A stretch of DNA of 64,000 nt from Comamonadaceae bacterium (GTDB taxonomy: Bacteria > Pseudomonadota > Gammaproteobacteria > Burkholderiales > Burkholderiaceae_C): contig JAIYBB010000001.1 of assembly GCA_027488735.1 (NCBI GenBank), positions 186,001 to 250,000 on the forward strand, in the 5' to 3' direction. Every line of letters begins with the position of its first letter. Positions within the stretch are counted from its first letter, which is position 1. The notes below the pieces were generated by a model. That model worked only from the letters and a program-made list of their open reading frames with translations, was not told the DNA's origin and searched no databases. Of this stretch, positions 1-64,000 are shown piece after piece. The position numbers and the translations under genes are program-made.

Positions 1-428
1 ACAGCGGAGCCTGGGGGGGTTGGCATGACCTTGAGCAGGACAATTTCCCCAGACAGTGAGTGGTCTGCGGGGTTGCATTGCTCAATGAATTCAGGCGCTT
101 TGCCTTTGAAAGGGTTTTTCATGTCCTTGAACTCATGGGCCTGCAGATACGCCAAACACGCGCCCCAAGTGCTGGTTTTGGGGTCGCCGCCGCCGGCACA
201 TGGTTTCACTGCGTATCCAGGAGAAAACCGCTCGGCGCTGGCTTGACTCAGCCATGACACCAAAGCCTCGCCGTTGCGTTTGCTTTTTTCAGTTTGCTAC
301 GCGTGTTCGAAGGCAATTTCACCCAAATAAGCGACCAAGGCCAAGGCGCCTATGACGATAAGAATGAATATCCAGTCTGAGAAAGTGGGCGCTGTGCCGG
401 GATGGTGGGGGCTGGGGGAAATATTCAT
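1..428 (-). pseudogene. Membrane-anchored protein ORF interrupted by in-frame TAG, runs off left edge
   Basis: On the minus strand an ATG at 428-426 opens a frame encoding 43 residues with one strongly hydrophobic helix (SDWIFILIVIGALALVAYL). It ends at a TAG (299-297). The same frame then continues without another stop to the window edge for 98 more codons. The continuation is protein-like (KPCAGGGDPKTSTWGACLAY, then a run of charged residues) and holds three cysteines. The residues either side of the TAG read as one continuous soluble stretch, so a single CAG-to-TAG change in one gene is the simplest explanation. Alternatives are two separate genes, with the second starting at an in-frame TTG or GTG near 260, or a short membrane peptide followed by an unrelated gene. 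I do not recognise the family. Confidence 0.45.
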
Positions 429-486
429 GGGTGGTGGACTCTTTCAATGGGGGGTGAAAAATAACCCTAAAAATTGACGTGGAATG

Positions 487-518
487 ATATTCGCAAAATT
501 AACAAATTTTGCGAATAT
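487..518. promoter_or_regulatory. Perfect 14-bp inverted repeat, candidate operator
   Basis: ATATTCGCAAAATT and its exact reverse complement are separated by AACA. The repeat lies in a 150-bp AT-rich stretch (429-578) between the end of the uraD-allC fusion gene and the start of the left-edge minus-strand ORF. No T-run follows on the minus strand, so it looks less like an intrinsic terminator than a regulator-binding site or a 5' leader hairpin of the left-edge gene. Nothing else recognisable is seen in 429-578. Confidence 0.5.
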
Positions 519-578
519 GCTCAAAAAATAGGCAGTAAATATTAAATTTAACGAATTTTGGGGTTAGCCCCGCCCCGG

Positions 579-2369
579 TCAACAATCGTTGATCAGTACA
601 TAGAAAGTGTCAATCGCCAGTTGCATATCGTCCGCCGTGGTGCATTCCAGCGGGTTGTGGCTGATGCCTTGGTTTTCCCCGCGCACAAACAGCATGGCTT
701 GCGGCAGCAGGTGGTGTAACTTCATGGCGTCGTGTCCGGCGCCGCTGGGCATGCGGTGAATCGGCAGGCCAAGGCTGGAAACGGCCTGTTCCCAACGCTG
801 TTGCAAACCGGGGTCGCTGGGCGCGGCCGATGCGCGGACGGTTTCTTCTATCTTTAATGGCAGGGAACGTTCGTCGCACACGTCGCGCAAGCGTTGCAAG
901 ATGTCGTGCGCCAATGCATCGCGTTGTGCATCGGTGGGCGCGCGCATGTCCAAGCTGAAATGGCAACTGCCAGGCACCACATTGATGGAGCCTTGCGGCA
1001 CATGGAGCATGCCGATGGTGGCCACCGAGTCGCTGTCACGCCGCGCGCGTTCTTCCACATACACGGCAAATGCGGCGAATCCGGCCACCGCGTCATACCG
1101 TTGGTGCATGGGGCTGGTGCCGGCGTGGCTGGCGGTGCCGCTGATTTCAATCAAATAACGCACACTGCCGTTGATGGATGTGACGATGCCCAGTGGCAAA
1201 TGCCTGTGGTGCAGCACGGGTCCTTGCTCTATGTGTATTTCGACAAACCCGAGGTACTGGCTGGGGTCGCGATGAATGCGGGCAATATCAGCCACACGGT
1301 AATTGGCTTGCTGCAGGGCAGCTTTCATGGTCACGCCATTGGCGTCTTGTTGCGTTAACCAATCCGGTTGGAATTCGCCGGTCAATGCGCTGCTGGCCAA
1401 AAACGTGGCTTTGTAACGTTGGCCTTCTTCTTCGGCAAAAGCCACCACTTCAATGCCGATGTCCAAGCGCTCACCTGTTCGAGCCAGTTCACGCACACAG
1501 GCCATCGGCACGAATATGCCCAATCTGCCGTCGTACTTGCCGCCGTTGCGCACCGTGTCGTAATGGCTACCGGTGAGCAAATATTTGGCACCGGTTTGAC
1601 GCGGGTGGTAGCGCCCGACCACGTTACCGACTGCATCGATGAAGACTTCATCGAACCCACATGCTTGCATGCCCAAACGCAAGGTCTGTGCGCACGACAC
1701 ATGCGCTGGTGTGAGGTAGCTCACACTCAATTCGCCGCGCTCGGCAAAGCCGGGGTCGCTGAATTGCGCCAGCCATTCATGCCAATCCCAGACTTCACCG
1801 CCGAGCAACGGACGGCTTTGGCATTTTTCATTCAACCGGGTTTCTGCGATGCGGTGAATTTGACGCAAGCATTCGTGGAATTCGACAGCGGGTGGATGCG
1901 ACATGCGACGACGCAGTTGCGCCAATATGGCGTCGGGTGACAAACCCAAGCCGCGCGGCCCGCGCACGGCGATGATGAACGGCCAGCCGAAGTGCTTCAA
2001 GTAGGTTTCGTTGAGTTGTCGCAGTTCGTCGGCTTGCGCAGCGGTGCTTTGCCACAGCCCAGCCAGCTGTTGTTCTTGTTGGGATTCAGCAGTCAAGCCC
2101 TTGGCTGGTTTGGCTGCCAGCACCGGATGCGCCTTGACCAACATCAATTGCTGTTCATGCGAAGCCCGGCTGACACTGTCTGCCAAAGCCCATTTCAAAT
2201 GCGCCAGACTGCGAAACGGTTTGTGATGCAACGCCGCTTGCACCACCCAAGGACTGTGTTCGTAAATACCATGCAGCCAAGCCATGGCTTGCGAATCACT
2301 GGCGTGGTTCAGCCATTCCATCGGGTCGTCAGAGCGGGCAGGTGGCGGCGTGGGTGTCATGGCGGGCAA
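579..2369 (-). CDS. uraD-allC: Fused OHCU decarboxylase / allantoate amidohydrolase
   Basis: This is a bifunctional ureide-pathway enzyme of 596 residues. Residues about 18-183 match 2-oxo-4-hydroxy-4-carboxy-5-ureidoimidazoline decarboxylase: the HP motif at 81-82, then FGWPFIIAVRG at about 127. Residues about 190-596 are an M20-family allantoate amidohydrolase. Metal-ligand motifs are TGSHYDTV (266-273), the Asp in KYDGRLG, the AEEEGQRY glutamates, HIEQGP, and a C-terminal SHNPLE histidine. The first domain makes S-allantoin; the second hydrolyses allantoate, releasing ammonia and CO2. Two steps are therefore joined in one chain, although allantoinase, the enzyme between them, is not in the window. 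The gene is divergent from uraH with 66 bp between them. Met4 or Met17 could be the true start. Confidence 0.9.
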   Translation of the reverse strand: MPAMTPTPPPARSDDPMEWLNHASDSQAMAWLHGIYEHSPWVVQAALHHKPFRSLAHLKWALADSVSRASHEQQLMLVKAHPVLAAKPAKGLTAESQQEQQLAGLWQSTAAQADELRQLNETYLKHFGWPFIIAVRGPRGLGLSPDAILAQLRRRMSHPPAVEFHECLRQIHRIAETRLNEKCQSRPLLGGEVWDWHEWLAQFSDPGFAERGELSVSYLTPAHVSCAQTLRLGMQACGFDEVFIDAVGNVVGRYHPRQTGAKYLLTGSHYDTVRNGGKYDGRLGIFVPMACVRELARTGERLDIGIEVVAFAEEEGQRYKATFLASSALTGEFQPDWLTQQDANGVTMKAALQQANYRVADIARIHRDPSQYLGFVEIHIEQGPVLHHRHLPLGIVTSINGSVRYLIEISGTASHAGTSPMHQRYDAVAGFAAFAVYVEERARRDSDSVATIGMLHVPQGSINVVPGSCHFSLDMRAPTDAQRDALAHDILQRLRDVCDERSLPLKIEETVRASAAPSDPGLQQRWEQAVSSLGLPIHRMPSGAGHDAMKLHHLLPQAMLFVRGENQGISHNPLECTTADDMQLAIDTFYVLINDC

Positions 2370-2435
2370 GAGAGGGCGTTAAACTGGTTCGATCAACTAT
2401 ATACCTGTCAAAAGCCTACACCACAGGGACACACC

Positions 2436-2786
2436 ATGGGATTGAGCACACATGTTTTGGACACCATGCACGGTTGTCCTGCGGCCGCAATGACAGTTTC
2501 TTTGTACTCTACCGACGGCGCACAACCGCAACGCATACACAGCTGGGTGTTGAATGCCGATGGCCGCTCTAACGGTCCGTTGCTGGACAACCAGCAACTC
2601 AAGGTCGGCACCTACCGGTTGGTGTTTGGTGTCAAAGATTACTTTGCTGGCAAAGGCGTGGCCTTGCCTGAGCCGAATTTTTTGAACCAAGTAACGATTG
2701 ACTTTGGCGTGGCCGATGTGACGCAGCACTACCATGTGCCACTTTTGGTGAGCCCTTGGAGTTATTCCACGTACCGCGGTTCTTAA
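2436..2786 (+). CDS. uraH: 5-hydroxyisourate hydrolase (transthyretin-like)
   Basis: The 116-residue protein has the transthyretin-like HIUase hallmarks: N-terminal LSTHVLDTMHG, a central RIHSW-type Arg/His pair, and the C-terminal YRGS tetrapeptide. It hydrolyses 5-hydroxyisourate, the product of urate oxidation by PuuD, to OHCU, which the divergent uraD-allC gene product then decarboxylates. The ATG at 2436 is preceded by AGGGA at a suitable distance. A longer upstream reading frame exists but is antisense to uraD-allC and gives no family match. Length is normal for the family and no signal peptide is present, so it is cytoplasmic. Confidence 0.93.
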   Translation: MGLSTHVLDTMHGCPAAAMTVSLYSTDGAQPQRIHSWVLNADGRSNGPLLDNQQLKVGTYRLVFGVKDYFAGKGVALPEPNFLNQVTIDFGVADVTQHYHVPLLVSPWSYSTYRGS

Positions 2787-2799
2787 GCCCGCCGCACCA

Positions 2800-3399
2800 T
2801 CAATCTTGTCCTTCAGTCAAGCTGTCCAGTTGAAACTGTCCGTCCTTGTGCCACAGCCAAATTTCTGTGTAGGTCACTTTGCGTAAATTCACCGGCGCGG
2901 GAAAAGGCCCTGCGCGTCGGATCATGGCTTCGATGTCACGCATCACATCAGGCACATGCCTTGGCGGCCTGGCCCATATCAACTCCAGCACTTGACCGTT
3001 GGGTCCTACCACCACATCGATCACACCGACGGCTTTGAGCATGGGCGGCAGTTTGCCGACATAAATTTGGCCCGGGTATTTGTTGTAGATGTGCCGTGCA
3101 GCATCCTTGCGGTATTCTTTGGCGTCACGCGCGGCTGATTTCAGGGTGTTGATGGGCTCTGCGGGCGGTGCCGGTTTGACCGCTTGTGGCGGTGGCGCAG
3201 GTTTTGGTGCGGGGACTGGCGCCACCGGTGCAGGTGCAGGTGGCGGTATGGGTTTGGGCGGTGGCGCGGGTTGGTATTCGGGCACAGGCTCGGGTAAGGG
3301 TGCTGGCGGTGCTTTCTTTTGTTTGGGGGCAATGGCACAGCTTGCCAAAAAAACCAACATTAATCCAATGGTTGCTCGGGATGTGGCAATGAAAAGCAT
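2800..3399 (-). CDS. Proline-rich lipoprotein with TonB-like C-terminal domain
   Basis: The predicted 199-residue protein starts at the ATG at 3399, which has AGGGAA upstream; an upstream in-frame ATG at 3438 has no such site. A signal sequence ends in a lipobox (LVFLASC). About 65 residues very rich in Pro, Ala and Lys follow (PAPPPKPIPPPAP style), a likely extended periplasmic spacer. The C-terminal part, residues about 100-185, reads like a TonB_C/TonB-like fold (GVIDVVVGPNGQVLELIW, then an RKVTYTEIWLW strand). There is no N-terminal TonB transmembrane helix, so it is anchored as a lipoprotein. It lies between uraH and xdhC with no evident purine role. The TonB-like assignment is inferred from pattern. 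Confidence 0.65.
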   Translation of the reverse strand: MLFIATSRATIGLMLVFLASCAIAPKQKKAPPAPLPEPVPEYQPAPPPKPIPPPAPAPVAPVPAPKPAPPPQAVKPAPPAEPINTLKSAARDAKEYRKDAARHIYNKYPGQIYVGKLPPMLKAVGVIDVVVGPNGQVLELIWARPPRHVPDVMRDIEAMIRRAGPFPAPVNLRKVTYTEIWLWHKDGQFQLDSLTEGQD

Positions 3400-3473
3400 A
3401 CGTGTTCCCTGTGATGTGGGTTCGCTGAATCGGTCCATGGTTGGAATTTAACATCCTCAAATATGGTGATTTT

Positions 3474-4277
3474 TTGAATTATTTAACACAGCTGACAAAT
3501 TATTTGGCGCATGAAAAGGCGGTTTTGGTCAAAGTGGTCCGAACCAGCGGCTCTGTGCCCCGGGACAGCGGCAGTTGGATGGCTGTGTTTCCCCATGTTT
3601 TGGTGGGAACCATCGGTGGCGGTCATTTGGAATTTCAGGCGGTGGCTCTGGCCAAGGACATATTGGCCGCGCGTGCAGCCTTGCCCGGGCTGCAAACAGT
3701 GCCGCTGGGGCCGGCACTGGGGCAATGTTGTGGCGGGGTGGTGGCGCTGGAATACCGTTTGCTCAGTCACGCCGACACCGAGTCACTGCGACAGGAATTG
3801 CGTCCGACTTTGCAGCCAGTGGCTTTGTTTGGGGGCGGGCATGTCGGCTGCGCTTTGGTGAATGTGTTGTCGTCACTGCCGTTTGAAATGCGTTGGATTG
3901 ACAGCCGCGACGAGGTGTTTGCGCAGCCCTTGCCCGAGCAGGTCGTGGCAGAGCATTCTGACCCGGTGCATGCCGCAGTGGCTGATTTGGTGCCAGGCAG
4001 CATGGTGTTGATCATGAGCTTCAGCCATGCCGAGGATTTGGATATTTTGGCGGCGTGTTTGACGCGTTTGCGTGTTTCTGCGGATTTGCCCTATGTCGGG
4101 CTGATTGGCAGTGCCAGCAAATGGGCGCGGTTTCGGCACCGTTTGGAGGAGAGGGGTTTTGGCGCGGAAGATTTGGCGCGCGTCACAACGCCGATTGGTA
4201 TTGCGGGGATTGACAGCAAACTGCCCGAGGTGATTGCGGTGTCGGTGGCAGCGCAGTTATTGCAAATATCGCGTTAG
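3474..4277 (+). CDS. xdhC: Xanthine dehydrogenase accessory protein XdhC
   Basis: XdhC binds molybdenum cofactor, supports its sulfuration and inserts it into XdhAB. Visible features are the N-terminal half VKVVRTSGSVPRDSGSWM, TIGGGHLE, the GQCCGG cysteine pair, and a C-terminal Rossmann-like half starting ALFGGGHVG with GLIGS and RVTTPIGIAGI. No ATG fits the family N-terminus. A TTG at 3474, preceded by GGTGA, gives a normal 267-residue protein starting LNYLTQLTNYL. An upstream TTG at 3441 would add 11 atypical residues. It is on the opposite strand and about 5 kb from xdhAB, directly upstream of puuD, so the xanthine-to-urate and urate-oxidation steps are physically linked here. Confidence 0.88.
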   Translation: MNYLTQLTNYLAHEKAVLVKVVRTSGSVPRDSGSWMAVFPHVLVGTIGGGHLEFQAVALAKDILAARAALPGLQTVPLGPALGQCCGGVVALEYRLLSHADTESLRQELRPTLQPVALFGGGHVGCALVNVLSSLPFEMRWIDSRDEVFAQPLPEQVVAEHSDPVHAAVADLVPGSMVLIMSFSHAEDLDILAACLTRLRVSADLPYVGLIGSASKWARFRHRLEERGFGAEDLARVTTPIGIAGIDSKLPEVIAVSVAAQLLQISR

Positions 4278-4365
4278 TTTTTTGGAGTGGCGTGAGTGGC
4301 GTGAGCACATGCCCAACAAGCACAAACCAACTGACGCAAAAAAAATCAGAATATAGTCAGTCCAT

Positions 4366-5577
4366 ATGGAAATGTATCTGCTCGAATGGGCCCAATTGCT
4401 GTTGCGCTGGTTGCACGTCATTGTTGCCATTGCATGGATCGGTTCTTCTTTTTATTTTGTGTTCCTCGACAGCAATCTTGTTCCCCCGCAAGACCCCAAC
4501 TTGCAAGCCAAAGGTGTGGGCGGCGAAATGTGGGCAGTACACGGCGGCGGTTTTTACAACCCCCAAAAATACCTGGGTGCACCGGGCCAGATCAACAGCA
4601 CATTGCATTGGTTTTATTGGGAAAGCTACACCACTTGGCTCAGCGGTTTTGCGTTGTTTTGCGTGTTGTATTTGTGGCAGGCCAATGTCTACCTGATTGA
4701 CCCGGCAGTTCACACATGGTCCACCTACGCTGCCGGCTGGACCGCGTTGGCCTTTATGCTGGGCTTTTGGTTGGTGTACGACACCTTGTGTAAAACCTTA
4801 GGGCAACGCGCCCATGGTGAACGCTGGTTGGCCTTGGTATTGCTGGTCTTGGTTGCTGCATTGTGTTGGCTGTTCAACCAACTGTATGCAGGGCGCGCGG
4901 CATTTGTCCTCATGGGTGCCACCTTGGCCACCAGCATGAGCGCCAATGTGTTCTTTTGCATCATTCCCGGCCAACGAATCGTTGTCGACGCATTGACCCG
5001 TGGTCAACCGTACGACGAAAAAGCCTTGGCGGTGTATGGACAGCGCGGCAAACAACGCAGCGTGCACAACACCTATTTCACCTTGCCAGTGTTGTTTGCC
5101 ATGCTGGCCAACCATGAAGGTCTGTTGGTTCATCACCCGCAGCGTTGGGCTTTGTTGTTTGTGATGATGCTGGCAGGTGTGTTGATACGACAATTTTTTG
5201 TACAAAAACACAGTTGGCGTTTGGGCAAAGCCGCGCACCCTTGGCCTTATGCCTTGGCAGGTATCAGCCTGATTCTTGCGCTGGTGCTGGCGTTATGGCC
5301 TGCGCGCACCACGACGTCTACCGAGGCCTTGGCTGCAGTCAGTTTTGAAGAAGTGCAAGCCATCGTGAACCAACACTGCATCAGTTGTCATGGTGAAAAA
5401 ATCCAGATGAAAAATTTACGCTTGGACAGCCCGTCATTGATCATTGCCAACGCACAAAATATTTACCAACAAGTGGTGGTGTTGCGTCAAATGCCCATGA
5501 GCAATGCCACAGGCATCACTGAGCAGGGGCGTCAAGCGTTGGGGCGGTGGTTTGCGGCAGGCTCGCCTGGGCCTTGA
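4366..5577 (+). CDS. puuD: Membrane urate hydroxylase PuuD with C-terminal cytochrome c domain
   Basis: The 403-residue protein has about eight hydrophobic helices and conserved early motifs (RWLHVIVAIAWIGSSFYF, then WGAxHGGGFY-like WAVHGGGFY). A C-terminal haem-c domain carries CISCH at 338-342 and a candidate axial Met in RQMPMS near 378. PuuD enzymes oxidise urate to 5-hydroxyisourate and pass electrons to the respiratory chain through the cytochrome domain, unlike oxygen-using uricases. It follows xdhC by 88 bp. Its last 62 bases overlap the end of a convergent minus-strand gene. The product is the substrate of UraH encoded 2 kb away. Confidence 0.93.
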   Translation: MEMYLLEWAQLLLRWLHVIVAIAWIGSSFYFVFLDSNLVPPQDPNLQAKGVGGEMWAVHGGGFYNPQKYLGAPGQINSTLHWFYWESYTTWLSGFALFCVLYLWQANVYLIDPAVHTWSTYAAGWTALAFMLGFWLVYDTLCKTLGQRAHGERWLALVLLVLVAALCWLFNQLYAGRAAFVLMGATLATSMSANVFFCIIPGQRIVVDALTRGQPYDEKALAVYGQRGKQRSVHNTYFTLPVLFAMLANHEGLLVHHPQRWALLFVMMLAGVLIRQFFVQKHSWRLGKAAHPWPYALAGISLILALVLALWPARTTTSTEALAAVSFEEVQAIVNQHCISCHGEKIQMKNLRLDSPSLIIANAQNIYQQVVVLRQMPMSNATGITEQGRQALGRWFAAGSPGP

Positions 5578-5875
5578 TTTTTTTCTCATAGGCCTGCAAA
5601 CGTTTTTCGCGTTCAGCCATGTATTGCTGATACTCAAACATCATTTGCTGTTTGTGCGCTTCTTTTTGCGTTTCGTCGCGCGTGTCCTGCATATGTTTGA
5701 GCTTGGTGTTGTATAGCGATTGCGCCAAAAAAGCTTGCGCACCTTTGTTGAATAATTTCCATAGGATCCACGCCAAGACCAGCGGAAAAAATACCACCGA
5801 TGCAAACAACAACCACAGGGTTTCGGGATTGTTGGCGGTGTCTTTCAGGTATTTGTTGAAGTCAAAAGCTTGCAT
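5516..5875 (-). CDS. Small membrane protein with coiled-coil tail, unknown function
   Basis: The 119-residue protein has one transmembrane helix at about 20-42 (LWLLFASVVFFPLVLAWILW). A long charged helix, rich in Gln, Glu, Lys and Arg, runs from about 60 to 105 and likely forms a coiled coil, ending in a Pro/Ala-rich tail. It converges with puuD and overlaps its 3' end by 62 bases in antisense. I recognise no family. The gene looks real because the hydrophobic and amphipathic layout is coherent and the ATG at 5875 lies directly after the intergenic promoter space shared with the downstream plus-strand kinase gene. Confidence 0.6.
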   Translation of the reverse strand: MQAFDFNKYLKDTANNPETLWLLFASVVFFPLVLAWILWKLFNKGAQAFLAQSLYNTKLKHMQDTRDETQKEAHKQQMMFEYQQYMAEREKRLQAYEKKIKAQASLPQTTAPTLDAPAQ

Positions 5876-5955
5876 GGATAGTCCTTCAGCGGGGGTCGTT
5901 CATAGGATCGACCGCTGACGGCCAAACTTTAGCCAATCCGTTATCCTCTTTCACC

Positions 5956-7275
5956 ATGGCTCATATCCCTGACCCCCTCCAATTTCCCCAAGAATTTTTA
6001 CGCCATTTGTTTGACACAGCGGTCGCGCGTGCCCAACCCTTGTTGAACATGCCCGGCTTGTTGCCGCCACCACCGCGCGGGCGCACCTTGGTTTTAGGCG
6101 CGGGCAAAGCAGCAGGCGCCATGGCGCATGCATTAGAAAAATGGTGGCCTGCCGATGCGCCTATGTCAGGACTGGTCGTCACACGCTATCACCACACACC
6201 GCCGAGGGCTGAGGGTTTGCTGCAGCGCATAGAAGTGCTGGAAGCTTCTCACCCCGTGCCAGACCAAGCGGGCATGGATGCCTCTGAACGCATGTTGGCG
6301 TTGACGCAAGGATTGACTGCAGATGATTTGGTGATTTGCTTGGTGTCTGGCGGCGGCTCGGCTTTGTTGACCTTGCCTGCAAACGGCTTGACGCTTGCCG
6401 ACAAGCAGCGCATCAACCGCGAGTTGCTGGCGAGCGGTGCACCGATCGGCGAGATGAACACGGTGCGCAAACATTTGTCGCGCATCAAGGGTGGGCGTTT
6501 GGCTGCGGCCTGTCATCCGGCCAATGTGTGGACATTGACGATTAGCGACGTGCCGGGGGACGACCCGGCGGTGATTGCCAGTGGCCCGACCGTGCCGGAT
6601 GAGTCCACCTGCGCGCAAGCACTGGCATTGTTGGACAGGTATGGCATAGCTGTGCCGTCACCGGTTCGCGAAGCGCTGCAAAGCGGTGAGTTGGAAACGC
6701 CCAAACCGGGGGATGCGGTGTTCAAAGGGCATGAGGTGAAGATGATGGCCACGCCCATGCAATCCTTGCAAGCTGCGGCTGATGCTGCGCGCGCAGCCGG
6801 TTTGAATGCATATATCTTGTCGGATGAAATCGAAGGCGAATCGCGTGAAGTGGCCAAAGTGCATGCCGCACTGGCGCGCGCAACGGCTCGCGGACACGGC
6901 GCGTTTCAAAAGCCTTGCGTGATTTTGAGCGGCGGTGAAACCACGGTCACGTTGCGGCCACAACCGTTGGATGCTCCCCGAGGCAAGGGCGGTCGCGCCG
7001 GTGAATTTTGCTTGGGGCTGGCCATGGCTTTACAAGGACACGAGGGCGTGTGGGCATTGGCGGCAGACACGGATGGCATCGACGGCGTTGAAGATAACGC
7101 TGGCGCCTTGGTCACGCCGGACAGTTTGCAGCGCTGTGAACAATCAGGCTTAAAGCCCGCCGCATTCGCAGACCGCAATGACAGTTACCGTTTGTTTGAA
7201 GCCTTGGGAGACTTGGTGGTCAGCGGCCCGACGCACACCAATGTGAATGACTTCAGGGCTTTGCTGGTGTTGTGA
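5956..7275 (+). CDS. Glycerate 2-kinase, MOFRL family
   Basis: The 439-residue protein is a type II glycerate kinase (GckA/TtuD-like). It has an N-terminal DUF4147 domain with LVLGAGKAAGAMA, LVSGGGSALL, NTVRKHLSRIKGGRLA and SDVPGDDPAVIASGPT. The C-terminal MOFRL domain has LSGGETTVTL, GKGGRAGEF and AADTDGIDG. It phosphorylates D-glycerate to 2-phosphoglycerate. Purine breakdown yields glyoxylate, which the glycerate pathway turns into glycerate, so the location fits. However, glyoxylate carboligase and tartronate semialdehyde reductase are not in the window, so the purine link is an inference. Older annotations often call this family hydroxypyruvate reductase. Confidence 0.88.
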   Translation: MAHIPDPLQFPQEFLRHLFDTAVARAQPLLNMPGLLPPPPRGRTLVLGAGKAAGAMAHALEKWWPADAPMSGLVVTRYHHTPPRAEGLLQRIEVLEASHPVPDQAGMDASERMLALTQGLTADDLVICLVSGGGSALLTLPANGLTLADKQRINRELLASGAPIGEMNTVRKHLSRIKGGRLAAACHPANVWTLTISDVPGDDPAVIASGPTVPDESTCAQALALLDRYGIAVPSPVREALQSGELETPKPGDAVFKGHEVKMMATPMQSLQAAADAARAAGLNAYILSDEIEGESREVAKVHAALARATARGHGAFQKPCVILSGGETTVTLRPQPLDAPRGKGGRAGEFCLGLAMALQGHEGVWALAADTDGIDGVEDNAGALVTPDSLQRCEQSGLKPAAFADRNDSYRLFEALGDLVVSGPTHTNVNDFRALLVL

Positions 7276-7329
7276 CTTGCTTATGATGGATTTAAAACGC
7301 CTTGCCCATACCTGCGACAGGAGACAAGC

Positions 7330-8172
7330 ATGACCAGTTTTTCCAGACCCATGGCGATGACCGAGCGGCAGCGTCGTTTCAGAGAAACTTACCGCGCCAA
7401 CATCAGTCCGTTTTACAACGGCTTGCTGCACGTGGGCGTGATGTATGCGGTGGGCATCAGTTTGCTTGTGTATTGTGTTGGGCAGCTTGATCACGCCAGC
7501 TGGGCCTGGTTGATGGTGCTACCCGTTGCGGTTGCAGGCAACTTCTGCGAATGGGCGATGCACAAATATGTGATGCACCGGCAGATCGATGTGTTTGCGC
7601 TGCGCGCTATTTACGACCGCCATACCCGCCAGCACCACCAGTATTTCACTGACACCGACTACACGATTGACAGCGTTCGCGAATTCCGGATTGTGTTTTT
7701 TCCGTGGCGTGTGCTGACCGTGCTGGGTGTGGGTGGCGGTGCAGTGGCGCTTGTTTGCGCTTATGTGTTTGGCGCGAACGCGGGCTATATTGCTTACATG
7801 ACGGTGATAGGCCACTATGTGTTGTACGAAACTTTCCACTATTGCTGCCACATCCAGGAAAACGCTTTTGTACGGCACATGCCGTTCATCAACACGATTC
7901 GCAGACACCATGCAGCCCATCACAACCTGGGCATCATGATGCATAAAAACATGAACCTGACGTTTCCATTGGCCGACTGGGTCATGGGCACCAGCGATGT
8001 CAAGCGCTCATTGCTCGGCACCTTGTTCAACGGCTTTGATGAATCGCATGTGGACCCGGCGCTGAAGCCGGTGATTGAAAAATTCCGCGATGGGCGAGTG
8101 CAGCAAGACAGCGTGACGCTGGAAGGGCCTGTGTTGAATGAGCAGGAGAGGGCGGTGTTGGGCGGGGCTTGA
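7330..8172 (+). CDS. Fatty acid hydroxylase / sterol desaturase superfamily protein
   Basis: The 280-residue membrane protein has several hydrophobic helices and the three histidine clusters of di-iron membrane hydroxylases: HKYVMHR, HTRQHHQYF and RRHHAAHHN. The start at 7330 has a strong AGGAGA site. The substrate cannot be told from sequence. It is adjacent to the glycerate kinase (54 bp gap) and convergent with guanine deaminase, but nothing ties it to purines. Members of the superfamily hydroxylate lipids, sterols or carotenoids using oxygen and iron. Confidence 0.82.
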   Translation: MTSFSRPMAMTERQRRFRETYRANISPFYNGLLHVGVMYAVGISLLVYCVGQLDHASWAWLMVLPVAVAGNFCEWAMHKYVMHRQIDVFALRAIYDRHTRQHHQYFTDTDYTIDSVREFRIVFFPWRVLTVLGVGGGAVALVCAYVFGANAGYIAYMTVIGHYVLYETFHYCCHIQENAFVRHMPFINTIRRHHAAHHNLGIMMHKNMNLTFPLADWVMGTSDVKRSLLGTLFNGFDESHVDPALKPVIEKFRDGRVQQDSVTLEGPVLNEQERAVLGGA

Positions 8173-8222
8173 AGTTGTTAGAAAAGAGAGGCCACGTGCT
8201 CTCTCCGCGTGCTGAATGAGCC

Positions 8223-9536
8223 TCAGACCAGAGTGCCATTCACCACCACCCGCTCCACCAACCTGTCATCGCCCAGCACCACCATGGCGAACAACTGTTC
8301 TTGCAAGCTGTCAGCAGTTGCGATGCGGCGCGATAGCAAAGGCGTGGCCTGTGGGTTGAGCACAATGAAATCGGCATCGCAGCCGACATTCAAGTTACCG
8401 ATGACACCATTCAAATCCAAGGCCTTGGCCGCGCCTGCCGTGTGTAACCACCACAGGTGTTGCGCGCTCAGCGAGCGACCGGTTTTCCCATGGCTTTGGC
8501 GCGCCACGGTGTAAGCCGCGTGCATGGTGTGAAACGGGCTGAAGCTGGTGCCGCCGCCCACATCGCTGGCGAGTGCGTGCAGCAATTGGTGTGATTGCGC
8601 CAATGAAAAATCAAAGAAACCGCTGTCTAAAAACAAATTGCTGGTCGGGCACACCGAAGCCGCTGCACCGCGCTCGGCCATCAGGTCGCGGTCGTTCGCA
8701 TCCAAGTGCAGGCAATGCGCGTACACCGAGCGTTTACGAAGCAAACCCATGTCTTCGTACACGCCCAAATAACTGCGTGCCTGCGGAAACAATTCAGCCA
8801 CCCATTGGATTTCATCCGCGTTTTCGGCCACATGCGATTGCACCCACACATCCGGATGTGCGGCTGCCAGTTCACCTGCGCCATGCAGTTGTTCTTCGCT
8901 GGAGGTCGGCGCAAACCGCGGCGTGATGGCATAACCCAATCTGTCCACGCCGTGCCAGCGCTTGATCAGCTCTTCTGTTTCGTACAGGCTTTGTGCCGCA
9001 CTCGCGTCGCGCAAACCATCCGGGCTGTGTCTGTCTTGCAGCACGCGTCCGCTGATCATGCGCAATTGACGGCGTTGTGCCTCGTTGAAAAAAGCATCCA
9101 CTGAAGCGGAGTGCGCGGTGGCGAATGCCAGTGCCGTGGTCACACCGTGGCGCATCAATTCATCAAAGAAAAACGCAGCCACTGCAGCCGCATGCGCCGG
9201 GTCTGCGAAGCGGGTTTCTTGCGGGAAGGTGTAGTTGTTCAACCAAGGCAGCAAGCCGTCAGCAGGCGAGGCGATCACATCGGTTTGCGCGTAATGAATA
9301 TGCGTGTCCACAAAACCCGGCGCAATCCATCGTCCGCGCCAATCGGTCGTGGGTAAATGCGCATGCGCGGCATGCAATGCACGGTAGTCGCCGATGGCGC
9401 TGATGCGCGACACACCGTCCGCGCCGAGCGTGGTGACCAGCAAGCCATCCGCTTCGAAATGAATCTGATCGCTGTTGGCGTCGGGAAACCAAAGCAGGCA
9501 AGCGCGGTAAGCGTGTGAATCTGAAGTGACTGGCAT
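8223..9536 (-). CDS. guaD: Guanine deaminase
   Basis: The 437-residue amidohydrolase converts guanine to xanthine and ammonia, feeding XdhAB. Metal-site motifs in order: PGFVDTHIHYAQ (zinc His pair plus guanine-deaminase-typical Gln), a lysine-free SHVAEN histidine, the YAHCLHL histidine, CPTSNLFL (diagnostic of guanine deaminases) and SDVGGGTS with the catalytic Asp. It is on the same strand as xdhB-xdhA and 48 bp downstream, so probably the third gene of an xdhA-xdhB-guaD transcript. Confidence 0.94.
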   Translation of the reverse strand: MPVTSDSHAYRACLLWFPDANSDQIHFEADGLLVTTLGADGVSRISAIGDYRALHAAHAHLPTTDWRGRWIAPGFVDTHIHYAQTDVIASPADGLLPWLNNYTFPQETRFADPAHAAAVAAFFFDELMRHGVTTALAFATAHSASVDAFFNEAQRRQLRMISGRVLQDRHSPDGLRDASAAQSLYETEELIKRWHGVDRLGYAITPRFAPTSSEEQLHGAGELAAAHPDVWVQSHVAENADEIQWVAELFPQARSYLGVYEDMGLLRKRSVYAHCLHLDANDRDLMAERGAAASVCPTSNLFLDSGFFDFSLAQSHQLLHALASDVGGGTSFSPFHTMHAAYTVARQSHGKTGRSLSAQHLWWLHTAGAAKALDLNGVIGNLNVGCDADFIVLNPQATPLLSRRIATADSLQEQLFAMVVLGDDRLVERVVVNGTLV

Positions 9537-9584
9537 GAAAAATCTGATCGAAAAGTGATTGATGGAATGCGCAGGGCAAGCGCA

Positions 9585-11867
9585 CTAGGCGGTGGTTGAA
9601 GCAGGCGTTTGCAAGGCCATCAACACGCGCTCTGGTGTCACCGGCGTATTCAACTGCACAGGCGTATGGCCACCCAATGTTTGCCCGACCGCATCCCGCA
9701 AGGCTTCATACACGCTCATGGCCAGCATGAACGGCGGCTCACCCACGGCTTTGCTGCCGCCGATGTTGTCTTCGCGGTTGGCTTCATGCCAAAGTTGGAT
9801 GTTGAAGTGACGGGGTACGTCAGCTGCGGTCGGAATTTTGTAGGTGCTGGCGCCGCGTGTTTGCAGTTTGCCGTCATGGCTCCACACCAGTTCTTCGGTG
9901 GTCAGCCATCCCAAACCTTGCACAAACCCGCCTTCGATCTGTCCTTTGTCTATATCTGGGTTGAGGGACTTGCCGACATCATGCAATATGTCCACGCGCA
10001 ACAATTTATGTTCACCTGTCAACGTGTCAATGGCGACTTCACTGCACGCCGCCCCATAAGCAAAATAAAAGAACGGCCTGCCGGACAAGGTTTGGCGGTC
10101 GTAATGGATTTTCGGCGTGGCATAAAAACCGTCGCTCCACAACTGCACCCGTTGGCTGTAAGCGAATTGCACGGCTTCAACAAATGTTCGCTGCTTGGCG
10201 GGCGTGTGTATGAGGCCTTGCTTGAACACCACTTGCGCTGGCTTGCAGCCATCGGCTTTGGCTAAACAGTCTGCGATGTTGAGTTTGACTTGCAAAGCAG
10301 CTCGCTCTGCGGCGCGGCCATTCAAGTCTGTGCCGCTGGACGCTGCGGTGGCGCTGGCATTGGCAATCTTGTCAGTGTCGCTGCTGCTGATGCGTACTTG
10401 CTCGAACGGGATGCTCAACACATCCGCGACGATGGCGCAGACCTTGGTGTGCAAGCCTTGTCCCATCTCGGTGCCGCCGTGGTTGATGCGCACACTGCCG
10501 TCGGTGTAGACCGACACCAAAGCACCGGCTTGGTTGAATTGCGTGGCGGTGAAGCTGATGCCGAACTTGACAGGCGTGAGCGCCATGCCTTTTTTGATGA
10601 TGGTGTTTTGCGCGTTCCATTGGGCAATCTCTGCGCGCCGTTGACGGTAGTTGCAGTCGTTCGCTAACTGGGTCATCAACTCCGGCAGGATGTTGTCTTC
10701 CACCGTCATGCCAAAAGGCGTGGTGTTGCGCGGTGCTTCGCCATACAGGTTGCGCAAGCGCACATCCAAGGGGTCGAGTTGCAATTGCCGCGCGATATCA
10801 CCCATCACGGTCTCGATCAGCATCATGCCTTGCGGTCCGCCGAAACCGCGAAACGCGGTGTGGCTTTGCGTGTTGAGTTTGCTGCGGTGAGAAACAATGT
10901 CTACGTCCGATAAAAAATACGCGTTGTCGGTGTGGAACACCGCACGGTCCGCAACCGGGCTGCTCAGGTCGGCGCTGAATCCGCAATGCGCCCATTGGGT
11001 GGATTGCAAGGCCAGCAACAAACCATTGTGGTCAAAACCGGCTTTGAAATCGTGGCTGAAAGGATGGCGCTTGCCGGTGACCAAAAAATCGTCTTCGCGC
11101 GACAAACGCATCTTCACCGGCTTACCTGTTTTTTGCGCAGCCAACGCCGCCCACACTGCGAGTTGACCGGCCTGTGTTTCTTTGCCGCCAAAGCCGCCGC
11201 CCATGCGCCGGCACACCACACGCACCGCGTGCATGGGCACGTGCAAAGCATGCGCCACCCAATGCTGCATTTCGCCCGGGTGCTGCGTGCTGCTGTGTAT
11301 CAACCACTCGCCGTTGTCTTGCGGTATGGCGTAAGCGATTTGCGTTTCCAAGTAATAGTGTTCTTGGCCGCCGATTTCCAATTGACCTTGCAAATGGTGC
11401 GGCGCATATTGCATTTGCGCTTGCGAATTCCCGCGCGCCACATGCACACGAGGCAACACGGTGGCGTTTTGCGATTGCGCATCCCGTGCGTTCAGTTGCG
11501 CTTGTTCTGCTTCGACTTTCAACACGGCAAGATGCGCGGCGGCACGTGCTTGCAGGTGCGAGTCAGCCACTACCAAACCTAAGACTTGCCCGATATGTTC
11601 CACGCGTTGGCTGGCAAACACCGGTTCGTCATGCGTGAACGAGGCCAGCAACTTGTCGCCGGGAATGTCCTCAGCCGTCACCACTGCGTGCACGCCTTCG
11701 CTGGACATCACAGCGCTCAAGTCCAGCGAAAGAATGCGACCGCTGGCTACCGTGCTCAAAATCGGCGCAGCATGCAAGCTGCCTTCGGTCAAAGGCAAAT
11801 CGTCTATGTAGGTTGCCAAACCTTGCACATGCAGGTGAGCGCTTTCGTGGCGTGGCGACTTGCTCAT
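9585..11867 (-). CDS. xdhB: Xanthine dehydrogenase, molybdenum-binding subunit
   Basis: The large 760-residue subunit carries the molybdopterin active site that hydroxylates hypoxanthine and xanthine to urate. Motifs include GGGFGGKETQAG, the TAFRGFGGPQGM loop with a substrate-facing Arg, GGTEMGQGLHTK, and the catalytic Glu in AVGEPPFMLA near the C-terminus. Length is that of two-subunit bacterial XDHs. Its ATG overlaps the xdhA stop by 4 bases (ATGA), indicating translational coupling. Confidence 0.95.
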   Translation of the reverse strand: MSKSPRHESAHLHVQGLATYIDDLPLTEGSLHAAPILSTVASGRILSLDLSAVMSSEGVHAVVTAEDIPGDKLLASFTHDEPVFASQRVEHIGQVLGLVVADSHLQARAAAHLAVLKVEAEQAQLNARDAQSQNATVLPRVHVARGNSQAQMQYAPHHLQGQLEIGGQEHYYLETQIAYAIPQDNGEWLIHSSTQHPGEMQHWVAHALHVPMHAVRVVCRRMGGGFGGKETQAGQLAVWAALAAQKTGKPVKMRLSREDDFLVTGKRHPFSHDFKAGFDHNGLLLALQSTQWAHCGFSADLSSPVADRAVFHTDNAYFLSDVDIVSHRSKLNTQSHTAFRGFGGPQGMMLIETVMGDIARQLQLDPLDVRLRNLYGEAPRNTTPFGMTVEDNILPELMTQLANDCNYRQRRAEIAQWNAQNTIIKKGMALTPVKFGISFTATQFNQAGALVSVYTDGSVRINHGGTEMGQGLHTKVCAIVADVLSIPFEQVRISSSDTDKIANASATAASSGTDLNGRAAERAALQVKLNIADCLAKADGCKPAQVVFKQGLIHTPAKQRTFVEAVQFAYSQRVQLWSDGFYATPKIHYDRQTLSGRPFFYFAYGAACSEVAIDTLTGEHKLLRVDILHDVGKSLNPDIDKGQIEGGFVQGLGWLTTEELVWSHDGKLQTRGASTYKIPTAADVPRHFNIQLWHEANREDNIGGSKAVGEPPFMLAMSVYEALRDAVGQTLGGHTPVQLNTPVTPERVLMALQTPASTTA

Positions 11868-13288
11868 GACGCATCTTCCAGTTGAACCATGCCGTGGCCT
11901 TGTTGTTCCAGCCAGGCGCGTTGCAGCAACTGTCGCAATACCAATTGGCGGTAGGCGGCGCTGGCGCGCATATCGCTGATCGGTGAAAACTCTTTGTCAA
12001 TTTCTGCTTGTGCTTGTTGAATGCTGGCTTCATTCCACACACGGCCATGCAACACAGCCTCGGTTTTCACAGCCCGCGCAGGTGTTGCTGCCACGCCGCC
12101 TGCACCGATGCGCACAGTCTGCACCACGCCTTGCTCTATGTGCAATTGCAAAGCCAAGCACACCGCGGAAATATCGTCTTCCACACGCTTGGACACTTTG
12201 TAAACGCCCAGCCATTCACCGGGAAGCGGATGGGGCACGACGATCCAACACAGCACTTCGTCGGCAGCCAAGGCGGTGAGTTTGTAGCCCAGGTAAAAAT
12301 TTTCCAAAGGGATGTGTCGGCTGACCATGCGACCTTTGCGCCAGGCCATCAACACCACTTGCGCACCCAACGCCATCAACAAGGGCATGCTGTCACCGAT
12401 GGGCGAACCATTGGCGATGTTGCCGCCCAAGGTGCCTGACTGACGCACTGGCCGTCCTGCAAACCGCTCGGCGAAATGTTGGATAGTAGGGCGCTGCTTT
12501 GCCAGGGCGGTAAACGCGTCATGCAAACTGACAGCGGCTCCAACGGCCAAGTGATGCGGGTAGTGTTCGATGCGCAACAACTCGCTCACGCGGGTCAGGT
12601 CAATCACTTGCTCAAAACGGCGGTGCTGTTGTGTGACCCACAAACCGGCGTCTGTGCCGCCGGCCATCAATTGCGCTTTGGGAAAACGCGCTCGCAAGGG
12701 CAGCAACTGCGCCAGTGAATCGGGCAGGGCGTAATGCGGGTCCAAGGGATCGCGTGTGTCGGTGTGGCGTGGCAGGGCTGCGGTTGCCGACGGACGAGGG
12801 TAAGTGTGCATGGCAAGGGCTGCGTCAATGATGGGCCGGTAACCGGTGCATCTGCACAGGTTGCCCGAAATGGCTTCCATCGCTTCTTCGCGCGTGACAG
12901 CGCGTCCATCGGCACGTTGGTACAAGTCATACAAACTCATGACAAAGCCGGGTGTGCAAAAACCGCATTGCGACGCATGGTGATCCACCATCGCTTGTTG
13001 CACCGGATGCAATTTTCCATGGGCTGACAGATCGGCGGCTGTGGTGACCTTCAAGCCATGGGCGGAATGCGCCATGCGTATGCAACTGTTGACGCTGTGC
13101 GCGTGGCTGTTGTCTGCTTTGGAGAGCACCACGGTGCAGGCACCGCAGTCGCCACTGGCGCAACCTTCTTTGGTATCGGTGGCACGCAGTTCCTCTCGCA
13201 GTACGTCCAGCAATGTGCGCGCCGGTGGTACATTGGTCAGCGAATAAAGCCGGTGACGGTGAATCAAATCAAGTTTGGGGAATGTCAT
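11864..13288 (-). CDS. xdhA: Xanthine dehydrogenase, FeS/FAD subunit
   Basis: The 474-residue subunit carries two [2Fe-2S] clusters and FAD. The plant-type cluster is EGCASGDCGACTVVL at about 41-55. The second cluster uses SQCGFCTPGF and NLCRCTGYRP at about 108-150. The FAD domain follows with MAGGTDAGLWV and SGTLGGNIANGSPIGD. It passes electrons from XdhB's molybdenum site to NAD. The ATG at 13288 gives the usual N-terminus; a longer upstream frame is antisense to the ABC ATPase and has no family match. It is divergent from the nucleoside importer with 63 bp between, so the two operons could share control. Confidence 0.94.
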   Translation of the reverse strand: MTFPKLDLIHRHRLYSLTNVPPARTLLDVLREELRATDTKEGCASGDCGACTVVLSKADNSHAHSVNSCIRMAHSAHGLKVTTAADLSAHGKLHPVQQAMVDHHASQCGFCTPGFVMSLYDLYQRADGRAVTREEAMEAISGNLCRCTGYRPIIDAALAMHTYPRPSATAALPRHTDTRDPLDPHYALPDSLAQLLPLRARFPKAQLMAGGTDAGLWVTQQHRRFEQVIDLTRVSELLRIEHYPHHLAVGAAVSLHDAFTALAKQRPTIQHFAERFAGRPVRQSGTLGGNIANGSPIGDSMPLLMALGAQVVLMAWRKGRMVSRHIPLENFYLGYKLTALAADEVLCWIVVPHPLPGEWLGVYKVSKRVEDDISAVCLALQLHIEQGVVQTVRIGAGGVAATPARAVKTEAVLHGRVWNEASIQQAQAEIDKEFSPISDMRASAAYRQLVLRQLLQRAWLEQQGHGMVQLEDAS

Positions 13289-13292
13289 GCCA

Positions 13293-13304
13293 ACTTTGCA
13301 AAGT
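13293..13304. promoter_or_regulatory. 12-bp perfect palindrome in divergent xdhA / importer promoter
   Basis: ACTTTGCAAAGT is a perfect palindrome 5 bases upstream of the xdhA ATG and about 48 bases upstream of the importer ATPase ATG. Its position in the only intergenic space between the two divergent purine operons makes a shared operator plausible. No regulator gene is present nearby, so the factor is unknown. Confidence 0.4.
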
Positions 13305-13351
13305 CGTTTACAAGCTATTGTTGCACCCGAATGCACGAACGGAAATGCCCC

Positions 13352-14872
13352 ATGAGCCATGAAGCTTTGCTGGAGTTGCGTGGTATCTCCAAACAATACC
13401 CTGCCGTGTTGGCCAATGATCAGATTTCGCTGCAAGTCAAGCCGGGCGAAATTCACGCCATCCTTGGCGAAAACGGCGCCGGTAAATCCACTTTGATGAA
13501 AATCATTTACGGTGCAGTGCAGCCGGACCAAGGCGAAATAAGGTTCAACGGCCAGCAAGTTCACATACGCAACCCGCAACAAGCCAGAGCCTTAGGCATC
13601 AGCATGGTGTTTCAACACTTCAGCTTGTTTGACACTTTGAGCGTGGCGCAAAACGTTTGGCTGGGTTTGGACAAATCTTTGTCGCTGGCCGAGGTGAGCC
13701 GACGCATCCGCGAGAAAGCTGCTGCTTATGGACTGGACTTGGAGCCAGAGCGCCCGGTGCACACCTTGAGCGTTGGTGAAATGCAAAGGGTGGAAATCAT
13801 CCGCGCGCTGTTGTGCGAGCCGCGTTTATTGATTTTGGATGAGCCCACCTCGGTGCTGACGCCGCAAGCCGTGGACAAGCTGTTTGCGGTGCTGCGCCAA
13901 CTGGTGGCCGAGGGCTGCAGCATTTTGTACATCAGCCATAAATTGCACGAGATCCGCGCGCTGTGCACGCATTGCACCGTGCTGCGCGCGGGCAAAGTCA
14001 CCGGCGAGTGCGACCCGCGCGAGCAAACCAATGCGTCTTTGAGCCAAATGATGATTGGCAGCGAGCCGCCTGCCTTGGTTCACAGTCAGCGACAGCAAGG
14101 CGACTTGGTGCTGGATGTGCGAGAACTCAATTTGCCGCGCTCAGACCCGTTCGGCACCCATTTGTCGTCGGTGGATTTGCAGGTGCATCAAGGGGAAATC
14201 GTCGGTATCGCTGGTGTGTCTGGCAATGGTCAGCGCGAATTGCTTTACGCACTCAGCGGTGAGGATGTGCGCGCCGCCACCGGCAGCATTCGCCTGGCTG
14301 GTCAAGCGGTGGGTGACCAAGGACCGGCGCAAAGACGCGCGTTGGGTTTGCATTTTGTGCCTGATGAACGCTTAGGTCGCGGTGCAGTGCCTGCTTTGAG
14401 TCTGGCGCACAACCTCTTGCTGACCCGCTCGGAAGCGATCAGCGATTCAGGTTGGATCGACATGTCTGCATTGGCCGCACAAGCACAAGCCATCATCGCC
14501 AAATACCAAGTGAAAGCGGGCGGCTCACAAGCCGCGGCCCAATCGCTGTCAGGCGGTAACTTGCAAAAATTCATCGTCGGTCGAGAAATTGACGCAGCGC
14601 CAAAGTTACTGATCGTGTCGCAGCCGACTTGGGGCGTGGATGTGGGTGCGGCAGCGCAAATACGTTCTGCCTTGGTAGCCTTGCGTGACGCAGGTTGCGC
14701 GGTGCTGGTCGTCAGCGAAGAGTTGGATGAATTGTTTGAACTCTGTGACCGCATGCATGTGATGGCGCAGGGACGCATGTCGCCATCGCTGTCGCGCGAA
14801 CAGGCCACGGTTGCCAAAATCGGCAGTTGGATGAGCGGCTTGTGGACTGAAACTGAAGAAGCGGTGAATTGA
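13352..14872 (+). CDS. Nucleoside-type ABC importer, double ATP-binding protein
   Basis: The 506-residue tandem ATPase is of the sugar/nucleoside type. The first domain has an intact Walker A (GENGAGKST at about 38), signature TLSVGEMQRVEI and Walker B LLILDEPTSVL. The second has a degenerate Walker A (GVSGNGQREL) and signature SLSGGNLQKF. It powers uptake with the two permeases and the BMP-family lipoprotein that follow. The ATG at 13352 is preceded by GGAAA; an upstream in-frame extension is antisense to xdhA. The stop is 1 base from the next start. Linkage to xdh, guaD and adenine deaminase suggests purine nucleosides or bases as substrate. Confidence 0.92.
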   Translation: MSHEALLELRGISKQYPAVLANDQISLQVKPGEIHAILGENGAGKSTLMKIIYGAVQPDQGEIRFNGQQVHIRNPQQARALGISMVFQHFSLFDTLSVAQNVWLGLDKSLSLAEVSRRIREKAAAYGLDLEPERPVHTLSVGEMQRVEIIRALLCEPRLLILDEPTSVLTPQAVDKLFAVLRQLVAEGCSILYISHKLHEIRALCTHCTVLRAGKVTGECDPREQTNASLSQMMIGSEPPALVHSQRQQGDLVLDVRELNLPRSDPFGTHLSSVDLQVHQGEIVGIAGVSGNGQRELLYALSGEDVRAATGSIRLAGQAVGDQGPAQRRALGLHFVPDERLGRGAVPALSLAHNLLLTRSEAISDSGWIDMSALAAQAQAIIAKYQVKAGGSQAAAQSLSGGNLQKFIVGREIDAAPKLLIVSQPTWGVDVGAAAQIRSALVALRDAGCAVLVVSEELDELFELCDRMHVMAQGRMSPSLSREQATVAKIGSWMSGLWTETEEAVN

Positions 14873-14873
14873 T

Positions 14874-15950
14874 ATGTGGAAATTAGAAGCACGCTCGGCG
14901 CCCTCTGATTTTTGGCGCATCGCCTCTCCGCTGTTGGCCTTGGTGTTGACCGTCATCTTGGGCGTGTTGTTGTTCATGGCCTTGGGCAAAGACCCGGTCA
15001 AAGGTTTGTTGGTGTTTTTTTGGGAGCCGATTCGCAGCGGTTACGCCTTGGGTGAATTGGTGGTCAAGGCCACGCCTTTGTTATTGATTGCGCTCGGGTT
15101 GGCTTTGTGCTTTCGCTCGAACGTTTGGAACATCGGCGCTGAAGGTCAATATGTGATGGGCGCGGTGTTCGCGGCAGGCGTGGCGCTGCTGGCCGAGAAA
15201 ACCAGTGGTGCTTGGTTTTTTGTGCCCGTGTTGTTGTCGGGTGTCATCGGCGGTATGTGCTGGGCGGCCATCACGGCGTGGTTGCGGGACCGGTTTCACG
15301 CGAATGAAATTTTGGTCAGTTTGATGCTGGTGTATGTCGCCATCATGGTGCTGGGTTTTCTGGTGTATGGACCGTGGAAAGACCCGTTGGGCTACAACTT
15401 TCCGCAAACCAAAACCTTCGAAGCGGCCACCCAAGTGCCGCGCTTGTTCAAAGGCTCGCGGGTCAATATTGGTTTGTTGCTGGCGCTGGCTGGTGTGGCT
15501 GCCATGTGGGTGTTCATGTTTCGCACGCGCGCTGGGTGGGCGCAGCAAATCGGTGGTTTGGCACCGGCTGCTGCGCGCTATGCGGGCTTTTCTTCCAGAC
15601 GCGCCATCTGGTTGGCCTTGCTGGTGTCTGGCGCATGTGCCGGATTGGCTGGCGCTTTGGAAGTGGCCGGGCCTATCGGGCAACTCACGCCGTATGTGCC
15701 GGTGGGTTACGGGTTCGCCGCCATCATTGTGGCGTTCGTCGGCCGCTTGCATCCCGTAGGCATGGTGTTCTCGGCGATTTTGATGAGCATGTTCTACATA
15801 GGCGGCGAGTTGGCGCAGTCCAGATTGGGTTTGCCCAAATCGCTGACCGGCGTATTCCAAGGTCTGCTGCTGTTTTGTCTGCTGGCTTGTGATGTGTTGA
15901 TGAATTACCGCTTGCGCTGGAAACCCTCGCAAGCCATGGGGGGCGTGTGA
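14874..15950 (+). CDS. Nucleoside-type ABC importer permease 1 (YufP-like)
   Basis: The 358-residue polytopic permease has about nine hydrophobic helices. It carries the family segments ALGLALCFRSNVWNIGAEGQ and ANEILVSLMLVYVA, and ends with a VGYGFAAIIVAFVGRLHPVG loop. It forms the inner-membrane channel with the next gene's product. It starts 1 base after the ATPase stop and overlaps permease 2 by 4 bases, a tight operon. Confidence 0.91.
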   Translation: MWKLEARSAPSDFWRIASPLLALVLTVILGVLLFMALGKDPVKGLLVFFWEPIRSGYALGELVVKATPLLLIALGLALCFRSNVWNIGAEGQYVMGAVFAAGVALLAEKTSGAWFFVPVLLSGVIGGMCWAAITAWLRDRFHANEILVSLMLVYVAIMVLGFLVYGPWKDPLGYNFPQTKTFEAATQVPRLFKGSRVNIGLLLALAGVAAMWVFMFRTRAGWAQQIGGLAPAAARYAGFSSRRAIWLALLVSGACAGLAGALEVAGPIGQLTPYVPVGYGFAAIIVAFVGRLHPVGMVFSAILMSMFYIGGELAQSRLGLPKSLTGVFQGLLLFCLLACDVLMNYRLRWKPSQAMGGV

Positions 15951-16870
15951 TGGATACCTATGCCTTGTTATTTGCCGCGACCTTGAGTGCAGGCACAGTG
16001 CTGGCGATTGCCGCGCTGGGTTTGTTGATCAATGAAAAAGCCGGGATTGTGAATCTGGGTGCTGAGGGCATGATGCTGTGCGCCGCAATCGCCGGTTACG
16101 CCACCGTGGTTCACACCGGCAGCGACATGCTGGGGTTTTTGGCGGGCATGGGCGCAGGCGCAGTGCTGGCATTGTTTTTCGGCGCTTTGGTCATCGGTTT
16201 GAACACCAACCAGTACGCCACAGGTTTGGCGCTGAGTTTGTTTGGTGTGGGTTTTTCAGCGTTTGTCGGCACGGGTTATGTGCAGGCCAAATTGCCTGAG
16301 CGAATCAGTTATGAGGTGCCGTATCTGGCTGATTTGCCAGTGATTGGAACGGCTGTTTTTCGCCAGCACCCGATGGTCTACGCGGCCATCATTTTCACGC
16401 TGGCCTTGATTTGGTTTTTGGAGCGTACGCGGGCGGGATTGGTGTTGCGTGCGGTGGGTGAGTCGCCGCAATCGGCACACGCATTGGGTTACCCGGTGCG
16501 CAGCATCAGATTGGCAGCGGTGGTCTGCGGCGGCGCTTTGTGCGGTTTGGCGGGCGCTTACATATCGGTGATTTACACGCCGTTGTGGGTGGAGGGCATG
16601 ATCGCAGGCAAGGGCTGGATCGCTTTGGCGCTCACCACGTTTGCGACTTGGCGGCCTGCGCGGATTTTGCTCGGCGCTTATTTGTTCGGCGGTGTCACCA
16701 TGCTGCAGTTTCATTTGCAGGCCACGGGGGTGGAAGTGCCGAGCCAGTTTTTGAGCATGTTGCCGTATGTGGCCACCATCGTGGTGCTGGCGCTGATTTC
16801 ACGCAATCCGCAGTGGATACGGGTGAATATGCCTGCGTCGCTCGGAAAGCCTTTTTATCCCGGCGCATAG
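15947..16870 (+). CDS. Nucleoside-type ABC importer permease 2 (YufQ-like)
   Basis: The 307-residue permease has the conserved LINEKAGIVNLGAEGMML segment near residue 25 and VEGMIAGKGWIALALTTF near residue 220, characteristic of the second permease of BMP-type nucleoside importers. The start overlaps the permease 1 stop (ATGA). A 227-base gap with repeat remnants separates it from the binding protein gene. Confidence 0.91.
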   Translation: MMDTYALLFAATLSAGTVLAIAALGLLINEKAGIVNLGAEGMMLCAAIAGYATVVHTGSDMLGFLAGMGAGAVLALFFGALVIGLNTNQYATGLALSLFGVGFSAFVGTGYVQAKLPERISYEVPYLADLPVIGTAVFRQHPMVYAAIIFTLALIWFLERTRAGLVLRAVGESPQSAHALGYPVRSIRLAAVVCGGALCGLAGAYISVIYTPLWVEGMIAGKGWIALALTTFATWRPARILLGAYLFGGVTMLQFHLQATGVEVPSQFLSMLPYVATIVVLALISRNPQWIRVNMPASLGKPFYPGA

Positions 16871-16894
16871 TTTCTTATTGGAACAACGACATGG

Positions 16895-16966
16895 CGTGAG
16901 CCTCTCACGTCTCAGCAAAATAATTGGTGTCTGACCCCAATTACACAATTAATGACCCCAATTACA
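16895..16966. repeat. Small hairpin and REP/RAYT-like repeat remnant
   Basis: Within the 227-base gap inside the importer operon lies a small hairpin (CGTGAG-CCT-CTCACG, 16895-16909). It is followed by GGTGTCTGACCCCAATT (16926-16942) and a degenerate second copy, AATGACCCCAATTACA (16951-16966). Motifs of the form GGGGTCAGACACC are, from general knowledge, common at the ends of REP-associated tyrosine transposase (IS200-like) genes in proteobacteria. No transposase remains here. Confidence 0.5.
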
Positions 16967-17097
16967 TAGTGGCAAAACAATCAACTCCACGCAGCCGCCA
17001 ACTTTTAGCGGCAGGCATGGGGAAACCCCCGTCAATCAAGGCCATAATGCGGTTTTCCCGATACCCCCAACTCTTGCGATTTTTCTAAAGGATGGAA

Positions 17098-18237
17098 ATG
17101 ACTGATTTTTACAAACGCACTTGGTTTCGTGCCGCTGCTTTGGGCGTTGTAGCTACCGCCCTCATGGTCGGATGTGGCAAAAAAGAAGAACCTAAGCCCG
17201 CACCTGTGGCTGAAGCACCCAAACCTGAACCCTTGAAAATTGCATTTGCCTACGTTGGCCCAGTGGGTGACGGCGGTTGGACATTCGCGCATGACAACGC
17301 CCGCAAAGCCATCGAAGCCGAATTTGGCGACAAGGTGCAAACCACATTCACCGAAAACGTCTCCGAGTCTGCAGACGCCGAACGCAATTTCCGCGACATG
17401 GTGGCGCAAGGCAACAAACTGATTTTCGGCACCACGTTTGGTTACATGGAACCCATGTTGAAAGTGGCCGCTGACAGCAAAGACGTCAAGTTTGAACATG
17501 CCACCGGTTACAAACAAGCCGACAACATGCGCACTTATGACAGCCGCACTTACGAAGGTGCTTACATGGCTGGCGTGATCGCAGGCAAGATGACCAAGAC
17601 CAACACCTTGGGCGTCGTGGCCTCCATCCCCATTCCTGAAGTGGTCCGCAACATCAACAGCTTCACTTTGGGCGCGCAATCGGTTAACCCCAAAGTCAAA
17701 ACCAAAGTCGTGTGGGTCAATGAGTGGTTCAACCCACCCAAAGAAACCGAAGCAGCGACATCGCTGATCAACGGTGGCGCAGATGTGCTGTTTCAAAACA
17801 CCGATTCAGCGGCTGTGTTGAAAACCGCTGAAGCCAAAGGCAAGCGCGCTTTTGGTTGGGACTCTGACATGACTGCCTATGGTCCTAAAGCTCACTTGGG
17901 TTCAGCCATCATCAATTGGGCGCCTTACTACGTACAGACCACGCGTGAAGCCTTGGAAGGCAAATGGGTCGGTGGCACAGGCGTGTGGTGGGGTGTCAAA
18001 GAAGGCGCGATCGACATGGTTTCTATTGCTGAAGATGTGCCAGCCGAAACCAAAGCCAGAGTTGAAGAAATCAAAGCGGGTTTGAAAGATGGCACTTTTT
18101 CAATCTGGAAAGGCCCATTGGTTGATAACACCGGCAAAACCCTCCTGAAAAATGACGAAATCGCTGACGACAAGTTCTTGAGCGGTGTAAATTTCTACGT
18201 CAAAGGCGTCCAAGGAAAATTGCCCGGCAGCAAGTAA
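17098..18237 (+). CDS. BMP-family nucleoside-binding lipoprotein of the ABC importer
   Basis: The 379-residue substrate-binding protein has a signal peptide and lipobox (LMVGC, Cys near residue 25), a Pro/Lys-rich linker, and a BMP/PnrA-like domain. Motifs include AFAYVGPVGDGGWTFAHD, FGTTFGYM, and GYKQADNMRTYDSRTYEGAYM. The ATG at 17098 is preferred over 17092 because AAAGGA lies about 7 bases upstream of it but abuts the other. A strong terminator follows. It delivers nucleoside or base to the two permeases upstream; the exact ligand is not visible. Confidence 0.92.
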   Translation: MTDFYKRTWFRAAALGVVATALMVGCGKKEEPKPAPVAEAPKPEPLKIAFAYVGPVGDGGWTFAHDNARKAIEAEFGDKVQTTFTENVSESADAERNFRDMVAQGNKLIFGTTFGYMEPMLKVAADSKDVKFEHATGYKQADNMRTYDSRTYEGAYMAGVIAGKMTKTNTLGVVASIPIPEVVRNINSFTLGAQSVNPKVKTKVVWVNEWFNPPKETEAATSLINGGADVLFQNTDSAAVLKTAEAKGKRAFGWDSDMTAYGPKAHLGSAIINWAPYYVQTTREALEGKWVGGTGVWWGVKEGAIDMVSIAEDVPAETKARVEEIKAGLKDGTFSIWKGPLVDNTGKTLLKNDEIADDKFLSGVNFYVKGVQGKLPGSK

Positions 18238-18260
18238 TTGCCAAGCTGGTAACTCTCTTG

Positions 18261-18290
18261 AAAAAGGCTGCCCTTGGGCAGCCTTTTTTT
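18261..18290 (+). terminator. Intrinsic terminator after the importer operon
   Basis: GGCTGCCC-TT-GGGCAGCC stem followed by seven T, with an A-run before it, 24 bases after the binding-protein stop. Confidence 0.9.
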
Positions 18291-18328
18291 ACGACGTGGT
18301 TTTCATTTTTTCAGGGTCATTCAATACC

Positions 18329-18844
18329 GTGAACTCACTTTTCCTGTCAGTGGCCAGCACTTTTTTAGGGCTGAGTATTTCTTGGGCTCAGCCAGTGGGG
18401 TTGCCAAATGCAACCCGTACACCGGGTACTGTGGACCCTGCCGTGACCCAAGAAAACATCCAATCGACGGTGTGTGTCAGGGGCTATACCCAAACCGTGC
18501 GGCCGGATAAAAAATACACCAATCGTCTCAAACGTGAACAACTCAGGCAGTACCAATACGCTGACAAAGACCCGCGCAAGTACGAACTCGACCACCTGAT
18601 CCCGCTCAGCATCGGCGGTGCCCCCCAAAGCCCTGACAACTTGTGGCCGCAACCGCGCGAAGGTGCTTGGTCTGCAGAACAAAAAAACGAGCTCGAATGG
18701 ATCGTCTACAAAATGGTGTGTCGGGGTGAGTTGAGTTTGTCTGAAGCGCAGCAACGTGTCGCTAAAAATTGGGTAGAGGCCTATCAGGCTTGGGTACCTT
18801 CCCGCAGACATTGGCTGCCGACCAAAAGACGCCATGACGATTGA
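18329..18844 (+). CDS. Secreted HNH-like small protein
   Basis: The 171-residue product begins at a GTG giving a clean signal peptide (NSLFLSVASTFLGLSISWA). An alternative GTG at 18296, right after the terminator T-run, would add 11 residues. The mature part has CVRGYTQTVRP, a basic stretch, then LDHLIPLSIGGAP followed by an NLWPQP segment. This DH...N pattern is that of HNH-endonuclease-like folds. From general knowledge similar exported proteins are common in Proteobacteria but uncharacterised. Nuclease activity is an inference; a third metal ligand is not evident. It sits between the importer and the Rieske gene. Confidence 0.68.
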   Translation: MNSLFLSVASTFLGLSISWAQPVGLPNATRTPGTVDPAVTQENIQSTVCVRGYTQTVRPDKKYTNRLKREQLRQYQYADKDPRKYELDHLIPLSIGGAPQSPDNLWPQPREGAWSAEQKNELEWIVYKMVCRGELSLSEAQQRVAKNWVEAYQAWVPSRRHWLPTKRRHDD

Positions 18845-18884
18845 ATCAGACCCCCATCCCTTACCCAGCAGGAGTACACCCACC

Positions 18885-19877
18885 ATGTCATCCATTGAAC
18901 AGTTGTTCTGGCATCCTGTGTGTGATGCTCGCCAAGTGCAAGAAGACCCATTGCCAGTCAAATTGCTGGACCAATCCTTGGTGTTGTGGCGCAACCAGAA
19001 CGGCGTGGTTTGTGGTTTGTTTGACCGGTGTCCGCACCGAGGGGCGCGTCTATCGCTTGGGCGTATTTGCCAAGGCCAACTGCAGTGCGCCTACCACGGG
19101 TGGACATTTGAAGGACAAGGTCAGTGCACCCGCGTGCCGGCTTTACCGTCATTCAACCCCGGGCAGGCACAACAGGCCAAAGCCGTGGCGGTGCAAGAGC
19201 GCATGGGTTTGGTCTGGGTGTGCATGGATGCCGCCCGTACCGCCCAAGCCATCTGGCCGACCTTTGCCGCCGAGTGGAACGCTTCCATGCGCAAATTCAA
19301 CGCCGGGCCTTACGAAGTTGCCACCAGCGCTCCTCGCGTCGTTGAAAACTTTTTAGACATGTCGCATTTCAGTTTTGTGCACGACGGTTGGTTGGGACAG
19401 GCTGGGCACAGTGAAATTCCCGAGATCCATCTAGAAGAGAGCGACACGGGATTCAAGGTGACCAACGCCCAAGTCTGGCAACCCAACACCAGTGCTTTGG
19501 CCACGCAAGGTGGCATGGTCACCTATACCTACGAAGTGATGCATCCTTATTCGGCGGTGTTGACCAAAATTCCTGATGCACAAAGCGGCGTGCCGCCAGG
19601 TTATGAAGAGTCCATCATTGTGCTCATTCTTCCCATATCGCCAGACAGTTGCCGGGTCTGGTTTCGCATGGCGGTGGCTGACTTTGATGCAGACGTTGAA
19701 GAGCTGCTGGCTTTTCAAGACAAGATTTTTTCCCAGGACAAACCAGTGCTCGAGTCGCAATTGCCGCGTCTGTTACCCTTGGGTGCAGGCGTGGAATCGA
19801 ATGTGGCCAGTGACAAAGCTTCAGTGGCATACAGACGTTTTTTACAAAAGCTGGCTGTTACTTTTGGAGTCTGTTGA
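18885..19877 (+). CDS. Rieske non-haem iron oxygenase, NdmA/NdmB-like
   Basis: The 330-residue oxygenase has a Rieske cluster (CPHRGARLSLG, C49/H51; CAYHGW, C68/H71). The catalytic iron site is ENFLDMSHFSFVH, giving the D158-x2-H161-x4-H166 spacing of Rieske oxygenases. The ATG at 18885 follows AGGAG. The layout (FWHPVC start, KLLDQSLVLW, SQDKPVLESQLPR and a C-terminal SDKASVAYRRFL) resembles, from memory, the methylxanthine N-demethylases NdmA/NdmB rather than ring-hydroxylating dioxygenases. Its position one base upstream of an adenine/adenosine deaminase supports a purine-type substrate, but no dedicated reductase is in the window. The substrate is inferred, not shown. Confidence 0.8.
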   Translation: MSSIEQLFWHPVCDARQVQEDPLPVKLLDQSLVLWRNQNGVVCGLFDRCPHRGARLSLGRICQGQLQCAYHGWTFEGQGQCTRVPALPSFNPGQAQQAKAVAVQERMGLVWVCMDAARTAQAIWPTFAAEWNASMRKFNAGPYEVATSAPRVVENFLDMSHFSFVHDGWLGQAGHSEIPEIHLEESDTGFKVTNAQVWQPNTSALATQGGMVTYTYEVMHPYSAVLTKIPDAQSGVPPGYEESIIVLILPISPDSCRVWFRMAVADFDADVEELLAFQDKIFSQDKPVLESQLPRLLPLGAGVESNVASDKASVAYRRFLQKLAVTFGVC

Positions 19878-20918
19878 ATGAATTTTTCCGCCATTTCCCA
19901 AGCGCAATTGCCCGCGTTGTTGCAGGCCATGCCGAAAACGGAATTGCACATACACATCGAAGGCTCCCTAGAGCCTGAATTGATTTTTGCTCTGGCCAAA
20001 CGCAACCAAGTGCGTTTGAATTACACCAGTGTGGAGGCATTGCGCTCGGCCTACGCGTTCACTGATTTGCAAAGTTTTCTGGATATTTACTATGCAGGCG
20101 CAAGTGTGTTGCAGCAACCGCAAGACTTTTACGACATGGCTTGGGCCTATTTTTTACGGGCCAAGGCTGACAATGTGGTGCATGCGGAAATCTTTTTCGA
20201 CCCGCAAACCCACACCGAGCGTAAAGTGTCCATGCGAACTGTCATCACTGGGTTGCACCAAGCCTGTGTCGATGCGAAAGAAAAACTCGGCATCAGCTCA
20301 TCCTTGATTTTGTGTTTCCTGCGGCATCTGAGCGAAGAAGCTGCCATGGACACCTTCGACGAGGCGATTGCCTTCAAGCATCTGTTCATTGGTGTTGGTT
20401 TGGATTCCAGCGAACGTGGCCATCCCCCTGAAAAATTCGCACGTGTGTTTGCCCGCGCCCGCCAACTCGGTTTGCGATCGGTTGCGCATGCGGGTGAGGA
20501 AGGTCCGCCCGCCTATATTTGGAGTGCACTTGATGTCTTGCATGCAGAACGCATAGACCACGGTGTGCAAGCCATCCATGATGCGGCCTTGATGCAACGC
20601 TTGGCAAACCAACGCATTCCTTTGACCGTGTGCCCGCTGTCCAATTTGAAGCTGTGCGTGTTCCCGGATTTGGCGCAGCACAATGTGGCTCAAATGCTTG
20701 ACCAAGGTGTTTGTGTCATGCTCAATTCTGACGATCCGGCGTATTTCGGTGGCTATTTGAACGACAACTATTTGCAAACGTTTGCTGCACTGGGTTTGAA
20801 CGCTTCACATGCCTACCAATTGGCGCGCAACAGTTTTGAAGCCGCATTTGTCCCCGATGCGCAAAAACACACTTGGTACACCCAACTTGATGAATGCTTT
20901 CAACAATTCGGTGCCTGA
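19878..20918 (+). CDS. Adenine/adenosine deaminase family protein, probably adenine deaminase
   Basis: The 346-residue amidohydrolase has zinc ligands in ELHIHIEG (H24, H26), an AHAGEEGPP histidine with catalytic Glu, RIDHG and NSDDPAYFG. The RHLSEEAAMDT and GLDSSERGHPPEKF segments are, from general knowledge, typical of the ADE subgroup (adenine aminohydrolase, as in Pseudomonas PA0148 and yeast Aah1) rather than classical adenosine deaminase. It would convert adenine to hypoxanthine for XdhAB. It starts immediately after the Rieske gene stop, so the two are cotranscribed. Adenosine as substrate cannot be excluded. Confidence 0.87.
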   Translation: MNFSAISQAQLPALLQAMPKTELHIHIEGSLEPELIFALAKRNQVRLNYTSVEALRSAYAFTDLQSFLDIYYAGASVLQQPQDFYDMAWAYFLRAKADNVVHAEIFFDPQTHTERKVSMRTVITGLHQACVDAKEKLGISSSLILCFLRHLSEEAAMDTFDEAIAFKHLFIGVGLDSSERGHPPEKFARVFARARQLGLRSVAHAGEEGPPAYIWSALDVLHAERIDHGVQAIHDAALMQRLANQRIPLTVCPLSNLKLCVFPDLAQHNVAQMLDQGVCVMLNSDDPAYFGGYLNDNYLQTFAALGLNASHAYQLARNSFEAAFVPDAQKHTWYTQLDECFQQFGA

Positions 20919-20945
20919 GCGTTGGTGGAGCAAAGGCCAAGAGGC

Positions 20946-22139
20946 ATGACCTCGCCACTGCCTGTTGCTGTGGTCGGTGCTGGCATCGGGGGGTTGGCAG
21001 CGGCTTTGGCCTTGGGGCGAGCCGGTGTGAATTCCCATCTTTACGAACAATCAGCCAGGTTTGAAGAAGCGGGGGCTGGCATTGGTCTGGGGCCTAACGC
21101 GGTACGGCGTTTGGATGAATGGGGGGTGGGTAAGGCCTTGCGTGAAACCGCTTGTATGCCGCTGGCTTTGCAGGTGAGAAATGCAGATGATGCGCGTGAG
21201 CTGGGTCGCTTGCCCATGGCCGATGCATTTCAGGCTCGTTATGGGGCGCCTTATCTGACCATTCACCGCGCCGATTTGCACGACAGTTTGTGGCAGGCTT
21301 TATGCCGCCAATCCACTTGCGATTTGACGCTGCACCAGCGCTTGCGTGAAGTATCGCAAACACCGGCTGGCGTGGAACTTCACTTTGAAAACAGCGAGCT
21401 TGCCCAACAAGCGCAAGCTTTGGTAGGTGCGGACGGTTTGTACAGCCAAGTGCGTCGCACGGTATGCGGTGAACAAGCGCCAGAGGCCAGCGGCCACTGG
21501 GCCTACCGAGCTATGTTGCCGATGCAAGATTTACCCGTGGCTTGGCGAAAACTGCAAATGGGTATGTGGCTGGGTTCAGGTTTGCATGTGGTGCATTACC
21601 CGGTAAGAGGCGGCGAATGGCTCAATGTGGTGGTGTTGGTTGAAGCCACCGACACGGCTACCACCGCCGGATGGGATGTCTCTCGAACGTCTGCGCAAAT
21701 CGCTGCTGATTTGCAGCGTTGTATGCAAGCGAGTTGCAATGAACTGAAAGAACTGGTGGCCTTGGTGCCACAGTGGCGTGCTTGGTGTTTGTTTGATCGC
21801 CCGCCTGTGGTTTCAGCCGCGCAGTTGGCGCGCGGCAAGGTGGCTTTGTTGGGAGATGCTGCACACCCCATGTTGCCTTATTTGGCGCAAGGCGCAGGCA
21901 TGGCGATTGAAGATGCAGCCTGCTTAGCGAGCCACTGGCAAAACGCTTCGTTAAGCGCTGAACAACGTTTGCTGAACTATGCGCAAGCGCGTTGGTCACG
22001 GGTATCGCAAGTGCAGCAGCGCGCAAGACGCAACGGGCGCATATTCCATGCAGATGGTTTGTTGCGATCAGCGAGAGACGCCGCCATGAAAGTAGGTGGC
22101 GCCCGATTGATGGACATGCCTTGGTTGTATGCGGGTTGA
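20946..22139 (+). CDS. FAD-dependent aromatic-type monooxygenase
   Basis: The 397-residue class A flavoprotein monooxygenase has GxGxxG (VVGAGIGGLAAALAL at about 8), a middle VGADG(L)YS motif, and LLGDAAHPMLPYLAQGA near residue 290. The family includes salicylate and 3-hydroxybenzoate hydroxylases and the urate oxidase HpxO. PuuD already covers urate oxidation here, so the substrate is open. The ATG at 20946 gives the canonical N-terminus; an in-frame GTG at 20922 is possible. It lies 27 bases after the deaminase gene and probably ends that transcript. Confidence 0.82.
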   Translation: MTSPLPVAVVGAGIGGLAAALALGRAGVNSHLYEQSARFEEAGAGIGLGPNAVRRLDEWGVGKALRETACMPLALQVRNADDARELGRLPMADAFQARYGAPYLTIHRADLHDSLWQALCRQSTCDLTLHQRLREVSQTPAGVELHFENSELAQQAQALVGADGLYSQVRRTVCGEQAPEASGHWAYRAMLPMQDLPVAWRKLQMGMWLGSGLHVVHYPVRGGEWLNVVVLVEATDTATTAGWDVSRTSAQIAADLQRCMQASCNELKELVALVPQWRAWCLFDRPPVVSAAQLARGKVALLGDAAHPMLPYLAQGAGMAIEDAACLASHWQNASLSAEQRLLNYAQARWSRVSQVQQRARRNGRIFHADGLLRSARDAAMKVGGARLMDMPWLYAG

Positions 22140-22161
22140 TACAAGCTCGGCATGAAGGTGT

Positions 22162-23103
22162 TTATAAACGACCTAACAGCAAAAATTCCATCAAAGCTTT
22201 TTGCGCATGCAGGCGGTTTTCGGCCTCGTCCCACACCACCGATTGCGCGCCGTCAATCACCTCGGCTTGCACTTCTTCACCACGGTGAGCAGGCAGGCAA
22301 TGCATGAACAAGGCATCGGGTTTGGCAACCGCCATCATGGCTTCGTCCACACACCAAGCAGCAAAGGCTTTGCGTCTGGCTTCGTTCTCGGCCTCATAGC
22401 CCATGCTGGTCCAGACATCGGTGGTCACCAAGTCTGCGTCGCGGCATGCTTGCAGGGGATCGGTAAACACTTTGAAGCAATGGTTGTTTGACACACCGGC
22501 CACAGCTTGATTGACTTCGTAACCGCTGGGGGTGCTCACGTGAACCGTGAAGCCCAGCAAGTCAGCCGCTTGCAACCAGGTGTTGGCCATGTTGTTGCCG
22601 TCGCCTACCCACGCCACTACTTTGCCTTTGAGGCAATCCAGGGGAAGCGACACATCGCCCCGGTGTTCAATGAAGGTGAACAAGTCGGCCAGTATCTGGC
22701 AGGGATGAAATTCATTGGTTAGACCATTGATGACGGGCACGCGCGAATTGGCGGCGAACCGCTCGATCTTGGTTTGTTCGTAGGTGCGGATCATCACCAG
22801 ATCGACCATGCGGCTGATCACTTTGGCCGAATCTTCAATCGGTTCTGCGCGTCCAAGTTGGCTGTCACCCGTGGTCAAGTGAACCACGGCGCCGCCCATT
22901 TGGTACATGCCGGCTTCAAAGCTGATGCGGGTGCGCGTGGAGGCTTTTTCGAAAATCATGGCCAGCGTGCGGTCGGTCAGCGGCTGGTGTTTGTCGTACG
23001 CTTTGAATTTGCTTTTAATGAGCGCCGAGCGCGTGAACAAATAAGCGTATTCGTCAGCGGTCAAATCACTGAACTGCAAATAATGTTTCAGAGTTTGGCT
23101 CAT
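22162..23103 (-). CDS. argF: Ornithine carbamoyltransferase
   Basis: The 313-residue enzyme makes citrulline from ornithine and carbamoyl phosphate. Motifs are STRTRISFE (carbamoyl phosphate), HPCQ and HCLPAHRG. It begins 1 base after argD, forming an arginine biosynthesis pair. Length and motifs are intact. Confidence 0.96.
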   Translation of the reverse strand: MSQTLKHYLQFSDLTADEYAYLFTRSALIKSKFKAYDKHQPLTDRTLAMIFEKASTRTRISFEAGMYQMGGAVVHLTTGDSQLGRAEPIEDSAKVISRMVDLVMIRTYEQTKIERFAANSRVPVINGLTNEFHPCQILADLFTFIEHRGDVSLPLDCLKGKVVAWVGDGNNMANTWLQAADLLGFTVHVSTPSGYEVNQAVAGVSNNHCFKVFTDPLQACRDADLVTTDVWTSMGYEAENEARRKAFAAWCVDEAMMAVAKPDALFMHCLPAHRGEEVQAEVIDGAQSVVWDEAENRLHAQKALMEFLLLGRL

Positions 23104-23104
23104 G

Positions 23105-24307
23105 TCAGGCCTTTACAGAATGAGCTAAAAATGTTTTCACCAACGGCGCCAGTGTGGCTATGACTTCGTCGGCTTCTTTCTCGGTCATGATGAGTGCGGG
23201 CAGCAAGCGAATGACGCTGTCAGCCGTGACACTGAGCAACAAACCGGCTTGCAGCGCCTGTCCCATCAAAGGACCACAAGGGCGGTCCAAATCGATGCCG
23301 ATCATCAAACCATTGCCGCGTATTTCTTTGAAGCCGGGCACATGACCTAGTTCGCGTTGCAATCCGTTTTTCAAATACGCACCGACGCGGCTGGCGTTTT
23401 CCAGCAAACCGTCTTCTTCCATGATGCGAATGGTTTCGACACCGGCGCGCATGGCCAAAGGGTTGCCGCCAAATGTCGTGCCGTGGTTGCCCGGTTGAAA
23501 AATGGCTGCGGCTTTGGGACCGGCCACGACCGCGCCGATGGGTACACCTGAACCCAAGCCCTTGGCAAGCGGCATCACATCGGCGTGAATGCCTGCCCAT
23601 TGGTGGGCAAACCATTGTCCCGTGCGACCGATGCCGCATTGCACTTCGTCAATCATCAACAGCCAGTCGCGCTCATCACACAGTTTGCGCACTGCGCGCA
23701 AATAGTCTGCGCTCATGGGGTTGATGCCGCCTTCGCCTTGAATGGTTTCAAAAAACACCGCGACCACATTCGGGTTGTGTGCCGTGGCCTTTTCAATGGC
23801 AGCGATATCGTTCATCGGCACGCGTATGAAGCCTTCGACCAGCGGCCCGAAGCCTTGCTGGATTTTTGCATTACCCGTGGCGCTGAGCGTGGCGATACTG
23901 CGGCCATGAAAGGCTTTTTCATACACCACAATTTCAGGCCGCTCAATACCTTTGTCGTGGCCAAATTTGCGCGCCATCTTCAGCGCAGCTTCGTTGGCTT
24001 CCAAACCTGAGTTGCAAAAGAACACATTGCTCATGCCAGACAACGCAACCAGTTTGTCCGCCAATTGCTGTTGCAAAGGGATGTGGTAGTAGTTGCAGCT
24101 GTGCATGATTTTGCTGACCTGGTCTTGCAAGGCTGGCACGAGTTTGGGGTGGTTGTGTCCCAAAGTGTTGACCGCGATACCAGACAGTGCATCGAGATAG
24201 CGTTTACCGTCGGTGCCCCACACATACACGCCTTGGCCATGCGACACCGTCATCGGCAGACGGCCATAGGTGTTCATCAAATGCGCAGCAGGATCGGCAG
24301 TGGACAT
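23105..24307 (-). CDS. argD: Acetylornithine aminotransferase
   Basis: The 400-residue class III PLP aminotransferase makes N-acetylornithine upstream of argF. It has NSGLEANEAALKMAR, FHGRSIATLSATG, DEVQCGIGRTG and the PLP lysine in MPLAKGLGSG. The ATG at 24307 has GAGG at correct distance; an upstream in-frame ATG at 24352 would add 15 unlikely residues. Confidence 0.94.
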   Translation of the reverse strand: MSTADPAAHLMNTYGRLPMTVSHGQGVYVWGTDGKRYLDALSGIAVNTLGHNHPKLVPALQDQVSKIMHSCNYYHIPLQQQLADKLVALSGMSNVFFCNSGLEANEAALKMARKFGHDKGIERPEIVVYEKAFHGRSIATLSATGNAKIQQGFGPLVEGFIRVPMNDIAAIEKATAHNPNVVAVFFETIQGEGGINPMSADYLRAVRKLCDERDWLLMIDEVQCGIGRTGQWFAHQWAGIHADVMPLAKGLGSGVPIGAVVAGPKAAAIFQPGNHGTTFGGNPLAMRAGVETIRIMEEDGLLENASRVGAYLKNGLQRELGHVPGFKEIRGNGLMIGIDLDRPCGPLMGQALQAGLLLSVTADSVIRLLPALIMTEKEADEVIATLAPLVKTFLAHSVKA

Positions 24308-24433
24308 GGAGACCTCGGTGTGAGTCAGAAAAGAAAGCGGCTCTGAAGCCATGAAGACTTGGAGCCGGAATCGCCGATTCTAGAGGGCATTGCTTGTCAG
24401 ACGAATGAAATAACTGACATCTAGAATGGTTGA

Positions 24434-24730
24434 GTGCAAAGCCATATTTCAAAAGAAGTCGTGATTCTCGGCGTGACTCAGTCCGGTCAAACCTTCCGCC
24501 CCAGCGATTGGGCGGAACGCTTGGCAGGCGTGATTAGCAGTATCCGTCCCGAACCAGCAGCGCCCGGCGACCATTTCAGTTACTCGCCTTGGTGCGTGCC
24601 CAATAGCTTGCAGGGTCAAAAATGCGTGATTGTTCACACAGACATCCGCGAAGCCAATGTCATGGCCTGGGATTTTTTGATGGGCTTTGCCAGAGACAAT
24701 GATTTACAAGTCTTGGACTCTAAAGAATAA
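24434..24730 (+). CDS. DUF3579 family protein
   Basis: The 98-residue cytoplasmic protein starts at GTG and contains GQTFRPSDWAERL, FSYSPWCVP and a VHTDIREANVMAWDFLMGFAR block typical of the betaproteobacterial DUF3579 family (recognised from pattern). Function is unknown. It is divergent from argD with a 126-base gap and followed by a bidirectional terminator shared with rpsT. Confidence 0.8.
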   Translation: MQSHISKEVVILGVTQSGQTFRPSDWAERLAGVISSIRPEPAAPGDHFSYSPWCVPNSLQGQKCVIVHTDIREANVMAWDFLMGFARDNDLQVLDSKE

Positions 24731-24741
24731 ATACGCATAAA

Positions 24742-24765
24742 AAAACCGCCCCGAGGGGCGGTTTT
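24742..24765. terminator. Bidirectional intrinsic terminator between DUF3579 gene and rpsT
   Basis: AAAACCGCCCC-GA-GGGGCGGTTTT, with a further A-run on the left that becomes a T-run for the minus strand. It can stop both converging transcripts. A second hairpin with an 8-bp stem (CGGTCTGC / GCAGACCG, 24805-24825) lies between it and the rpsT stop. Confidence 0.88.
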
Positions 24766-24843
24766 CCACTTTTTCTTTGCCAACAGCGCACCGGTTTCAA
24801 ACGGCGGTCTGCTTTCGGCAGACCGGGCTGGGTGCCTGAATAA

Positions 24844-25143
24844 TCAGGCGGCGAGTGCCAGGTGTTTCACCTTGGCAGCCAGGCGGCTCTTGTCGCGAGC
24901 AGCCTTGTTTTTGTGGAAGATCTGCTTGTCGGCGATGATGTCCACCACCGATTGCATCTTGCCAAAGAGTTCAGCGGCTTTGACTTTGTCGCCGGCTTGA
25001 ACTGCTTTTTCGACGTTCTTCACCGCAGTGCGGTATTTGGAGCGCAACGAGCTGTTAGCTTCGTTGAGTTTCACGTCCTGACGGGCGCGTTTGCGACCTG
25101 ATGCCAGGCGCGGGTTCTTTTTCTTGGGTTTGGCTGAAGCCAT
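24844..25143 (-). CDS. rpsT: 30S ribosomal protein S20
   Basis: The 99-residue, very basic and Ala/Lys-rich protein starts [16 protein letters not shown] and binds 16S rRNA. The ATG at 25143 follows AAAGGA; the longer upstream frame is not used. It is divergent from murJ. Confidence 0.95.
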
Positions 25144-25242
25144 GGATTTTCCTTTGATTGTCTGAGGATGATGTTGGCAAAGCCGGCGATTGTAGCAAAA
25201 CAGCACGCCCCGTGTGTGGAACAGGCGGCTACACTCCGTCTG

Positions 25243-26820
25243 GTGAGCTTGATCAAGTCTGCCTCTACCGTTTCCCTGTTGACCTTGGTGTCGCGTATCA
25301 CCGGGTTTGCCCGTGAGACCTTGATTGCCGCGTTGTTTGGGGCCAGCGCCTTGACAGACGCTTTCAATGTGGCGTTTCGCATCCCAAATTTATTTCGCCG
25401 CTTGTTCGCCGAGGGCGCGTTCAGCCAAGCATTTGTCCCCGTGCTGGCGGCCACCCGCGCTGAAAAAGGCGATGAAGCCACCCGTTTGTTGGTGGACAAG
25501 GTGGCTACCTTGCTGGCTTGGGCCGTGCTGTTGACCAGCATATTGGGTGTACTTGCCGCCCCCGGATTGGTTTGGTTGATGGCAAGTGGATTGCAACAAA
25601 CCCCGCTTGGCTTACAAACCGCGGTCAACCTCACTGGTTTGATGTTTCCCTACATTGCATTCATGTCGATGGTGGCTTTGTCGGCAGGCGTGCTCAACAC
25701 CTGGAGACGCTTTGCCGTGCCTGCGGCCACGCCGGTGCTGCTCAATGTCAGCATGATTGCCAGCGCTTGGTTGGGCGCGTCTTGGCTAGACCGCCAAGGT
25801 ATTGAGCCCATTTACAGCTTGGCGGCAGGTGTCATGGCGGGCGGGGTGCTGCAACTGGCGATCCAAATTCCTGCCTTGCGCCAACTTGGCTTACTGCCGC
25901 ATATCAGCGTGTCGCCCAAACAAATTCGCGCGGCTTGGCAAGACGCCGGCACCCGCAAAATTTTGGCCATGATGGGCCCGGCGTTGTTGGGCGTTGGCGT
26001 GGCGCAGTTGTCCCTCATCATCAACACGCAAATTGCGTCTCACTTGACCCCGGGCAGCGTCAGTTGGATCAGCTATGCCGACCGCTTGATGGAATTTCCC
26101 ATTGCGCTGCTAGGCGTGGCCTTGGGTGTGGTTTTAATGCCGCAATTGGCGGCGGCCAAGGCTGCCAGTGACAGCTTTCGCTACAGCGCCATGCTGGACT
26201 GGGGTTTGCGACTGGTGTGGGTGCTGGCCTTGCCGTGTGGCGTCGCTTTGTTGGTGTTTGCCGGGCCCTTGGTGTCCGTGCTTTACCACTACGGCGCATT
26301 CACCGCCCATGACGTGCAGCAAACCAGTCTGGCGTTGACTGGCTACGGTGTGGGTTTGCTGGGGCTGGTGGCCATCAAAGTATTGGCGCCAGGTTTTTAT
26401 GCCAACCAAGACACCCGCACCCCGGTGCGCATCGCGGTCATGGTGCTGGTGTTCACCCAGGTGATGAACCTGTTGCTGGTGCCTTATTTCGCCCATGCCG
26501 CCCTGACTTTGTCGATCGCTTTGGGTGCATTGGTGAATGCCTTGGGCTTGTTGATAGGCTTGCGACGAAAAGGCCAATACCAACCATTGCCGGGTTGGGG
26601 CCTTTTGCTGTTTCAGGTGGTGTTGGCAACAGGGGTGCTGGGAGCTGGTTTGTATGGGCTTGCCCAACATGTGGACTGGGTAGGCATGCGCTCAGAGCCG
26701 TGGCAGCGAATAGGCCTCATGGGGCTGGTGTTGGCCGGGTCGTTTGTGGTGTATTTCACAACGCTTAGGGTTATTGGGGTGGATCTTCGTGCACTTTTAC
26801 GCCGCTCGGGGCATGATTGA
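25243..26820 (+). CDS. murJ: Lipid II flippase MurJ
   Basis: The 525-residue protein has 14 predicted helices and flips lipid II across the inner membrane. Family segments are [39 protein letters not shown] and [18 protein letters not shown]. The GTG at 25243 gives the usual start, [20 protein letters not shown]; an earlier ATG at 25168 would add a non-conserved stretch. The downstream SirB1 gene begins 3 bases after the stop. Confidence 0.94.
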
Positions 26821-26823
26821 GTC

Positions 26824-27534
26824 ATGGACTACAAGTTGCAACTCCCCTCGGCGCTGGACTATTTCACTACGTTGGTGCAAAGCGATGATGAATTTCCTTT
26901 AATGGAAACCGCTGTCAGCATTGCCCAAGATGAATTCCCGAAAATCGACATACAGCAAGTGCTGGACGAAGTAGACGTGCTGTCTGCCAAGCTCAAGCGC
27001 CGCCTCTTGCCGCAGGCCGATGTGCTGGACAAATTACGGGAACTCAATCGGTTTTTTTACGAAGACATGCGCTTTGCAGGCAATGTCAATCATTACGACG
27101 ACCCGCACAACAGCTATTTGAACGTGGTCCTGAGCAAGCGCCTGGGCATCCCCATCAGCTTGGCGGTGCTGTGGCTTGAGTTGGGGCAAAGTTTGGGGCT
27201 CAATGTCAGCGGCGTCAGTTTCCCAGGCCATTTTTTGGTCAAACTTGATTTAAGTTTCCCGCAAGAGGGGCATGTCGTGATTGACCCCTTCACCGGAGAG
27301 TCTCTCAGCCGCGAAGACTTGGCCGAGCGCTTAATCCCTTGGTTGCCGGGTGCCAAGTTGGGCAAGCCCCAAGCTATTTCCGACGATGCATTGGCTTTTC
27401 ATTTGCAACCCGCCGAACCGCGCCAAATCATTGCGCGCATGCTGCGCAATTTGCATGAAATTTACCGCCGCCAAGATGACCAAGAACGCTTGGCCAAAGT
27501 GCGCGCCAGGCTGGCGGTGTTATTACCCGAGTGA
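26824..27534 (+). CDS. SirB1 family transglutaminase-like protein
   Basis: The 236-residue protein has the SirB1/transglutaminase-like pattern: NRFFYEDMRFAGNVNHYDDP, NSYLNVVLSKRLGIPISLAVLW, GVSFPGHFLV and VIDPFTG. The catalytic Cys of true transglutaminases is not apparent; the conserved His in PGHF and Asp in IDPF are. Function is unclear. It follows murJ by 3 bases. Confidence 0.85.
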   Translation: MDYKLQLPSALDYFTTLVQSDDEFPLMETAVSIAQDEFPKIDIQQVLDEVDVLSAKLKRRLLPQADVLDKLRELNRFFYEDMRFAGNVNHYDDPHNSYLNVVLSKRLGIPISLAVLWLELGQSLGLNVSGVSFPGHFLVKLDLSFPQEGHVVIDPFTGESLSREDLAERLIPWLPGAKLGKPQAISDDALAFHLQPAEPRQIIARMLRNLHEIYRRQDDQERLAKVRARLAVLLPE

Positions 27535-27556
27535 TTTTTTTGATCCGCAACCACCC

Positions 27557-28585
27557 TCACTGAATCACCACCGCGGCCCCATCGCTCTTGTCGGCAATCA
27601 CACCAATCCGGTAAACCTGCTCACCTGAATCTGCCAAAGTCTGTGTGCATGCGTCTGCATGCGCGGGGTCAATCACCAACACCATGCCAATGCCGTTGTT
27701 AAAGGTTCGGCACATTTCAGCTTCATCAATGCCCGCCGTTTCTTGCAGCCAAGTGAACAACTCGGTACGCGGCCAGCTGGCGCGTTGCAGGTGCGCGGCG
27801 CAATGCTCGGGCAGCACGCGTGGGATGTTTTCTGTCAAACCGCCGCCGGTGATGTGCGCCAGTGCTTTGATCGGATGGGCTTTGAGCGCGGCCAGCACAG
27901 ATTTCACATACAAGCGGGTAGGGGCCATGAGCGCTTCTTTGAACGGCTGGCCGTCAAGTTGAGCAGGCAGTTGCGAGGCAGCGCGATCAATGCATTTGCG
28001 CACCAGGCTAAAGCCGTTCGAATGCACGCCGCTGGATGAAAGGCCGAGCACCACGTCACCGGGTTTCACGTCTTTGCCGCTGAGGATGAGGGACTTTTCG
28101 ACCACGCCGACCGCAAAGCCTGCCAAGTCGTATTCGCCCGCCGGGTACATGCCCGGCATTTCGGCGGTTTCGCCGCCTATCAAGGCGCAACCCGACAACT
28201 CGCAGCCTTTGGCAATGCCGCCGACCACGGCGGCTGCCGTGTCCACATCCAGTTTGCCGCAGGCAAAGTAGTCCAGAAAAAACAGCGGCTCAGCGCCTTG
28301 CACCAACACATCGTTGACGCTCATGGCCACCAAGTCGATGCCGACTGTGTCGTGCATGTTCCATTCGAACGCCAGTTTCAGCTTGGTGCCGACGCCGTCA
28401 GTGCCGCTGACCATTACCGGTTCTTTGTAGTTTTTGGGAACTTCAAACAGCGCGCCAAAGCCGCCAATACCCGCCAAAACGCCGTCACGCATGGTCTTTT
28501 TGGCCAAGGGTTTGATGCGTTCAACCAAGGCGTCTCCGGCGTCGATATCAACGCCGGCGTCTTTGTAAGAAAGTGGTGTGTTCAT
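27557..28585 (-). CDS. purM: Phosphoribosylformylglycinamidine cyclo-ligase
   Basis: The 342-residue enzyme makes aminoimidazole ribonucleotide in de novo purine synthesis. Motifs include [44 protein letters not shown] and [13 protein letters not shown]. The start at 28585 (MNTPLSYKD) fits the family. It is divergent from the PerM-like transporter, a common betaproteobacterial arrangement. Confidence 0.96.
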
Positions 28586-28664
28586 AAGTGGCGGGCGCTG
28601 CAAATGCGCCTTGTAGGCGGGTCGATAGAATCAGGACATTCTAAATCCGGGTACTTTTCGCCTG

Positions 28665-29735
28665 ATGTCATCTTCTCCTGACTACCGTTTTTACGCCACC
28701 TGGTTGCTGATCGGCACTTTATTGTCTGCGTTGCTGTGGTGGTTGGCGCCGGTACTCACGCCATTTTTGATTGCAGCAGTCATTGCCTATGTGCTGTCAC
28801 CGTTGTTGCGCCGATTGGAAAATTTGTGTGGGCCCAAGGTGCCGCGCTTCCTGCTGGTCTTGGTGTGTGAAACGGTTTTTTTGCTGCTGCTGGCGGCATT
28901 CGTTGGACTGATTCTGCCGGTGTTGTTCAAAGAGGCTGCGCGTTTACATACCCAGTTACCTGTCTTGCTGGCGCAGTTACAAGCCACACTCGCGCCAGTG
29001 CTGCAAAACTTGGGCGTCGATATACAGCTTGACCCGCAAGGCATCAAAGATTTTGTGGCGGTCCAAACACAAGCCCTGTGGCACAACAGCATGGACTCCG
29101 TTCTGGCCTCGTTGCGCATTGGCGGCAGTGTGGCGCTGGCGCTGATAGGCAACTTGGTGTTGGTGCCGGTGGCGTTGTTTTATTTGCTGTCGGACGGACA
29201 CCATTTGCTGGGACATATGCGCGAATGGTTGCCGCGCAAGGCAGAGCCTTCAGTGGCCCAGTTTGTTGAAGAAGCCGATGCTGTGTTGGGCGAATATTTG
29301 CGCGGGCAGTTGTTGGTCATGCTGTGCTTGTCGGTCTATTACGTCGCGGGCTTGTCATTGTTTGGCTTGTCAGTGGCTTGGCCGATCGGCATATTGACGG
29401 GTCTGGCTGTGTTTGTGCCGTATGTGGGTTTTGGCGTGGGCTTGTTATTGGCCGCGCTGTCGGGTTTTTTGGAAATGGCGCCCATGCAAGCAGGCCTGAT
29501 GTTGTTGGTCGTGTTTGGCATTGGGCAGTTGCTCGAAAGTTTTGTATTGACCCCGCGGTTGATCGGAGAGCGCATCGGTTTACACCCGTTGGTGGTGATT
29601 TTTGCGTTGCTTGCATTTGGCCAGTTGCTCGGGTTTGTCGGCGTGCTCATTGCCTTGCCTGCCAGCGCGGTACTGCTCGTGGCATTGCGTCGATTGCGTG
29701 AGCGCTATTTCGCCAGCCGTTTGTATGCGGGCTAG
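28665..29735 (+). CDS. AI-2E family (PerM-like) membrane transporter
   Basis: The 356-residue protein has about eight hydrophobic helices. Landmarks are LTPFLIAAVIAYVLSPLLRRLE, a cytoplasmic or periplasmic helical middle, and ILTGLAVFVPYVGFGVGLLLA with SFVLTPRLIGERIGLHPLVV, the family signature. Substrate unknown; the autoinducer-2 name is historical. It lies 6 bases upstream of hda. Confidence 0.88.
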   Translation: MSSSPDYRFYATWLLIGTLLSALLWWLAPVLTPFLIAAVIAYVLSPLLRRLENLCGPKVPRFLLVLVCETVFLLLLAAFVGLILPVLFKEAARLHTQLPVLLAQLQATLAPVLQNLGVDIQLDPQGIKDFVAVQTQALWHNSMDSVLASLRIGGSVALALIGNLVLVPVALFYLLSDGHHLLGHMREWLPRKAEPSVAQFVEEADAVLGEYLRGQLLVMLCLSVYYVAGLSLFGLSVAWPIGILTGLAVFVPYVGFGVGLLLAALSGFLEMAPMQAGLMLLVVFGIGQLLESFVLTPRLIGERIGLHPLVVIFALLAFGQLLGFVGVLIALPASAVLLVALRRLRERYFASRLYAG

Positions 29736-29741
29736 CCACGC

Positions 29742-30428
29742 ATGAAGCAAATCGCATTGGATATCGGGGTATCGGTCGGACCCAGATTGGCCAATTTCCA
29801 TCCCGGACACAATGCCGCTGCGCTGTCGCACCTAGAACTGTGGATGGCTGGCCGCACCCGGTCCCCTGTACCCACCTATTTGTGGGGCGACCAAGGCAGC
29901 GGTAAAACGCATTTGCTCAAGGCTGTGGCTCACCATATTGAGCAACAAGGTGCGTTTGTCGGTTGGATGGACAAGGCCACGGTTCAGCCAGATGCATTCA
30001 ATCCGGCATGGGAAGTGTTGCTGCTTGACGATGTGCAGTCTTTCAGCGCCGTCCAACAGCACATGGCATTCAATTGGTTTGTCAATGCCGCCACTCCCGG
30101 CGCTACACGTCAACCTTGGGTGCTGGCTGCAGGCAGTGTGCCGCCCCAAGATTTACCGCTGCGCGAAGATTTGCGCACCCGGCTTGGCTGGGGCCATGTG
30201 TTCCATTTGCAATTGCTGGACGACGACCAGCGGAGCGATGTGCTCATGAATCATGCGCAAGCGTTGGGCATGCACTTAGGCAACGATTTGCTGGATTATT
30301 TGCTCAGCCGTTTCAGCCGTGACTTGGGGCACCTGATTGACCTGCTTGAACAACTCGACAACTATGCGCTGCAAACGCAGCGTCCTTTGACCATTCCTTT
30401 ATTGAGAGCCATGCTGGATGAAACCTGA
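29742..30428 (+). CDS. hda: DnaA regulatory inactivator Hda
   Basis: The 228-residue DnaA-like AAA+ protein lacks the DNA-binding domain. Walker A is WGDQGSGKTHLL at about 48-59, Walker B is VLLLDDVQ, and an Arg-rich sensor region follows (REDLRTRLGWG, SRFSRDLGHL). An N-terminal KQIALDIGV segment matches the clamp-binding region of Hda. With the loaded sliding clamp it stimulates ATP hydrolysis by DnaA to limit initiation. It overlaps the next gene by 11 bases. Confidence 0.92.
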   Translation: MKQIALDIGVSVGPRLANFHPGHNAAALSHLELWMAGRTRSPVPTYLWGDQGSGKTHLLKAVAHHIEQQGAFVGWMDKATVQPDAFNPAWEVLLLDDVQSFSAVQQHMAFNWFVNAATPGATRQPWVLAAGSVPPQDLPLREDLRTRLGWGHVFHLQLLDDDQRSDVLMNHAQALGMHLGNDLLDYLLSRFSRDLGHLIDLLEQLDNYALQTQRPLTIPLLRAMLDET

Positions 30429-31107
30429 ACCACAGTTGAAACTCGCGCTGTTTGACTTGGACCAAACCTTGCTGCCCTTGGACTCTGACCAGTCGTGGGG
30501 TGAGTTCACATTGCAGCTGGGCTGGGTGGATGAAGCCAGCTTTCGCCAAAGAAACAATGCTTTTTATGCCGACTACAACGCGGGGTGCCTAGACATTCAC
30601 GAGTATGTGCGGTTTGCCACGCGCAGCATGCGCGAGCGTGGCATGGAAGAAGCGCAGGCCGCGCATCGCCAATTCATGCAACAAGTGATTCAACCGGCCA
30701 TCAAACCTGCGGCTTTGGAACTGGTGGCGCAACACCGCGCCAAAGGTGAAACTTTGGTCATGGTGACCGCTACCAACGAATTTGTCACGGGCCCTATTGC
30801 CGAGGCATTTGGCATGGATGTGTTGCTCGCGGTTGAATTAGAACGGGATGCCAACGGCCATTTCACCGGTGAGATTGCGGGCGTGCCCAGTTTGCGTGAA
30901 GGCAAAGTCACTCGGGTCAGCCGGTGGCTGGATAAGCAGGGCTTGGACTGGTCGCAAGTGCATGCCACTTTCTACAGCGACTCGACCAACGATTTACCGT
31001 TGCTGGAAAAAGTGCAGCTTCCCGTGGTGACCAACCCCGGCCCCGCACTTCGGCAGATAGCCCAAGAACGCGCATGGCGTATCCTCGACCTTTTCGAGAA
31101 CCCATGA
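30418..31107 (+). CDS. HAD-IB family hydrolase (SerB-like phosphatase)
   Basis: The 229-residue protein has the HAD motifs: FDLDQTLLPLD (nucleophile Asp), MVTATNEF, the Lys in LREGKVTRV, and YSDSTNDLPLLE. The cap insertion is that of the HAD-IB group, which includes phosphoserine phosphatase. The exact phosphatase substrate is not visible. It overlaps hda by 11 bases and pcnB by 4 bases, so it is translationally coupled in a replication/RNA operon. Confidence 0.9.
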   Translation: MKPEPQLKLALFDLDQTLLPLDSDQSWGEFTLQLGWVDEASFRQRNNAFYADYNAGCLDIHEYVRFATRSMRERGMEEAQAAHRQFMQQVIQPAIKPAALELVAQHRAKGETLVMVTATNEFVTGPIAEAFGMDVLLAVELERDANGHFTGEIAGVPSLREGKVTRVSRWLDKQGLDWSQVHATFYSDSTNDLPLLEKVQLPVVTNPGPALRQIAQERAWRILDLFENP

Positions 31108-32561
31108 TCAAAAAAATCATTCAAAACCTGTTCGGTAAATCGGGCAGCAGCAGCGCCGGGCGTTTCGGTAAACGCCGCGTGATTCCTGCCTCCACCCACG
31201 GCATAGATCCAGACTTGGTGGACGAACGCGCATGGAACGTGGTGCGTACCTTGCAAGAACGTGGATTTCAAGCCTATATCGTCGGCGGTGCGGTGCGTGA
31301 TTTGCTGGTTGGTTTAAAGCCCAAAGATTTTGATGTCGCCACTGACGCCACGCCCGAAGAAGTCAAAGCCTGTTTCCGGCGCGCTTTCATCATCGGCCGA
31401 CGCTTTCGCATCGTGCACGTGGTGTATGGGCGAGGGCGCGATCACGAGGTGATCGAAGTCTCTACCTTTCGCGCGCACTTAGACAGCAACGATGCCGAGC
31501 AAGTCAGCGGCAATGAGCGCACCAGCAAAAAAGCTTTATCCAACATGACGCATGCGGTGGACGCCAGCGGTCGCGTGTTGCGCGACAACGTTTGGGGCCC
31601 GCAAGACGAAGATGCCACCCGCCGCGATTTCACCGTGAATGCCATGTATTACGACCCCAGCGTGGGCGAAGTGATCGATTACCACCACGGCTTTGAAGAT
31701 GCCGCCAAGCGTGTGATCCGCATGATCGGCGAACCGGCAGCGCGTTACCGCGAAGACCCGGTGCGCATCATTCGTGCGGTGCGTTTCTCCGCCAAACTTC
31801 ATGCGCTTGGCTTCAAGCTAGAAGCCCGCACCGCCAAGCCACTCAAAGCCATGATGGAGTTGCTGGCTGATGTACCGCAAAGCCGTTTGTTCGATGAAAT
31901 GCTCAAACTGCTGCAAACCGGACATGCCATCGCCAGCATCGCGCAGTTGAAACAACTAGGTCTCGCGCGCGGCATTTACCCGCTGCTGGATGTGGTGGTT
32001 GAACGGGCGGACATGCCGTTTGTGCAAGTGGCGTTGCAAGACACAGACAGACGAGTGGGCGAGGGCAAACCGGTCGCCCCGAGTTTTTTGTTGGCTTGCG
32101 TTTTGTGGGCCGATGTTCGCGAAGGCTGGCAAGCACGCATGGCTGACATGCCGGTGTTTCCTGCCCTGCAAGAAGCGATGGAAGAAGTGTTCAATGCGCG
32201 TATCGGGGACGTTTCCGGGCGCGGCAAGTTGGCCGGTGACATGCGCGAAATTTGGACCATGCAACCAAGGTTCGAAAAGCGCAGCGGCAGCGCACCTTTC
32301 GGTTTGGTCGAGCAAGCGCGTTTTCGCGCCGGTTTCGATTTCATGTGTTTGCGTGCCGAGGTCGGCGAGGTCGACGTAGAACTGGCCGATTGGTGGGAAG
32401 ACTTCAGTTTGGCAGATGACGAAAGCCGCGTCGCTTTGTTGCAAGCCGTCAAGCCCGCGCCGCGTGCAGTACGCGGTGAAGGCGAAGCCAAAAAACGCCC
32501 GCGTCGCCGCCGCAAACCCGCGGGCGCCAAGCCGGATGCCGGTGGTAATGCCGACGCGTGA
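31104..32561 (+). CDS. pcnB: Poly(A) polymerase I
   Basis: The 485-residue nucleotidyltransferase has YIVGGAVRDLLVG, DFDVATDATPEEV, RRFRIVHV, RRDFTVNAMYYDP and the REDPVRIIRAVRF block that separates poly(A) polymerases from CCA-adding enzymes. The C-terminal tail is rich in Arg, Lys and Pro (KKRPRRRRKPAG), likely RNA-binding. The ATG at 31104 overlaps the HAD gene stop. It adds 3' poly(A) tails that promote RNA decay. Confidence 0.94.
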   Translation: MIKKIIQNLFGKSGSSSAGRFGKRRVIPASTHGIDPDLVDERAWNVVRTLQERGFQAYIVGGAVRDLLVGLKPKDFDVATDATPEEVKACFRRAFIIGRRFRIVHVVYGRGRDHEVIEVSTFRAHLDSNDAEQVSGNERTSKKALSNMTHAVDASGRVLRDNVWGPQDEDATRRDFTVNAMYYDPSVGEVIDYHHGFEDAAKRVIRMIGEPAARYREDPVRIIRAVRFSAKLHALGFKLEARTAKPLKAMMELLADVPQSRLFDEMLKLLQTGHAIASIAQLKQLGLARGIYPLLDVVVERADMPFVQVALQDTDRRVGEGKPVAPSFLLACVLWADVREGWQARMADMPVFPALQEAMEEVFNARIGDVSGRGKLAGDMREIWTMQPRFEKRSGSAPFGLVEQARFRAGFDFMCLRAEVGEVDVELADWWEDFSLADDESRVALLQAVKPAPRAVRGEGEAKKRPRRRRKPAGAKPDAGGNADA

Positions 32562-33021
32562 ACCGGTCAGCGCTTATGTCGCTGTCGGTGCGAATTTGGG
32601 CGACGCTTCGGCTTCGGTCAACAAGGCCTTGCATGACTTAGGCAACTTGCCTCAAACGCTTGTGAGTGCCGTCTCCGGTTTGTACCGCAGCGCACCTTAC
32701 CAAGCCGAGGGACCTGCGTTCATCAACGCGGTGGCGCATATTCAAACCCGTTTGACTGCTCCCGATTTATTGTTGGCTTTGCAAGCCATGGAGAAACAGG
32801 CCGGGCGTGTGCGGCTACATGTCAACGCACCCCGAACGCTGGACCTCGATATTCTTTTTTATGGTGACGCCAAGGTGCACAGCAGTTGGTTAACAGTTCC
32901 GCATCCGCGCTGGATGGAGCGGGCATTCGTGTTGTTGCCCTTACAAGAGTTGGCACCTCGCAAAGTCATCCCCGTGATGTTGCATGCAGTGGCTGAGCAG
33001 CTGATTGAAAAATCGTCCTGA
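32548..33021 (+). CDS. folK: 2-amino-4-hydroxy-6-hydroxymethyldihydropteridine diphosphokinase
   Basis: The protein of about 157 residues carries out a folate synthesis step. Motifs are YVAVGANLGDA, SAPYQAEGPAFINAV, APRTLDLDILFYGD and PHPRWMERAFVLLPLQEL. It overlaps the pcnB end by 14 bases. ATGs at 32536 and 32548 are both possible; the latter gives a more usual length. Confidence 0.93.
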   Translation: MPTREPVSAYVAVGANLGDASASVNKALHDLGNLPQTLVSAVSGLYRSAPYQAEGPAFINAVAHIQTRLTAPDLLLALQAMEKQAGRVRLHVNAPRTLDLDILFYGDAKVHSSWLTVPHPRWMERAFVLLPLQELAPRKVIPVMLHAVAEQLIEKSS

Positions 33022-33035
33022 TTGCCCCCAGCCGT

Positions 33036-33482
33036 TTATTGGGAAATTTTGCGGGCTTCTTCTACTTGTGCTTCGAAATAGCGTTGGAAGCCGTAGGCCA
33101 GACTAGATATCAGGGCGGTGGCACCCATCATCATCGACAAGACCAAAGCGCCGACCGTTAACCAGTTAGTGCGCCCGCTGCGGGCTTCAAGGTCAGCCTC
33201 GGGGTTATAGCGCTGGTTCCAATCTGTTTGAGACAGCAAACCCCAGTACAAGGTGTGTAGGGCGCTGATGGCAATGGATATGCCCAGCAGCGGTGCTAGC
33301 CACCAACTCAATGGATCGTCAAGCCCGAAGGACTGGGCTCGCTCAAAGCCATAGATGCCCAATACGCTGAGTAACACCTGCGACCAGCCGACAGTGTCGC
33401 GCCAACCGTACATGTAAAAACGAGCCGCGCCCATGGGACCTGCTACCACCCCTAACCAGCACACCAAGGTTTTGTTTTTCAT
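33036..33482 (-). CDS. Small membrane protein, TM2-like N-terminus
   Basis: The 148-residue protein has about four hydrophobic segments. The first two flank a short turn with ARFYMYGW, a pattern loosely like the TM2 domain. It is convergent with folK and ends 14 bases after it. I do not recognise a family with confidence. The C-terminal helix (TVGALVLSMMMGATALISSLAYGF) is followed by a charged tail. Confidence 0.6.
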   Translation of the reverse strand: MKNKTLVCWLGVVAGPMGAARFYMYGWRDTVGWSQVLLSVLGIYGFERAQSFGLDDPLSWWLAPLLGISIAISALHTLYWGLLSQTDWNQRYNPEADLEARSGRTNWLTVGALVLSMMMGATALISSLAYGFQRYFEAQVEEARKISQ

Positions 33483-33570
33483 TCGGGGATTATCTGCCGC
33501 TGGCGTCCGCTGCGGTATTTCAGGCGACGATAACCGTTTTTACAGAGGGAAGAATTATTTTGGGTGCCAT

Positions 33571-33613
33571 GGGCCCACATGGTGGGCCTAAACATGGTGG
33601 GCCCACATGGTGG
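33571..33613. repeat. Two copies of GGGCCCACATGGTGG with hairpin potential
   Basis: GGGCCCACATGGTGG occurs at 33571-33585 and 33599-33613, period 28. The first copy extends to a hairpin GGCCCAC-ATG-GTGGGCC (33572-33588). The second is entered by the 10-bp palindrome GTGGGCCCAC (33597-33606). They lie in the 291-base gap (33483-33773) upstream of rpsP, before its -10 box; apart from the repeats and the -10 box nothing is seen in this gap. Confidence 0.7.
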
Positions 33614-33684
33614 TGATTGCAGGTGAATCATCAGGTTGGCGAGCGCGCATCAAAGGCAGAAATAGGCTCCTGTGGGCGGCAGTC

Positions 33685-33690
33685 TATAAT
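33685..33690 (+). promoter_or_regulatory. -10 box for rpsP operon
   Basis: A consensus TATAAT lies 84 bases upstream of the rpsP ATG, followed by GGCAGGCTTTTC. No convincing -35 hexamer at 17 bases is seen. The same arrangement precedes rplS. Confidence 0.45.
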
Positions 33691-33773
33691 GGCAGGCTTT
33701 TCAGCGAGCGCTGGCCGGGTGGTCAAGTCGCGTGTCTCATCGCTGAATCAAAGACTGCACCCAAGGAACAACC

Positions 33774-34025
33774 ATGGTCGTCATCCGACTCTCCCGCGGC
33801 GGCGCAAAAGCCCGTCCGTTTTTCAACATCGTTGTCGCCGACAAACGTGTTCGCCGTGATGGCCGCTTCATCGAGCGCATCGGCTTTTACAACCCCATCG
33901 CTGCCGGTGGCGAAGAAGGCTTGCGCATCTCTCAAGACCGTCTGAGCTATTGGACCGGCGTGGGCGCGCAAACATCGCCTACTGTTGATCGTCTGATCAA
34001 ACAGGCCGGCAAAAAAGCCGCCTGA
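33774..34025 (+). CDS. rpsP: 30S ribosomal protein S16
   Basis: The 83-residue protein contains [20 protein letters not shown] and [11 protein letters not shown], typical of S16. The start at 33774 follows AAGGAAC. It is the first gene of rpsP-rimM-trmD-rplS. Confidence 0.96.
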
Positions 34026-34036
34026 TACCCAATCCC

Positions 34037-34609
34037 ATGCAGCCTGCCTGGGAGCCTGCTGAATTGCCAGCGGACGCTGTCGAGGTCGGGCGCATTCTGG
34101 ATGCTTGGGGTCTGAAAGGCTGGTTCAAGGTCTTGCCCCACAGCGCCTCACCGGAGGCGCTTTTTTCTTCCAAACGATGGTTTTTGCAACCGAATGAACG
34201 CGGTGCTTCGCCTTTCAAAGGCACGGTGTTGATGCGCATACGCGAAGCCAAGGAACATGCCGATTCGCTGGTCGCTTGTCCGCTTGAAGCGATAGACCGC
34301 GATACTGCTGAAAGCCTCAAGGGCGCGCGCATTTTTGTGCCCAGATCTTCGTTTCCCTCCACCCAGGCAGATGAGTATTACTGGGTAGATTTGATCGGGT
34401 TATCCGTCCTCAACCGGGACAATCTGAACTTGGGAACAGTGACTGAACTTTTATCTACCGGCCCGCAAACTGTGCTGGTGCTTCACCAGCCCAACCCAGA
34501 TGACCCAACCAAGCCGATCGAGCGCATGATCCCTTTTGTCAGCGCGTATGTCGATCGGGTAGACATTGCCGCCCGGCAAATATGGGTGGATTGGCAAGCG
34601 GATTACTGA
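34037..34609 (+). CDS. rimM: 16S rRNA processing protein RimM
   Basis: The 190-residue protein has an N-terminal RimM barrel (VEVGRILDAWGLKGWFKV) and a C-terminal PRC barrel (YYWVDLIGLSVLN, then MIPFVSAYVDRVDIA). It assists maturation of the 30S head around S19. It lies 11 bases after rpsP and 10 before trmD. Confidence 0.95.
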   Translation: MQPAWEPAELPADAVEVGRILDAWGLKGWFKVLPHSASPEALFSSKRWFLQPNERGASPFKGTVLMRIREAKEHADSLVACPLEAIDRDTAESLKGARIFVPRSSFPSTQADEYYWVDLIGLSVLNRDNLNLGTVTELLSTGPQTVLVLHQPNPDDPTKPIERMIPFVSAYVDRVDIAARQIWVDWQADY

Positions 34610-34619
34610 ACCCGCAACC

Positions 34620-35378
34620 ATGCGTATCGATGTCATCACGCTTTTTCCCGACCTGATCCAAGCCTTCGCGGTGCAAGGGGTGATACGCCGTGCTTTTGAC
34701 AATGGCAGCATCATGCTGCAATGCTGGAACCCGCGCGATTTCGCCGACGGACCGAACCGGCGGGTTGATGACAGGCCGTTTGGCGGTGGGCCTGGCATGG
34801 TCATGCTGGCCGAGCCACTCACTGCTTGTTTGCAGGCGATTCGACAAGCGCGTGAAGACGATCGGCAACGCGCCCCGCTTGTTTACTTTTCTCCCGTCGG
34901 TCAGCGACTTGAACAAGCGTTGGTCCGCGGGTTTGCCAGCTCGCCTGACGGTGCGGTGTTGTTGTGCGGTCGTTACGAAGGCGTTGACCAGCGTTTCATC
35001 GATACCCATGTGGACCAGCAAATCAGCTTGGGTGACTTTGTGATGTCTGGCGGTGAAATATCTGCCATGGCGTGGCTCGATGCTGTGGCCAGACTTCAAG
35101 CAGGTGTGTTGCACGACAGCGACAGCCATGCGCAGGACAGTTTTTCACCCGACCTGAGTGGTTTATTGGATTGCCCGCACTTCACCCGACCGGAAGTCTG
35201 GAGGGACCAAAGCGCCCCGCCCGAACTGTTGTCAGGGCACCATGCCCACATTGCCCAGTGGCGACGCGCCAGCAGCCTGCGGTTGACGGCAGAAAACCGT
35301 CCCGACCTGATTGATAAAGCCCGCCTCACAGGGCTTTTGAGTGCCAAAGACGAGGCCATATTGGCGGGCAAAAAGTAG
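34620..35378 (+). CDS. trmD: tRNA (guanine-N1)-methyltransferase
   Basis: The 252-residue SPOUT enzyme methylates G37. Motifs are MRIDVITLFPDL, RPFGGGPGMV, CGRYEGVDQRFID and SLGDFVMSGGE. The ATG at 34620 is the family start; the longer frame overlaps rimM and is not used. Confidence 0.96.
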   Translation: MRIDVITLFPDLIQAFAVQGVIRRAFDNGSIMLQCWNPRDFADGPNRRVDDRPFGGGPGMVMLAEPLTACLQAIRQAREDDRQRAPLVYFSPVGQRLEQALVRGFASSPDGAVLLCGRYEGVDQRFIDTHVDQQISLGDFVMSGGEISAMAWLDAVARLQAGVLHDSDSHAQDSFSPDLSGLLDCPHFTRPEVWRDQSAPPELLSGHHAHIAQWRRASSLRLTAENRPDLIDKARLTGLLSAKDEAILAGKK

Positions 35379-35392
35379 GCGGCGCGGCTGGT

Positions 35393-35398
35393 TATAAT
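35393..35398 (+). promoter_or_regulatory. -10 box in rplS leader
   Basis: TATAAT followed by GGAGGGCTTTTC lies 100 bases upstream of rplS, just past the trmD stop. It closely matches the sequence around the rpsP -10 box, suggesting rplS has its own promoter in addition to readthrough. No clear -35 hexamer is seen. Confidence 0.42.
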
Positions 35399-35497
35399 GG
35401 AGGGCTTTTCGATCCTCTGGGTGGCCGCCGTGTGTTTCAGCCTTTGTGCAATCACCGGCCTTTTGTGTAGCGCATCCATGATCGTGCAGAGGACCTT

Positions 35498-35890
35498 ATG
35501 AATCTCATCCAAATCCTGGAACAGGAAGAAATAGCCCGCATGGGCAAAAAAATCCCCGTTTTCGCCCCCGGCGACACCGTGGTGGTCAGCGTGAATGTGG
35601 TTGAAGGTAGCCGCAAGCGTGTGCAGGCCTTTGAAGGTGTGGTCATTGCCAAGCGCAACCGCGGCATCAACAGCAACTTCATCGTTCGCAAAATCTCCAG
35701 CGGCGAAGGCGTGGAGCGTACGTTCCAAACCTACAGCCCATTGATCGCCGGCATTGAAGTCAAGCGCCGTGGTGATGTCCGTCGTGCCAAGTTGTATTAC
35801 CTGCGCGAGCGCAGCGGCAAGTCTGCACGTATCAAGGAAAAACTCACCGCCAAGGCCACTCCGGCCGCCAAGGCAGCAGCCGCTGAATAA
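35498..35890 (+). CDS. rplS: 50S ribosomal protein L19
   Basis: The 130-residue protein contains [39 protein letters not shown] and [20 protein letters not shown]. The Ala/Lys-rich C-terminal extension is longer than in E. coli but common in Burkholderiales. A 119-base leader precedes it. Confidence 0.96.
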
Positions 35891-35913
35891 TCTTCAGTCG
35901 ATGATGGTTTGCC

Positions 35914-35946
35914 AAACCGCCTCAGTGCAAGCTGTGGCGGTTTTTT
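35914..35946 (+). terminator. Intrinsic terminator after rplS
   Basis: AAACCGCC and GGCGGTTT arms with a 14-base loop, followed by a T-run; it sits 24 bases after the rplS stop and just before the Nudix gene start. Confidence 0.82.
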
Positions 35947-35953
35947 ATTGACC

Positions 35954-36658
35954 ATGGCTCAACCCCCTTTCGTGTCATTGGCCCAGATTCCCGACTTCTC
36001 TCCACATGATGTGGAGGTGCTGGGCACAGATGCCCATTTACCAGCGGTGCCTATTCGTGCATTGAGCGAAGCGTCCCTTCGGCACAGATTTGCGCGCCCG
36101 GCCTGCGACGAACTGGCAGCTTTTCATGAACCCCTATGGAACGATGCTCCACCCAAACCTGCATCGGTGTTATTGGGCTTGGTGATGCGAGCGCAACCCA
36201 GTGTGCTGTTGACTTTGCGTACCGCCCATTTGTCATCCCATTCTGGCCAAGTGGCCTTGCCGGGTGGTCGCCAAGATGCACAAGACGCAAACGAAATCGC
36301 CACTGCCTTGCGTGAGGCGCAGGAAGAGGTGGGTTTGCATCCTGATTTTGTGTCTGTGCTGGGCTGCTTGCCGGTCTATGTCACGGGGACGGGTTATCGG
36401 GTCACTCCGGTCGTGGCGTTGCTGAACCCCGCCATGCAACTGGCGGCCAATCCGCAAGAAGTGGCTGATGTGTTTGAAGTGCCGCTGGCGCATTTGATGG
36501 ATCCAGCCAACCACTGCCGGCATGCCGTGCAATGGCGCGGCGTTACGCGCGAATGGTTCTCCATGCCCTACGACACTGAGCATAGGCAACGTTTGATTTG
36601 GGGCGCCACCGCAGGCATCTTGCGGCATCTTTACCAATTTTTAAGTGCTGGCGATTAA
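35954..36658 (+). CDS. Nudix hydrolase, CoA-pyrophosphatase (NudL) type
   Basis: The 234-residue protein has the Nudix box GGRQDAQDANEIATALREAQ continuing EEVG (about 96-119), preceded by SSHSGQVALPG. The latter is the NudL/CoA diphosphatase signature. The ATG at 35954 lies directly after the rplS terminator; a longer frame through the hairpin is not credible. It probably hydrolyses CoA or acyl-CoA derivatives. Confidence 0.85.
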   Translation: MAQPPFVSLAQIPDFSPHDVEVLGTDAHLPAVPIRALSEASLRHRFARPACDELAAFHEPLWNDAPPKPASVLLGLVMRAQPSVLLTLRTAHLSSHSGQVALPGGRQDAQDANEIATALREAQEEVGLHPDFVSVLGCLPVYVTGTGYRVTPVVALLNPAMQLAANPQEVADVFEVPLAHLMDPANHCRHAVQWRGVTREWFSMPYDTEHRQRLIWGATAGILRHLYQFLSAGD

Positions 36659-36674
36659 CTTCTATCATTGGCAC

Positions 36675-37649
36675 ATGAGTTTTCTATCGTTGCTTTTTGC
36701 TTTTCTGCTGGAACAGGTCAGGCCACTGGCCTCTGGGCATGGACTCGAGCGGGCATTTCACAGTTGGGCTGACTGGCTCAAAAACAACTTAGACGCCGGC
36801 GACCGCAGGCACGCTTGGACCGCTTGGTGGGTGGCTGTCGGTGTGCCGTGTGCATTGGTGGTTGCGGTGCATTGGTGGTTGATGCTTGCCTTGGGATGGT
36901 TCTTTGCCATGCTGTGGAGCCTTGCCGTCTTGTATGCCACGCTGGGGTTCAGGCGATTCAGCCACCACTTCACGGGTATTCGCGATGCTTTGTCCACCGC
37001 CGACGATGTGACCGCCAGAGCACTCTTGCGCGACTGGCAGGGCGACTCTGATGTGTCCATGACACGCACAGAAATTGTCAGGCATGTCATTGAATATTCA
37101 GCTCTCGCTGCACACCGACATGTGTTTGGCGTTGTGGCTTGGTTCTCGTTGTTGGCCGCAGTGGGTTTGGGCCCTGTGGGCGCATTGCTGTTTCGTTTAT
37201 CGGCTTTGCTATTCAATGCCTGGGGTGAACACAAACCGCTGACGGCAGATGACGGCCCGCATACCAGCGAAGCGCTTCAATCGGTCTGCGCAAGCGCTTG
37301 GTATCGGGTGGACTGGTTGCCAGCACGCCTGACCGGTCTGTCTTTTGCTGTGGTGGGTAATTTTGAAGATGCCGTGGACGCTTGGCGTCAACAATCCGAT
37401 CAGTTTCAGCATCCCAACGATGGCGTGGTGTTGGCCGCTACTTCGGGCGCTATCAATGTGCGTTTGGGCGGGGCAGTGTCAGGGTCTGAATCAAAAGAGC
37501 CCAATGACATCAGTGACATGGTTCCACCCACAGCAGGTCGCGAACCAGAGTTTGCTCATCTTCGCAGCATGGTCGGCCTTGTGTGGCGGGCGGTGGTCAT
37601 GTGGATGGTGTTATTGGCCTTGCTCACCTTGGCGCGCATGGTCGGTTGA
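36675..37649 (+). CDS. CobD/CbiB family (AmpE-like) membrane protein
   Basis: The 324-residue protein starts MSFLSLLFAFLLEQVRPL and has at least four hydrophobic helices. It contains FSHHFTGIRDALSTAD, NFEDAVDAWRQQ and a C-terminal membrane anchor. From pattern and gene order it belongs to the CobD/CbiB-like group found next to rplS and rsgA in Burkholderiales. No cobalamin genes are nearby, so a role in B12 synthesis is doubtful. Confidence 0.72.
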   Translation: MSFLSLLFAFLLEQVRPLASGHGLERAFHSWADWLKNNLDAGDRRHAWTAWWVAVGVPCALVVAVHWWLMLALGWFFAMLWSLAVLYATLGFRRFSHHFTGIRDALSTADDVTARALLRDWQGDSDVSMTRTEIVRHVIEYSALAAHRHVFGVVAWFSLLAAVGLGPVGALLFRLSALLFNAWGEHKPLTADDGPHTSEALQSVCASAWYRVDWLPARLTGLSFAVVGNFEDAVDAWRQQSDQFQHPNDGVVLAATSGAINVRLGGAVSGSESKEPNDISDMVPPTAGREPEFAHLRSMVGLVWRAVVMWMVLLALLTLARMVG

Positions 37650-37662
37650 ATTCAAGTCGCGC

Positions 37663-38556
37663 TCAATAATTTTTGGGTGCGGACAATTCTGTAAATAATT
37701 CCACATAAATTTTGTAGCGCCCTGCATCGATATTCCCGGCGCTTAAAGCGCGCCGCACGCTGCACTCGGGTTCGTGCACATGGGTGCAGTTGTAAAACTT
37801 GCAATCCTCTTTGTACGGCCGAATATCAGGCATGCAAGTAGCCAAATCGGTGGCAGCAATATGGTTCAAGCCGAATTCCTGAAACCCTGGCGAATCCAAC
37901 AGCGCCGTGGTCTTGTCTGCGTCGACCCAGTACCACGTCGTGGAGGTCGTGGTGTGTTTGCCGCTGTTCAAGGCTTTAGAAATGATGTTGGTACTGGCGT
38001 TGGCGGCGGGCACTAGCCGGTTGATCAATGTGCTTTTGCCAGCGCCCGATGGACCCAGTACCAGCGTGACGCGGTTGTGCAATTCAGCACGCAAGGCAAG
38101 CAAGGGATCGTCAAGTTGGCGCAAACCAAGTGGCAAGACATCCACGCCAAATGCTCTGTAGGGAGATAGGCGAGCCCAAGCTTTGTCAAAAGCCTCGCGC
38201 AAGTCTTGTTTGTTCAAAACGATGAGACTGCGAATACCCGCATGCTCGGCAGCAATCAATGCGCGGGCCACCTGGCTTTGTGAGAATTCGGGTTCAGCGG
38301 CGACCAGTACCAGCACTTGGTCTAAATTGGCCGCGAACGACTTGGTGCGTATCTCGTCTTGGCGATAAAACAGATTTTTACGCGTGTCGACCGATTCGAT
38401 GCTGCCCTCGTCTTCACTGGCAAGCCATTGCACCGAATCGCCAACCACCGCTTGGTTTTTCTTGCCGCGTGGGTGGCAGATACGACGATTGCCATCGCTG
38501 TCCTCGACCACCACATGTCTGCCGTGGCTGGCGACCACACGGCCGGTTCGTGTCAT
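37663..38556 (-). CDS. rsgA: Ribosome small subunit biogenesis GTPase RsgA
   Basis: The 297-residue circularly permuted GTPase has an N-terminal OB fold, then NKQD (G4) before GPSGAGKSTL (G1) and DSPG (G3). A C-terminal zinc site follows in CKFYNCTHVHEPEC. It acts in late 30S maturation. The start overlaps the M48 protease gene stop by 4 bases. Confidence 0.95.
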   Translation of the reverse strand: MTRTGRVVASHGRHVVVEDSDGNRRICHPRGKKNQAVVGDSVQWLASEDEGSIESVDTRKNLFYRQDEIRTKSFAANLDQVLVLVAAEPEFSQSQVARALIAAEHAGIRSLIVLNKQDLREAFDKAWARLSPYRAFGVDVLPLGLRQLDDPLLALRAELHNRVTLVLGPSGAGKSTLINRLVPAANASTNIISKALNSGKHTTTSTTWYWVDADKTTALLDSPGFQEFGLNHIAATDLATCMPDIRPYKEDCKFYNCTHVHEPECSVRRALSAGNIDAGRYKIYVELFTELSAPKNY

Positions 38557-39809
38557 GAAGCCAATTTGGCCAGCCGCTGCGAAGCCGGCGGGTGTGAATG
38601 GTAGAAAGCCACATACAGTGGATCTGGTGTCAGGGTGGACGCGTTGTCTTGATAAAGCTTGATCAACGCTTGTCGCAAATCTGCAGCATTGGCATGTTCG
38701 CTGGCAAATGCATCCGCTTCAAATTCATGTTTGCGGGAACGCGCAGCGCGCAACGGGGTGGTGATGAAGGTCAACAGTGGCACGACCTGCATGAATAACA
38801 ACAAAGCCAGCGCATTGTTTTCAGAAAGCAAGTGCGGCATAACCCCCAGCCCTTGGTAAAACCAAACTTGCGTACTGAGCCAGCCCAGTGCTGCCATGCC
38901 GACCAGCGTGACCAAAAAACTTCTGAGTAAGGATTTGGGGATGTGGTTCAGCTTGGCGTGCCCGAGTTCATGGGCTAATACCGCTTCCATTTCGCTGGCG
39001 TTGAGTTGCTTGAGCAAGGTGTCGAAAAACACCACCCGTTTTTGTTTGCCAAGGCCCGTGAAAAATGCGTTGGAGTGGGCAGAGCGGCGGCTACCGTCCA
39101 TCACAAAAAAACCGTCCGATTTAAAGCCTGTGCGTTGCATCAACTGGTCAACCCGCTCTTTCAAATCTGCGTCTTCAAGAGGTTGAAATTTATTGAATAA
39201 AGGCATGATGTAGTTGGGTGCAATCCACATCACAAACAATTGGTAAGCCACGAGCAAGGCCCAAGCCCATAACCACCAAGCGCCGCCGCCCGATTGCATC
39301 AACTGCAATACCGCCCAGACCAGTGGCAGGCCCAACACTGCACCTACCAAAGTACTTTTGACCAAATCGCTGAGCCACAGGCCAACTGTCATGTTGTTGA
39401 ACCCGAAGCGTTGTTCGAGATGAAATGTTTGGTAATAAGAGATGGGCAAATTCAATGCGCCGGTAACCAACATGAACCCGACGACCAACATCAGTTGTTG
39501 CAGCATGCCCGGGCCCATCAATCCAATCAGCCATTGATCGAGCAAGCTCAAGCCACCGAGCAAAGTCCAGCCCAGCAAGACCAGCGCGTCCAATGCCAAA
39601 TCCCAATGCCCAAGCCGAAGTTTGGCCAAGGTGTAATCCGCCGCTTTTTGGTGGGTGGGAAGACTGATGGATTGCGCGAAATCGGCGGGAACTTGGTCGC
39701 GGTGGTTGGCCACATGGCGAATTTGTCGGTTGGCCAGCCACAGTTTGAGCAGCAAATTGACCAACAGCAACACAGCGAACAGCAGGGTGAAATTCATGGG
39801 AGTCATCAT
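38553..39809 (-). CDS. M48 family membrane metallopeptidase (Ste24-like)
   Basis: The 418-residue membrane protease carries the zinc motif HELGH (AVLAHELGHAKLNH) and a downstream Glu in KHEFEADAFA. Several helices flank an intramembrane-type chamber, as in CAAX-protease Ste24. The most likely starts are Met codons at 39809 or 39806. It overlaps rsgA by 4 bases. The role in bacteria, probably membrane-protein quality control, is inferred. Confidence 0.9.
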   Translation of the reverse strand: MMTPMNFTLLFAVLLLVNLLLKLWLANRQIRHVANHRDQVPADFAQSISLPTHQKAADYTLAKLRLGHWDLALDALVLLGWTLLGGLSLLDQWLIGLMGPGMLQQLMLVVGFMLVTGALNLPISYYQTFHLEQRFGFNNMTVGLWLSDLVKSTLVGAVLGLPLVWAVLQLMQSGGGAWWLWAWALLVAYQLFVMWIAPNYIMPLFNKFQPLEDADLKERVDQLMQRTGFKSDGFFVMDGSRRSAHSNAFFTGLGKQKRVVFFDTLLKQLNASEMEAVLAHELGHAKLNHIPKSLLRSFLVTLVGMAALGWLSTQVWFYQGLGVMPHLLSENNALALLLFMQVVPLLTFITTPLRAARSRKHEFEADAFASEHANAADLRQALIKLYQDNASTLTPDPLYVAFYHSHPPASQRLAKLAS

Positions 39810-39926
39810 GGGAAGAGTGTAAAGGTTTGCACAATTGCACCTGCAAGACAGATTCATGCGACGCAAGCATGCTCCAATTTTCGTTGATAAGGCCTAACCA
39901 CCGTGCGCATGAGGGACAATGACCGC

Positions 39927-40517
39927 ATGAATACAAACCCCAGCACCCAAGCGTCCGCTGACGTCACCGATCTTGCAAAAAACGACAACAACCTAGTTTG
40001 GCTGGATTGTGAAATGTCTGGCTTGGACCCTGAGCGGGAAAGATTATTGGAAATTGCCATTGTTGTGACAGGCCCCAACCTCACGCCCAGAATCGAAGGC
40101 CCGGTGGTAGTGATTCACCAAAGCAATGAGTTGCTGGCCGGCATGGACGCTTGGAACAAGGGCACGCACGGCAAAAGTGGCTTGATAGATAAGGTCAAGG
40201 CATCCGTCGTCAATGAATCGCAGGCAGAAGAAGTGTTGATTGAGTTCATGAAGAAATATGTCAGCAAAGGTGTGGCTCCTATGTGCGGCAACACGATTGG
40301 GCAAGACAGGCGATTTTTATTAAAGTACATGCCACGTTTTGAGGCTTGGTTTCATTACCGAAACCTTGATGTCAGCACCTTGAAGGAATTGTCCAAACGC
40401 TGGAAACCAGAGGTCTACAACAGCTTTAAAAAGCAGCAAAGCCACACCGCGTTGGCGGATGTGCACGAATCGATTGATGAGCTTTCACACTACCGTGAAC
40501 ATTTTTTGAAGCTATAA
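39927..40517 (+). CDS. orn: Oligoribonuclease
   Basis: The 196-residue DEDDh 3'-5' exonuclease degrades nanoRNAs, including pGpG. Motifs are [25 protein letters not shown], and [17 protein letters not shown] lies upstream of the chosen ATG at 39927; an in-frame ATG at 39909 is possible. It is divergent from the M48 gene. Confidence 0.95.
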
Positions 40518-40581
40518 GTCCTCACAAACTTTTATAACCGCATCCGCAATTCGTGCGAGAATACCCTAAGTTGCACTTGAT

Positions 40582-40713
40582 GGTGTGACATTGCTACATC
40601 CTCCTCACACCTTGGGTTCACCTGAACCGCGTTGCAAAAATTTTGCAGCATGCTTTGTTTGAAGGTTGATGTTTTTCCAACCTTTGAACGGAGCAGCCTC
40701 ACCTTTTCAGGTG
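40582..40713 (+). promoter_or_regulatory. Structured 5' leader of DEAD-box helicase gene (five consecutive hairpins)
   Basis: The 212-base gap between orn and the helicase contains five inverted repeats in a row: GGTGTGA/TCACACC (40582-40611), GGTTCA/TGAACC (40615-40628), TGCAAAA/TTTTGCA (40633-40647), AAGGTTG/CAACCTT (40662-40684; the T7-like stretch GTTTTT is in the loop), and CACCT/AGGTG (40700-40713). The last ends 16 bases before the ATG. This density suggests a folded leader, which is plausible for autoregulation by the encoded helicase or for cold control. The third could instead act as a weak terminator. Confidence 0.5.
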
Positions 40714-40729
40714 CGGGCTTAAAAACACA

Positions 40730-42214
40730 ATGGACGATTTGAATTTGCATTCCCCGGCTGACGCTATGAACGAACACGCCTCTGACACACCTGCGCCCAC
40801 AGCCGCCGAGACCAAACCCGCAGCACCCAACGCTTTCGCACAGATGGGCTTAGCCCCTGAGTTGCTCGCCGCGGTTCGTGACCTGAATTTCACAGAACCC
40901 ACCAACGTACAACTCAAGGCCATTCCGCTGGCTTTGCAAGACAACGCTGACAAACCCGCCAACGATTTGCTGGTTTCCAGCCAGACCGGCAGCGGCAAGA
41001 CAGCTGCATTTTTATTGCCAGTGCTGCACACTATTTTGATCGAGCGCCAGGCGCAAGAGCAGGAAGAAGCCAAAGAATGGGCTTTGAAAATGGAGCAGGC
41101 CAAGGCCAACGGCGAAGAATTGCCAAAGAAGCCGCGTCGCAAAAACCCAACCGATACCCGCCATGTCAAACCGGCGTTCCCGAGCGCTTTGGTGTTGTGC
41201 CCCACACGCGAATTGGCGCAGCAAGTGGCCAAGGATGCGATTGATCTGGTCAAGCATTGCAAAGGTTTGCGTGTGGCCTGTGTGGTCGGCGGCATGCCTT
41301 ACCCCTTGCAGATTGCGCGTTTGCACAATGCCGACTTGGTCGTTGCCACGCCCGGACGTTTGTTGGATTTGCAGCGTTCCAAGCAATTGCATTTGAGCAA
41401 AGTGCAGTTTTTGGTGGTCGATGAAGCCGACCGCATGTTGGACTTGGGTTTTGCCGAAGACTTGGCAGACATCCACAAGCTGACTGAATCGCGTCGCCAA
41501 ACCATGATGTTCAGCGCCACCATTGCGCCGCGCATTCAGCAATTGGCTGCGCGCATCATGCGCACACCACAGCGTTTGCAAATCGAATCCACGCAGGCGC
41601 AGAAAAGCAATATCAAACAAATTTTGTTTTGGGCCGACAGCCAGCAACACAAACGCAAATTGCTGGACCACTGGTTGCGCGACACCACCATCGACCAAGC
41701 CATTGTGTTTGCCAGCACGCAAATTGAATGCGATGCGTTGGCCGAAGACCTGCAGCAAGTCGGGTTCTCTGCGGTGGCATTACACGGCGCGCTAAGCCAA
41801 GGTTTGCGCAACCGCCGTTTGCAGGCATTGCGTGACGGCCGGGTGCAAATTCTGGTGGCCACCGATGTGGCTGCGCGCGGCATTGACGTGCCCAGCATCA
41901 GCCATGTGTTCAATTTCGGCTTACCCATGAAGCAAGAAGACTATGTGCACCGCATCGGCCGCACCGGTCGTGCCGGTCGTGATGGTTTGGCCGTTACCTT
42001 TGCCGAATTCCGCGACCGTCGCAAAATTCTCGACATCGAACACTACACACAAGCCACCCTGAATGCAGAAGTCATTCCAGGCTTGGAGCCCACACAGCGT
42101 CCGGCACGTGCGCCTTCTCACGAACCTCGTCGTGGCAAACCCGGCGGCGGTAAGTCGTTTGCTGGCGCCAAGCGCGGCGGTGGTTTCAAACCCCGCGGTT
42201 CGGCCAGAACCTAA
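40730..42214 (+). CDS. DEAD-box ATP-dependent RNA helicase (RhlE-like)
   Basis: The 494-residue helicase has motif I SSQTGSGKTAAF, Ia PTRELAQQV, II VDEADRMLD, III SAT, and VI HRIGRTGRAGR. A Q-motif upstream Phe and Gln are present (FTEPTNVQLKAIP). About 45 mixed acidic and basic residues are inserted between motifs I and Ia (from QEQEEAKEW to PRRKNPTD). The C-terminal tail is Gly/Arg/Lys-rich (RRGKPGGGKSF...), an RNA-binding feature of RhlE-type proteins. A structured leader precedes it. The exact subfamily is inferred. Confidence 0.9.
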   Translation: MDDLNLHSPADAMNEHASDTPAPTAAETKPAAPNAFAQMGLAPELLAAVRDLNFTEPTNVQLKAIPLALQDNADKPANDLLVSSQTGSGKTAAFLLPVLHTILIERQAQEQEEAKEWALKMEQAKANGEELPKKPRRKNPTDTRHVKPAFPSALVLCPTRELAQQVAKDAIDLVKHCKGLRVACVVGGMPYPLQIARLHNADLVVATPGRLLDLQRSKQLHLSKVQFLVVDEADRMLDLGFAEDLADIHKLTESRRQTMMFSATIAPRIQQLAARIMRTPQRLQIESTQAQKSNIKQILFWADSQQHKRKLLDHWLRDTTIDQAIVFASTQIECDALAEDLQQVGFSAVALHGALSQGLRNRRLQALRDGRVQILVATDVAARGIDVPSISHVFNFGLPMKQEDYVHRIGRTGRAGRDGLAVTFAEFRDRRKILDIEHYTQATLNAEVIPGLEPTQRPARAPSHEPRRGKPGGGKSFAGAKRGGGFKPRGSART

Positions 42215-42475
42215 AAAAAATAAAAACTGGTCCCTAAATTGCCAGAGTCAAGTTTCTCTGGTGGTTTTGGGCGTGTTTGTTGCTGTTTTGCAAATAACTA
42301 ATATTTTATAAATATAATAAAGAATTTTTCAATTAATGAATTATTTTGTATTGTTTTATTTGAAATAAATATTCATTTAACTTATTGGCTGACTATTTTT
42401 TAATCGTTTTTGTGGGCTGAGTTTTGCTTTTTTTTTCAATTAAATCAAGAGCTTCAATAAAAAAGTTAATTTACA
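42215..42475. other. AT-rich intergenic region upstream of bactofilin cluster
   Basis: The roughly 260 bases following the helicase are sharply AT-rich compared with the flanking genes. They contain a CCAGAG/CTCTGG hairpin at about 42242-42261 that may be a weak terminator, then long A/T tracts (for example TTTTTTTTT near 42430). No reading frame is seen. It probably holds the promoter of the bactofilin cluster; local curvature or H-NS-type silencing is possible but not shown. Confidence 0.6.
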
Positions 42476-42497
42476 TTTGATCTTTGATAAGATCAAA
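42476..42497 (+). promoter_or_regulatory. 9-bp stem hairpin just upstream of bactofilin RBS
   Basis: TTTGATCTT-TGAT-AAGATCAAA forms a perfect 9-bp stem with a 4-base loop. It ends directly before the AAGGGAGC ribosome-binding site of the first bactofilin gene (ATG at 42512). It could be an operator or an RNA hairpin affecting translation. Confidence 0.5.
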
Positions 42498-42511
42498 ACA
42501 AGGGAGCAAGT

Positions 42512-42907
42512 ATGGCAAATCCAGCAGATTCATTAGAAAGCGTCGTGATCGGTGATGGCGTGGTCGTAAAAGGTGCTTTCACGGTACCTTCCAAAGCCGT
42601 GATCAATGGGGTGATCGAAGGTGATTTGACTGCTGAGGAAGTGCTGATCGGCACCACTGGCCGCATCACTGGCAGGGTGTCGGCCAAGATGATCGATGTC
42701 AGGGGGCAGTTGCACCACACCATCGTCAGCGAGAAAAGTCTGATCGTTCGCGCCACGGGAAAAATCGTCGGAAAAATTCACTACGCTGAAATCGAAATCG
42801 AAAAGGGTGGAGAAATTGAAGGCGCCCTGCACCAAGGTTCTGAACCGCCGGCTTCCACCACAACCACAGCTGCGCCTCATCAGCAGGCTAAGCCATCAGG
42901 CACCTGA
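42512..42907 (+). CDS. Bactofilin A (polymer-forming cytoskeletal protein)
   Basis: The 131-residue protein has the DUF583/bactofilin repeat core: regularly spaced beta-helix rungs with Gly and Val or Ile at fixed positions (VVIGDGVVVKGAF, VINGVIEGDL, VLIGTTGRITGRV, LIVRATGKIVGKI). Short disordered ends flank it, the C-terminal being Thr/Ala/Pro-rich. Bactofilins polymerise without nucleotide on the inner membrane and guide cell-wall enzymes. It is followed 21 bases later by an M23 peptidase. Confidence 0.9.
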   Translation: MANPADSLESVVIGDGVVVKGAFTVPSKAVINGVIEGDLTAEEVLIGTTGRITGRVSAKMIDVRGQLHHTIVSEKSLIVRATGKIVGKIHYAEIEIEKGGEIEGALHQGSEPPASTTTTAAPHQQAKPSGT

Positions 42908-42928
42908 TGCCACATCCATGGTGAGTTC

Positions 42929-43978
42929 ATGCGATTTTTGTCCTACTCCGCTCTAGCATCAACACACCGTGTCCCTTTGTTGGTCAAGCGCATGTGGTCG
43001 CGCGAGTACCATGATGTCAAATTGATTCTTGAGCAACGCGGGGACCTCAAGTACTTCAATATTCCTGCTAGTTTTCAGCGTTTTGCGGCCAGAGGCTTTC
43101 TGATCACATCGGCAGTCTTGCTTGGCTTGATACTTTTTTTGGCCATTACCAGTTTGATCTTGGGCATCAGCCGTGCGCGCCTGGAAAAATCGCATGAAGA
43201 TGTGTACCGAGCTTTACTGACCAGTTCGGTGGACGCCGATTCGCCTGATTCAAGCTCTCTCAGTGATGAGCAGATGATCAACTTGGCGCAAACCATTCGC
43301 GACCGGGACATGAGCATTCGGCGGTTTGTAGAAACCTCGATGGTGGCGGTGTCAGAAGAGAACGATACGCTCAAAACACAATTAGAGTCCTCTGGATTGA
43401 CCGAAAAAATTGTGCGAATCATCCAGCAAAATTCTGCTAACGGTGGTTTTTCTCCAGAAGGCGATATTCAATCTAACCCATTGTTGCGAGGCAAAGTTGC
43501 CGATGAGTTGGCTACCAATCGTGCGTTGCGCGAGGTGTTGTATGCACTGCCCGCTCAATTGCCGGTTGCCAATTACAGCGTATCTTCCGACTTCGGTGTC
43601 CGTAAGCACCCGCTGAGCGGACGTTCACATTTCCATACGGGGCTGGACTTGATGAGCCAAACAGGAGACGATAAAGTGTTCGCCGTCAAACCGGGAATTG
43701 TGGTCATGGCAGAATACCATCCTCAGTATGGCAACACGGTGATGATTCGGCATTTAAATGGTGTCGAATCTTTGTACGCACATTTGGCGCAATTGTTGGT
43801 CAAAGTGGGTGACAAGGTCACCACAGAAAGCCAACTTGGCTACATCGGAAACACGGGAGATTCCTCCACTGGCAAGCATCTGCATTTCGAGATCTTGGTG
43901 GGAGGCTATCCTGTCAATCCGCAAAAAGTGATTCGGACCGCGCAATATGTTCAACAAATCAAAAATAGCAACCAATAA
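42929..43978 (+). CDS. Membrane-anchored M23 (LytM) peptidoglycan endopeptidase
   Basis: The 349-residue protein has a cytoplasmic N-terminus of about 50 residues, one TM helix (about 58-80), a helical, probably coiled-coil stretch (about 82-160), and a C-terminal M23 domain (about 215-335). Zinc-site residues are present: HTGLD (H236, D240), YAHL (H285) and HLHFE (H317, H319), so it is expected to be active. It lies between two bactofilin genes and overlaps the second by 32 bases. Bactofilin-directed M23 enzymes are known from other bacteria (Helicobacter CcmA with Csd proteins; LmdC with BacA). Confidence 0.9.
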   Translation: MRFLSYSALASTHRVPLLVKRMWSREYHDVKLILEQRGDLKYFNIPASFQRFAARGFLITSAVLLGLILFLAITSLILGISRARLEKSHEDVYRALLTSSVDADSPDSSSLSDEQMINLAQTIRDRDMSIRRFVETSMVAVSEENDTLKTQLESSGLTEKIVRIIQQNSANGGFSPEGDIQSNPLLRGKVADELATNRALREVLYALPAQLPVANYSVSSDFGVRKHPLSGRSHFHTGLDLMSQTGDDKVFAVKPGIVVMAEYHPQYGNTVMIRHLNGVESLYAHLAQLLVKVGDKVTTESQLGYIGNTGDSSTGKHLHFEILVGGYPVNPQKVIRTAQYVQQIKNSNQ

Positions 43979-44411
43979 CACCGTTACCCCACCTGTTGCA
44001 GAAACTTCCAAAGTGACTGCAACTGTTGAAACTAACCCAGACAATCAGCCAGCTGCCCAACCACAGAGAAATAACATGATGGACATGATCTCCTCCAACG
44101 CTTCTAAGCCTTCTATCCTGAGCGAGGGCTTTTCGTTTCGAGGTGAAATTGCAGCAAAAGGCGCCATCCATGTGGAAGGCTCTTTGAATGGTCAGGTACA
44201 AGTCGACGAATTGACCATAGGTTCACGCGGTCAGGTCGAAGGTGTCGTGACCTGCTCTAGTTTGCATATCAAGGGAAAATTCTCTGGTACGGCCACTTGC
44301 AGTGAACTGATCGTGACATCCTCAGCATCGGTTGATGGTCATGTGGTGTACCAAACCTTGTCGGTACAAAAAGGCGCATCTATCAAAGGTGAATTGCTGC
44401 TGGTAAAGTAA
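43947..44411 (+). CDS. Bactofilin B
   Basis: The 154-residue protein has about 57 low-complexity residues rich in Thr, Val, Pro, Gln and Asn, then a bactofilin core (SEGFSFRGEIAAKGAIHVEG, LTIGSRGQVEGVV, LHIKGKFSGTAT, QTLSVQKGASIKGEL). It differs clearly from bactofilin A. It overlaps the end of the M23 gene by 32 bases, which suggests coupled translation and a shared function. Confidence 0.9.
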   Translation: MFNKSKIATNNTVTPPVAETSKVTATVETNPDNQPAAQPQRNNMMDMISSNASKPSILSEGFSFRGEIAAKGAIHVEGSLNGQVQVDELTIGSRGQVEGVVTCSSLHIKGKFSGTATCSELIVTSSASVDGHVVYQTLSVQKGASIKGELLLVK

Positions 44412-44433
44412 GCTTTTTGATCAAAGGCCATGA

Positions 44434-45312
44434 ATGTCGGACATTTCCCAGATTGACGGTCAATCCGTTCGACTCAAGCGCGAATCATTAGGCTGGGCCA
44501 TTTCTGACATGGCCACCATGGCTTGTTTATCGACCAAACAAATCAAGCAAATCGAAGAAGGTGGCATGACCGCTTTCTACAGTGAAAATGTCAAGCTCAC
44601 CGCCGCTCGCAAAGTAGCAGGGTTGCTGGGTATGACAGAGCCCCAGTTGTTCGGACAGGTCACGCCAGCGGTCATTGAGCAACCACAACCCCTCCATGCT
44701 GACGAGAGCTTGGATGAAACCGATACGGCTGTTCACCATGAGCCTGCCCTCGACTCAAGCCCAACCTCAGAAACAGCGGCTATTTCTCGCAGCGAATCTT
44801 GGCATTTTCTGGCGCAACCCCCTGAAAACATCCATCAGAACGAGCAAGGCCATCAGCCTGATTCACCAGCTCCTCAGTCTGAGCCGACTGCTCCGCTGAC
44901 CACTGACACAACGCCACTTCAAGAGCCTGCCTCAGAAGCTGTGCAGGCGCAGGAGCAAGCGCCGCCTGAAACCAGCAACACCAACTATTTGGTCAAGATA
45001 CTCGCTTTGTTTTTGGTGGCCTTGGCTGCAGCCGCTTTGCTCAGGCAACAAGCCGGAGACGACAATGCACAGACCGCCCCAGCGATTGATGCCCAACCGG
45101 TCTTGATACCTGTCCCCGAGGCTCCCCCAGCAACGACGCTGTCTGCCCCAGAGCCCTCAGGCAACGCTGCTCAGGCCACGGCAACCAGCTCGGATGCAAC
45201 TGCGGTGCTGCCAGCTCCGGGTCCGGATAACACCCAGACAAACGCCAATGACCCAGTCGGTAAACCCTTGCCTGCCGAGTCTGATACACCCGCAGCTATC
45301 GGCAGTAAATAA
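44434..45312 (+). CDS. RodZ-like protein: HTH domain, transmembrane helix, disordered periplasmic tail
   Basis: The 292-residue protein has an N-terminal Cro/RodZ-type helix-turn-helix (about 8-65: VRLKRESLGWAISDMATMA, LSTKQIKQIEEGG). About 115 acidic, Pro/Gln-rich residues follow, then one TM helix (185-203) and about 85 Pro/Ala-rich periplasmic residues. This is the layout of RodZ, which couples cytoskeletal polymers to the cell-wall machinery, but the RodZ C-terminal beta domain is absent. It follows bactofilin B by 22 bases. A link to the bactofilins is inferred. Confidence 0.75.
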   Translation: MSDISQIDGQSVRLKRESLGWAISDMATMACLSTKQIKQIEEGGMTAFYSENVKLTAARKVAGLLGMTEPQLFGQVTPAVIEQPQPLHADESLDETDTAVHHEPALDSSPTSETAAISRSESWHFLAQPPENIHQNEQGHQPDSPAPQSEPTAPLTTDTTPLQEPASEAVQAQEQAPPETSNTNYLVKILALFLVALAAAALLRQQAGDDNAQTAPAIDAQPVLIPVPEAPPATTLSAPEPSGNAAQATATSSDATAVLPAPGPDNTQTNANDPVGKPLPAESDTPAAIGSK

Positions 45313-45365
45313 CTTTTTCGAGATCCGCACACCTGCGGTGTCGTCGTGGCACCCAACACACCAGC

Positions 45366-46460
45366 CTAGTTCTTGGCACCCATGTCCAAGGCTGCTTGAC
45401 GTGATGCAGCGTTGGCTGCGTCGCTGGCGGGTTCTAGCGGCCATCCAGACATATGTGTCATCGTCAAGTTGTGCATGGCGCTTATCCATACCGGGCTGTC
45501 GTTGATGCATTCAATATAGTGAAACTGCTCGCCACCTTCTTCTAAAAAGGCCGCCTTCACTTCCAGTGCGATTTCCTCAAGGGTTTCAAGACAATCGCTG
45601 ACAAAGCCGGGGCAAACAATCTGAACTGAGCGACAGCCCTGACGGGCCAGTTCGCGCACGGTGGGTTCGGTATAAGGTTCCAGCCATTTGGCCTTGCCAA
45701 AGCGCGATTGAAAGCACACCTTGTATTCGTTTTTAGACAAGCCCAAGGCTTCGCCTAGTAACCTGGCGGTTTTATGGCATTCGCAGTGGTAGGGGTCGCC
45801 TAATTGCAAAGTACGTTCGGGCACGCCATGAAAGCTCATCACCAACTGCTCTGCGCGCCCATGCTGTGCCCAATGCGAACGAATTTTGTCGGCCAGCGCT
45901 TCTATGTAGCCGGGGTGATCGTGGTAATGGTTGATGAAACGCAGTTCAGGCAGGTTACGGGTGCGCATGCCCCAGGCATACACCGCATCGAATACGCTGG
46001 CGGTGGTGGTGCCTGAGTACTGGGGATATGCTGGCAACACCAACACTCGGGTAACGCCTTGCGCTTTCAATTCGTCCAAGACTTGTGGCACGGCAGGCGA
46101 ACCATAGCGCATGGCAAAGCGGACCACCACTTTTTTCGGATCAAACAATTGCTGCAAGGCCAGACCTTGTTTTTCTGTCCAGACCTTCAGCGGGGATCCT
46201 TCCGCGGTCCAAATACTGGCGTATTTATGTGCAGACTTGGCTGGACGGACTCGCAAAATAATGCCGTGAAGAATCATCAACCAAAGAAAACGCGGTATCT
46301 CAACCACCCTGGGGTCACTTAAAAATTCAGCAAGGTAGCGACGCAATGCAGGCGCAGTGGGGGCCTGCGGCGTGCCTAAGTTGCAGTAAACAATGGCTGT
46401 TTTGGCGGGCTGTCCGTGGCTGTAGGCTGGTTCAGCGGCAAATCTGGGAGTTGAATTCAT
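45366..46460 (-). CDS. hemH: Ferrochelatase
   Basis: The 364-residue enzyme inserts iron into protoporphyrin IX. Motifs are YCNLGTPQAP, LPAYPQYSGTTTASVFD, LVMSFHGVPERT with the metal-site His, FQSRFGKAKWLEPYT, and VCPGFVSDCLETLEEI with the conserved Glu. The ATG at 46460 overlaps the hpnE stop by 4 bases, so it is cotranscribed with the squalene genes. This is not the usual hemH context in E. coli. Confidence 0.95.
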   Translation of the reverse strand: MNSTPRFAAEPAYSHGQPAKTAIVYCNLGTPQAPTAPALRRYLAEFLSDPRVVEIPRFLWLMILHGIILRVRPAKSAHKYASIWTAEGSPLKVWTEKQGLALQQLFDPKKVVVRFAMRYGSPAVPQVLDELKAQGVTRVLVLPAYPQYSGTTTASVFDAVYAWGMRTRNLPELRFINHYHDHPGYIEALADKIRSHWAQHGRAEQLVMSFHGVPERTLQLGDPYHCECHKTARLLGEALGLSKNEYKVCFQSRFGKAKWLEPYTEPTVRELARQGCRSVQIVCPGFVSDCLETLEEIALEVKAAFLEEGGEQFHYIECINDSPVWISAMHNLTMTHMSGWPLEPASDAANAASRQAALDMGAKN

Positions 46461-47749
46461 ACCCTATTTTCCCCCAAGCGCCATCGCTCTAAAAGATTCA
46501 CCGCATGAAGCCCTGATTGCACCGCGCCTTCCAAGGTGGCCGGGTAGGGGCCATCGATGTAATCACCACATGCCACCAATGGATGGCGAACCACTGCAGG
46601 CGGCCTGCGGACCCCGGGCACACAGGCAAATGCCGCGCGTTTTTCCACCACGGTCAGCAACGCGCTGGCTTGGCGCAACCCCATTTGGTCACTGGCCTGT
46701 CTTTGCACCGCCTCTGTGGTGGTTTGTCTGTCTTGGGTGCTGGCACTGACCACCATAGCCAGCACGCCTTGCATGCCAGGGTCTGGCGTTAGCTTGCCTT
46801 TGTCAAACGCAAATTGAGCAGGCGCATCCGCATCGCTGTGCAAAGCCATGACGGGGCTGTGCCAATCAAGCTCTTGGTGGGCTTGCAAATAAACCGTGGT
46901 GATGGCGGTGTGCGCCAAATCATGTGCCTGAGCTGACCATGCGGGTTCGATGGCTGCCGTTAGTCGGGCCGCTTCCCATGCGGGACAAGCCAAGACCACC
47001 GGCTCTGCCAGCAACTCCTCCAGATGTTGTACGTGACTGCCAGTGACAACTTCAGCACCCTGCTGCGCCAACCATTGCACCACAGCATCGGGCCATAGGC
47101 GGCTTAAATCAGTGCGTGGAATCAACATATCGCTGCTGCCAACGCCGCCCATCAACGCGTCTTGCATGACCCGCAAAAATACCCGAGCACTGGCCTGCGC
47201 CGGGGGCAGATTCAGCGCCGACACGCACAGCGGTTCAATCAGCAATGACATGACAGTAGGCGGCAAATGGCAACACAGCGCAGCCACGGTCATGTCAGCG
47301 GGTGCTTGGAATTGGTTCAAACGCCAGCGAAATGCCTGCCCGGTAAGAGACCATTTGTCTTGCCAAGCCCAGCCCTTGGCTTGCAAGATCGCCGCCAGCA
47401 TGTTCCATGGCGCGGGCCATGCAGACAATTGCAGACCGGTGTCATCGGGTCTGCGTAAACACAGCGGCATGCGAAAAAGATGTTGTTCGGTGTCGATTCC
47501 TACAGTCTTCATCAGCCTCAGTGTTTCGCGGTAAGCGCCAATCAGAATGTGCTGACCATTGTCCAAGGCTAAGCCGTGGTGCATGACCCGACGTGCCCGC
47601 CCACCAACGTGGGGTGCGGCTTCTAGCAGGCGCACTTGCCAGCCCTGTTGGACGGCATGCACGGCAGCGGACAGTCCTGCCCAGCCCGCGCCCACCACAG
47701 TGAGTTTTTTCAAAATCGTCCCAGTGCCTGCATTTTCCAAGCGAGCCAC
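46457..47749 (-). CDS. hpnE: Hydroxysqualene dehydroxylase HpnE
   Basis: The roughly 430-residue FAD-dependent amine-oxidase-like protein has GxGxxG (TVVGAGWAGLSAAVHA), VGGRARR, and DNGQHILIGAY. It completes squalene formation with HpnC and HpnD. The annotated ATG at 47749 overlaps hpnD by 40 bases. A TTG at 47713, one base offset from the hpnD TGA stop and preceded by GGGA, would give a coupled start with a canonical N-terminus and may be the true one. Confidence 0.88.
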   Translation of the reverse strand: MARLENAGTGTILKKLTVVGAGWAGLSAAVHAVQQGWQVRLLEAAPHVGGRARRVMHHGLALDNGQHILIGAYRETLRLMKTVGIDTEQHLFRMPLCLRRPDDTGLQLSAWPAPWNMLAAILQAKGWAWQDKWSLTGQAFRWRLNQFQAPADMTVAALCCHLPPTVMSLLIEPLCVSALNLPPAQASARVFLRVMQDALMGGVGSSDMLIPRTDLSRLWPDAVVQWLAQQGAEVVTGSHVQHLEELLAEPVVLACPAWEAARLTAAIEPAWSAQAHDLAHTAITTVYLQAHQELDWHSPVMALHSDADAPAQFAFDKGKLTPDPGMQGVLAMVVSASTQDRQTTTEAVQRQASDQMGLRQASALLTVVEKRAAFACVPGVRRPPAVVRHPLVACGDYIDGPYPATLEGAVQSGLHAVNLLERWRLGENRV

Positions 47750-48549
47750 AATTTGCGAACAGGCGTGAGCGATACGCGTTGTTTGAGTACAGGAAATTTA
47801 GCTTGGGCGATTTCATGCAGCAAAGTTCGGTAAATGCTGGCCATCATCAGGCCAGGTTTTTGTGCCCGCCAATCGGCAACAGGTAGCATGGCCAAAGCCT
47901 CCTCGTACAAAGCCAAGGCCCGATCGGTTTGAAACTGCATCAGCGCCTGAAATGCGAGAGAGTCGCGGCGGTTGAGCAAGTCAGCGGCAGTGACCTGAAA
48001 CTGCTGCAACTCATCCATGGGCAAGTAAATACGTCCACGCAATGCATCCTCACCCACATCACGAATGATGTTGGTCAATTGAAACGCCAGCCCCAGCTTA
48101 TGCGCATATTCGGTGGTTTGGCCTTGGGTTTGACCAAAAATAAGGGCGGCGACTTCGCCCACCACCCCAGCCACCAAGTGGCAATAGATTTCCAGTCCTT
48201 TGAAATCAAGGTAGCGCGTTTGGTGCAAATCCATATCGCACCCTTGAATCACTTGTTGCAAATGGAGCTGAGTGATGCCGTGCTCGGCGGTCAATGGCAT
48301 CAATGCTTGCATCACCGGGTGCTGGGGATTACCTGCAAAACTGCGCGCCACTTCTGTGCGCCACCATTGCAATTTTTGCGCAGCGACGCCAGCGTCATGG
48401 ACCTCGTCCACCACATCGTCGATTTCACGGCAAAACGCATAAAAAGCAGTGATAGCGGCCCGTTTACGGGGCGGCAGAAACAAAAAAGCGTAGTAAAAAC
48501 TGCTGCCAGAGCCAGCGGCTTTGGCTTGCACATATTGCTGAGGTGTCAT
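47710..48549 (-). CDS. hpnD: Presqualene diphosphate synthase HpnD
   Basis: The 279-residue head-to-head prenyl synthase has the first Asp motif REIDDVVDE and the second NIIRDVGEDA, with FYYAFLFLPPRKRAA at the start. It condenses two farnesyl diphosphates to presqualene diphosphate. It lies 28 bases downstream of hpnC. Confidence 0.92.
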   Translation of the reverse strand: MTPQQYVQAKAAGSGSSFYYAFLFLPPRKRAAITAFYAFCREIDDVVDEVHDAGVAAQKLQWWRTEVARSFAGNPQHPVMQALMPLTAEHGITQLHLQQVIQGCDMDLHQTRYLDFKGLEIYCHLVAGVVGEVAALIFGQTQGQTTEYAHKLGLAFQLTNIIRDVGEDALRGRIYLPMDELQQFQVTAADLLNRRDSLAFQALMQFQTDRALALYEEALAMLPVADWRAQKPGLMMASIYRTLLHEIAQAKFPVLKQRVSLTPVRKLWLAWKMQALGRF

Positions 48550-48577
48550 AGCCGAGATTGTGGCACTGGCGCTTTGG

Positions 48578-49366
48578 CTATTTGGGTTGCGGGGGCTTGT
48601 GCGACATCCAGAGACTGCGCCACAGCATCAGCGCGAAATCCGCCGTGTTGAGCTGCGGCCTATGAAGGAATGTGTCGGTGCGAGAAATTTTGTCCAACAC
48701 GCGCAGCCCTCCTTGCACCACCAGACGAAGTTCCCAGCCAGCACGCCCGGGCACTTGGTGCACCAAGCCTGCACCTTTGAGCATCAATGAGCGGGCGAAC
48801 GCCAGTTCATCTGCAAGCCTGGCGTTCTCTGGCAGGTAAAACCTGCCGCGCGCAATGTCCACGCTCAGGTCCTGCCAAAAATTGATCAACTGCAAGGCTG
48901 AACATACGCAATCGCTTTGCTGCAAAGCAACGGCATCGTTGATACCGTACAGATGCAACAGCAAGCGGCCGATCGGGTTGGCTGATCGGGTGCAGTAGTC
49001 CAGCAGTTCCGTGCGGTTTTGGTAAATGCGCTTGTCGCGGGTATGAATAACATCTTGTTCAAACGCTGAAAGAAGCGCCAGCAAGTGCTCACAAGGTATG
49101 TCGAACGCATGCATCTCACGCCACAAGGCCTGCAGCATCGTTGGCCAGTTTGGGCTGATCGGCCCGCTTTGTCGCAAACCGTTTTGCAAGTCTGTGCGCA
49201 GGGTAGCGAGCAGGTGTAGGCGCTCTTCGGCGCTGGCATGGCCTTCGTCAGCAATATCGTCGGCAGTGCGTGCAAAGTGGTAGATGGCCACCACGGCCGC
49301 TCGCAGATGCGGTGGACAAAGCACCGAAGCAACAGGAAAGTTCTCGTAGTGGTCAACGGTTGACAT
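48578..49366 (-). CDS. hpnC: Squalene synthase-like protein HpnC
   Basis: The roughly 262-residue prenyl synthase paralogue of HpnD has FARTADDIADEG and LINFWQDLSVDIARGR motifs. It converts presqualene diphosphate to hydroxysqualene. Met9 of the longer frame (49366) gives the canonical STVDHYENFPVAS start; the ATG at 49390 is an alternative. It is the first gene of hpnC-hpnD-hpnE-hemH and divergent from the RND operon. No squalene-hopene cyclase is in the window. Confidence 0.9.
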   Translation of the reverse strand: MSTVDHYENFPVASVLCPPHLRAAVVAIYHFARTADDIADEGHASAEERLHLLATLRTDLQNGLRQSGPISPNWPTMLQALWREMHAFDIPCEHLLALLSAFEQDVIHTRDKRIYQNRTELLDYCTRSANPIGRLLLHLYGINDAVALQQSDCVCSALQLINFWQDLSVDIARGRFYLPENARLADELAFARSLMLKGAGLVHQVPGRAGWELRLVVQGGLRVLDKISRTDTFLHRPQLNTADFALMLWRSLWMSHKPPQPK

Positions 49367-49412
49367 GGTCTTTGTATTGTGACTTGACATGGCTGGTATT
49401 CAGAATTAGATT

Positions 49413-49426
49413 ACTAACCAGTCAGT
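49413..49426. promoter_or_regulatory. TetR-type imperfect palindrome upstream of RND operon
   Basis: ACTAACCAGTCAGT (arms ACTAAC/GTCAGT, one mismatch) lies in the 86-base gap between hpnC and the efflux adaptor gene. Boxes of this kind often bind TetR-family repressors of RND pumps. No TetR gene is present nearby. Confidence 0.4.
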
Positions 49427-49452
49427 CATTAAAACATTTTCAGGGTTTTCCC

Positions 49453-50532
49453 ATGTATCGCATTCAAACTGCCCTGTGCATCACGGGCGTGTCGTTGTTG
49501 CTTGCTTGCTCACCCGCTCCCAATGTTCAGGTTCCCATTCGAGCGGTCAAGGTGTTGCAAGTCAGTGAATCCATACTTACACCTCAGGCCGAATTCGCCG
49601 GGGAAGTGCGTGCCAGGGTTGAAGCGCGTGTTGGTTTTCGGGTGGCAGGCAAATTGACCGCCCGGTATGTCGAGCTCGGACAACGTGTCAAAGCCGGGCA
49701 ACTGTTAGCTGAGATGGACGCTCAGGACTACCGTTTATCGGTTGATGGTGCCAAGGCGTCGGTCGCTGCGGCTCAAACCAACCGGGACTTGGCTGCTGCA
49801 GACTTCAAGCGTTACAAAGAATTGCGTGACAAAGAATTCATCAGCGGTGCGGAATTGGAGCGCCGCGAAAGCAGTTTGAAAGCAGCGCAATCGCAGTTTG
49901 AACAGGCGCAGGCGCAGCTTTCCACCCAACGCAATCAGTTGACATACAGCAAGTTGTTCGCTGACAAGTCCGGCGTGGTGACGGGCTTAGAGGCTGAGGT
50001 GGGTCAGGTATTGAGTGCTGGCATGCCGGTGCTGCGACTGGCGCAAGACGGTGTGCGTGAAGTGGCGTTTGCCGTGCCCGAGGACAGGTTGTCGCTGGTC
50101 AAGCCCGGTCAAGTCCTCAAGGTCAAGTTATGGGGCGGTCAACAAACGTTGTCTGCCAAAGTGCAGGACGTGGCTGCCAGCGCCGATCCTGTCACCCGCA
50201 CTTTTTTGGTCAAAGCAACATTGGATGACATGAAAGTACCGCTGGGCAGTACGGCTACTGTGCTGATCAGTGGTGAAAAAACTGTCACCAAAAATATCGT
50301 GCTGCCCACTTCGGCGGTGCGGCAAGAGGGCGGCAAAACCAGTGTTTGGGTGGTTGAGCCCGCCAGCATGACCGTGCGTTCGCAGGCGATCGAGGTCAGT
50401 GGAATGCAAGACAACACGGTGGTGATCAGCAGCGGCTTACAGCCTGGCCAACAAGTGGTGACAGCGGGTGTGCATGTGCTCTCCGAGGGCCAAAAAGTCT
50501 CGTACTTCCAACCCGTTGGTGGTCAGCCATGA
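49453..50532 (+). CDS. RND efflux membrane fusion lipoprotein
   Basis: The 359-residue adaptor has a signal peptide and lipobox (VSLLLAC), a barrel-sandwich (lipoyl) domain with GFRVAGKL..VELGQRVKAGQ, and a helical hairpin (about 95-165). A beta-barrel and membrane-proximal domain follow. It bridges inner-membrane pump and outer-membrane channel. The ATG at 49453 follows CAGGG; a longer upstream frame is antisense to hpnC and would not be a membrane protein. It overlaps the permease gene by 4 bases. Confidence 0.92.
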   Translation: MYRIQTALCITGVSLLLACSPAPNVQVPIRAVKVLQVSESILTPQAEFAGEVRARVEARVGFRVAGKLTARYVELGQRVKAGQLLAEMDAQDYRLSVDGAKASVAAAQTNRDLAAADFKRYKELRDKEFISGAELERRESSLKAAQSQFEQAQAQLSTQRNQLTYSKLFADKSGVVTGLEAEVGQVLSAGMPVLRLAQDGVREVAFAVPEDRLSLVKPGQVLKVKLWGGQQTLSAKVQDVAASADPVTRTFLVKATLDDMKVPLGSTATVLISGEKTVTKNIVLPTSAVRQEGGKTSVWVVEPASMTVRSQAIEVSGMQDNTVVISSGLQPGQQVVTAGVHVLSEGQKVSYFQPVGGQP

Positions 50533-53500
50533 CACCTTCTTCCAATTCGGCAAAAGGATTTAATTTGTCCGAATGGGCTTTGAATCACCAAGCCTTTACC
50601 CGCTATTTGATGGTGGTGTTGTTGCTCTTGGGGGTGGCGGCATATTTCCAATTGGCCCAAGATGAAGACCCCCCATTCACATTTCGCGCCATGGTGGTGC
50701 GTACCTATTGGCCAGGGGCAACCGCGCAACAAGTGGCAGAGCAAGTCACCGACAAAATTGAACGAGTGTTGCAAGAAGTCCCCTACGCGGACAAGATCCG
50801 CAGTTATTCAAAGCCTGGTGAGTCGCAAGTCATTTTTCAGCTCAAAGACTATTCCAAACCCCAAGAGGTAGCGGATGTCTGGTACTCGGTAAGAAAAAAA
50901 ATCGGTGACATGCGCTACACCCTGCCGCAAGGGGTGCAAGGGCCTTTTTTCAATGACGATTTTGGCGACGTGTATGGCGTGATTTATGCCCTGCAAGCCG
51001 ACGGGTTTTCTCCCGCGGAATTGCGTGACATTGCAGACGATGTCAGGCAGCAATTGCTACGCGTCCAAGATGTCTCCAAAGTCGAACTGTTTGGCGTTCA
51101 GGATGAAAAAATATTCATCGAGATTCCACAAAAAAGACTGGCCCAACTCGGCCTGGATCTGAATGCGGTACTGGCCCAGTTGGGCCAGCAAAACGCCGTC
51201 GAAAGCGCGGGTAGCTTGCAAACCCCGCAAGATGTGGTGCAAATTCGCGTGGCCGGTCAATTCGAGGCAGTCGCGCAGTTAAGTGCTATGCCCATCCGTG
51301 GCGTCTCGGGCCAGCAACTTCGCTTAGGCGATATTGCAAACATTTCAAGGGGGTACGCCGACCCGCCCAATGTCAAAGTTCGGTTTCAAGGCCAGCAAGT
51401 CATTGCCTTGGGCGTATCCATGACCAAGGGCGGTGACATCATCCGCTTGGGCAAATCGTTAGAAGCTAATGTAGATAAATTGCAGGCCAGCTTGCCAGCA
51501 GGTGTGAGGCTCAGCAATTTGCAAAACCAACCCAAAGCGGTGTCACGCTCGGTCGGTGAATTCATCAACGTATTGATAGAAGCGGTGGTGATCGTATTGC
51601 TGGTGAGTTTTGTCTCACTCGGATTGCACAAAGGCGGGCGCTTAGGTTGGTATGTCGATATGCGGCCTGGATTGGTGGTGGGCATCACCATACCGCTGGT
51701 GCTGGCAATGACTTTTTTGGCCATGTACTACTGGGACATCGGCTTGCACAAAATTTCTTTGGGGTCGCTGATTATTTCGCTGGGCTTGCTGGTGGACGAC
51801 GCCATCATCGCGGTGGAGATGATGGTGCGCAAAATGGAAGAAGGTTTTGACAAAGTCAGAGCTGCCACATTTGCCTACGAAGTGACAGCCATGCCCATGC
51901 TGACAGGCACATTGATCACAGCAGCAGGCTTTTTGCCTATCGGTTTGGCCAAGTCCGCCACCGGCGAATACACCTTTGCGATTTTCGCGGTCACTGTGAT
52001 CGCGTTGTTGCTGAGTTGGTGGGTGTCGGTGTTTTTCGTGCCCTTGTTGGGTATTTGGTTGCTGAAAGTCAAACCGCAACATGAGGCAAACCATCCGCAA
52101 GAATTGTTTGATTCGGCCTTCTACAACGCATTTCGTGCCACTGTCAATTGGTGTGTCAAACACCGCTGGATCACCATCGGCGCTACCTTGCTCACGTTTG
52201 CGCTGGGCATCTTTGGGATGGGCAAAGTTCAGCAACAGTTTTTCCCCGATTCAAGTCGCCCTGAAATCATGATGGATGTATGGTTTCCCGAAGGCACTTC
52301 ATTGCAAGCCAATGAAGCGCTTGTGAAGCACATCGAAAAAAGAATGATGTCCCTCAAAGGCGTGGACTCAGTAAGCACTTGGGTAGGTTCAGGCGTGCCG
52401 CGTTTTTACTTGCCCTTGGACCAGATTTTCCCGCAGACCAATGTGTCTCAATTCATCGTCTTGCCAATTGACTTGGAGACCCGCGAAACCTTGCGAGTGG
52501 CTTTGCCCGCCTTGATGGCAAGTGAATTTCCTGAAGTGCGCGCACGCGTGAAATTGTTGCCCAACGGCCCGCCCGTGCCATTTCCTGTGCAATTTCGCGT
52601 GTCTGGCCCTGACCCCTTGGTGCTGAGGCAACGCGCCGACGAAGTCAAAGCCGTGATGCGGGAAAACAGCAGCACCCGCGGCGTCAACGACAACTGGAAC
52701 GAGTCGGTCAAAGTGATGCGTTTTGAAGTGGACCAAGACAAGGCGCGCGCACTGGGCGTGACCAGCCAGTCCATCGCGCAAACCTTGCGGGTGTTATTGA
52801 GTGGCAATCCCGTTGGTCAGTTCCGTGAGGGTGATAAATTGATTGACATGGTGTTGCGCCAACCGGCCAGCGAACGCCAAACCATGTCTGACTTAGGCAA
52901 CGCGTATTTGCCCACCAGTTCCGGCAAAGCCATACCGTTGCTGCAAATAGCCAAACCCGTGTTTGATTGGGAGCCGGGCGTGATGTGGCGGGAAAACCGC
53001 GACTACGCCATCACCGCCCAGTGCGACATTGAGGAGGGCTTGCAAGGCGCTACTGTCACTCAGCAAATATTGCCATCGCTCAAAGCGCTGGAGGCCAAAT
53101 GGGCCGAACAAGGTTTGTCGGCATACACCATCAGCGTGGCAGGTGCCGTGGAAGAAAGCGCCAAAGGTTCTTCTTCGATTGCTGCAGGTTTGCCGTTGAT
53201 GTTGTTCGTCACATTCACCTTGTTGATGATCCAGTTGCAAAGTTTCAGCCGCGCCATGCTGGTGTTTTTGACCGGGCCCATGGGTATTGCCGGCGTCGCT
53301 ATGTCACTGCTGCTGCTCAACAGGCCGTTTGGCTTTGTGGCGTTACTAGGTGTGATTGCTTTGATGGGCATGATTCAGCGCAACTCGGTGATTTTGATTG
53401 ACCAGATTGAACAAGACCGTGCCAAAGGCATACCCGCTTGGGATGCCATCGTCGAATCAGCGGTGAGGCGTTTGCGTCCGATTGTCCTGACCGCTGCTGC

Positions 53501-53648
53501 TGCGGTGCTCGCCATGATCCCCTTGTCGCGCAGCGAGTTTTGGGGCCCGATGGCGGTGGCCATCATGGGCGGCTTGGTAGTTGCCACCGTGCTGACCTTG
53601 CTGGCCTTGCCCGCCATGTATGCCGCTTGGTTCAGGGTTAAGCGATGA
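50529..53648 (+). CDS. RND family efflux permease
   Basis: The 1039-residue inner-membrane pump has two repeats of six helices with large periplasmic loops. The first repeat has AxxPTYWPGA-like RTYWPGATAQQV and VDDAIIAVEMM in TM4 with the paired Asp of proton relay. The second has GVIALMGMIQRNSVILIDQI. It is AcrB-like in length but lineage within RND is not assigned. No outer-membrane channel gene follows; a terminator does. Confidence 0.93.
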   Translation: MTPSSNSAKGFNLSEWALNHQAFTRYLMVVLLLLGVAAYFQLAQDEDPPFTFRAMVVRTYWPGATAQQVAEQVTDKIERVLQEVPYADKIRSYSKPGESQVIFQLKDYSKPQEVADVWYSVRKKIGDMRYTLPQGVQGPFFNDDFGDVYGVIYALQADGFSPAELRDIADDVRQQLLRVQDVSKVELFGVQDEKIFIEIPQKRLAQLGLDLNAVLAQLGQQNAVESAGSLQTPQDVVQIRVAGQFEAVAQLSAMPIRGVSGQQLRLGDIANISRGYADPPNVKVRFQGQQVIALGVSMTKGGDIIRLGKSLEANVDKLQASLPAGVRLSNLQNQPKAVSRSVGEFINVLIEAVVIVLLVSFVSLGLHKGGRLGWYVDMRPGLVVGITIPLVLAMTFLAMYYWDIGLHKISLGSLIISLGLLVDDAIIAVEMMVRKMEEGFDKVRAATFAYEVTAMPMLTGTLITAAGFLPIGLAKSATGEYTFAIFAVTVIALLLSWWVSVFFVPLLGIWLLKVKPQHEANHPQELFDSAFYNAFRATVNWCVKHRWITIGATLLTFALGIFGMGKVQQQFFPDSSRPEIMMDVWFPEGTSLQANEALVKHIEKRMMSLKGVDSVSTWVGSGVPRFYLPLDQIFPQTNVSQFIVLPIDLETRETLRVALPALMASEFPEVRARVKLLPNGPPVPFPVQFRVSGPDPLVLRQRADEVKAVMRENSSTRGVNDNWNESVKVMRFEVDQDKARALGVTSQSIAQTLRVLLSGNPVGQFREGDKLIDMVLRQPASERQTMSDLGNAYLPTSSGKAIPLLQIAKPVFDWEPGVMWRENRDYAITAQCDIEEGLQGATVTQQILPSLKALEAKWAEQGLSAYTISVAGAVEESAKGSSSIAAGLPLMLFVTFTLLMIQLQSFSRAMLVFLTGPMGIAGVAMSLLLLNRPFGFVALLGVIALMGMIQRNSVILIDQIEQDRAKGIPAWDAIVESAVRRLRPIVLTAAAAVLAMIPLSRSEFWGPMAVAIMGGLVVATVLTLLALPAMYAAWFRVKR

Positions 53649-53704
53649 AGGCTGAATCGGCAGGGGAAGCCGGTTAGAATTTCGTTTTGACCGATTTTGA
53701 ACGG

Positions 53705-53731
53705 GCGGTCTGTTCACGCAGACCGCTTTTT
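53705..53731 (+). terminator. Intrinsic terminator after RND operon
   Basis: GCGGTCTG-TTCACG-CAGACCGC with an 8-bp stem and five T, 57 bases after the permease stop and just before tRNA-Leu. Confidence 0.85.
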
Positions 53732-53747
53732 GCTTTTATTGTGGCCC

Positions 53748-53834
53748 GCGCGGGTGGCGAAATTGGTAGACGCACCAGGTTTAGGTCCTGACGCCAGCAA
53801 TGGTGTGGGGGTTCGAGTCCCCCCCCGCGCACCA
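53748..53834 (+). tRNA. tRNA-Leu (anticodon TAG)
   Basis: Acceptor stem GCGCGGG pairs with CCCGCGC; discriminator A and encoded CCA end. The anticodon loop TTTAGGT gives TAG. A long variable arm is present, as expected for a class II Leu tRNA. It is 87 bases long. It lies between the RND operon and tig. Confidence 0.96.
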
Positions 53835-53880
53835 AAGCGTTCAATGTCTGACGCGTGTCGATTCATTTTGGAGAAGCCTC

Positions 53881-55191
53881 ATGGCCGTTACTGTAGAAAC
53901 CCTAGAAAAACTAGAGCGCAAAATCACATTGACTTTGCCGACCTCCGTCATTCAAAACGAAGTCAATACCCGACTCAAGCGCTTGGCCCGTCAAGTCAAA
54001 GTTGACGGTTTTCGCCCCGGCAAAGTTCCGATGAACATCGTTGCACAGCGCTATGGTTATTCAGTGCACTATGAAGTCATGAATGACAAGGTTGGTGAAG
54101 CCTTCAGCGCGGCCGCCAACGAAGCCAAATTGCGTGTTGCCGGACAACCGCGCATCAGCGAAAAAGACCAGCCCTCAGAGACTGAAATGGCTTTCGATGC
54201 CATCTTCGAGGTGTACCCCGAAGTGGTGATCAAAGATTTGGGTCAAGTAGAAGTAGAAACGTTGCAAACCCAAGTCACCGATGAAGCCATTGACAAAACC
54301 ATTGAAATTTTGCGCAAGCAAAAGCGCACCTTTGCACAACGCGCTATTGACGCTGCCGCAGCCAAAGACGACCGCGTGACCGTGGACTTCATCGGCAAAA
54401 TTGATGGCGAGCCATTTGATGGCGGACGCGCCGAAGATTTTCAATTTGTCGTGGGCGAAGGACAGATGCTCAAGGAATTCGAAGAAGCCGTGGTTGGTAT
54501 GAAAACCGGTGAAAGCAAAACTTTCCCATTGAACTTTCCCGAGGATTACCAAGGCCGTGAAGTTGCTGGAAAGACCGCCGATTTCATGGTGACATTGAAA
54601 AAACTTGAAGCCACACATTTGCCCGAAGTCACCAATGAATTGGCCAAGTCGCTGGGTGTGGTGGATGCCACCGTTGAAGCCTTGCGAGCTGACATTCGCA
54701 AAAACCTCGAGCGAGAAGTCAAATATCGCTTGCTCGGTCGCAACAAACAAGCCGCGCTCGATGCACTGGTGTCCCATGCTGAACTCGACCTGCCCAACTC
54801 CATTGTGCAGTCCGAACTTGACCGCATGGCCCAGGGTGCCCGCGAAGAACTAAAGCAACGCGGTATCAAAGACGCCGACAAAGCGCCTATCCCTGATGAA
54901 GTTTTCCGCCCGCAGGCCGAGCGTCGTGTGCGCATGGGCTTGGTGGTTTCCGAAGTTGTTCGCATGCACAACTTGCAAGCCACGCCTGATCAAATCAAGG
55001 CGCATGTTGAAGAACTCGCCGCCAGTTATGAAAAACCCGCTGAAGTCATTCGCTGGTACTACAGTGACAACCGCCGCATGGCTGAGGTTGAAGCCATTGT
55101 GATTGAGAACAATGTCACCAGCTATGTCTTGTCCTTGGTCAAACCCAAGGCCAAAGAAGTTAGTTTTGACGAATTGATGAGCCAGGCCTGA
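53881..55191 (+). CDS. tig: Trigger factor
   Basis: The 436-residue ribosome-associated chaperone has an N-terminal ribosome-binding domain with GFRPGKVP (about 43-50) and a PPIase domain with [20 protein letters not shown] long helical C-terminal domain follows. The ATG at 53881 is the family start. It is followed by clpP, clpX and lon, the standard protein quality-control order. Confidence 0.96.
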
Positions 55192-55211
55192 GGCCTGAAC
55201 CGGAGACTTTC

Positions 55212-55820
55212 ATGAGCACATTAGATATCCAATCCCTGGGCATGGTCCCAGTGGTGATCGAGCAAAGTGGCCGGGGAGAGCGAGCCTATGACATTTACTC
55301 GCGCTTGCTGCGTGAGCGCGTCATTTTTTTGGTGGGTCCGGTCAACGACCACACTGCCAATTTGGTGGTAGCCCAGTTGTTATTTTTAGAGAGTGAAAAT
55401 CCAGACAAGGATATTTCGCTCTACATCAACTCACCCGGTGGTTCTGTCAGCGCCGGCATGGCGATTTTCGACACCATGAATTTCATCAAACCCCAAGTTT
55501 CTACGCTGTGTACTGGCATGGCCGCGAGCATGGGCGCGTTTTTGCTGGCTGCTGGCGCCAAAGGCAAGCGCTTTAGTTTGCCCAACTCCAAGGTCATGAT
55601 TCACCAACCGCTGGGCGGCACACAAGGTCAGGCCACGGAAATTGAAATTGCTGCGCGTGAAATTATCAAAACCCGCGAACGCCTGAACCAGATGCTGGCT
55701 GAGGCCACCGGACAACCTTTGTCGCGCATCGAGCAAGACACCGAGCGCGACTATTACTTGACAGCCGAAGAAGCCAAAGCCTATGGATTGGTTGATGACG
55801 TGATTGCCAAGCGCCCTTGA
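55212..55820 (+). CDS. clpP: ATP-dependent Clp protease proteolytic subunit
   Basis: The 202-residue serine protease has [11 protein letters not shown] with the nucleophilic Ser, VMIHQPLGG with the His, and a later Asp. N-terminal region [25 protein letters not shown] is conserved. It lies 20 bases after tig. Confidence 0.96.
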
Positions 55821-55915
55821 GCCAGCGTTTCTCCTTCAAACTCGCCTCTGAGCGCTCAGGCCAAGCCTCGGCGGATTTGAGTATCATTCGACCATCCTCA
55901 ACAGGTACCTACTGA

Positions 55916-57178
55916 ATGGCCGATAAAAAAGCATCCTCTGGCGAAAAGACGCTGTATTGCTCTTTTTGCGGTAAGAGCCAACACGAAGTCAAAAAACTGA
56001 TTGCCGGCCCATCGGTTTTCATTTGCGATGAATGCATTGATTTGTGCAATGACATCATTCGAGACGAACTGCCCGCCAGCACGGTGCGCGAGGGTCGCGG
56101 CGATCTGCCCACGCCCATAGAAATCAAAACCAATTTAGACAACTACGTCATCGGCCAAGAGCCTGCCAAGCGTGCTTTGTCGGTGGCGGTCTACAACCAT
56201 TACAAGCGCTTGCAGCACAAGCTCGATTCCAAAAAAGACGACGTTGAATTGTCCAAAAGCAATATTTTGCTGATTGGCCCCACCGGTTCCGGCAAAACGC
56301 TGCTGGCGCAAACGCTTGCGCGCATGCTCAATGTGCCGTTTGTCATGGCAGATGCAACCACGCTGACCGAAGCCGGTTATGTGGGCGAAGATGTGGAAAA
56401 CATCATCCAAAAGTTGCTGCAAAACTGCAATTACGATGTGGACCGTGCCCAACGCGGCATTGTTTACATCGACGAAATAGACAAAATTTCCCGCAAGTCC
56501 GACAACCCGTCCATCACGCGCGATGTGTCCGGTGAAGGCGTACAGCAGGCCTTGCTCAAGTTGATCGAAGGCACCATGGCCAGTGTGCCGCCCCAAGGTG
56601 GACGCAAGCACCCGAACCAAGACTTTTTGCAAGTGGACACCACCAATATTTTGTTCATTTGCGGTGGCGCATTCGCCGGCTTGGAAAAAGTCATTGAAAA
56701 CCGCACGGAGCGTTCGGGCATCGGTTTCAGCGCCGTGGTCAAGACCAAAAAAGAGCGCAGCCTCACCGAAATGTTCGGTCAAGTCGAGCCTGAAGATTTG
56801 ATCAAGTTCGGTTTGATCCCCGAGTTGGTCGGTCGCTTGCCGGTGGTCACGACACTCAGCGAGTTGACCGAAGACGCGCTGGTGCAAATTTTGACCGAGC
56901 CGAAAAATGCCTTGGTCAAGCAATACGGCAAGTTATTCGCCATGGAAGGCGTGGAGCTTGAAATTCGCCCGTCTGCTTTGAAAGCCATCGCCAAAAAAGC
57001 GCTGGATCGCAAAACAGGTGCACGCGGATTGCGTTCCATCATTGAACAATCGCTGATTGACACCATGTTTGATTTGCCAAACAGCAGCAATGTGGAAAAA
57101 GTCGTGGTTGAAGAATCCACTGTCGACGAAAACAAACCCCCGTTGCTGGTGTACCGAGAGGCCGCTAAAAAGGCTTGA
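55916..57178 (+). CDS. clpX: ATP-dependent Clp protease ATP-binding subunit ClpX
   Basis: The 420-residue unfoldase has an N-terminal zinc finger ([18 protein letters not shown] then CDECIDLC), Walker [13 protein letters not shown], Walker [10 protein letters not shown], and the IGF-like ClpP-binding loop IGFSAVV. It unfolds substrates for ClpP. Confidence 0.96.
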
Positions 57179-57188
57179 TTTCCCTAAC

Positions 57189-57217
57189 GGGCTGGTCAGT
57201 ATCCAGCCCATTTTTTT
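57189..57217 (+). terminator. Intrinsic terminator between clpX and lon
   Basis: GGGCTGG-TCAGTAT-CCAGCCC stem followed by ATTTTTTT, 10 bases after clpX and 17 before the lon ATG. It would attenuate readthrough into lon. Confidence 0.82.
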
Positions 57218-57233
57218 GATTGGAAGTTTGACC

Positions 57234-59651
57234 ATGTCAGGACAAACCCATTTGCCCTCCGAGCCTATCGACCTGCCAATGTTGCCTTTGCGTGACGTGG
57301 TGGTGTTTCCGCACATGGTCATCCCCTTGTTTGTGGGAAGACCGAAGAGCATCAAGGCCCTGGAAACCGCCATGGGCGCAGACCGTAGCATCATGTTGGT
57401 GGCGCAAAAAACCGCGGCCAAAGACGAACCCGCTGTCGGCGATATGTTTCAGGTCGGTTGCGTGTCCACCATTTTGCAAATGCTGAAACTGCCGGACGGC
57501 ACTGTCAAGGTGCTGGTTGAAGGGCAGCAACGCGCCCAAGTCAATCACATTGAAGATGGTCCTTTGCACTTTGTCTGTAATTTGACGCCGGTGAATCTGC
57601 CCGCATCCGCTGACGCAGACACAGAGGTCGAAGCCCTTAGACGTGCAGTCATGCAGCAGTTTGATCAGTATGTGAAGCTGAACAAAAAGATTCCGCCAGA
57701 GATCTTGACATCCATTGCCAGCATTGACGATCCCGGTCGTTTGGCTGACACCATCGCCGCGCATTTGCCGTTGAAGTTGGAAAACAAACAAGCCGTGTTG
57801 GACTTGCCCGAGGTCAAAGCGCGTCTGGAAAACTTGTTCACGCAGCTCGAGCGTGAAGTCGATATTTTGAATGTGGACAAACGCATTCGCGGACGCGTCA
57901 AGCGCCAGATGGAAAAGAACCAGCGCGATTTTTACTTGAACGAGCAGGTCAAAGCGATTCAAAAAGAACTCGGTGAAGGCGAAGAGGGCGCTGACATCGA
58001 GGAGATTGAGAAAAAAATCAAGGCCGCCCGCATGCCTACCGAGGCGCGTAAAAAAGCCGAAGCCGAATTGAAGAAATTGAAATTGATGTCACCCATGTCG
58101 GCTGAGGCCACGGTGGTACGCAATTACATCGATGTCATGGTGAATTTGCCGTGGAGCAAAAAAACCAAGATAAAACACGATTTGATGAATGCCGAAGCGG
58201 TGCTGAACGAAGACCACTTCGGTTTGGAAAAAGTCAAAGACCGCATCCTGGAATATTTGGCGGTGCAACAACGCGTGGACAAGGTCAAAGCGCCTATTCT
58301 GTGTTTGGTCGGCCCGCCCGGCGTGGGTAAAACTTCGCTCGGTCAATCGATCGCCAAAGCCACAGGCCGCAAATACGTGCGCATGGCCTTGGGCGGCATG
58401 CGTGACGAGGCGGAAATCCGTGGTCACCGCCGCACCTACATTGGCGCCTTGCCGGGCAAGGTCATGCAAAACCTGACCAAGGTGAGCACCCGCAATCCTT
58501 TGTTCTTGCTGGACGAAATTGACAAGCTGGGCTCGGATTTCCGTGGCGACCCCTCCAGCGCATTGCTCGAGGTCTTAGACCCTGAACAAAACAACACGTT
58601 CAACGACCATTACGTGGAAGTCGATTTCGATTTAAGCGATGTGATGTTTGTGGCGACCTCCAACTCCATGAATATTCCGCCGGCTTTGCTGGACCGCATG
58701 GAAGTCATTCGCTTGTCGGGTTACACCGAGGACGAAAAAATCAACATCGCTTTGCGCTACCTCATCCCCAAGCAGTTGAAAAACAACGGCATCAAGGAAG
58801 AGGAACTGCTGATTGAAGAATCGGCTGTGCGCGACATCGTGCGTTACTACACACGCGAAGCCGGTGTGCGTTCGCTAGAGCGCGAAATCTCCAAGATCTG
58901 CCGCAAAGTGGTCAAGGCCTTGTTGTTGAAGTCGCTCAAACCTTTGGTCAAGGTCAACGCAGAGAACCTGAACGATTTCCTGAGCGTGCGCAAATACACC
59001 TACGGACGCGCTGAACAGCAAAACCAGGTCGGGCAAGTGGTGGGGTTGGCGTGGACCGAAGTGGGCGGCGATTTGCTGACCATTGAAGCCGCCACCATGC
59101 CGGGCAAGGGCACCATCACGCGTACCGGTTCTTTGGGCGATGTGATGAAAGAGTCTGTCGAAGCTGCGCGCACCGTGGTGCGCAGCCGTGCGCTGACCTT
59201 GGGCATCAAGCCGTCATCATTTGAGAAGACCGACATACACATTCACGTGCCTGATGGCGCCACGCCCAAGGACGGCCCGAGCGCTGGTGCTGCCATGACG
59301 CTGGCCATCGTGTCAGCGCTCACCGGTATCCCTGTGCGAAGTGACGTGGCTATGACCGGTGAAATCACTTTGCGTGGCGAAGTCACGGCGATTGGCGGCT
59401 TAAAGGAAAAGCTGCTGGCGGCATTGCGCGGCGGCATCAAAACCGTGTTGATCCCTGAAGAGAACATCAAGGATTTGCAGGAAATTCCCGACAACGTCAA
59501 AGCCAATTTGGAAATCGTGCCTGTGCGTTGGTTGGACAAAGTCTTGGAAATTGCGCTTGAGCGCATGCCGACACCTATTCCAGAGGAAGAGGTTGAAGTG
59601 CCTGTGGCTGCCAAGGTGGAAGACGTACCAACGGTGGCTGTCAAACATTGA
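57234..59651 (+). CDS. lon: ATP-dependent protease Lon
   Basis: The 805-residue protease has an N-terminal substrate domain starting LPLRDVVVFPHMVIPLFVGR, Walker A GPPGVGKTSL, LLDEIDKLG, and the catalytic Ser in KDGPSAGAAMT with Lys in GGLKEKLLAALRG. The ATG at 57234 is the family start; a longer frame overlaps clpX. The short gap suggests its own promoter or attenuated readthrough. Confidence 0.96.
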   Translation: MSGQTHLPSEPIDLPMLPLRDVVVFPHMVIPLFVGRPKSIKALETAMGADRSIMLVAQKTAAKDEPAVGDMFQVGCVSTILQMLKLPDGTVKVLVEGQQRAQVNHIEDGPLHFVCNLTPVNLPASADADTEVEALRRAVMQQFDQYVKLNKKIPPEILTSIASIDDPGRLADTIAAHLPLKLENKQAVLDLPEVKARLENLFTQLEREVDILNVDKRIRGRVKRQMEKNQRDFYLNEQVKAIQKELGEGEEGADIEEIEKKIKAARMPTEARKKAEAELKKLKLMSPMSAEATVVRNYIDVMVNLPWSKKTKIKHDLMNAEAVLNEDHFGLEKVKDRILEYLAVQQRVDKVKAPILCLVGPPGVGKTSLGQSIAKATGRKYVRMALGGMRDEAEIRGHRRTYIGALPGKVMQNLTKVSTRNPLFLLDEIDKLGSDFRGDPSSALLEVLDPEQNNTFNDHYVEVDFDLSDVMFVATSNSMNIPPALLDRMEVIRLSGYTEDEKINIALRYLIPKQLKNNGIKEEELLIEESAVRDIVRYYTREAGVRSLEREISKICRKVVKALLLKSLKPLVKVNAENLNDFLSVRKYTYGRAEQQNQVGQVVGLAWTEVGGDLLTIEAATMPGKGTITRTGSLGDVMKESVEAARTVVRSRALTLGIKPSSFEKTDIHIHVPDGATPKDGPSAGAAMTLAIVSALTGIPVRSDVAMTGEITLRGEVTAIGGLKEKLLAALRGGIKTVLIPEENIKDLQEIPDNVKANLEIVPVRWLDKVLEIALERMPTPIPEEEVEVPVAAKVEDVPTVAVKH

Positions 59652-59685
59652 TGTTTCGGTGCGGCAAAGTCGGCCATTTTTAGGC

Positions 59686-59691
59686 TATACT
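59686..59691 (+). promoter_or_regulatory. -10 box for tRNA-Gly
   Basis: TATACT lies 12 bases before tRNA-Gly with a C-rich start region (TTCCCCCTC). No -35 is convincing. Confidence 0.4.
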
Positions 59692-59702
59692 TTCCCCCTC
59701 AT

Positions 59703-59778
59703 GCGGGAGTAGCTCAGTTGGTAGAGCGCAACCTTGCCAAGGTTGAGGTCGCGAGTTCGAGCCTCGTCTCCCGCTCCA
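59703..59778 (+). tRNA. tRNA-Gly (anticodon GCC)
   Basis: Acceptor GCGGGAG/CTCCCGC with U discriminator and CCA; anticodon loop CTTGCCAA gives GCC. Length 76. Confidence 0.96.
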
Positions 59779-59782
59779 TATT

Positions 59783-59811
59783 AAAAAGGGAAGCATCTGC
59801 TTCCCTTTTTT
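59783..59811 (+). terminator. Intrinsic terminator between tRNA-Gly and tRNA-Cys
   Basis: AAAAAGGGAAGC-ATCT-GCTTCCCTTTTTT: strong 12-bp stem and T-run. Confidence 0.9.
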
Positions 59812-59820
59812 CTCGGTAAC

Positions 59821-59894
59821 GGCGCGATAGCAAAGCGGTTATGCACCGGATTGCAAATCCGTGTAGGTCGGTTCGACTCCGGCTCGCGCCTCCA
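59821..59894 (+). tRNA. tRNA-Cys (anticodon GCA)
   Basis: Acceptor GGCGCGA/TCGCGCC with U discriminator and CCA; anticodon loop ATTGCAAAT gives GCA. Length 74. A strong terminator lies between it and tRNA-Gly, so it may have its own start signal or rely on readthrough. Confidence 0.95.
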
Positions 59895-59980
59895 ACATAC
59901 CTTGCCCACTGTTCCATGCAGTTTGCAATTCTGGTGAGAAAATTCAATACACACAGCGCTTGAGTATCTTGAGAGGCAAT

Positions 59981-60006
59981 AAAAAAGCGCCCTAAGGCGC
60001 TTTTTT
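59981..60006. terminator. Bidirectional intrinsic terminator after tRNA-Cys
   Basis: AAAAAAGCGCC-CTAA-GGCGCTTTTTT; the A-run makes it work on the minus strand for the barrel gene as well. Confidence 0.9.
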
Positions 60007-60026
60007 ATTGGTACAAAGATTTGAAA

Positions 60027-60605
60027 TTAGAAATTCATTCCTACGCCCAATGAATAAGTAGTTATGCTATTTGTACCAGTCATGGAGGTATATCTGCCAT
60101 AACCATAAAAAGTGTCGGTAACGTTAACTCTTAATCCCCCAGTAAATGCGTTATAGGTACTGGAACCGACATCAACATAAGAATATGCCCCCATTAATTC
60201 AACAGCGCTCGCAATCTTACTTTTTGCCCCTAAAGTTATCCGGTACCCAGTATCCGTTGTACCAATCGTCCTTGACACATAGCTTAAGTCTGAAAATAAA
60301 TCAACAGAAGAAGCTACTGGAAGGCGATAACCAAGACCTACATAAGTCAATGATGCGTTATCTAATCCAGAAGTTTCTGGAGTGAGACTGTTGTAATTTG
60401 CAGTCGCATAAATATTCTCAGATATTAAAAAACTTCCGCCCAAACCATAACCAGTCCATGTGAAGTCATAGTCATCTAATATAAAAGTATCATATCCAAC
60501 TTCAACATTGTTGTAATTGATACCTGTGTCAGTTTTAGCAGGCCCTTCAGCCATGGCTGTGATTGCAAACAATGATGTAACAGCAATTGCAATGATTTTT
60601 TTCAC
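60027..60605 (-). CDS. Outer-membrane beta-barrel protein, AT-rich
   Basis: The 192-residue protein has a signal peptide (KKIIAIAVTSLFAITAMA) and a mature part of alternating aromatic and small residues ending in Phe (YSLGVGMNF), typical of an 8-strand OmpA/OmpW-size barrel. The start is a GTG at 60605 because GGAG lies 6 bases upstream; the longer frame starts at TTG. Codon use is much more AT-rich (many AAT, TAT, TTA) than all neighbours, suggesting recent acquisition. Its closest family is not recognised; Tyr/Gly/Ser-rich composition suggests a marine-type small porin-like protein. Confidence 0.75.
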   Translation of the reverse strand: MKKIIAIAVTSLFAITAMAEGPAKTDTGINYNNVEVGYDTFILDDYDFTWTGYGLGGSFLISENIYATANYNSLTPETSGLDNASLTYVGLGYRLPVASSVDLFSDLSYVSRTIGTTDTGYRITLGAKSKIASAVELMGAYSYVDVGSSTYNAFTGGLRVNVTDTFYGYGRYTSMTGTNSITTYSLGVGMNF

Positions 60606-60630
60606 AGAAAACTCCAAAATTAAAAAAATT

Positions 60631-60636
60631 ATTATA
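60631..60636 (-). promoter_or_regulatory. -10 box for the barrel gene
   Basis: On the minus strand TATAAT is present about 25 bases upstream of the GTG start, in an AT-rich run. The nearest TTGACT is 22 bases away, longer than ideal spacing. Confidence 0.4.
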
Positions 60637-60875
60637 CAAATTCAAAATTGCATTTTTGAGTCAAAATTAGTGAATATATTGAATTTATCTCCAAATTATG
60701 CGGTTTTTTTTGGGCAAATATCAACTTACCGGCATTGAATAAGATCGTATAAATCAAGTGACCATTAAGCAAATACTACTAATTAAATTATATGGGTCAA
60801 TTATTTCTTCAGTCGTTCAAAAATCGACTAAATCTATAAATCACCTAAAGCGCTCAGAAAATTCTGGCAATTTAC
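60637..60875. other. AT-rich non-coding region
   Basis: About 240 bases of very AT-rich sequence separate the barrel gene from the next minus-strand gene. No convincing reading frame, RNA or mobile-element end is seen. Composition matches the barrel gene, so the two may have arrived together. Confidence 0.5.
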
Positions 60876-61319
60876 TCACCTCAACCCCAGCAACGCCGCC
60901 ATCAACTTATTTTGGTCAATGTACGTGGCAAATGCACCGATTTCTCTGTTCACTTCCGGGTTGGACAACAATTCTTTGATCAACTGTTGAGACAGAGTTT
61001 CCAAGGCGCCTTGCAATGCAGGAAGTCCTTCGGTTTGCAAGGTGTCAATGGTTTGTTTTTTGCAGTCGGTGATCAGAATTTTTTCAACATAGGCGGCAAA
61101 GTCTCGGTCTATGTTGGTTTTGTCAGCGGGTTTCATGGCGGGGATTTCAGTCAGTGCCGGGTGAACCACCATGGCTTTTGCCATCCATTTCAGCAAAGTG
61201 ATGTTGTCTTTGCTGCTGGAAGATTGGGCAATACATTTTTTTAGATCATCTGATGTGCTGGCAGACAACGCCCAGTTGTAGCTCAGACATAAGCAAATAC
61301 TCAGCAAAATGGCTCGCAT
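60876..61319 (-). CDS. Periplasmic protein of unknown function
   Basis: The 147-residue protein has a signal peptide (MRAILLSICLCLSYNWALSAS) and a mainly helical mature part. It has two cysteines (KKCIAQ and TDCKK) that may form a disulfide, then a helix-rich C-terminus. I recognise no family. It sits 45 bases downstream of the SOUL gene on the same strand and could be cotranscribed with it. Confidence 0.6.
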   Translation of the reverse strand: MRAILLSICLCLSYNWALSASTSDDLKKCIAQSSSSKDNITLLKWMAKAMVVHPALTEIPAMKPADKTNIDRDFAAYVEKILITDCKKQTIDTLQTEGLPALQGALETLSQQLIKELLSNPEVNREIGAFATYIDQNKLMAALLGLR

Positions 61320-61364
61320 GGCGGTGCTCCTTGTGGCAGTTTGCCAATGAACGGGTTGCAGGTG

Positions 61365-62015
61365 TCAGGGCGCTTCTATTTCCACCATGATTTCATTGCG
61401 CCGCCACATGGGCAGCGTCCAGGGCGGGTCGTAACGCGCAAGCTGCGGCGGGCTTTTTGCAACCTGTGAAGTGGACTTCAGCCATTGCAGCAGTTCGTCG
61501 GTTTTGTCTTGCACACGCTGCAAGGTGTTCAGGCCTGAATAGCGGTGTACCGCCACCAATTTGGCAGGCACTTCTGCCAAGGTCACAGCCGCGTTTTTGG
61601 GTTGAGGAATATTGGCCAAGGTGTATTGGCGCGGCATGGCAAATTGAACACGCCAGCGTTGCGCAGACTTCATGCCGTTGGCGTTGTCGCTGGGTTCCAT
61701 GGCCACCGGTGCCGTCATGGCAATCTTGGCAGACTGCGGTTCCATGGTCACGGGTGCCGTCATGGCAATCTTGCCAGAGGCTTGCCCGCCCGGTAATTGG
61801 TTATTCCCAAAAATAAAATCGGCAATGCGTCTAAAGCCTTGGCTACCCGCATCATCCATGTCGCCTTCCACCCATGTTTGCGCAATCAGGTAAGGCGCGT
61901 ATTGCCGTAATTCAAACTGACCGGACTTGGAAACAACTTTGTATGCAGGTTCTTCAATGGCCATGGCAAAAGGTGCGCATAGAAAAAAATAGCTAAAAAT
62001 CAAAAATCTTTTCAT
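61365..62015 (-). CDS. SOUL haem-binding family protein with duplicated motif
   Basis: The 216-residue exported protein has a signal peptide (FSYFFLCAPFAMA) and the SOUL/HEBP core: FELRQYAPYLIAQTWVEG, RRIADFIFG, KIAMTAPV and FAMPRQYTL. The KIAMTAPV segment is duplicated in tandem (45-bp repeat, separate entry). SOUL proteins bind haem or tetrapyrroles loosely; no catalytic role is claimed. It is divergent from the DUF2946-like gene with 54 bp between. Confidence 0.85.
   Translation of the reverse strand: MKRFLIFSYFFLCAPFAMAIEEPAYKVVSKSGQFELRQYAPYLIAQTWVEGDMDDAGSQGFRRIADFIFGNNQLPGGQASGKIAMTAPVTMEPQSAKIAMTAPVAMEPSDNANGMKSAQRWRVQFAMPRQYTLANIPQPKNAAVTLAEVPAKLVAVHRYSGLNTLQRVQDKTDELLQWLKSTSQVAKSPPQLARYDPPWTLPMWRRNEIMVEIEAP
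61693..61775. repeat. 45-bp tandem near-duplication inside SOUL gene
   Basis: Copies at about 61693-61737 and 61738-61775 (partial) differ at only a few bases and encode two IAMTAPV-MEP units of 15 residues each. The frame is kept. Confidence 0.75.
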
Positions 62016-62069
62016 GGCGATTGGGGTTGGGTTAAGAATACATCAAATTTTTGAAACTAGAATGCCAGC

Positions 62070-62423
62070 ATGCACAAACTGAGACAAGCCAAAATAATCG
62101 CCCGCTTCATGCTGGTGTGGTTTGTCTTTTCTATGGGGCTTGCCGCAGCTTCACCAGTTGTGTCTCCCAAGGCCATGGAGTTGGTGTGTACCACGGGCGG
62201 TGTGATGAAGTTGGTGCCCAGCGCTGACGACAACCCTGACAACCAACATCATTCGATGCCTGATTGTGCCATGTGCATGTTGGCTGCGTTGCCATCTGCA
62301 CGCCTTGGCACCACTTTTGACAAGCCCTCTGATTTGTCGCATGCCCTGCATCCCATAGCAGCTGCGCATATCGCATCAGTCGCTTCGCCACCCTTACCCT
62401 CTCGCGGTCCGCCCGCAATCTGA
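62070..62423 (+). CDS. DUF2946-like copper-associated protein A
   Basis: The 117-residue protein has one N-terminal hydrophobic helix (FMLVWFVFSMGLAAAS) and metal-ligand-rich blocks: LVCTTGG, HHSMPDCAMCMLA and LSHALHPIAAAHIA. A Pro-rich C-terminus (PPLPSRGPPAI) ends it. It is assigned to the DUF2946 group from pattern. His, Cys and Met content and the adjacent PCuAC gene suggest copper binding in the periplasm. A close paralogue lies 1 kb downstream. Confidence 0.75.
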   Translation: MHKLRQAKIIARFMLVWFVFSMGLAAASPVVSPKAMELVCTTGGVMKLVPSADDNPDNQHHSMPDCAMCMLAALPSARLGTTFDKPSDLSHALHPIAAAHIASVASPPLPSRGPPAI

Positions 62424-62475
62424 ACTTCATCTGACGTTTGCGCCAAATATGTCTTGGCGTTGGTTGTTCTAGCGA
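62424..62475 (+). terminator. Hairpin after DUF2946-like gene A
   Basis: CGCCAA (62441-62446) and TTGGCG (62454-62459) form a small hairpin 17 bases after the stop codon. The stretch from the stop codon to the left arm is identical over 26 bases to that after gene B. Confidence 0.45.
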
Positions 62476-62555
62476 ACAAACGAAGGATTCCTTGAATTCA
62501 GTTTTTTTGTCTTCTATCCCTGTCTCGTCCCAATCTGATTAAACAAAGGTACATC

Positions 62556-63065
62556 ATGCACAAGTTCATTTCTTCATTTCTCGCTGGCTTCATGTTCTTG
62601 CTTTCAGCAACTGTCAGTACGGTCGTTAACGCCCATGATTTTCAAGTGGGCGAGTTGCTTGTGAAACACCCATATGCCATGCCTTCACCAACAGGCAGTA
62701 AAAACGGGGCAGCGTTTCTCAAGCAGATCAAAAATTCAGGAAAGCTTGCTGATCAATTGGTCTCGGTCAGAACCCAAATAGCCAACAAAGCCGAGATCCA
62801 TGAAATGAAGATGGATGGCGATGTGATGAAAATGCGAGCCATCAGCGGCATCGATATTCCACCAGGGGCTGAAGTTTCTGTGGCCAAAGGAAACGCCAAC
62901 GGCTATCACTTGATGCTGCTTGGCTTGAAAAAGCCTTTAAAAGACGGTGACAAATTCTCTATGTGGTTGACATTCAAACGTGCGGGCGAAGTCAAGGTGG
63001 AGGTGTGGGTTCAGTCACCTGCAGACGCTGAGAAAACTGAAAAATCTCAAGAACACAAGCATTGA
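62556..63065 (+). CDS. PCuAC periplasmic copper chaperone
   Basis: The 169-residue protein has a signal peptide (FLAGFMFLLSATVSTVVNA) and the PCuAC core: VKHPYAMPSPTGSKNGAAFL, IHEMKMDGDVMKMR, and GYHLMLLGLKKPL. The copper ligands HEMKMDGDVMKM...H..M match the H(M)x10Mx21HxM pattern. A His-rich tail (EKSQEHKH) follows. It delivers Cu(I) in the periplasm, for example to cytochrome oxidase. It lies between two DUF2946-like genes. Confidence 0.92.
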   Translation: MHKFISSFLAGFMFLLSATVSTVVNAHDFQVGELLVKHPYAMPSPTGSKNGAAFLKQIKNSGKLADQLVSVRTQIANKAEIHEMKMDGDVMKMRAISGIDIPPGAEVSVAKGNANGYHLMLLGLKKPLKDGDKFSMWLTFKRAGEVKVEVWVQSPADAEKTEKSQEHKH

Positions 63066-63087
63066 TTGGCTTCAGGCCGCAATCCCC

Positions 63088-63441
63088 ATGGACATCTTCC
63101 GTACTGACAAATTTTTAACCCGCTTCATGCTGGTGTGGTTTATTTTGTCGCTGGGGATGGCGGCCGCATCTCCGTTGGTGTCACCCAAGTCCATGGACTT
63201 GGTGTGTACCTCTGGCGGGTTCTTGAAGGTAGTCATTTCAGACGATGGCGGCACGGAGCAGTCTTCAGTTCACACCATGGATTGCGCCTTGTGCACGGCT
63301 GTAGGCTTACCCCCGACGTACAAATCCAATCAGACCATCAAGCCGTCTTCACTTTCGCACGCCCTGCATCCGATGGCGGCGGCACATATGGCAGCGGCCA
63401 CGGCGCCGCCCCTACCCTCGCGCGGACCGCCCGCGTTTTGA
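63088..63441 (+). CDS. DUF2946-like copper-associated protein B (paralogue)
   Basis: The 117-residue paralogue of gene A is the same length, with FMLVWFILSLGMAAAS, LVCTSGG, HTMDCALCTAVGL and LSHALHPMAAAHMAA, ending PPLPSRGPPAF. The CxxC and His/Met positions are conserved while the linker differs, which points to maintained function after duplication. It lies 22 bases after the PCuAC gene. An in-frame upstream extension overlaps PCuAC and is not used. Confidence 0.75.
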   Translation: MDIFRTDKFLTRFMLVWFILSLGMAAASPLVSPKSMDLVCTSGGFLKVVISDDGGTEQSSVHTMDCALCTAVGLPPTYKSNQTIKPSSLSHALHPMAAAHMAAATAPPLPSRGPPAF

Positions 63442-63488
63442 ACTTCATCTGACGTTTGCGCCAAGTTTGTCTTGGTGTCTTTTTGTTA
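63439..63488 (+). terminator. Hairpin and T-run after DUF2946-like gene B
   Basis: CCAAG (63461-63465) and CTTGG (63471-63475) pair, with a T-run starting at 63480. The first 26 bases after the A of the TGA stop repeat those after gene A exactly. It may limit readthrough into the receptor gene. Confidence 0.45.
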
Positions 63489-63509
63489 ATTTGATTTTCA
63501 GAGGTTGAT

Positions 63510-64000
63510 ATGTATAAAGCGCGTATTTCTTTGGCGGTTGCCGTATTTTTTATGTGTTCTTCGTGGGTGTTGGCGCAAGAATCCACCGCTGTATTGGGTG
63601 CAGTGGTGGTGACAGCACCCAAAGATGGGGCCTTACCAGCCTCCGCAGTTTTGACATCTGTGGATCTGATGGGTGCAGACATGATTGAAGACAAAAATGT
63701 CAAAAACAGTTGGGAGTTGATGGGGCAGATGCCGGGTATTTCTTTGAAATCTTGGCAGATGGGCTTGGAGTCAGGGAAACCGGCGCTTCGCGGGTTCAAT
63801 GGTGAGGGTTACATCAGCGGAGTAAAACTGCTGATTGACGGTGTGCCTGCCAATTCCAACGCTGGGCATTTGCGGCAAATGGACATGATTTTCCCTTTGG
63901 ACATTGACTATATTGAAGTGGTGCGCGGAACGAATGACCCACGCTATGGTTTGCACAGCATCGGAGGCAATATCAATGTGGCCACCAAACAAGGTGGCAA
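63510..64000 (+). CDS. TonB-dependent receptor, partial (runs off right edge)
   Basis: At least 163 residues are visible. A signal peptide ends SSWVLA. A TonB-box-like stretch (VLGAVVVTAP) and the plug domain follow, with PGISLKSW, LRGFNGEG, LLIDGVPANSN and the IDYIEVVRGTNDPRYGLHSIGGNINV block. GAGG precedes the ATG. It lies downstream of the PCuAC and DUF2946-like genes, so copper or a copper complex is the likely cargo, by inference from context. Confidence 0.9.
   Translation, partial: MYKARISLAVAVFFMCSSWVLAQESTAVLGAVVVTAPKDGALPASAVLTSVDLMGADMIEDKNVKNSWELMGQMPGISLKSWQMGLESGKPALRGFNGEGYISGVKLLIDGVPANSNAGHLRQMDMIFPLDIDYIEVVRGTNDPRYGLHSIGGNINVATKQGG

Follow-up and report, generated by a model that had tools for sequence, protein, structure and literature searches.

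A bactofilin and M23 peptidase gene cluster of Limnohabitans followed by a gene for a RodZ-like HTH-TM protein

We analyzed a stretch of 64,000 nucleotides (the window) from a Comamonadaceae bacterium in which two bactofilin genes flank a peptidase gene and are followed by a gene for an HTH-TM protein with the layout of RodZ, here called type A. RodZ of Escherichia coli binds MreB through the aromatic residues F60 and Y64 (PMC4047632; papers are cited by PMC number throughout, from the excerpts available). The locus raises the question of whether a RodZ-like protein may be a partner of bactofilins instead. The features of the cluster are as follows (coordinates in the window, strand, description, basis).

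42430-42496, +, conserved non-coding AT-rich block, likely promoter (window aligned with 9 nearer relatives)
42512-42907, +, bacN, bactofilin, no membrane-targeting start of MF type (ORF; PF04519, 69.6 bits)
42929-43978, +, LmdC-like bitopic M23/LytM peptidase (ORF; PF01551, 97.9 bits; catalytic residues; hydropathy)
42995-43093, +, residues 23-55 of the M23 protein, conserved segment, predicted cytoplasmic (conservation in alignment A1)
43634-43885, +, M23 catalytic residues H236, D240, H285, H317 and H319 (alignment of 50)
43947-44411, +, bacC, bactofilin starting MFNKSK (ORF; PF04519, 79.1 bits)
44434-45312, +, type A RodZ-like HTH-TM protein (ORF; Pfam; hydropathy; conservation)
44434-44658, +, HTH domain of type A, residues 1-75 (alignment A4, fold model, structural matches)
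44986-45042, +, transmembrane helix of type A (hydropathy)
45043-45309, +, tail of type A, low-complexity, poorly conserved, probably periplasmic, in place of RodZ_C (hydropathy, conservation)

Gene content of the cluster and its published counterparts

The original prediction placed two bactofilins around an M23 gene, with an HTH-TM gene after them, and the open reading frames and Pfam matches bear this out. Both bactofilins are above the PF04519 cut-off of 27.9 bits. The prediction also spoke of tight overlaps, which holds for the M23 and bacC genes (32 nt, the sole overlap in the cluster) but not for the other two junctions, where gaps of 21 nt (bacN to M23) and 22 nt (bacC to HTH-TM) were found. 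The expected membrane-anchored and catalytically intact LytM enzyme was confirmed. The M23 domain scores 97.9 bits against a Pfam cut-off of 28.7, its five catalytic residues are identical in 50 out of 50 aligned sequences (the window and 49 sequences scoring at least 400 bits), and the protein consists of a short N-terminus, one TM segment and then the M23 domain (hydropathy, Pfam).

The closest published counterpart is BacA-LmdC of Hyphomonas neptunium and Rhodospirillum rubrum, in which the genes of a bactofilin and a bitopic M23 protein are likewise adjacent and overlapping (PMC10945521). LmdC is described as a DD-endopeptidase that binds BacA via its cytoplasmic tail and modulates curvature in R. 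rubrum; its short cytoplasmic N-terminus, single TM segment and periplasmic M23 domain match the M23 protein found here (PMC10945521). By the same orientation, the N-terminus of our M23 protein would be cytoplasmic and its M23 domain periplasmic. Residues 23-55 are a candidate bactofilin-docking beta-hairpin, judged from their residue pattern and the analogy with LmdC. The enzyme may dock on bactofilin filaments through this segment, and would cut peptide cross-links of peptidoglycan in the periplasm.

The two bactofilins differ at their starts. Among 49 aligned bacC sequences, 47 have an MF[NSKE][KR] stretch no more than 120 residues into the stop-to-stop ORF; none of 49 aligned bacN sequences has one. 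The bacC start MFNKSK resembles MFSKQAKS, the membrane-targeting start of BacA (sequence in PMC12448750). This suggests that bacC may use its MF-type start to anchor the scaffold at the membrane, and that bacC and bacN together would build the filaments. In Caulobacter, the wall synthase PbpC interacts via its N-terminal peptide with BacA, which has an MF-type start like bacC (PMC12448750), and the bacA operon includes the LytM-like gene ldpA (PMC6373972).

The pairing of a bactofilin with an M23 enzyme is therefore already published (BacA-LmdC), and the HTH-TM protein is the new part. In H. neptunium, BacA-LmdC is a putative bicistronic operon, whereas here two bactofilins flank the M23 gene and the HTH-TM gene follows (PMC10945521). 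The descriptions of BacA-PbpC and BacA-LdpA in Caulobacter include no HTH-TM partner in the excerpts available (PMC12448750, PMC6373972). Our literature search, outside whose reach most subscription journals lay, retrieved no description of a RodZ-like bactofilin partner, in agreement with the claim that such a partner is not a described bactofilin component.

The AT-rich block 5' of bacN contains TAAGAT, a -10-like hexamer, at 42488-42493. The block was not seen in the 11 more distant loci of the same alignment, and an inverted repeat upstream of bacN in the window is not kept in every relative. The consensus promoter scan did not list the TAAGAT block, and the promoter and terminator scans performed no better than on shuffled sequence. 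Plasmid and Rfam searches returned no match. The genome that carries the window is an incomplete assembly of 2.5 Mb in 13 contigs, with six bactofilins and four M23 domains, two of which adjoin bactofilins (at the cluster and at C5:197411-198095).

Linkage within and beyond Limnohabitans

We searched 61 genomes of the genus with the type A protein and found it in 52, the window's own included. The same locus occurs in Limnohabitans sp. B9-3, Jir61 and JirII-31, among others, and on this basis we assign the genus as Limnohabitans. Nine genomes lack type A, several of them incomplete assemblies: six gave no match (G204, G215, G221, G235, G249, G257) and three matched only a related family described below, type B (G201, G230, G234). 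In all 51 loci from other genomes, type A directly follows a bactofilin in the same orientation, 27-74 nt away measured from domain to domain. All four genes were recovered by best match in 48 of these 51 loci; in L047, L051 and L080 the genes upstream of type A run off the contig end. A separate survey with the M23 protein as query placed type A directly after bacC in 63 out of 70 named loci. Contig ends truncate three of the 70 (L106, L115, L159), and in four type A is absent from this position (L158, L160, L161, L162), with bacC followed by another bactofilin in L160-L162. We note that the 70 and 51 loci partly overlap, being on the same contigs, and that related species share gene orders by descent. 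The four genes are thus kept together across the genus, and the HTH-TM gene was not found to be unlinked from bactofilins in relatives, which was one half of the outcome named beforehand as counting against a shared complex (the other half being no predicted contact).

Beyond the genus, the M23 profile matched 9 out of 397 genomes of the family at E ≤ 1e-40, of which six are Limnohabitans and three come from two other genera; one Limnohabitans genome (G421) had no match at this threshold. At 1e-35, 3 out of 399 genomes of the order matched, namely the window's own and two in which the match covers the M23 domain only, so this search gave no further full-length M23 orthologue. With the type A protein as query, 4 out of 200 family genomes matched, including a weak match (E 1.7e-4) in G121, from another genus. 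Two genomes of one other genus (G433, G330) carry bacN-M23-bacC only, and the region examined there contains no HTH of this kind. In G439, from another genus again, an HTH-only ORF without a TM segment lies directly 3' of bacC and contains GGDSAFYS. Among the genomes drawn, the bacN-M23-bacC-type A module hardly occurs outside the genus. A wide distribution was rejected on the M23 profile counts for the family (9 out of 397) and the order (3 out of 399).

Type A, type B and RodZ

The type A protein of the window has one strong hydrophobic segment, at about residues 185-203, behind the N-terminal HTH. Conservation is concentrated in the HTH: the top-residue frequency there is 0.68, compared with 0.38 for the tail and 0.30 for the linker, and identity drops fast beyond the HTH. 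E41, G43, G44, F48, Y49 and S50 are invariant across the 37 rows of alignment A4. The HTH scores below the Pfam cut-offs (HTH_25 17 bits, with a cut-off of 24.6; HTH_19 16.1; HTH_3 15.8), and RodZ_C (PF13464) has no match in the window protein at E ≤ 1. With an HTH, a single TM segment and no RodZ_C match, the protein has, as predicted, the layout of RodZ without its beta domain. RodZ of E. coli and of Thermotoga maritima (2wus_R) likewise have an XRE-type N-terminal HTH, one TM segment and a part beyond the membrane. E. coli rodZ lies beside ispG, whereas the type A gene lies in a bactofilin cluster.

A model of the type A HTH (pLDDT 80.8, pTM 0.69) had as its top two structural matches 3fym (VIA Z 10.6), YmfM of Staphylococcus aureus, which we take to be RodZ, and 2wus_R (VIA Z 9.8). 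YmfM of Bacillus subtilis is stated to be RodZ (PMC5073135). The DNA-binding protein SinR scores VIA Z 9.7, within 1 Z of the RodZ chains and in effect tied with them. Similarly, hhalign aligned the type A HTH to E. coli RodZ at E 2e-8, and to a control, an unrelated-looking 112-aa HTH protein from the same genome, at E 1e-7. Since the control scores nearly as well, sequence alone does not single out RodZ, and the RodZ-likeness of type A is based on its layout, its HTH fold and a second family with a RodZ_C-like domain.

This second family of the genus, type B, consists of an HTH, a TM segment and a C-terminal beta domain. Its HTH aligns to that of type A at E 4e-24 (hhalign), by which the two are clearly homologous. 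The beta domain (residues 231-320) was predicted with pLDDT of at least 94 in the one protein modelled. Only 8 out of 26 type B proteins match Pfam RodZ_C at E ≤ 1, weakly (best 6e-4), and we describe the domain as RodZ_C-like from these matches and from its look. Foldseek found no match for the whole type B model at E ≤ 0.001, and PDB sequence searches with type B and with the type A HTH gave nothing useful.

Type B genes also occur near bactofilins, which are different paralogues. Among 42 independently found loci, 15 have a bactofilin within 2.6 kb; adding four loci found via the neighbouring module makes this 19 out of 46. The loci fetched leave out some matches (for example G210, G234 and weak ones like G220). 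In seven loci a bactofilin comes immediately after type B, beside thyA (L191, L194, L211, L213, L221, L223, L232), and in three type B abuts or overlaps another bactofilin (L222, L229, L236). We also found the arrangement type B-M23'-bactofilin', which in L078, L084, L085 and L088, among the loci that have it, is immediately 5' of bacN-M23-bacC-type A and beside minC. No bactofilin was found within 2.6 kb in 27 type B loci, that of the window's genome included, in three of which the contig breaks off downstream (L203, L204, L235).

A different HTH-TM protein, of 145 aa, is encoded in L219 and L220, divergent from a pair made up of a gene that looks TetR-like and a bactofilin gene. Its HTH aligns to that of type A at E 3e-10 (hhalign) and reads FAS or FTT where type A reads FYS.

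With an XRE-type HTH on a membrane anchor, type A could also regulate transcription from the membrane, acting on its own operon or on cell-shape genes. We consider this unlikely. The match to SinR at Z 9.7, the hhalign comparison, in which the HTH is no nearer to E. coli RodZ than to the control protein, and the conserved block 5' of bacN are all consistent with a regulator. Against it, no conserved sensor part accompanies the HTH (tail 0.38 and linker 0.30, versus 0.68), its sister family, type B, carries a RodZ_C-like domain, the upstream inverted repeat is missing in some relatives and the block is missing in more distant ones.

In another reading, which we hold to be improbable, type A works as a RodZ variant and connects the bactofilin-M23 scaffold with MreB and the elongasome. 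The RodZ-like fold and layout of type A would fit it, and bactofilins of H. neptunium are described as confining the elongasome (PMC10945521). MreB is present in other Limnohabitans genomes, several of which have two full-length copies. The window's genome has no clear mreB, mreC or RodZ_C. This absence is read as an assembly gap, because a clear GatA is also missing (best matches 32-39% identity) and gatCAB adjoins mreBCD in G080 (genes named by look). A cell without MreB was rejected on the basis of this gap and of the MreB found in other genomes of the genus. What speaks against the variant is the HTH itself, together with the missing RodZ_C. The window protein has V53 and A57 at the positions equivalent to F60 and Y64, the two aromatics on which MreB binding by E. 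coli RodZ depends, and both positions carry non-aromatic residues in 102 out of 102 HTHs (52 from type A, plus 50 from type B with 45 distinct sequences). To locate these positions we counted a fixed distance from the FY motif, and we checked them in a 50-sequence alignment with E. coli RodZ. FY[STN] is constant in all 102 HTHs, and the EGG that precedes it is constant in type A alone, apart from a single exception. RodZ of Chlamydia (CT009), like type A, has no periplasmic domain; unlike type A, it keeps aromatic residues at the MreB-contact positions (Y66, F70) (PMC4047632). The window's type A protein is thus RodZ-like in build and is not RodZ by the features tested: it lacks the MreB-contact aromatics and RodZ_C. 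The constant FY[STN] is a further difference from RodZ. The RodZ-like adaptor had been proposed to link the filaments to other machinery, and the loss of the contact residues argues against MreB as that machinery.

A proposed bactofilin scaffold with a RodZ-derived adaptor

That type A is a mere passenger, functionally unconnected to the bactofilins, is very unlikely: it is missing directly after bacC in 4 out of 70 loci and its identity falls fast outside the HTH, but the order is kept in 51 out of 51 loci and RodZ-like genes recur beside bactofilins in type B and in another genus.

The reading we favor, tentatively and at just under an even chance, is a predicted peptidoglycan endopeptidase scaffolded by bactofilins and accompanied by an adaptor derived from RodZ but outside the MreB-binding type. 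One gene cluster, probably a single operon, would make a membrane-bound bactofilin scaffold that places the peptidoglycan-cutting enzyme. The type A HTH head, probably no longer of MreB-binding type, may touch the bactofilin/M23 assembly in the cytoplasm via the face with the constant FYS, while a single helix would span the membrane and a flexible tail would reach the periplasm. The adaptor is supported by the linkage of type A (51 out of 51 and 63 out of 70 loci), by the type B genes near bactofilins, by the HTH-only ORF after bacC in G439 and by the BacA-LmdC precedent. It is weakened by the separability of type A (missing in four loci, G433 and G330), by the 27 type B loci with no bactofilin nearby, by the poor conservation of linker and tail, and by the near-equal scores of SinR and the control HTH.

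A broader reading is that type A, type B and the HTH-only form are one RodZ-derived family whose HTH switched filament partner, from the actin MreB to bactofilin. We regard this as possible and somewhat doubtful.

The cluster may affect cell shape, probably curvature. Limnohabitans cells are described as coccoid, ovoid, rod, curved, solenoid or C-shaped (PMC3591437; PMC3031073), and given these varied shapes a role in curvature is plausible. For strain B9-3, one of those with the module, the shape given in this literature is ovoid.

The cluster suggests that RodZ-type proteins have been re-used as partners of bactofilin filaments. For the placement of bactofilin scaffolds, and for their binders other than enzymes, type A is a concrete, testable candidate partner. 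If this is true, the RodZ fold would be a general adaptor able to read cytoskeletal filaments of different kinds, beyond MreB.

Flanks of the bactofilin cluster

The following features of the window lie beside the cluster:

42430-42496, upstream of bacN: AT-rich conserved block with a TAAGAT hexamer
45366-49390, minus strand: hemH-like and squalene-synthesis-like ORFs (hpnE, hpnD, hpnC), convergent with and downstream of the cluster

In the window, the upstream block contains the inverted repeat TTGATC...GATCAA, which not all relatives retain. The downstream ORFs, whose gene names we assume from the look of their sequences and not from a family search, retain the same position in most of the 51 loci from other Limnohabitans genomes that encode the RodZ-like HTH-TM protein found after bacC (type A).

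Two MAGs with loci of this bactofilin-M23 kind (M23 identity 95% and 72%) are titled Sulfuritalea sp. and Bordetella parapertussis in their records, and these taxon labels look wrong.

MreB genes and a second M23-bactofilin pair

Several Limnohabitans genomes carry two full-length MreB genes each. In genome G080 (loci L192 and L193; 490.6 and 471.5 bits), one adjoins gatCAB/mreCD and the other lies elsewhere. A search of the window's genome found no mreB, mreC or clear gatA, most likely because of an assembly gap. The same genome encodes, on another contig:

L097:6797-8180 (G000:C5): second M23-bactofilin pair, close to minCD-like genes; its bactofilin starts with MFEKL

Type B and a possible third RodZ-like form

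In the second RodZ-like family (HTH-TM-beta domain, type B), C226 and C259 of the beta-domain part are invariant in all 26 alignment rows (L099:7035-8009 and its type B relatives), and this pair may form a disulfide. A smaller protein was read at two further loci:

L219:4949-5386 and L220:5081-5518: HTH-TM protein of 145 aa; its gene is oriented divergently to those of a TetR-like protein and a bactofilin

It is possibly a third RodZ-like form.
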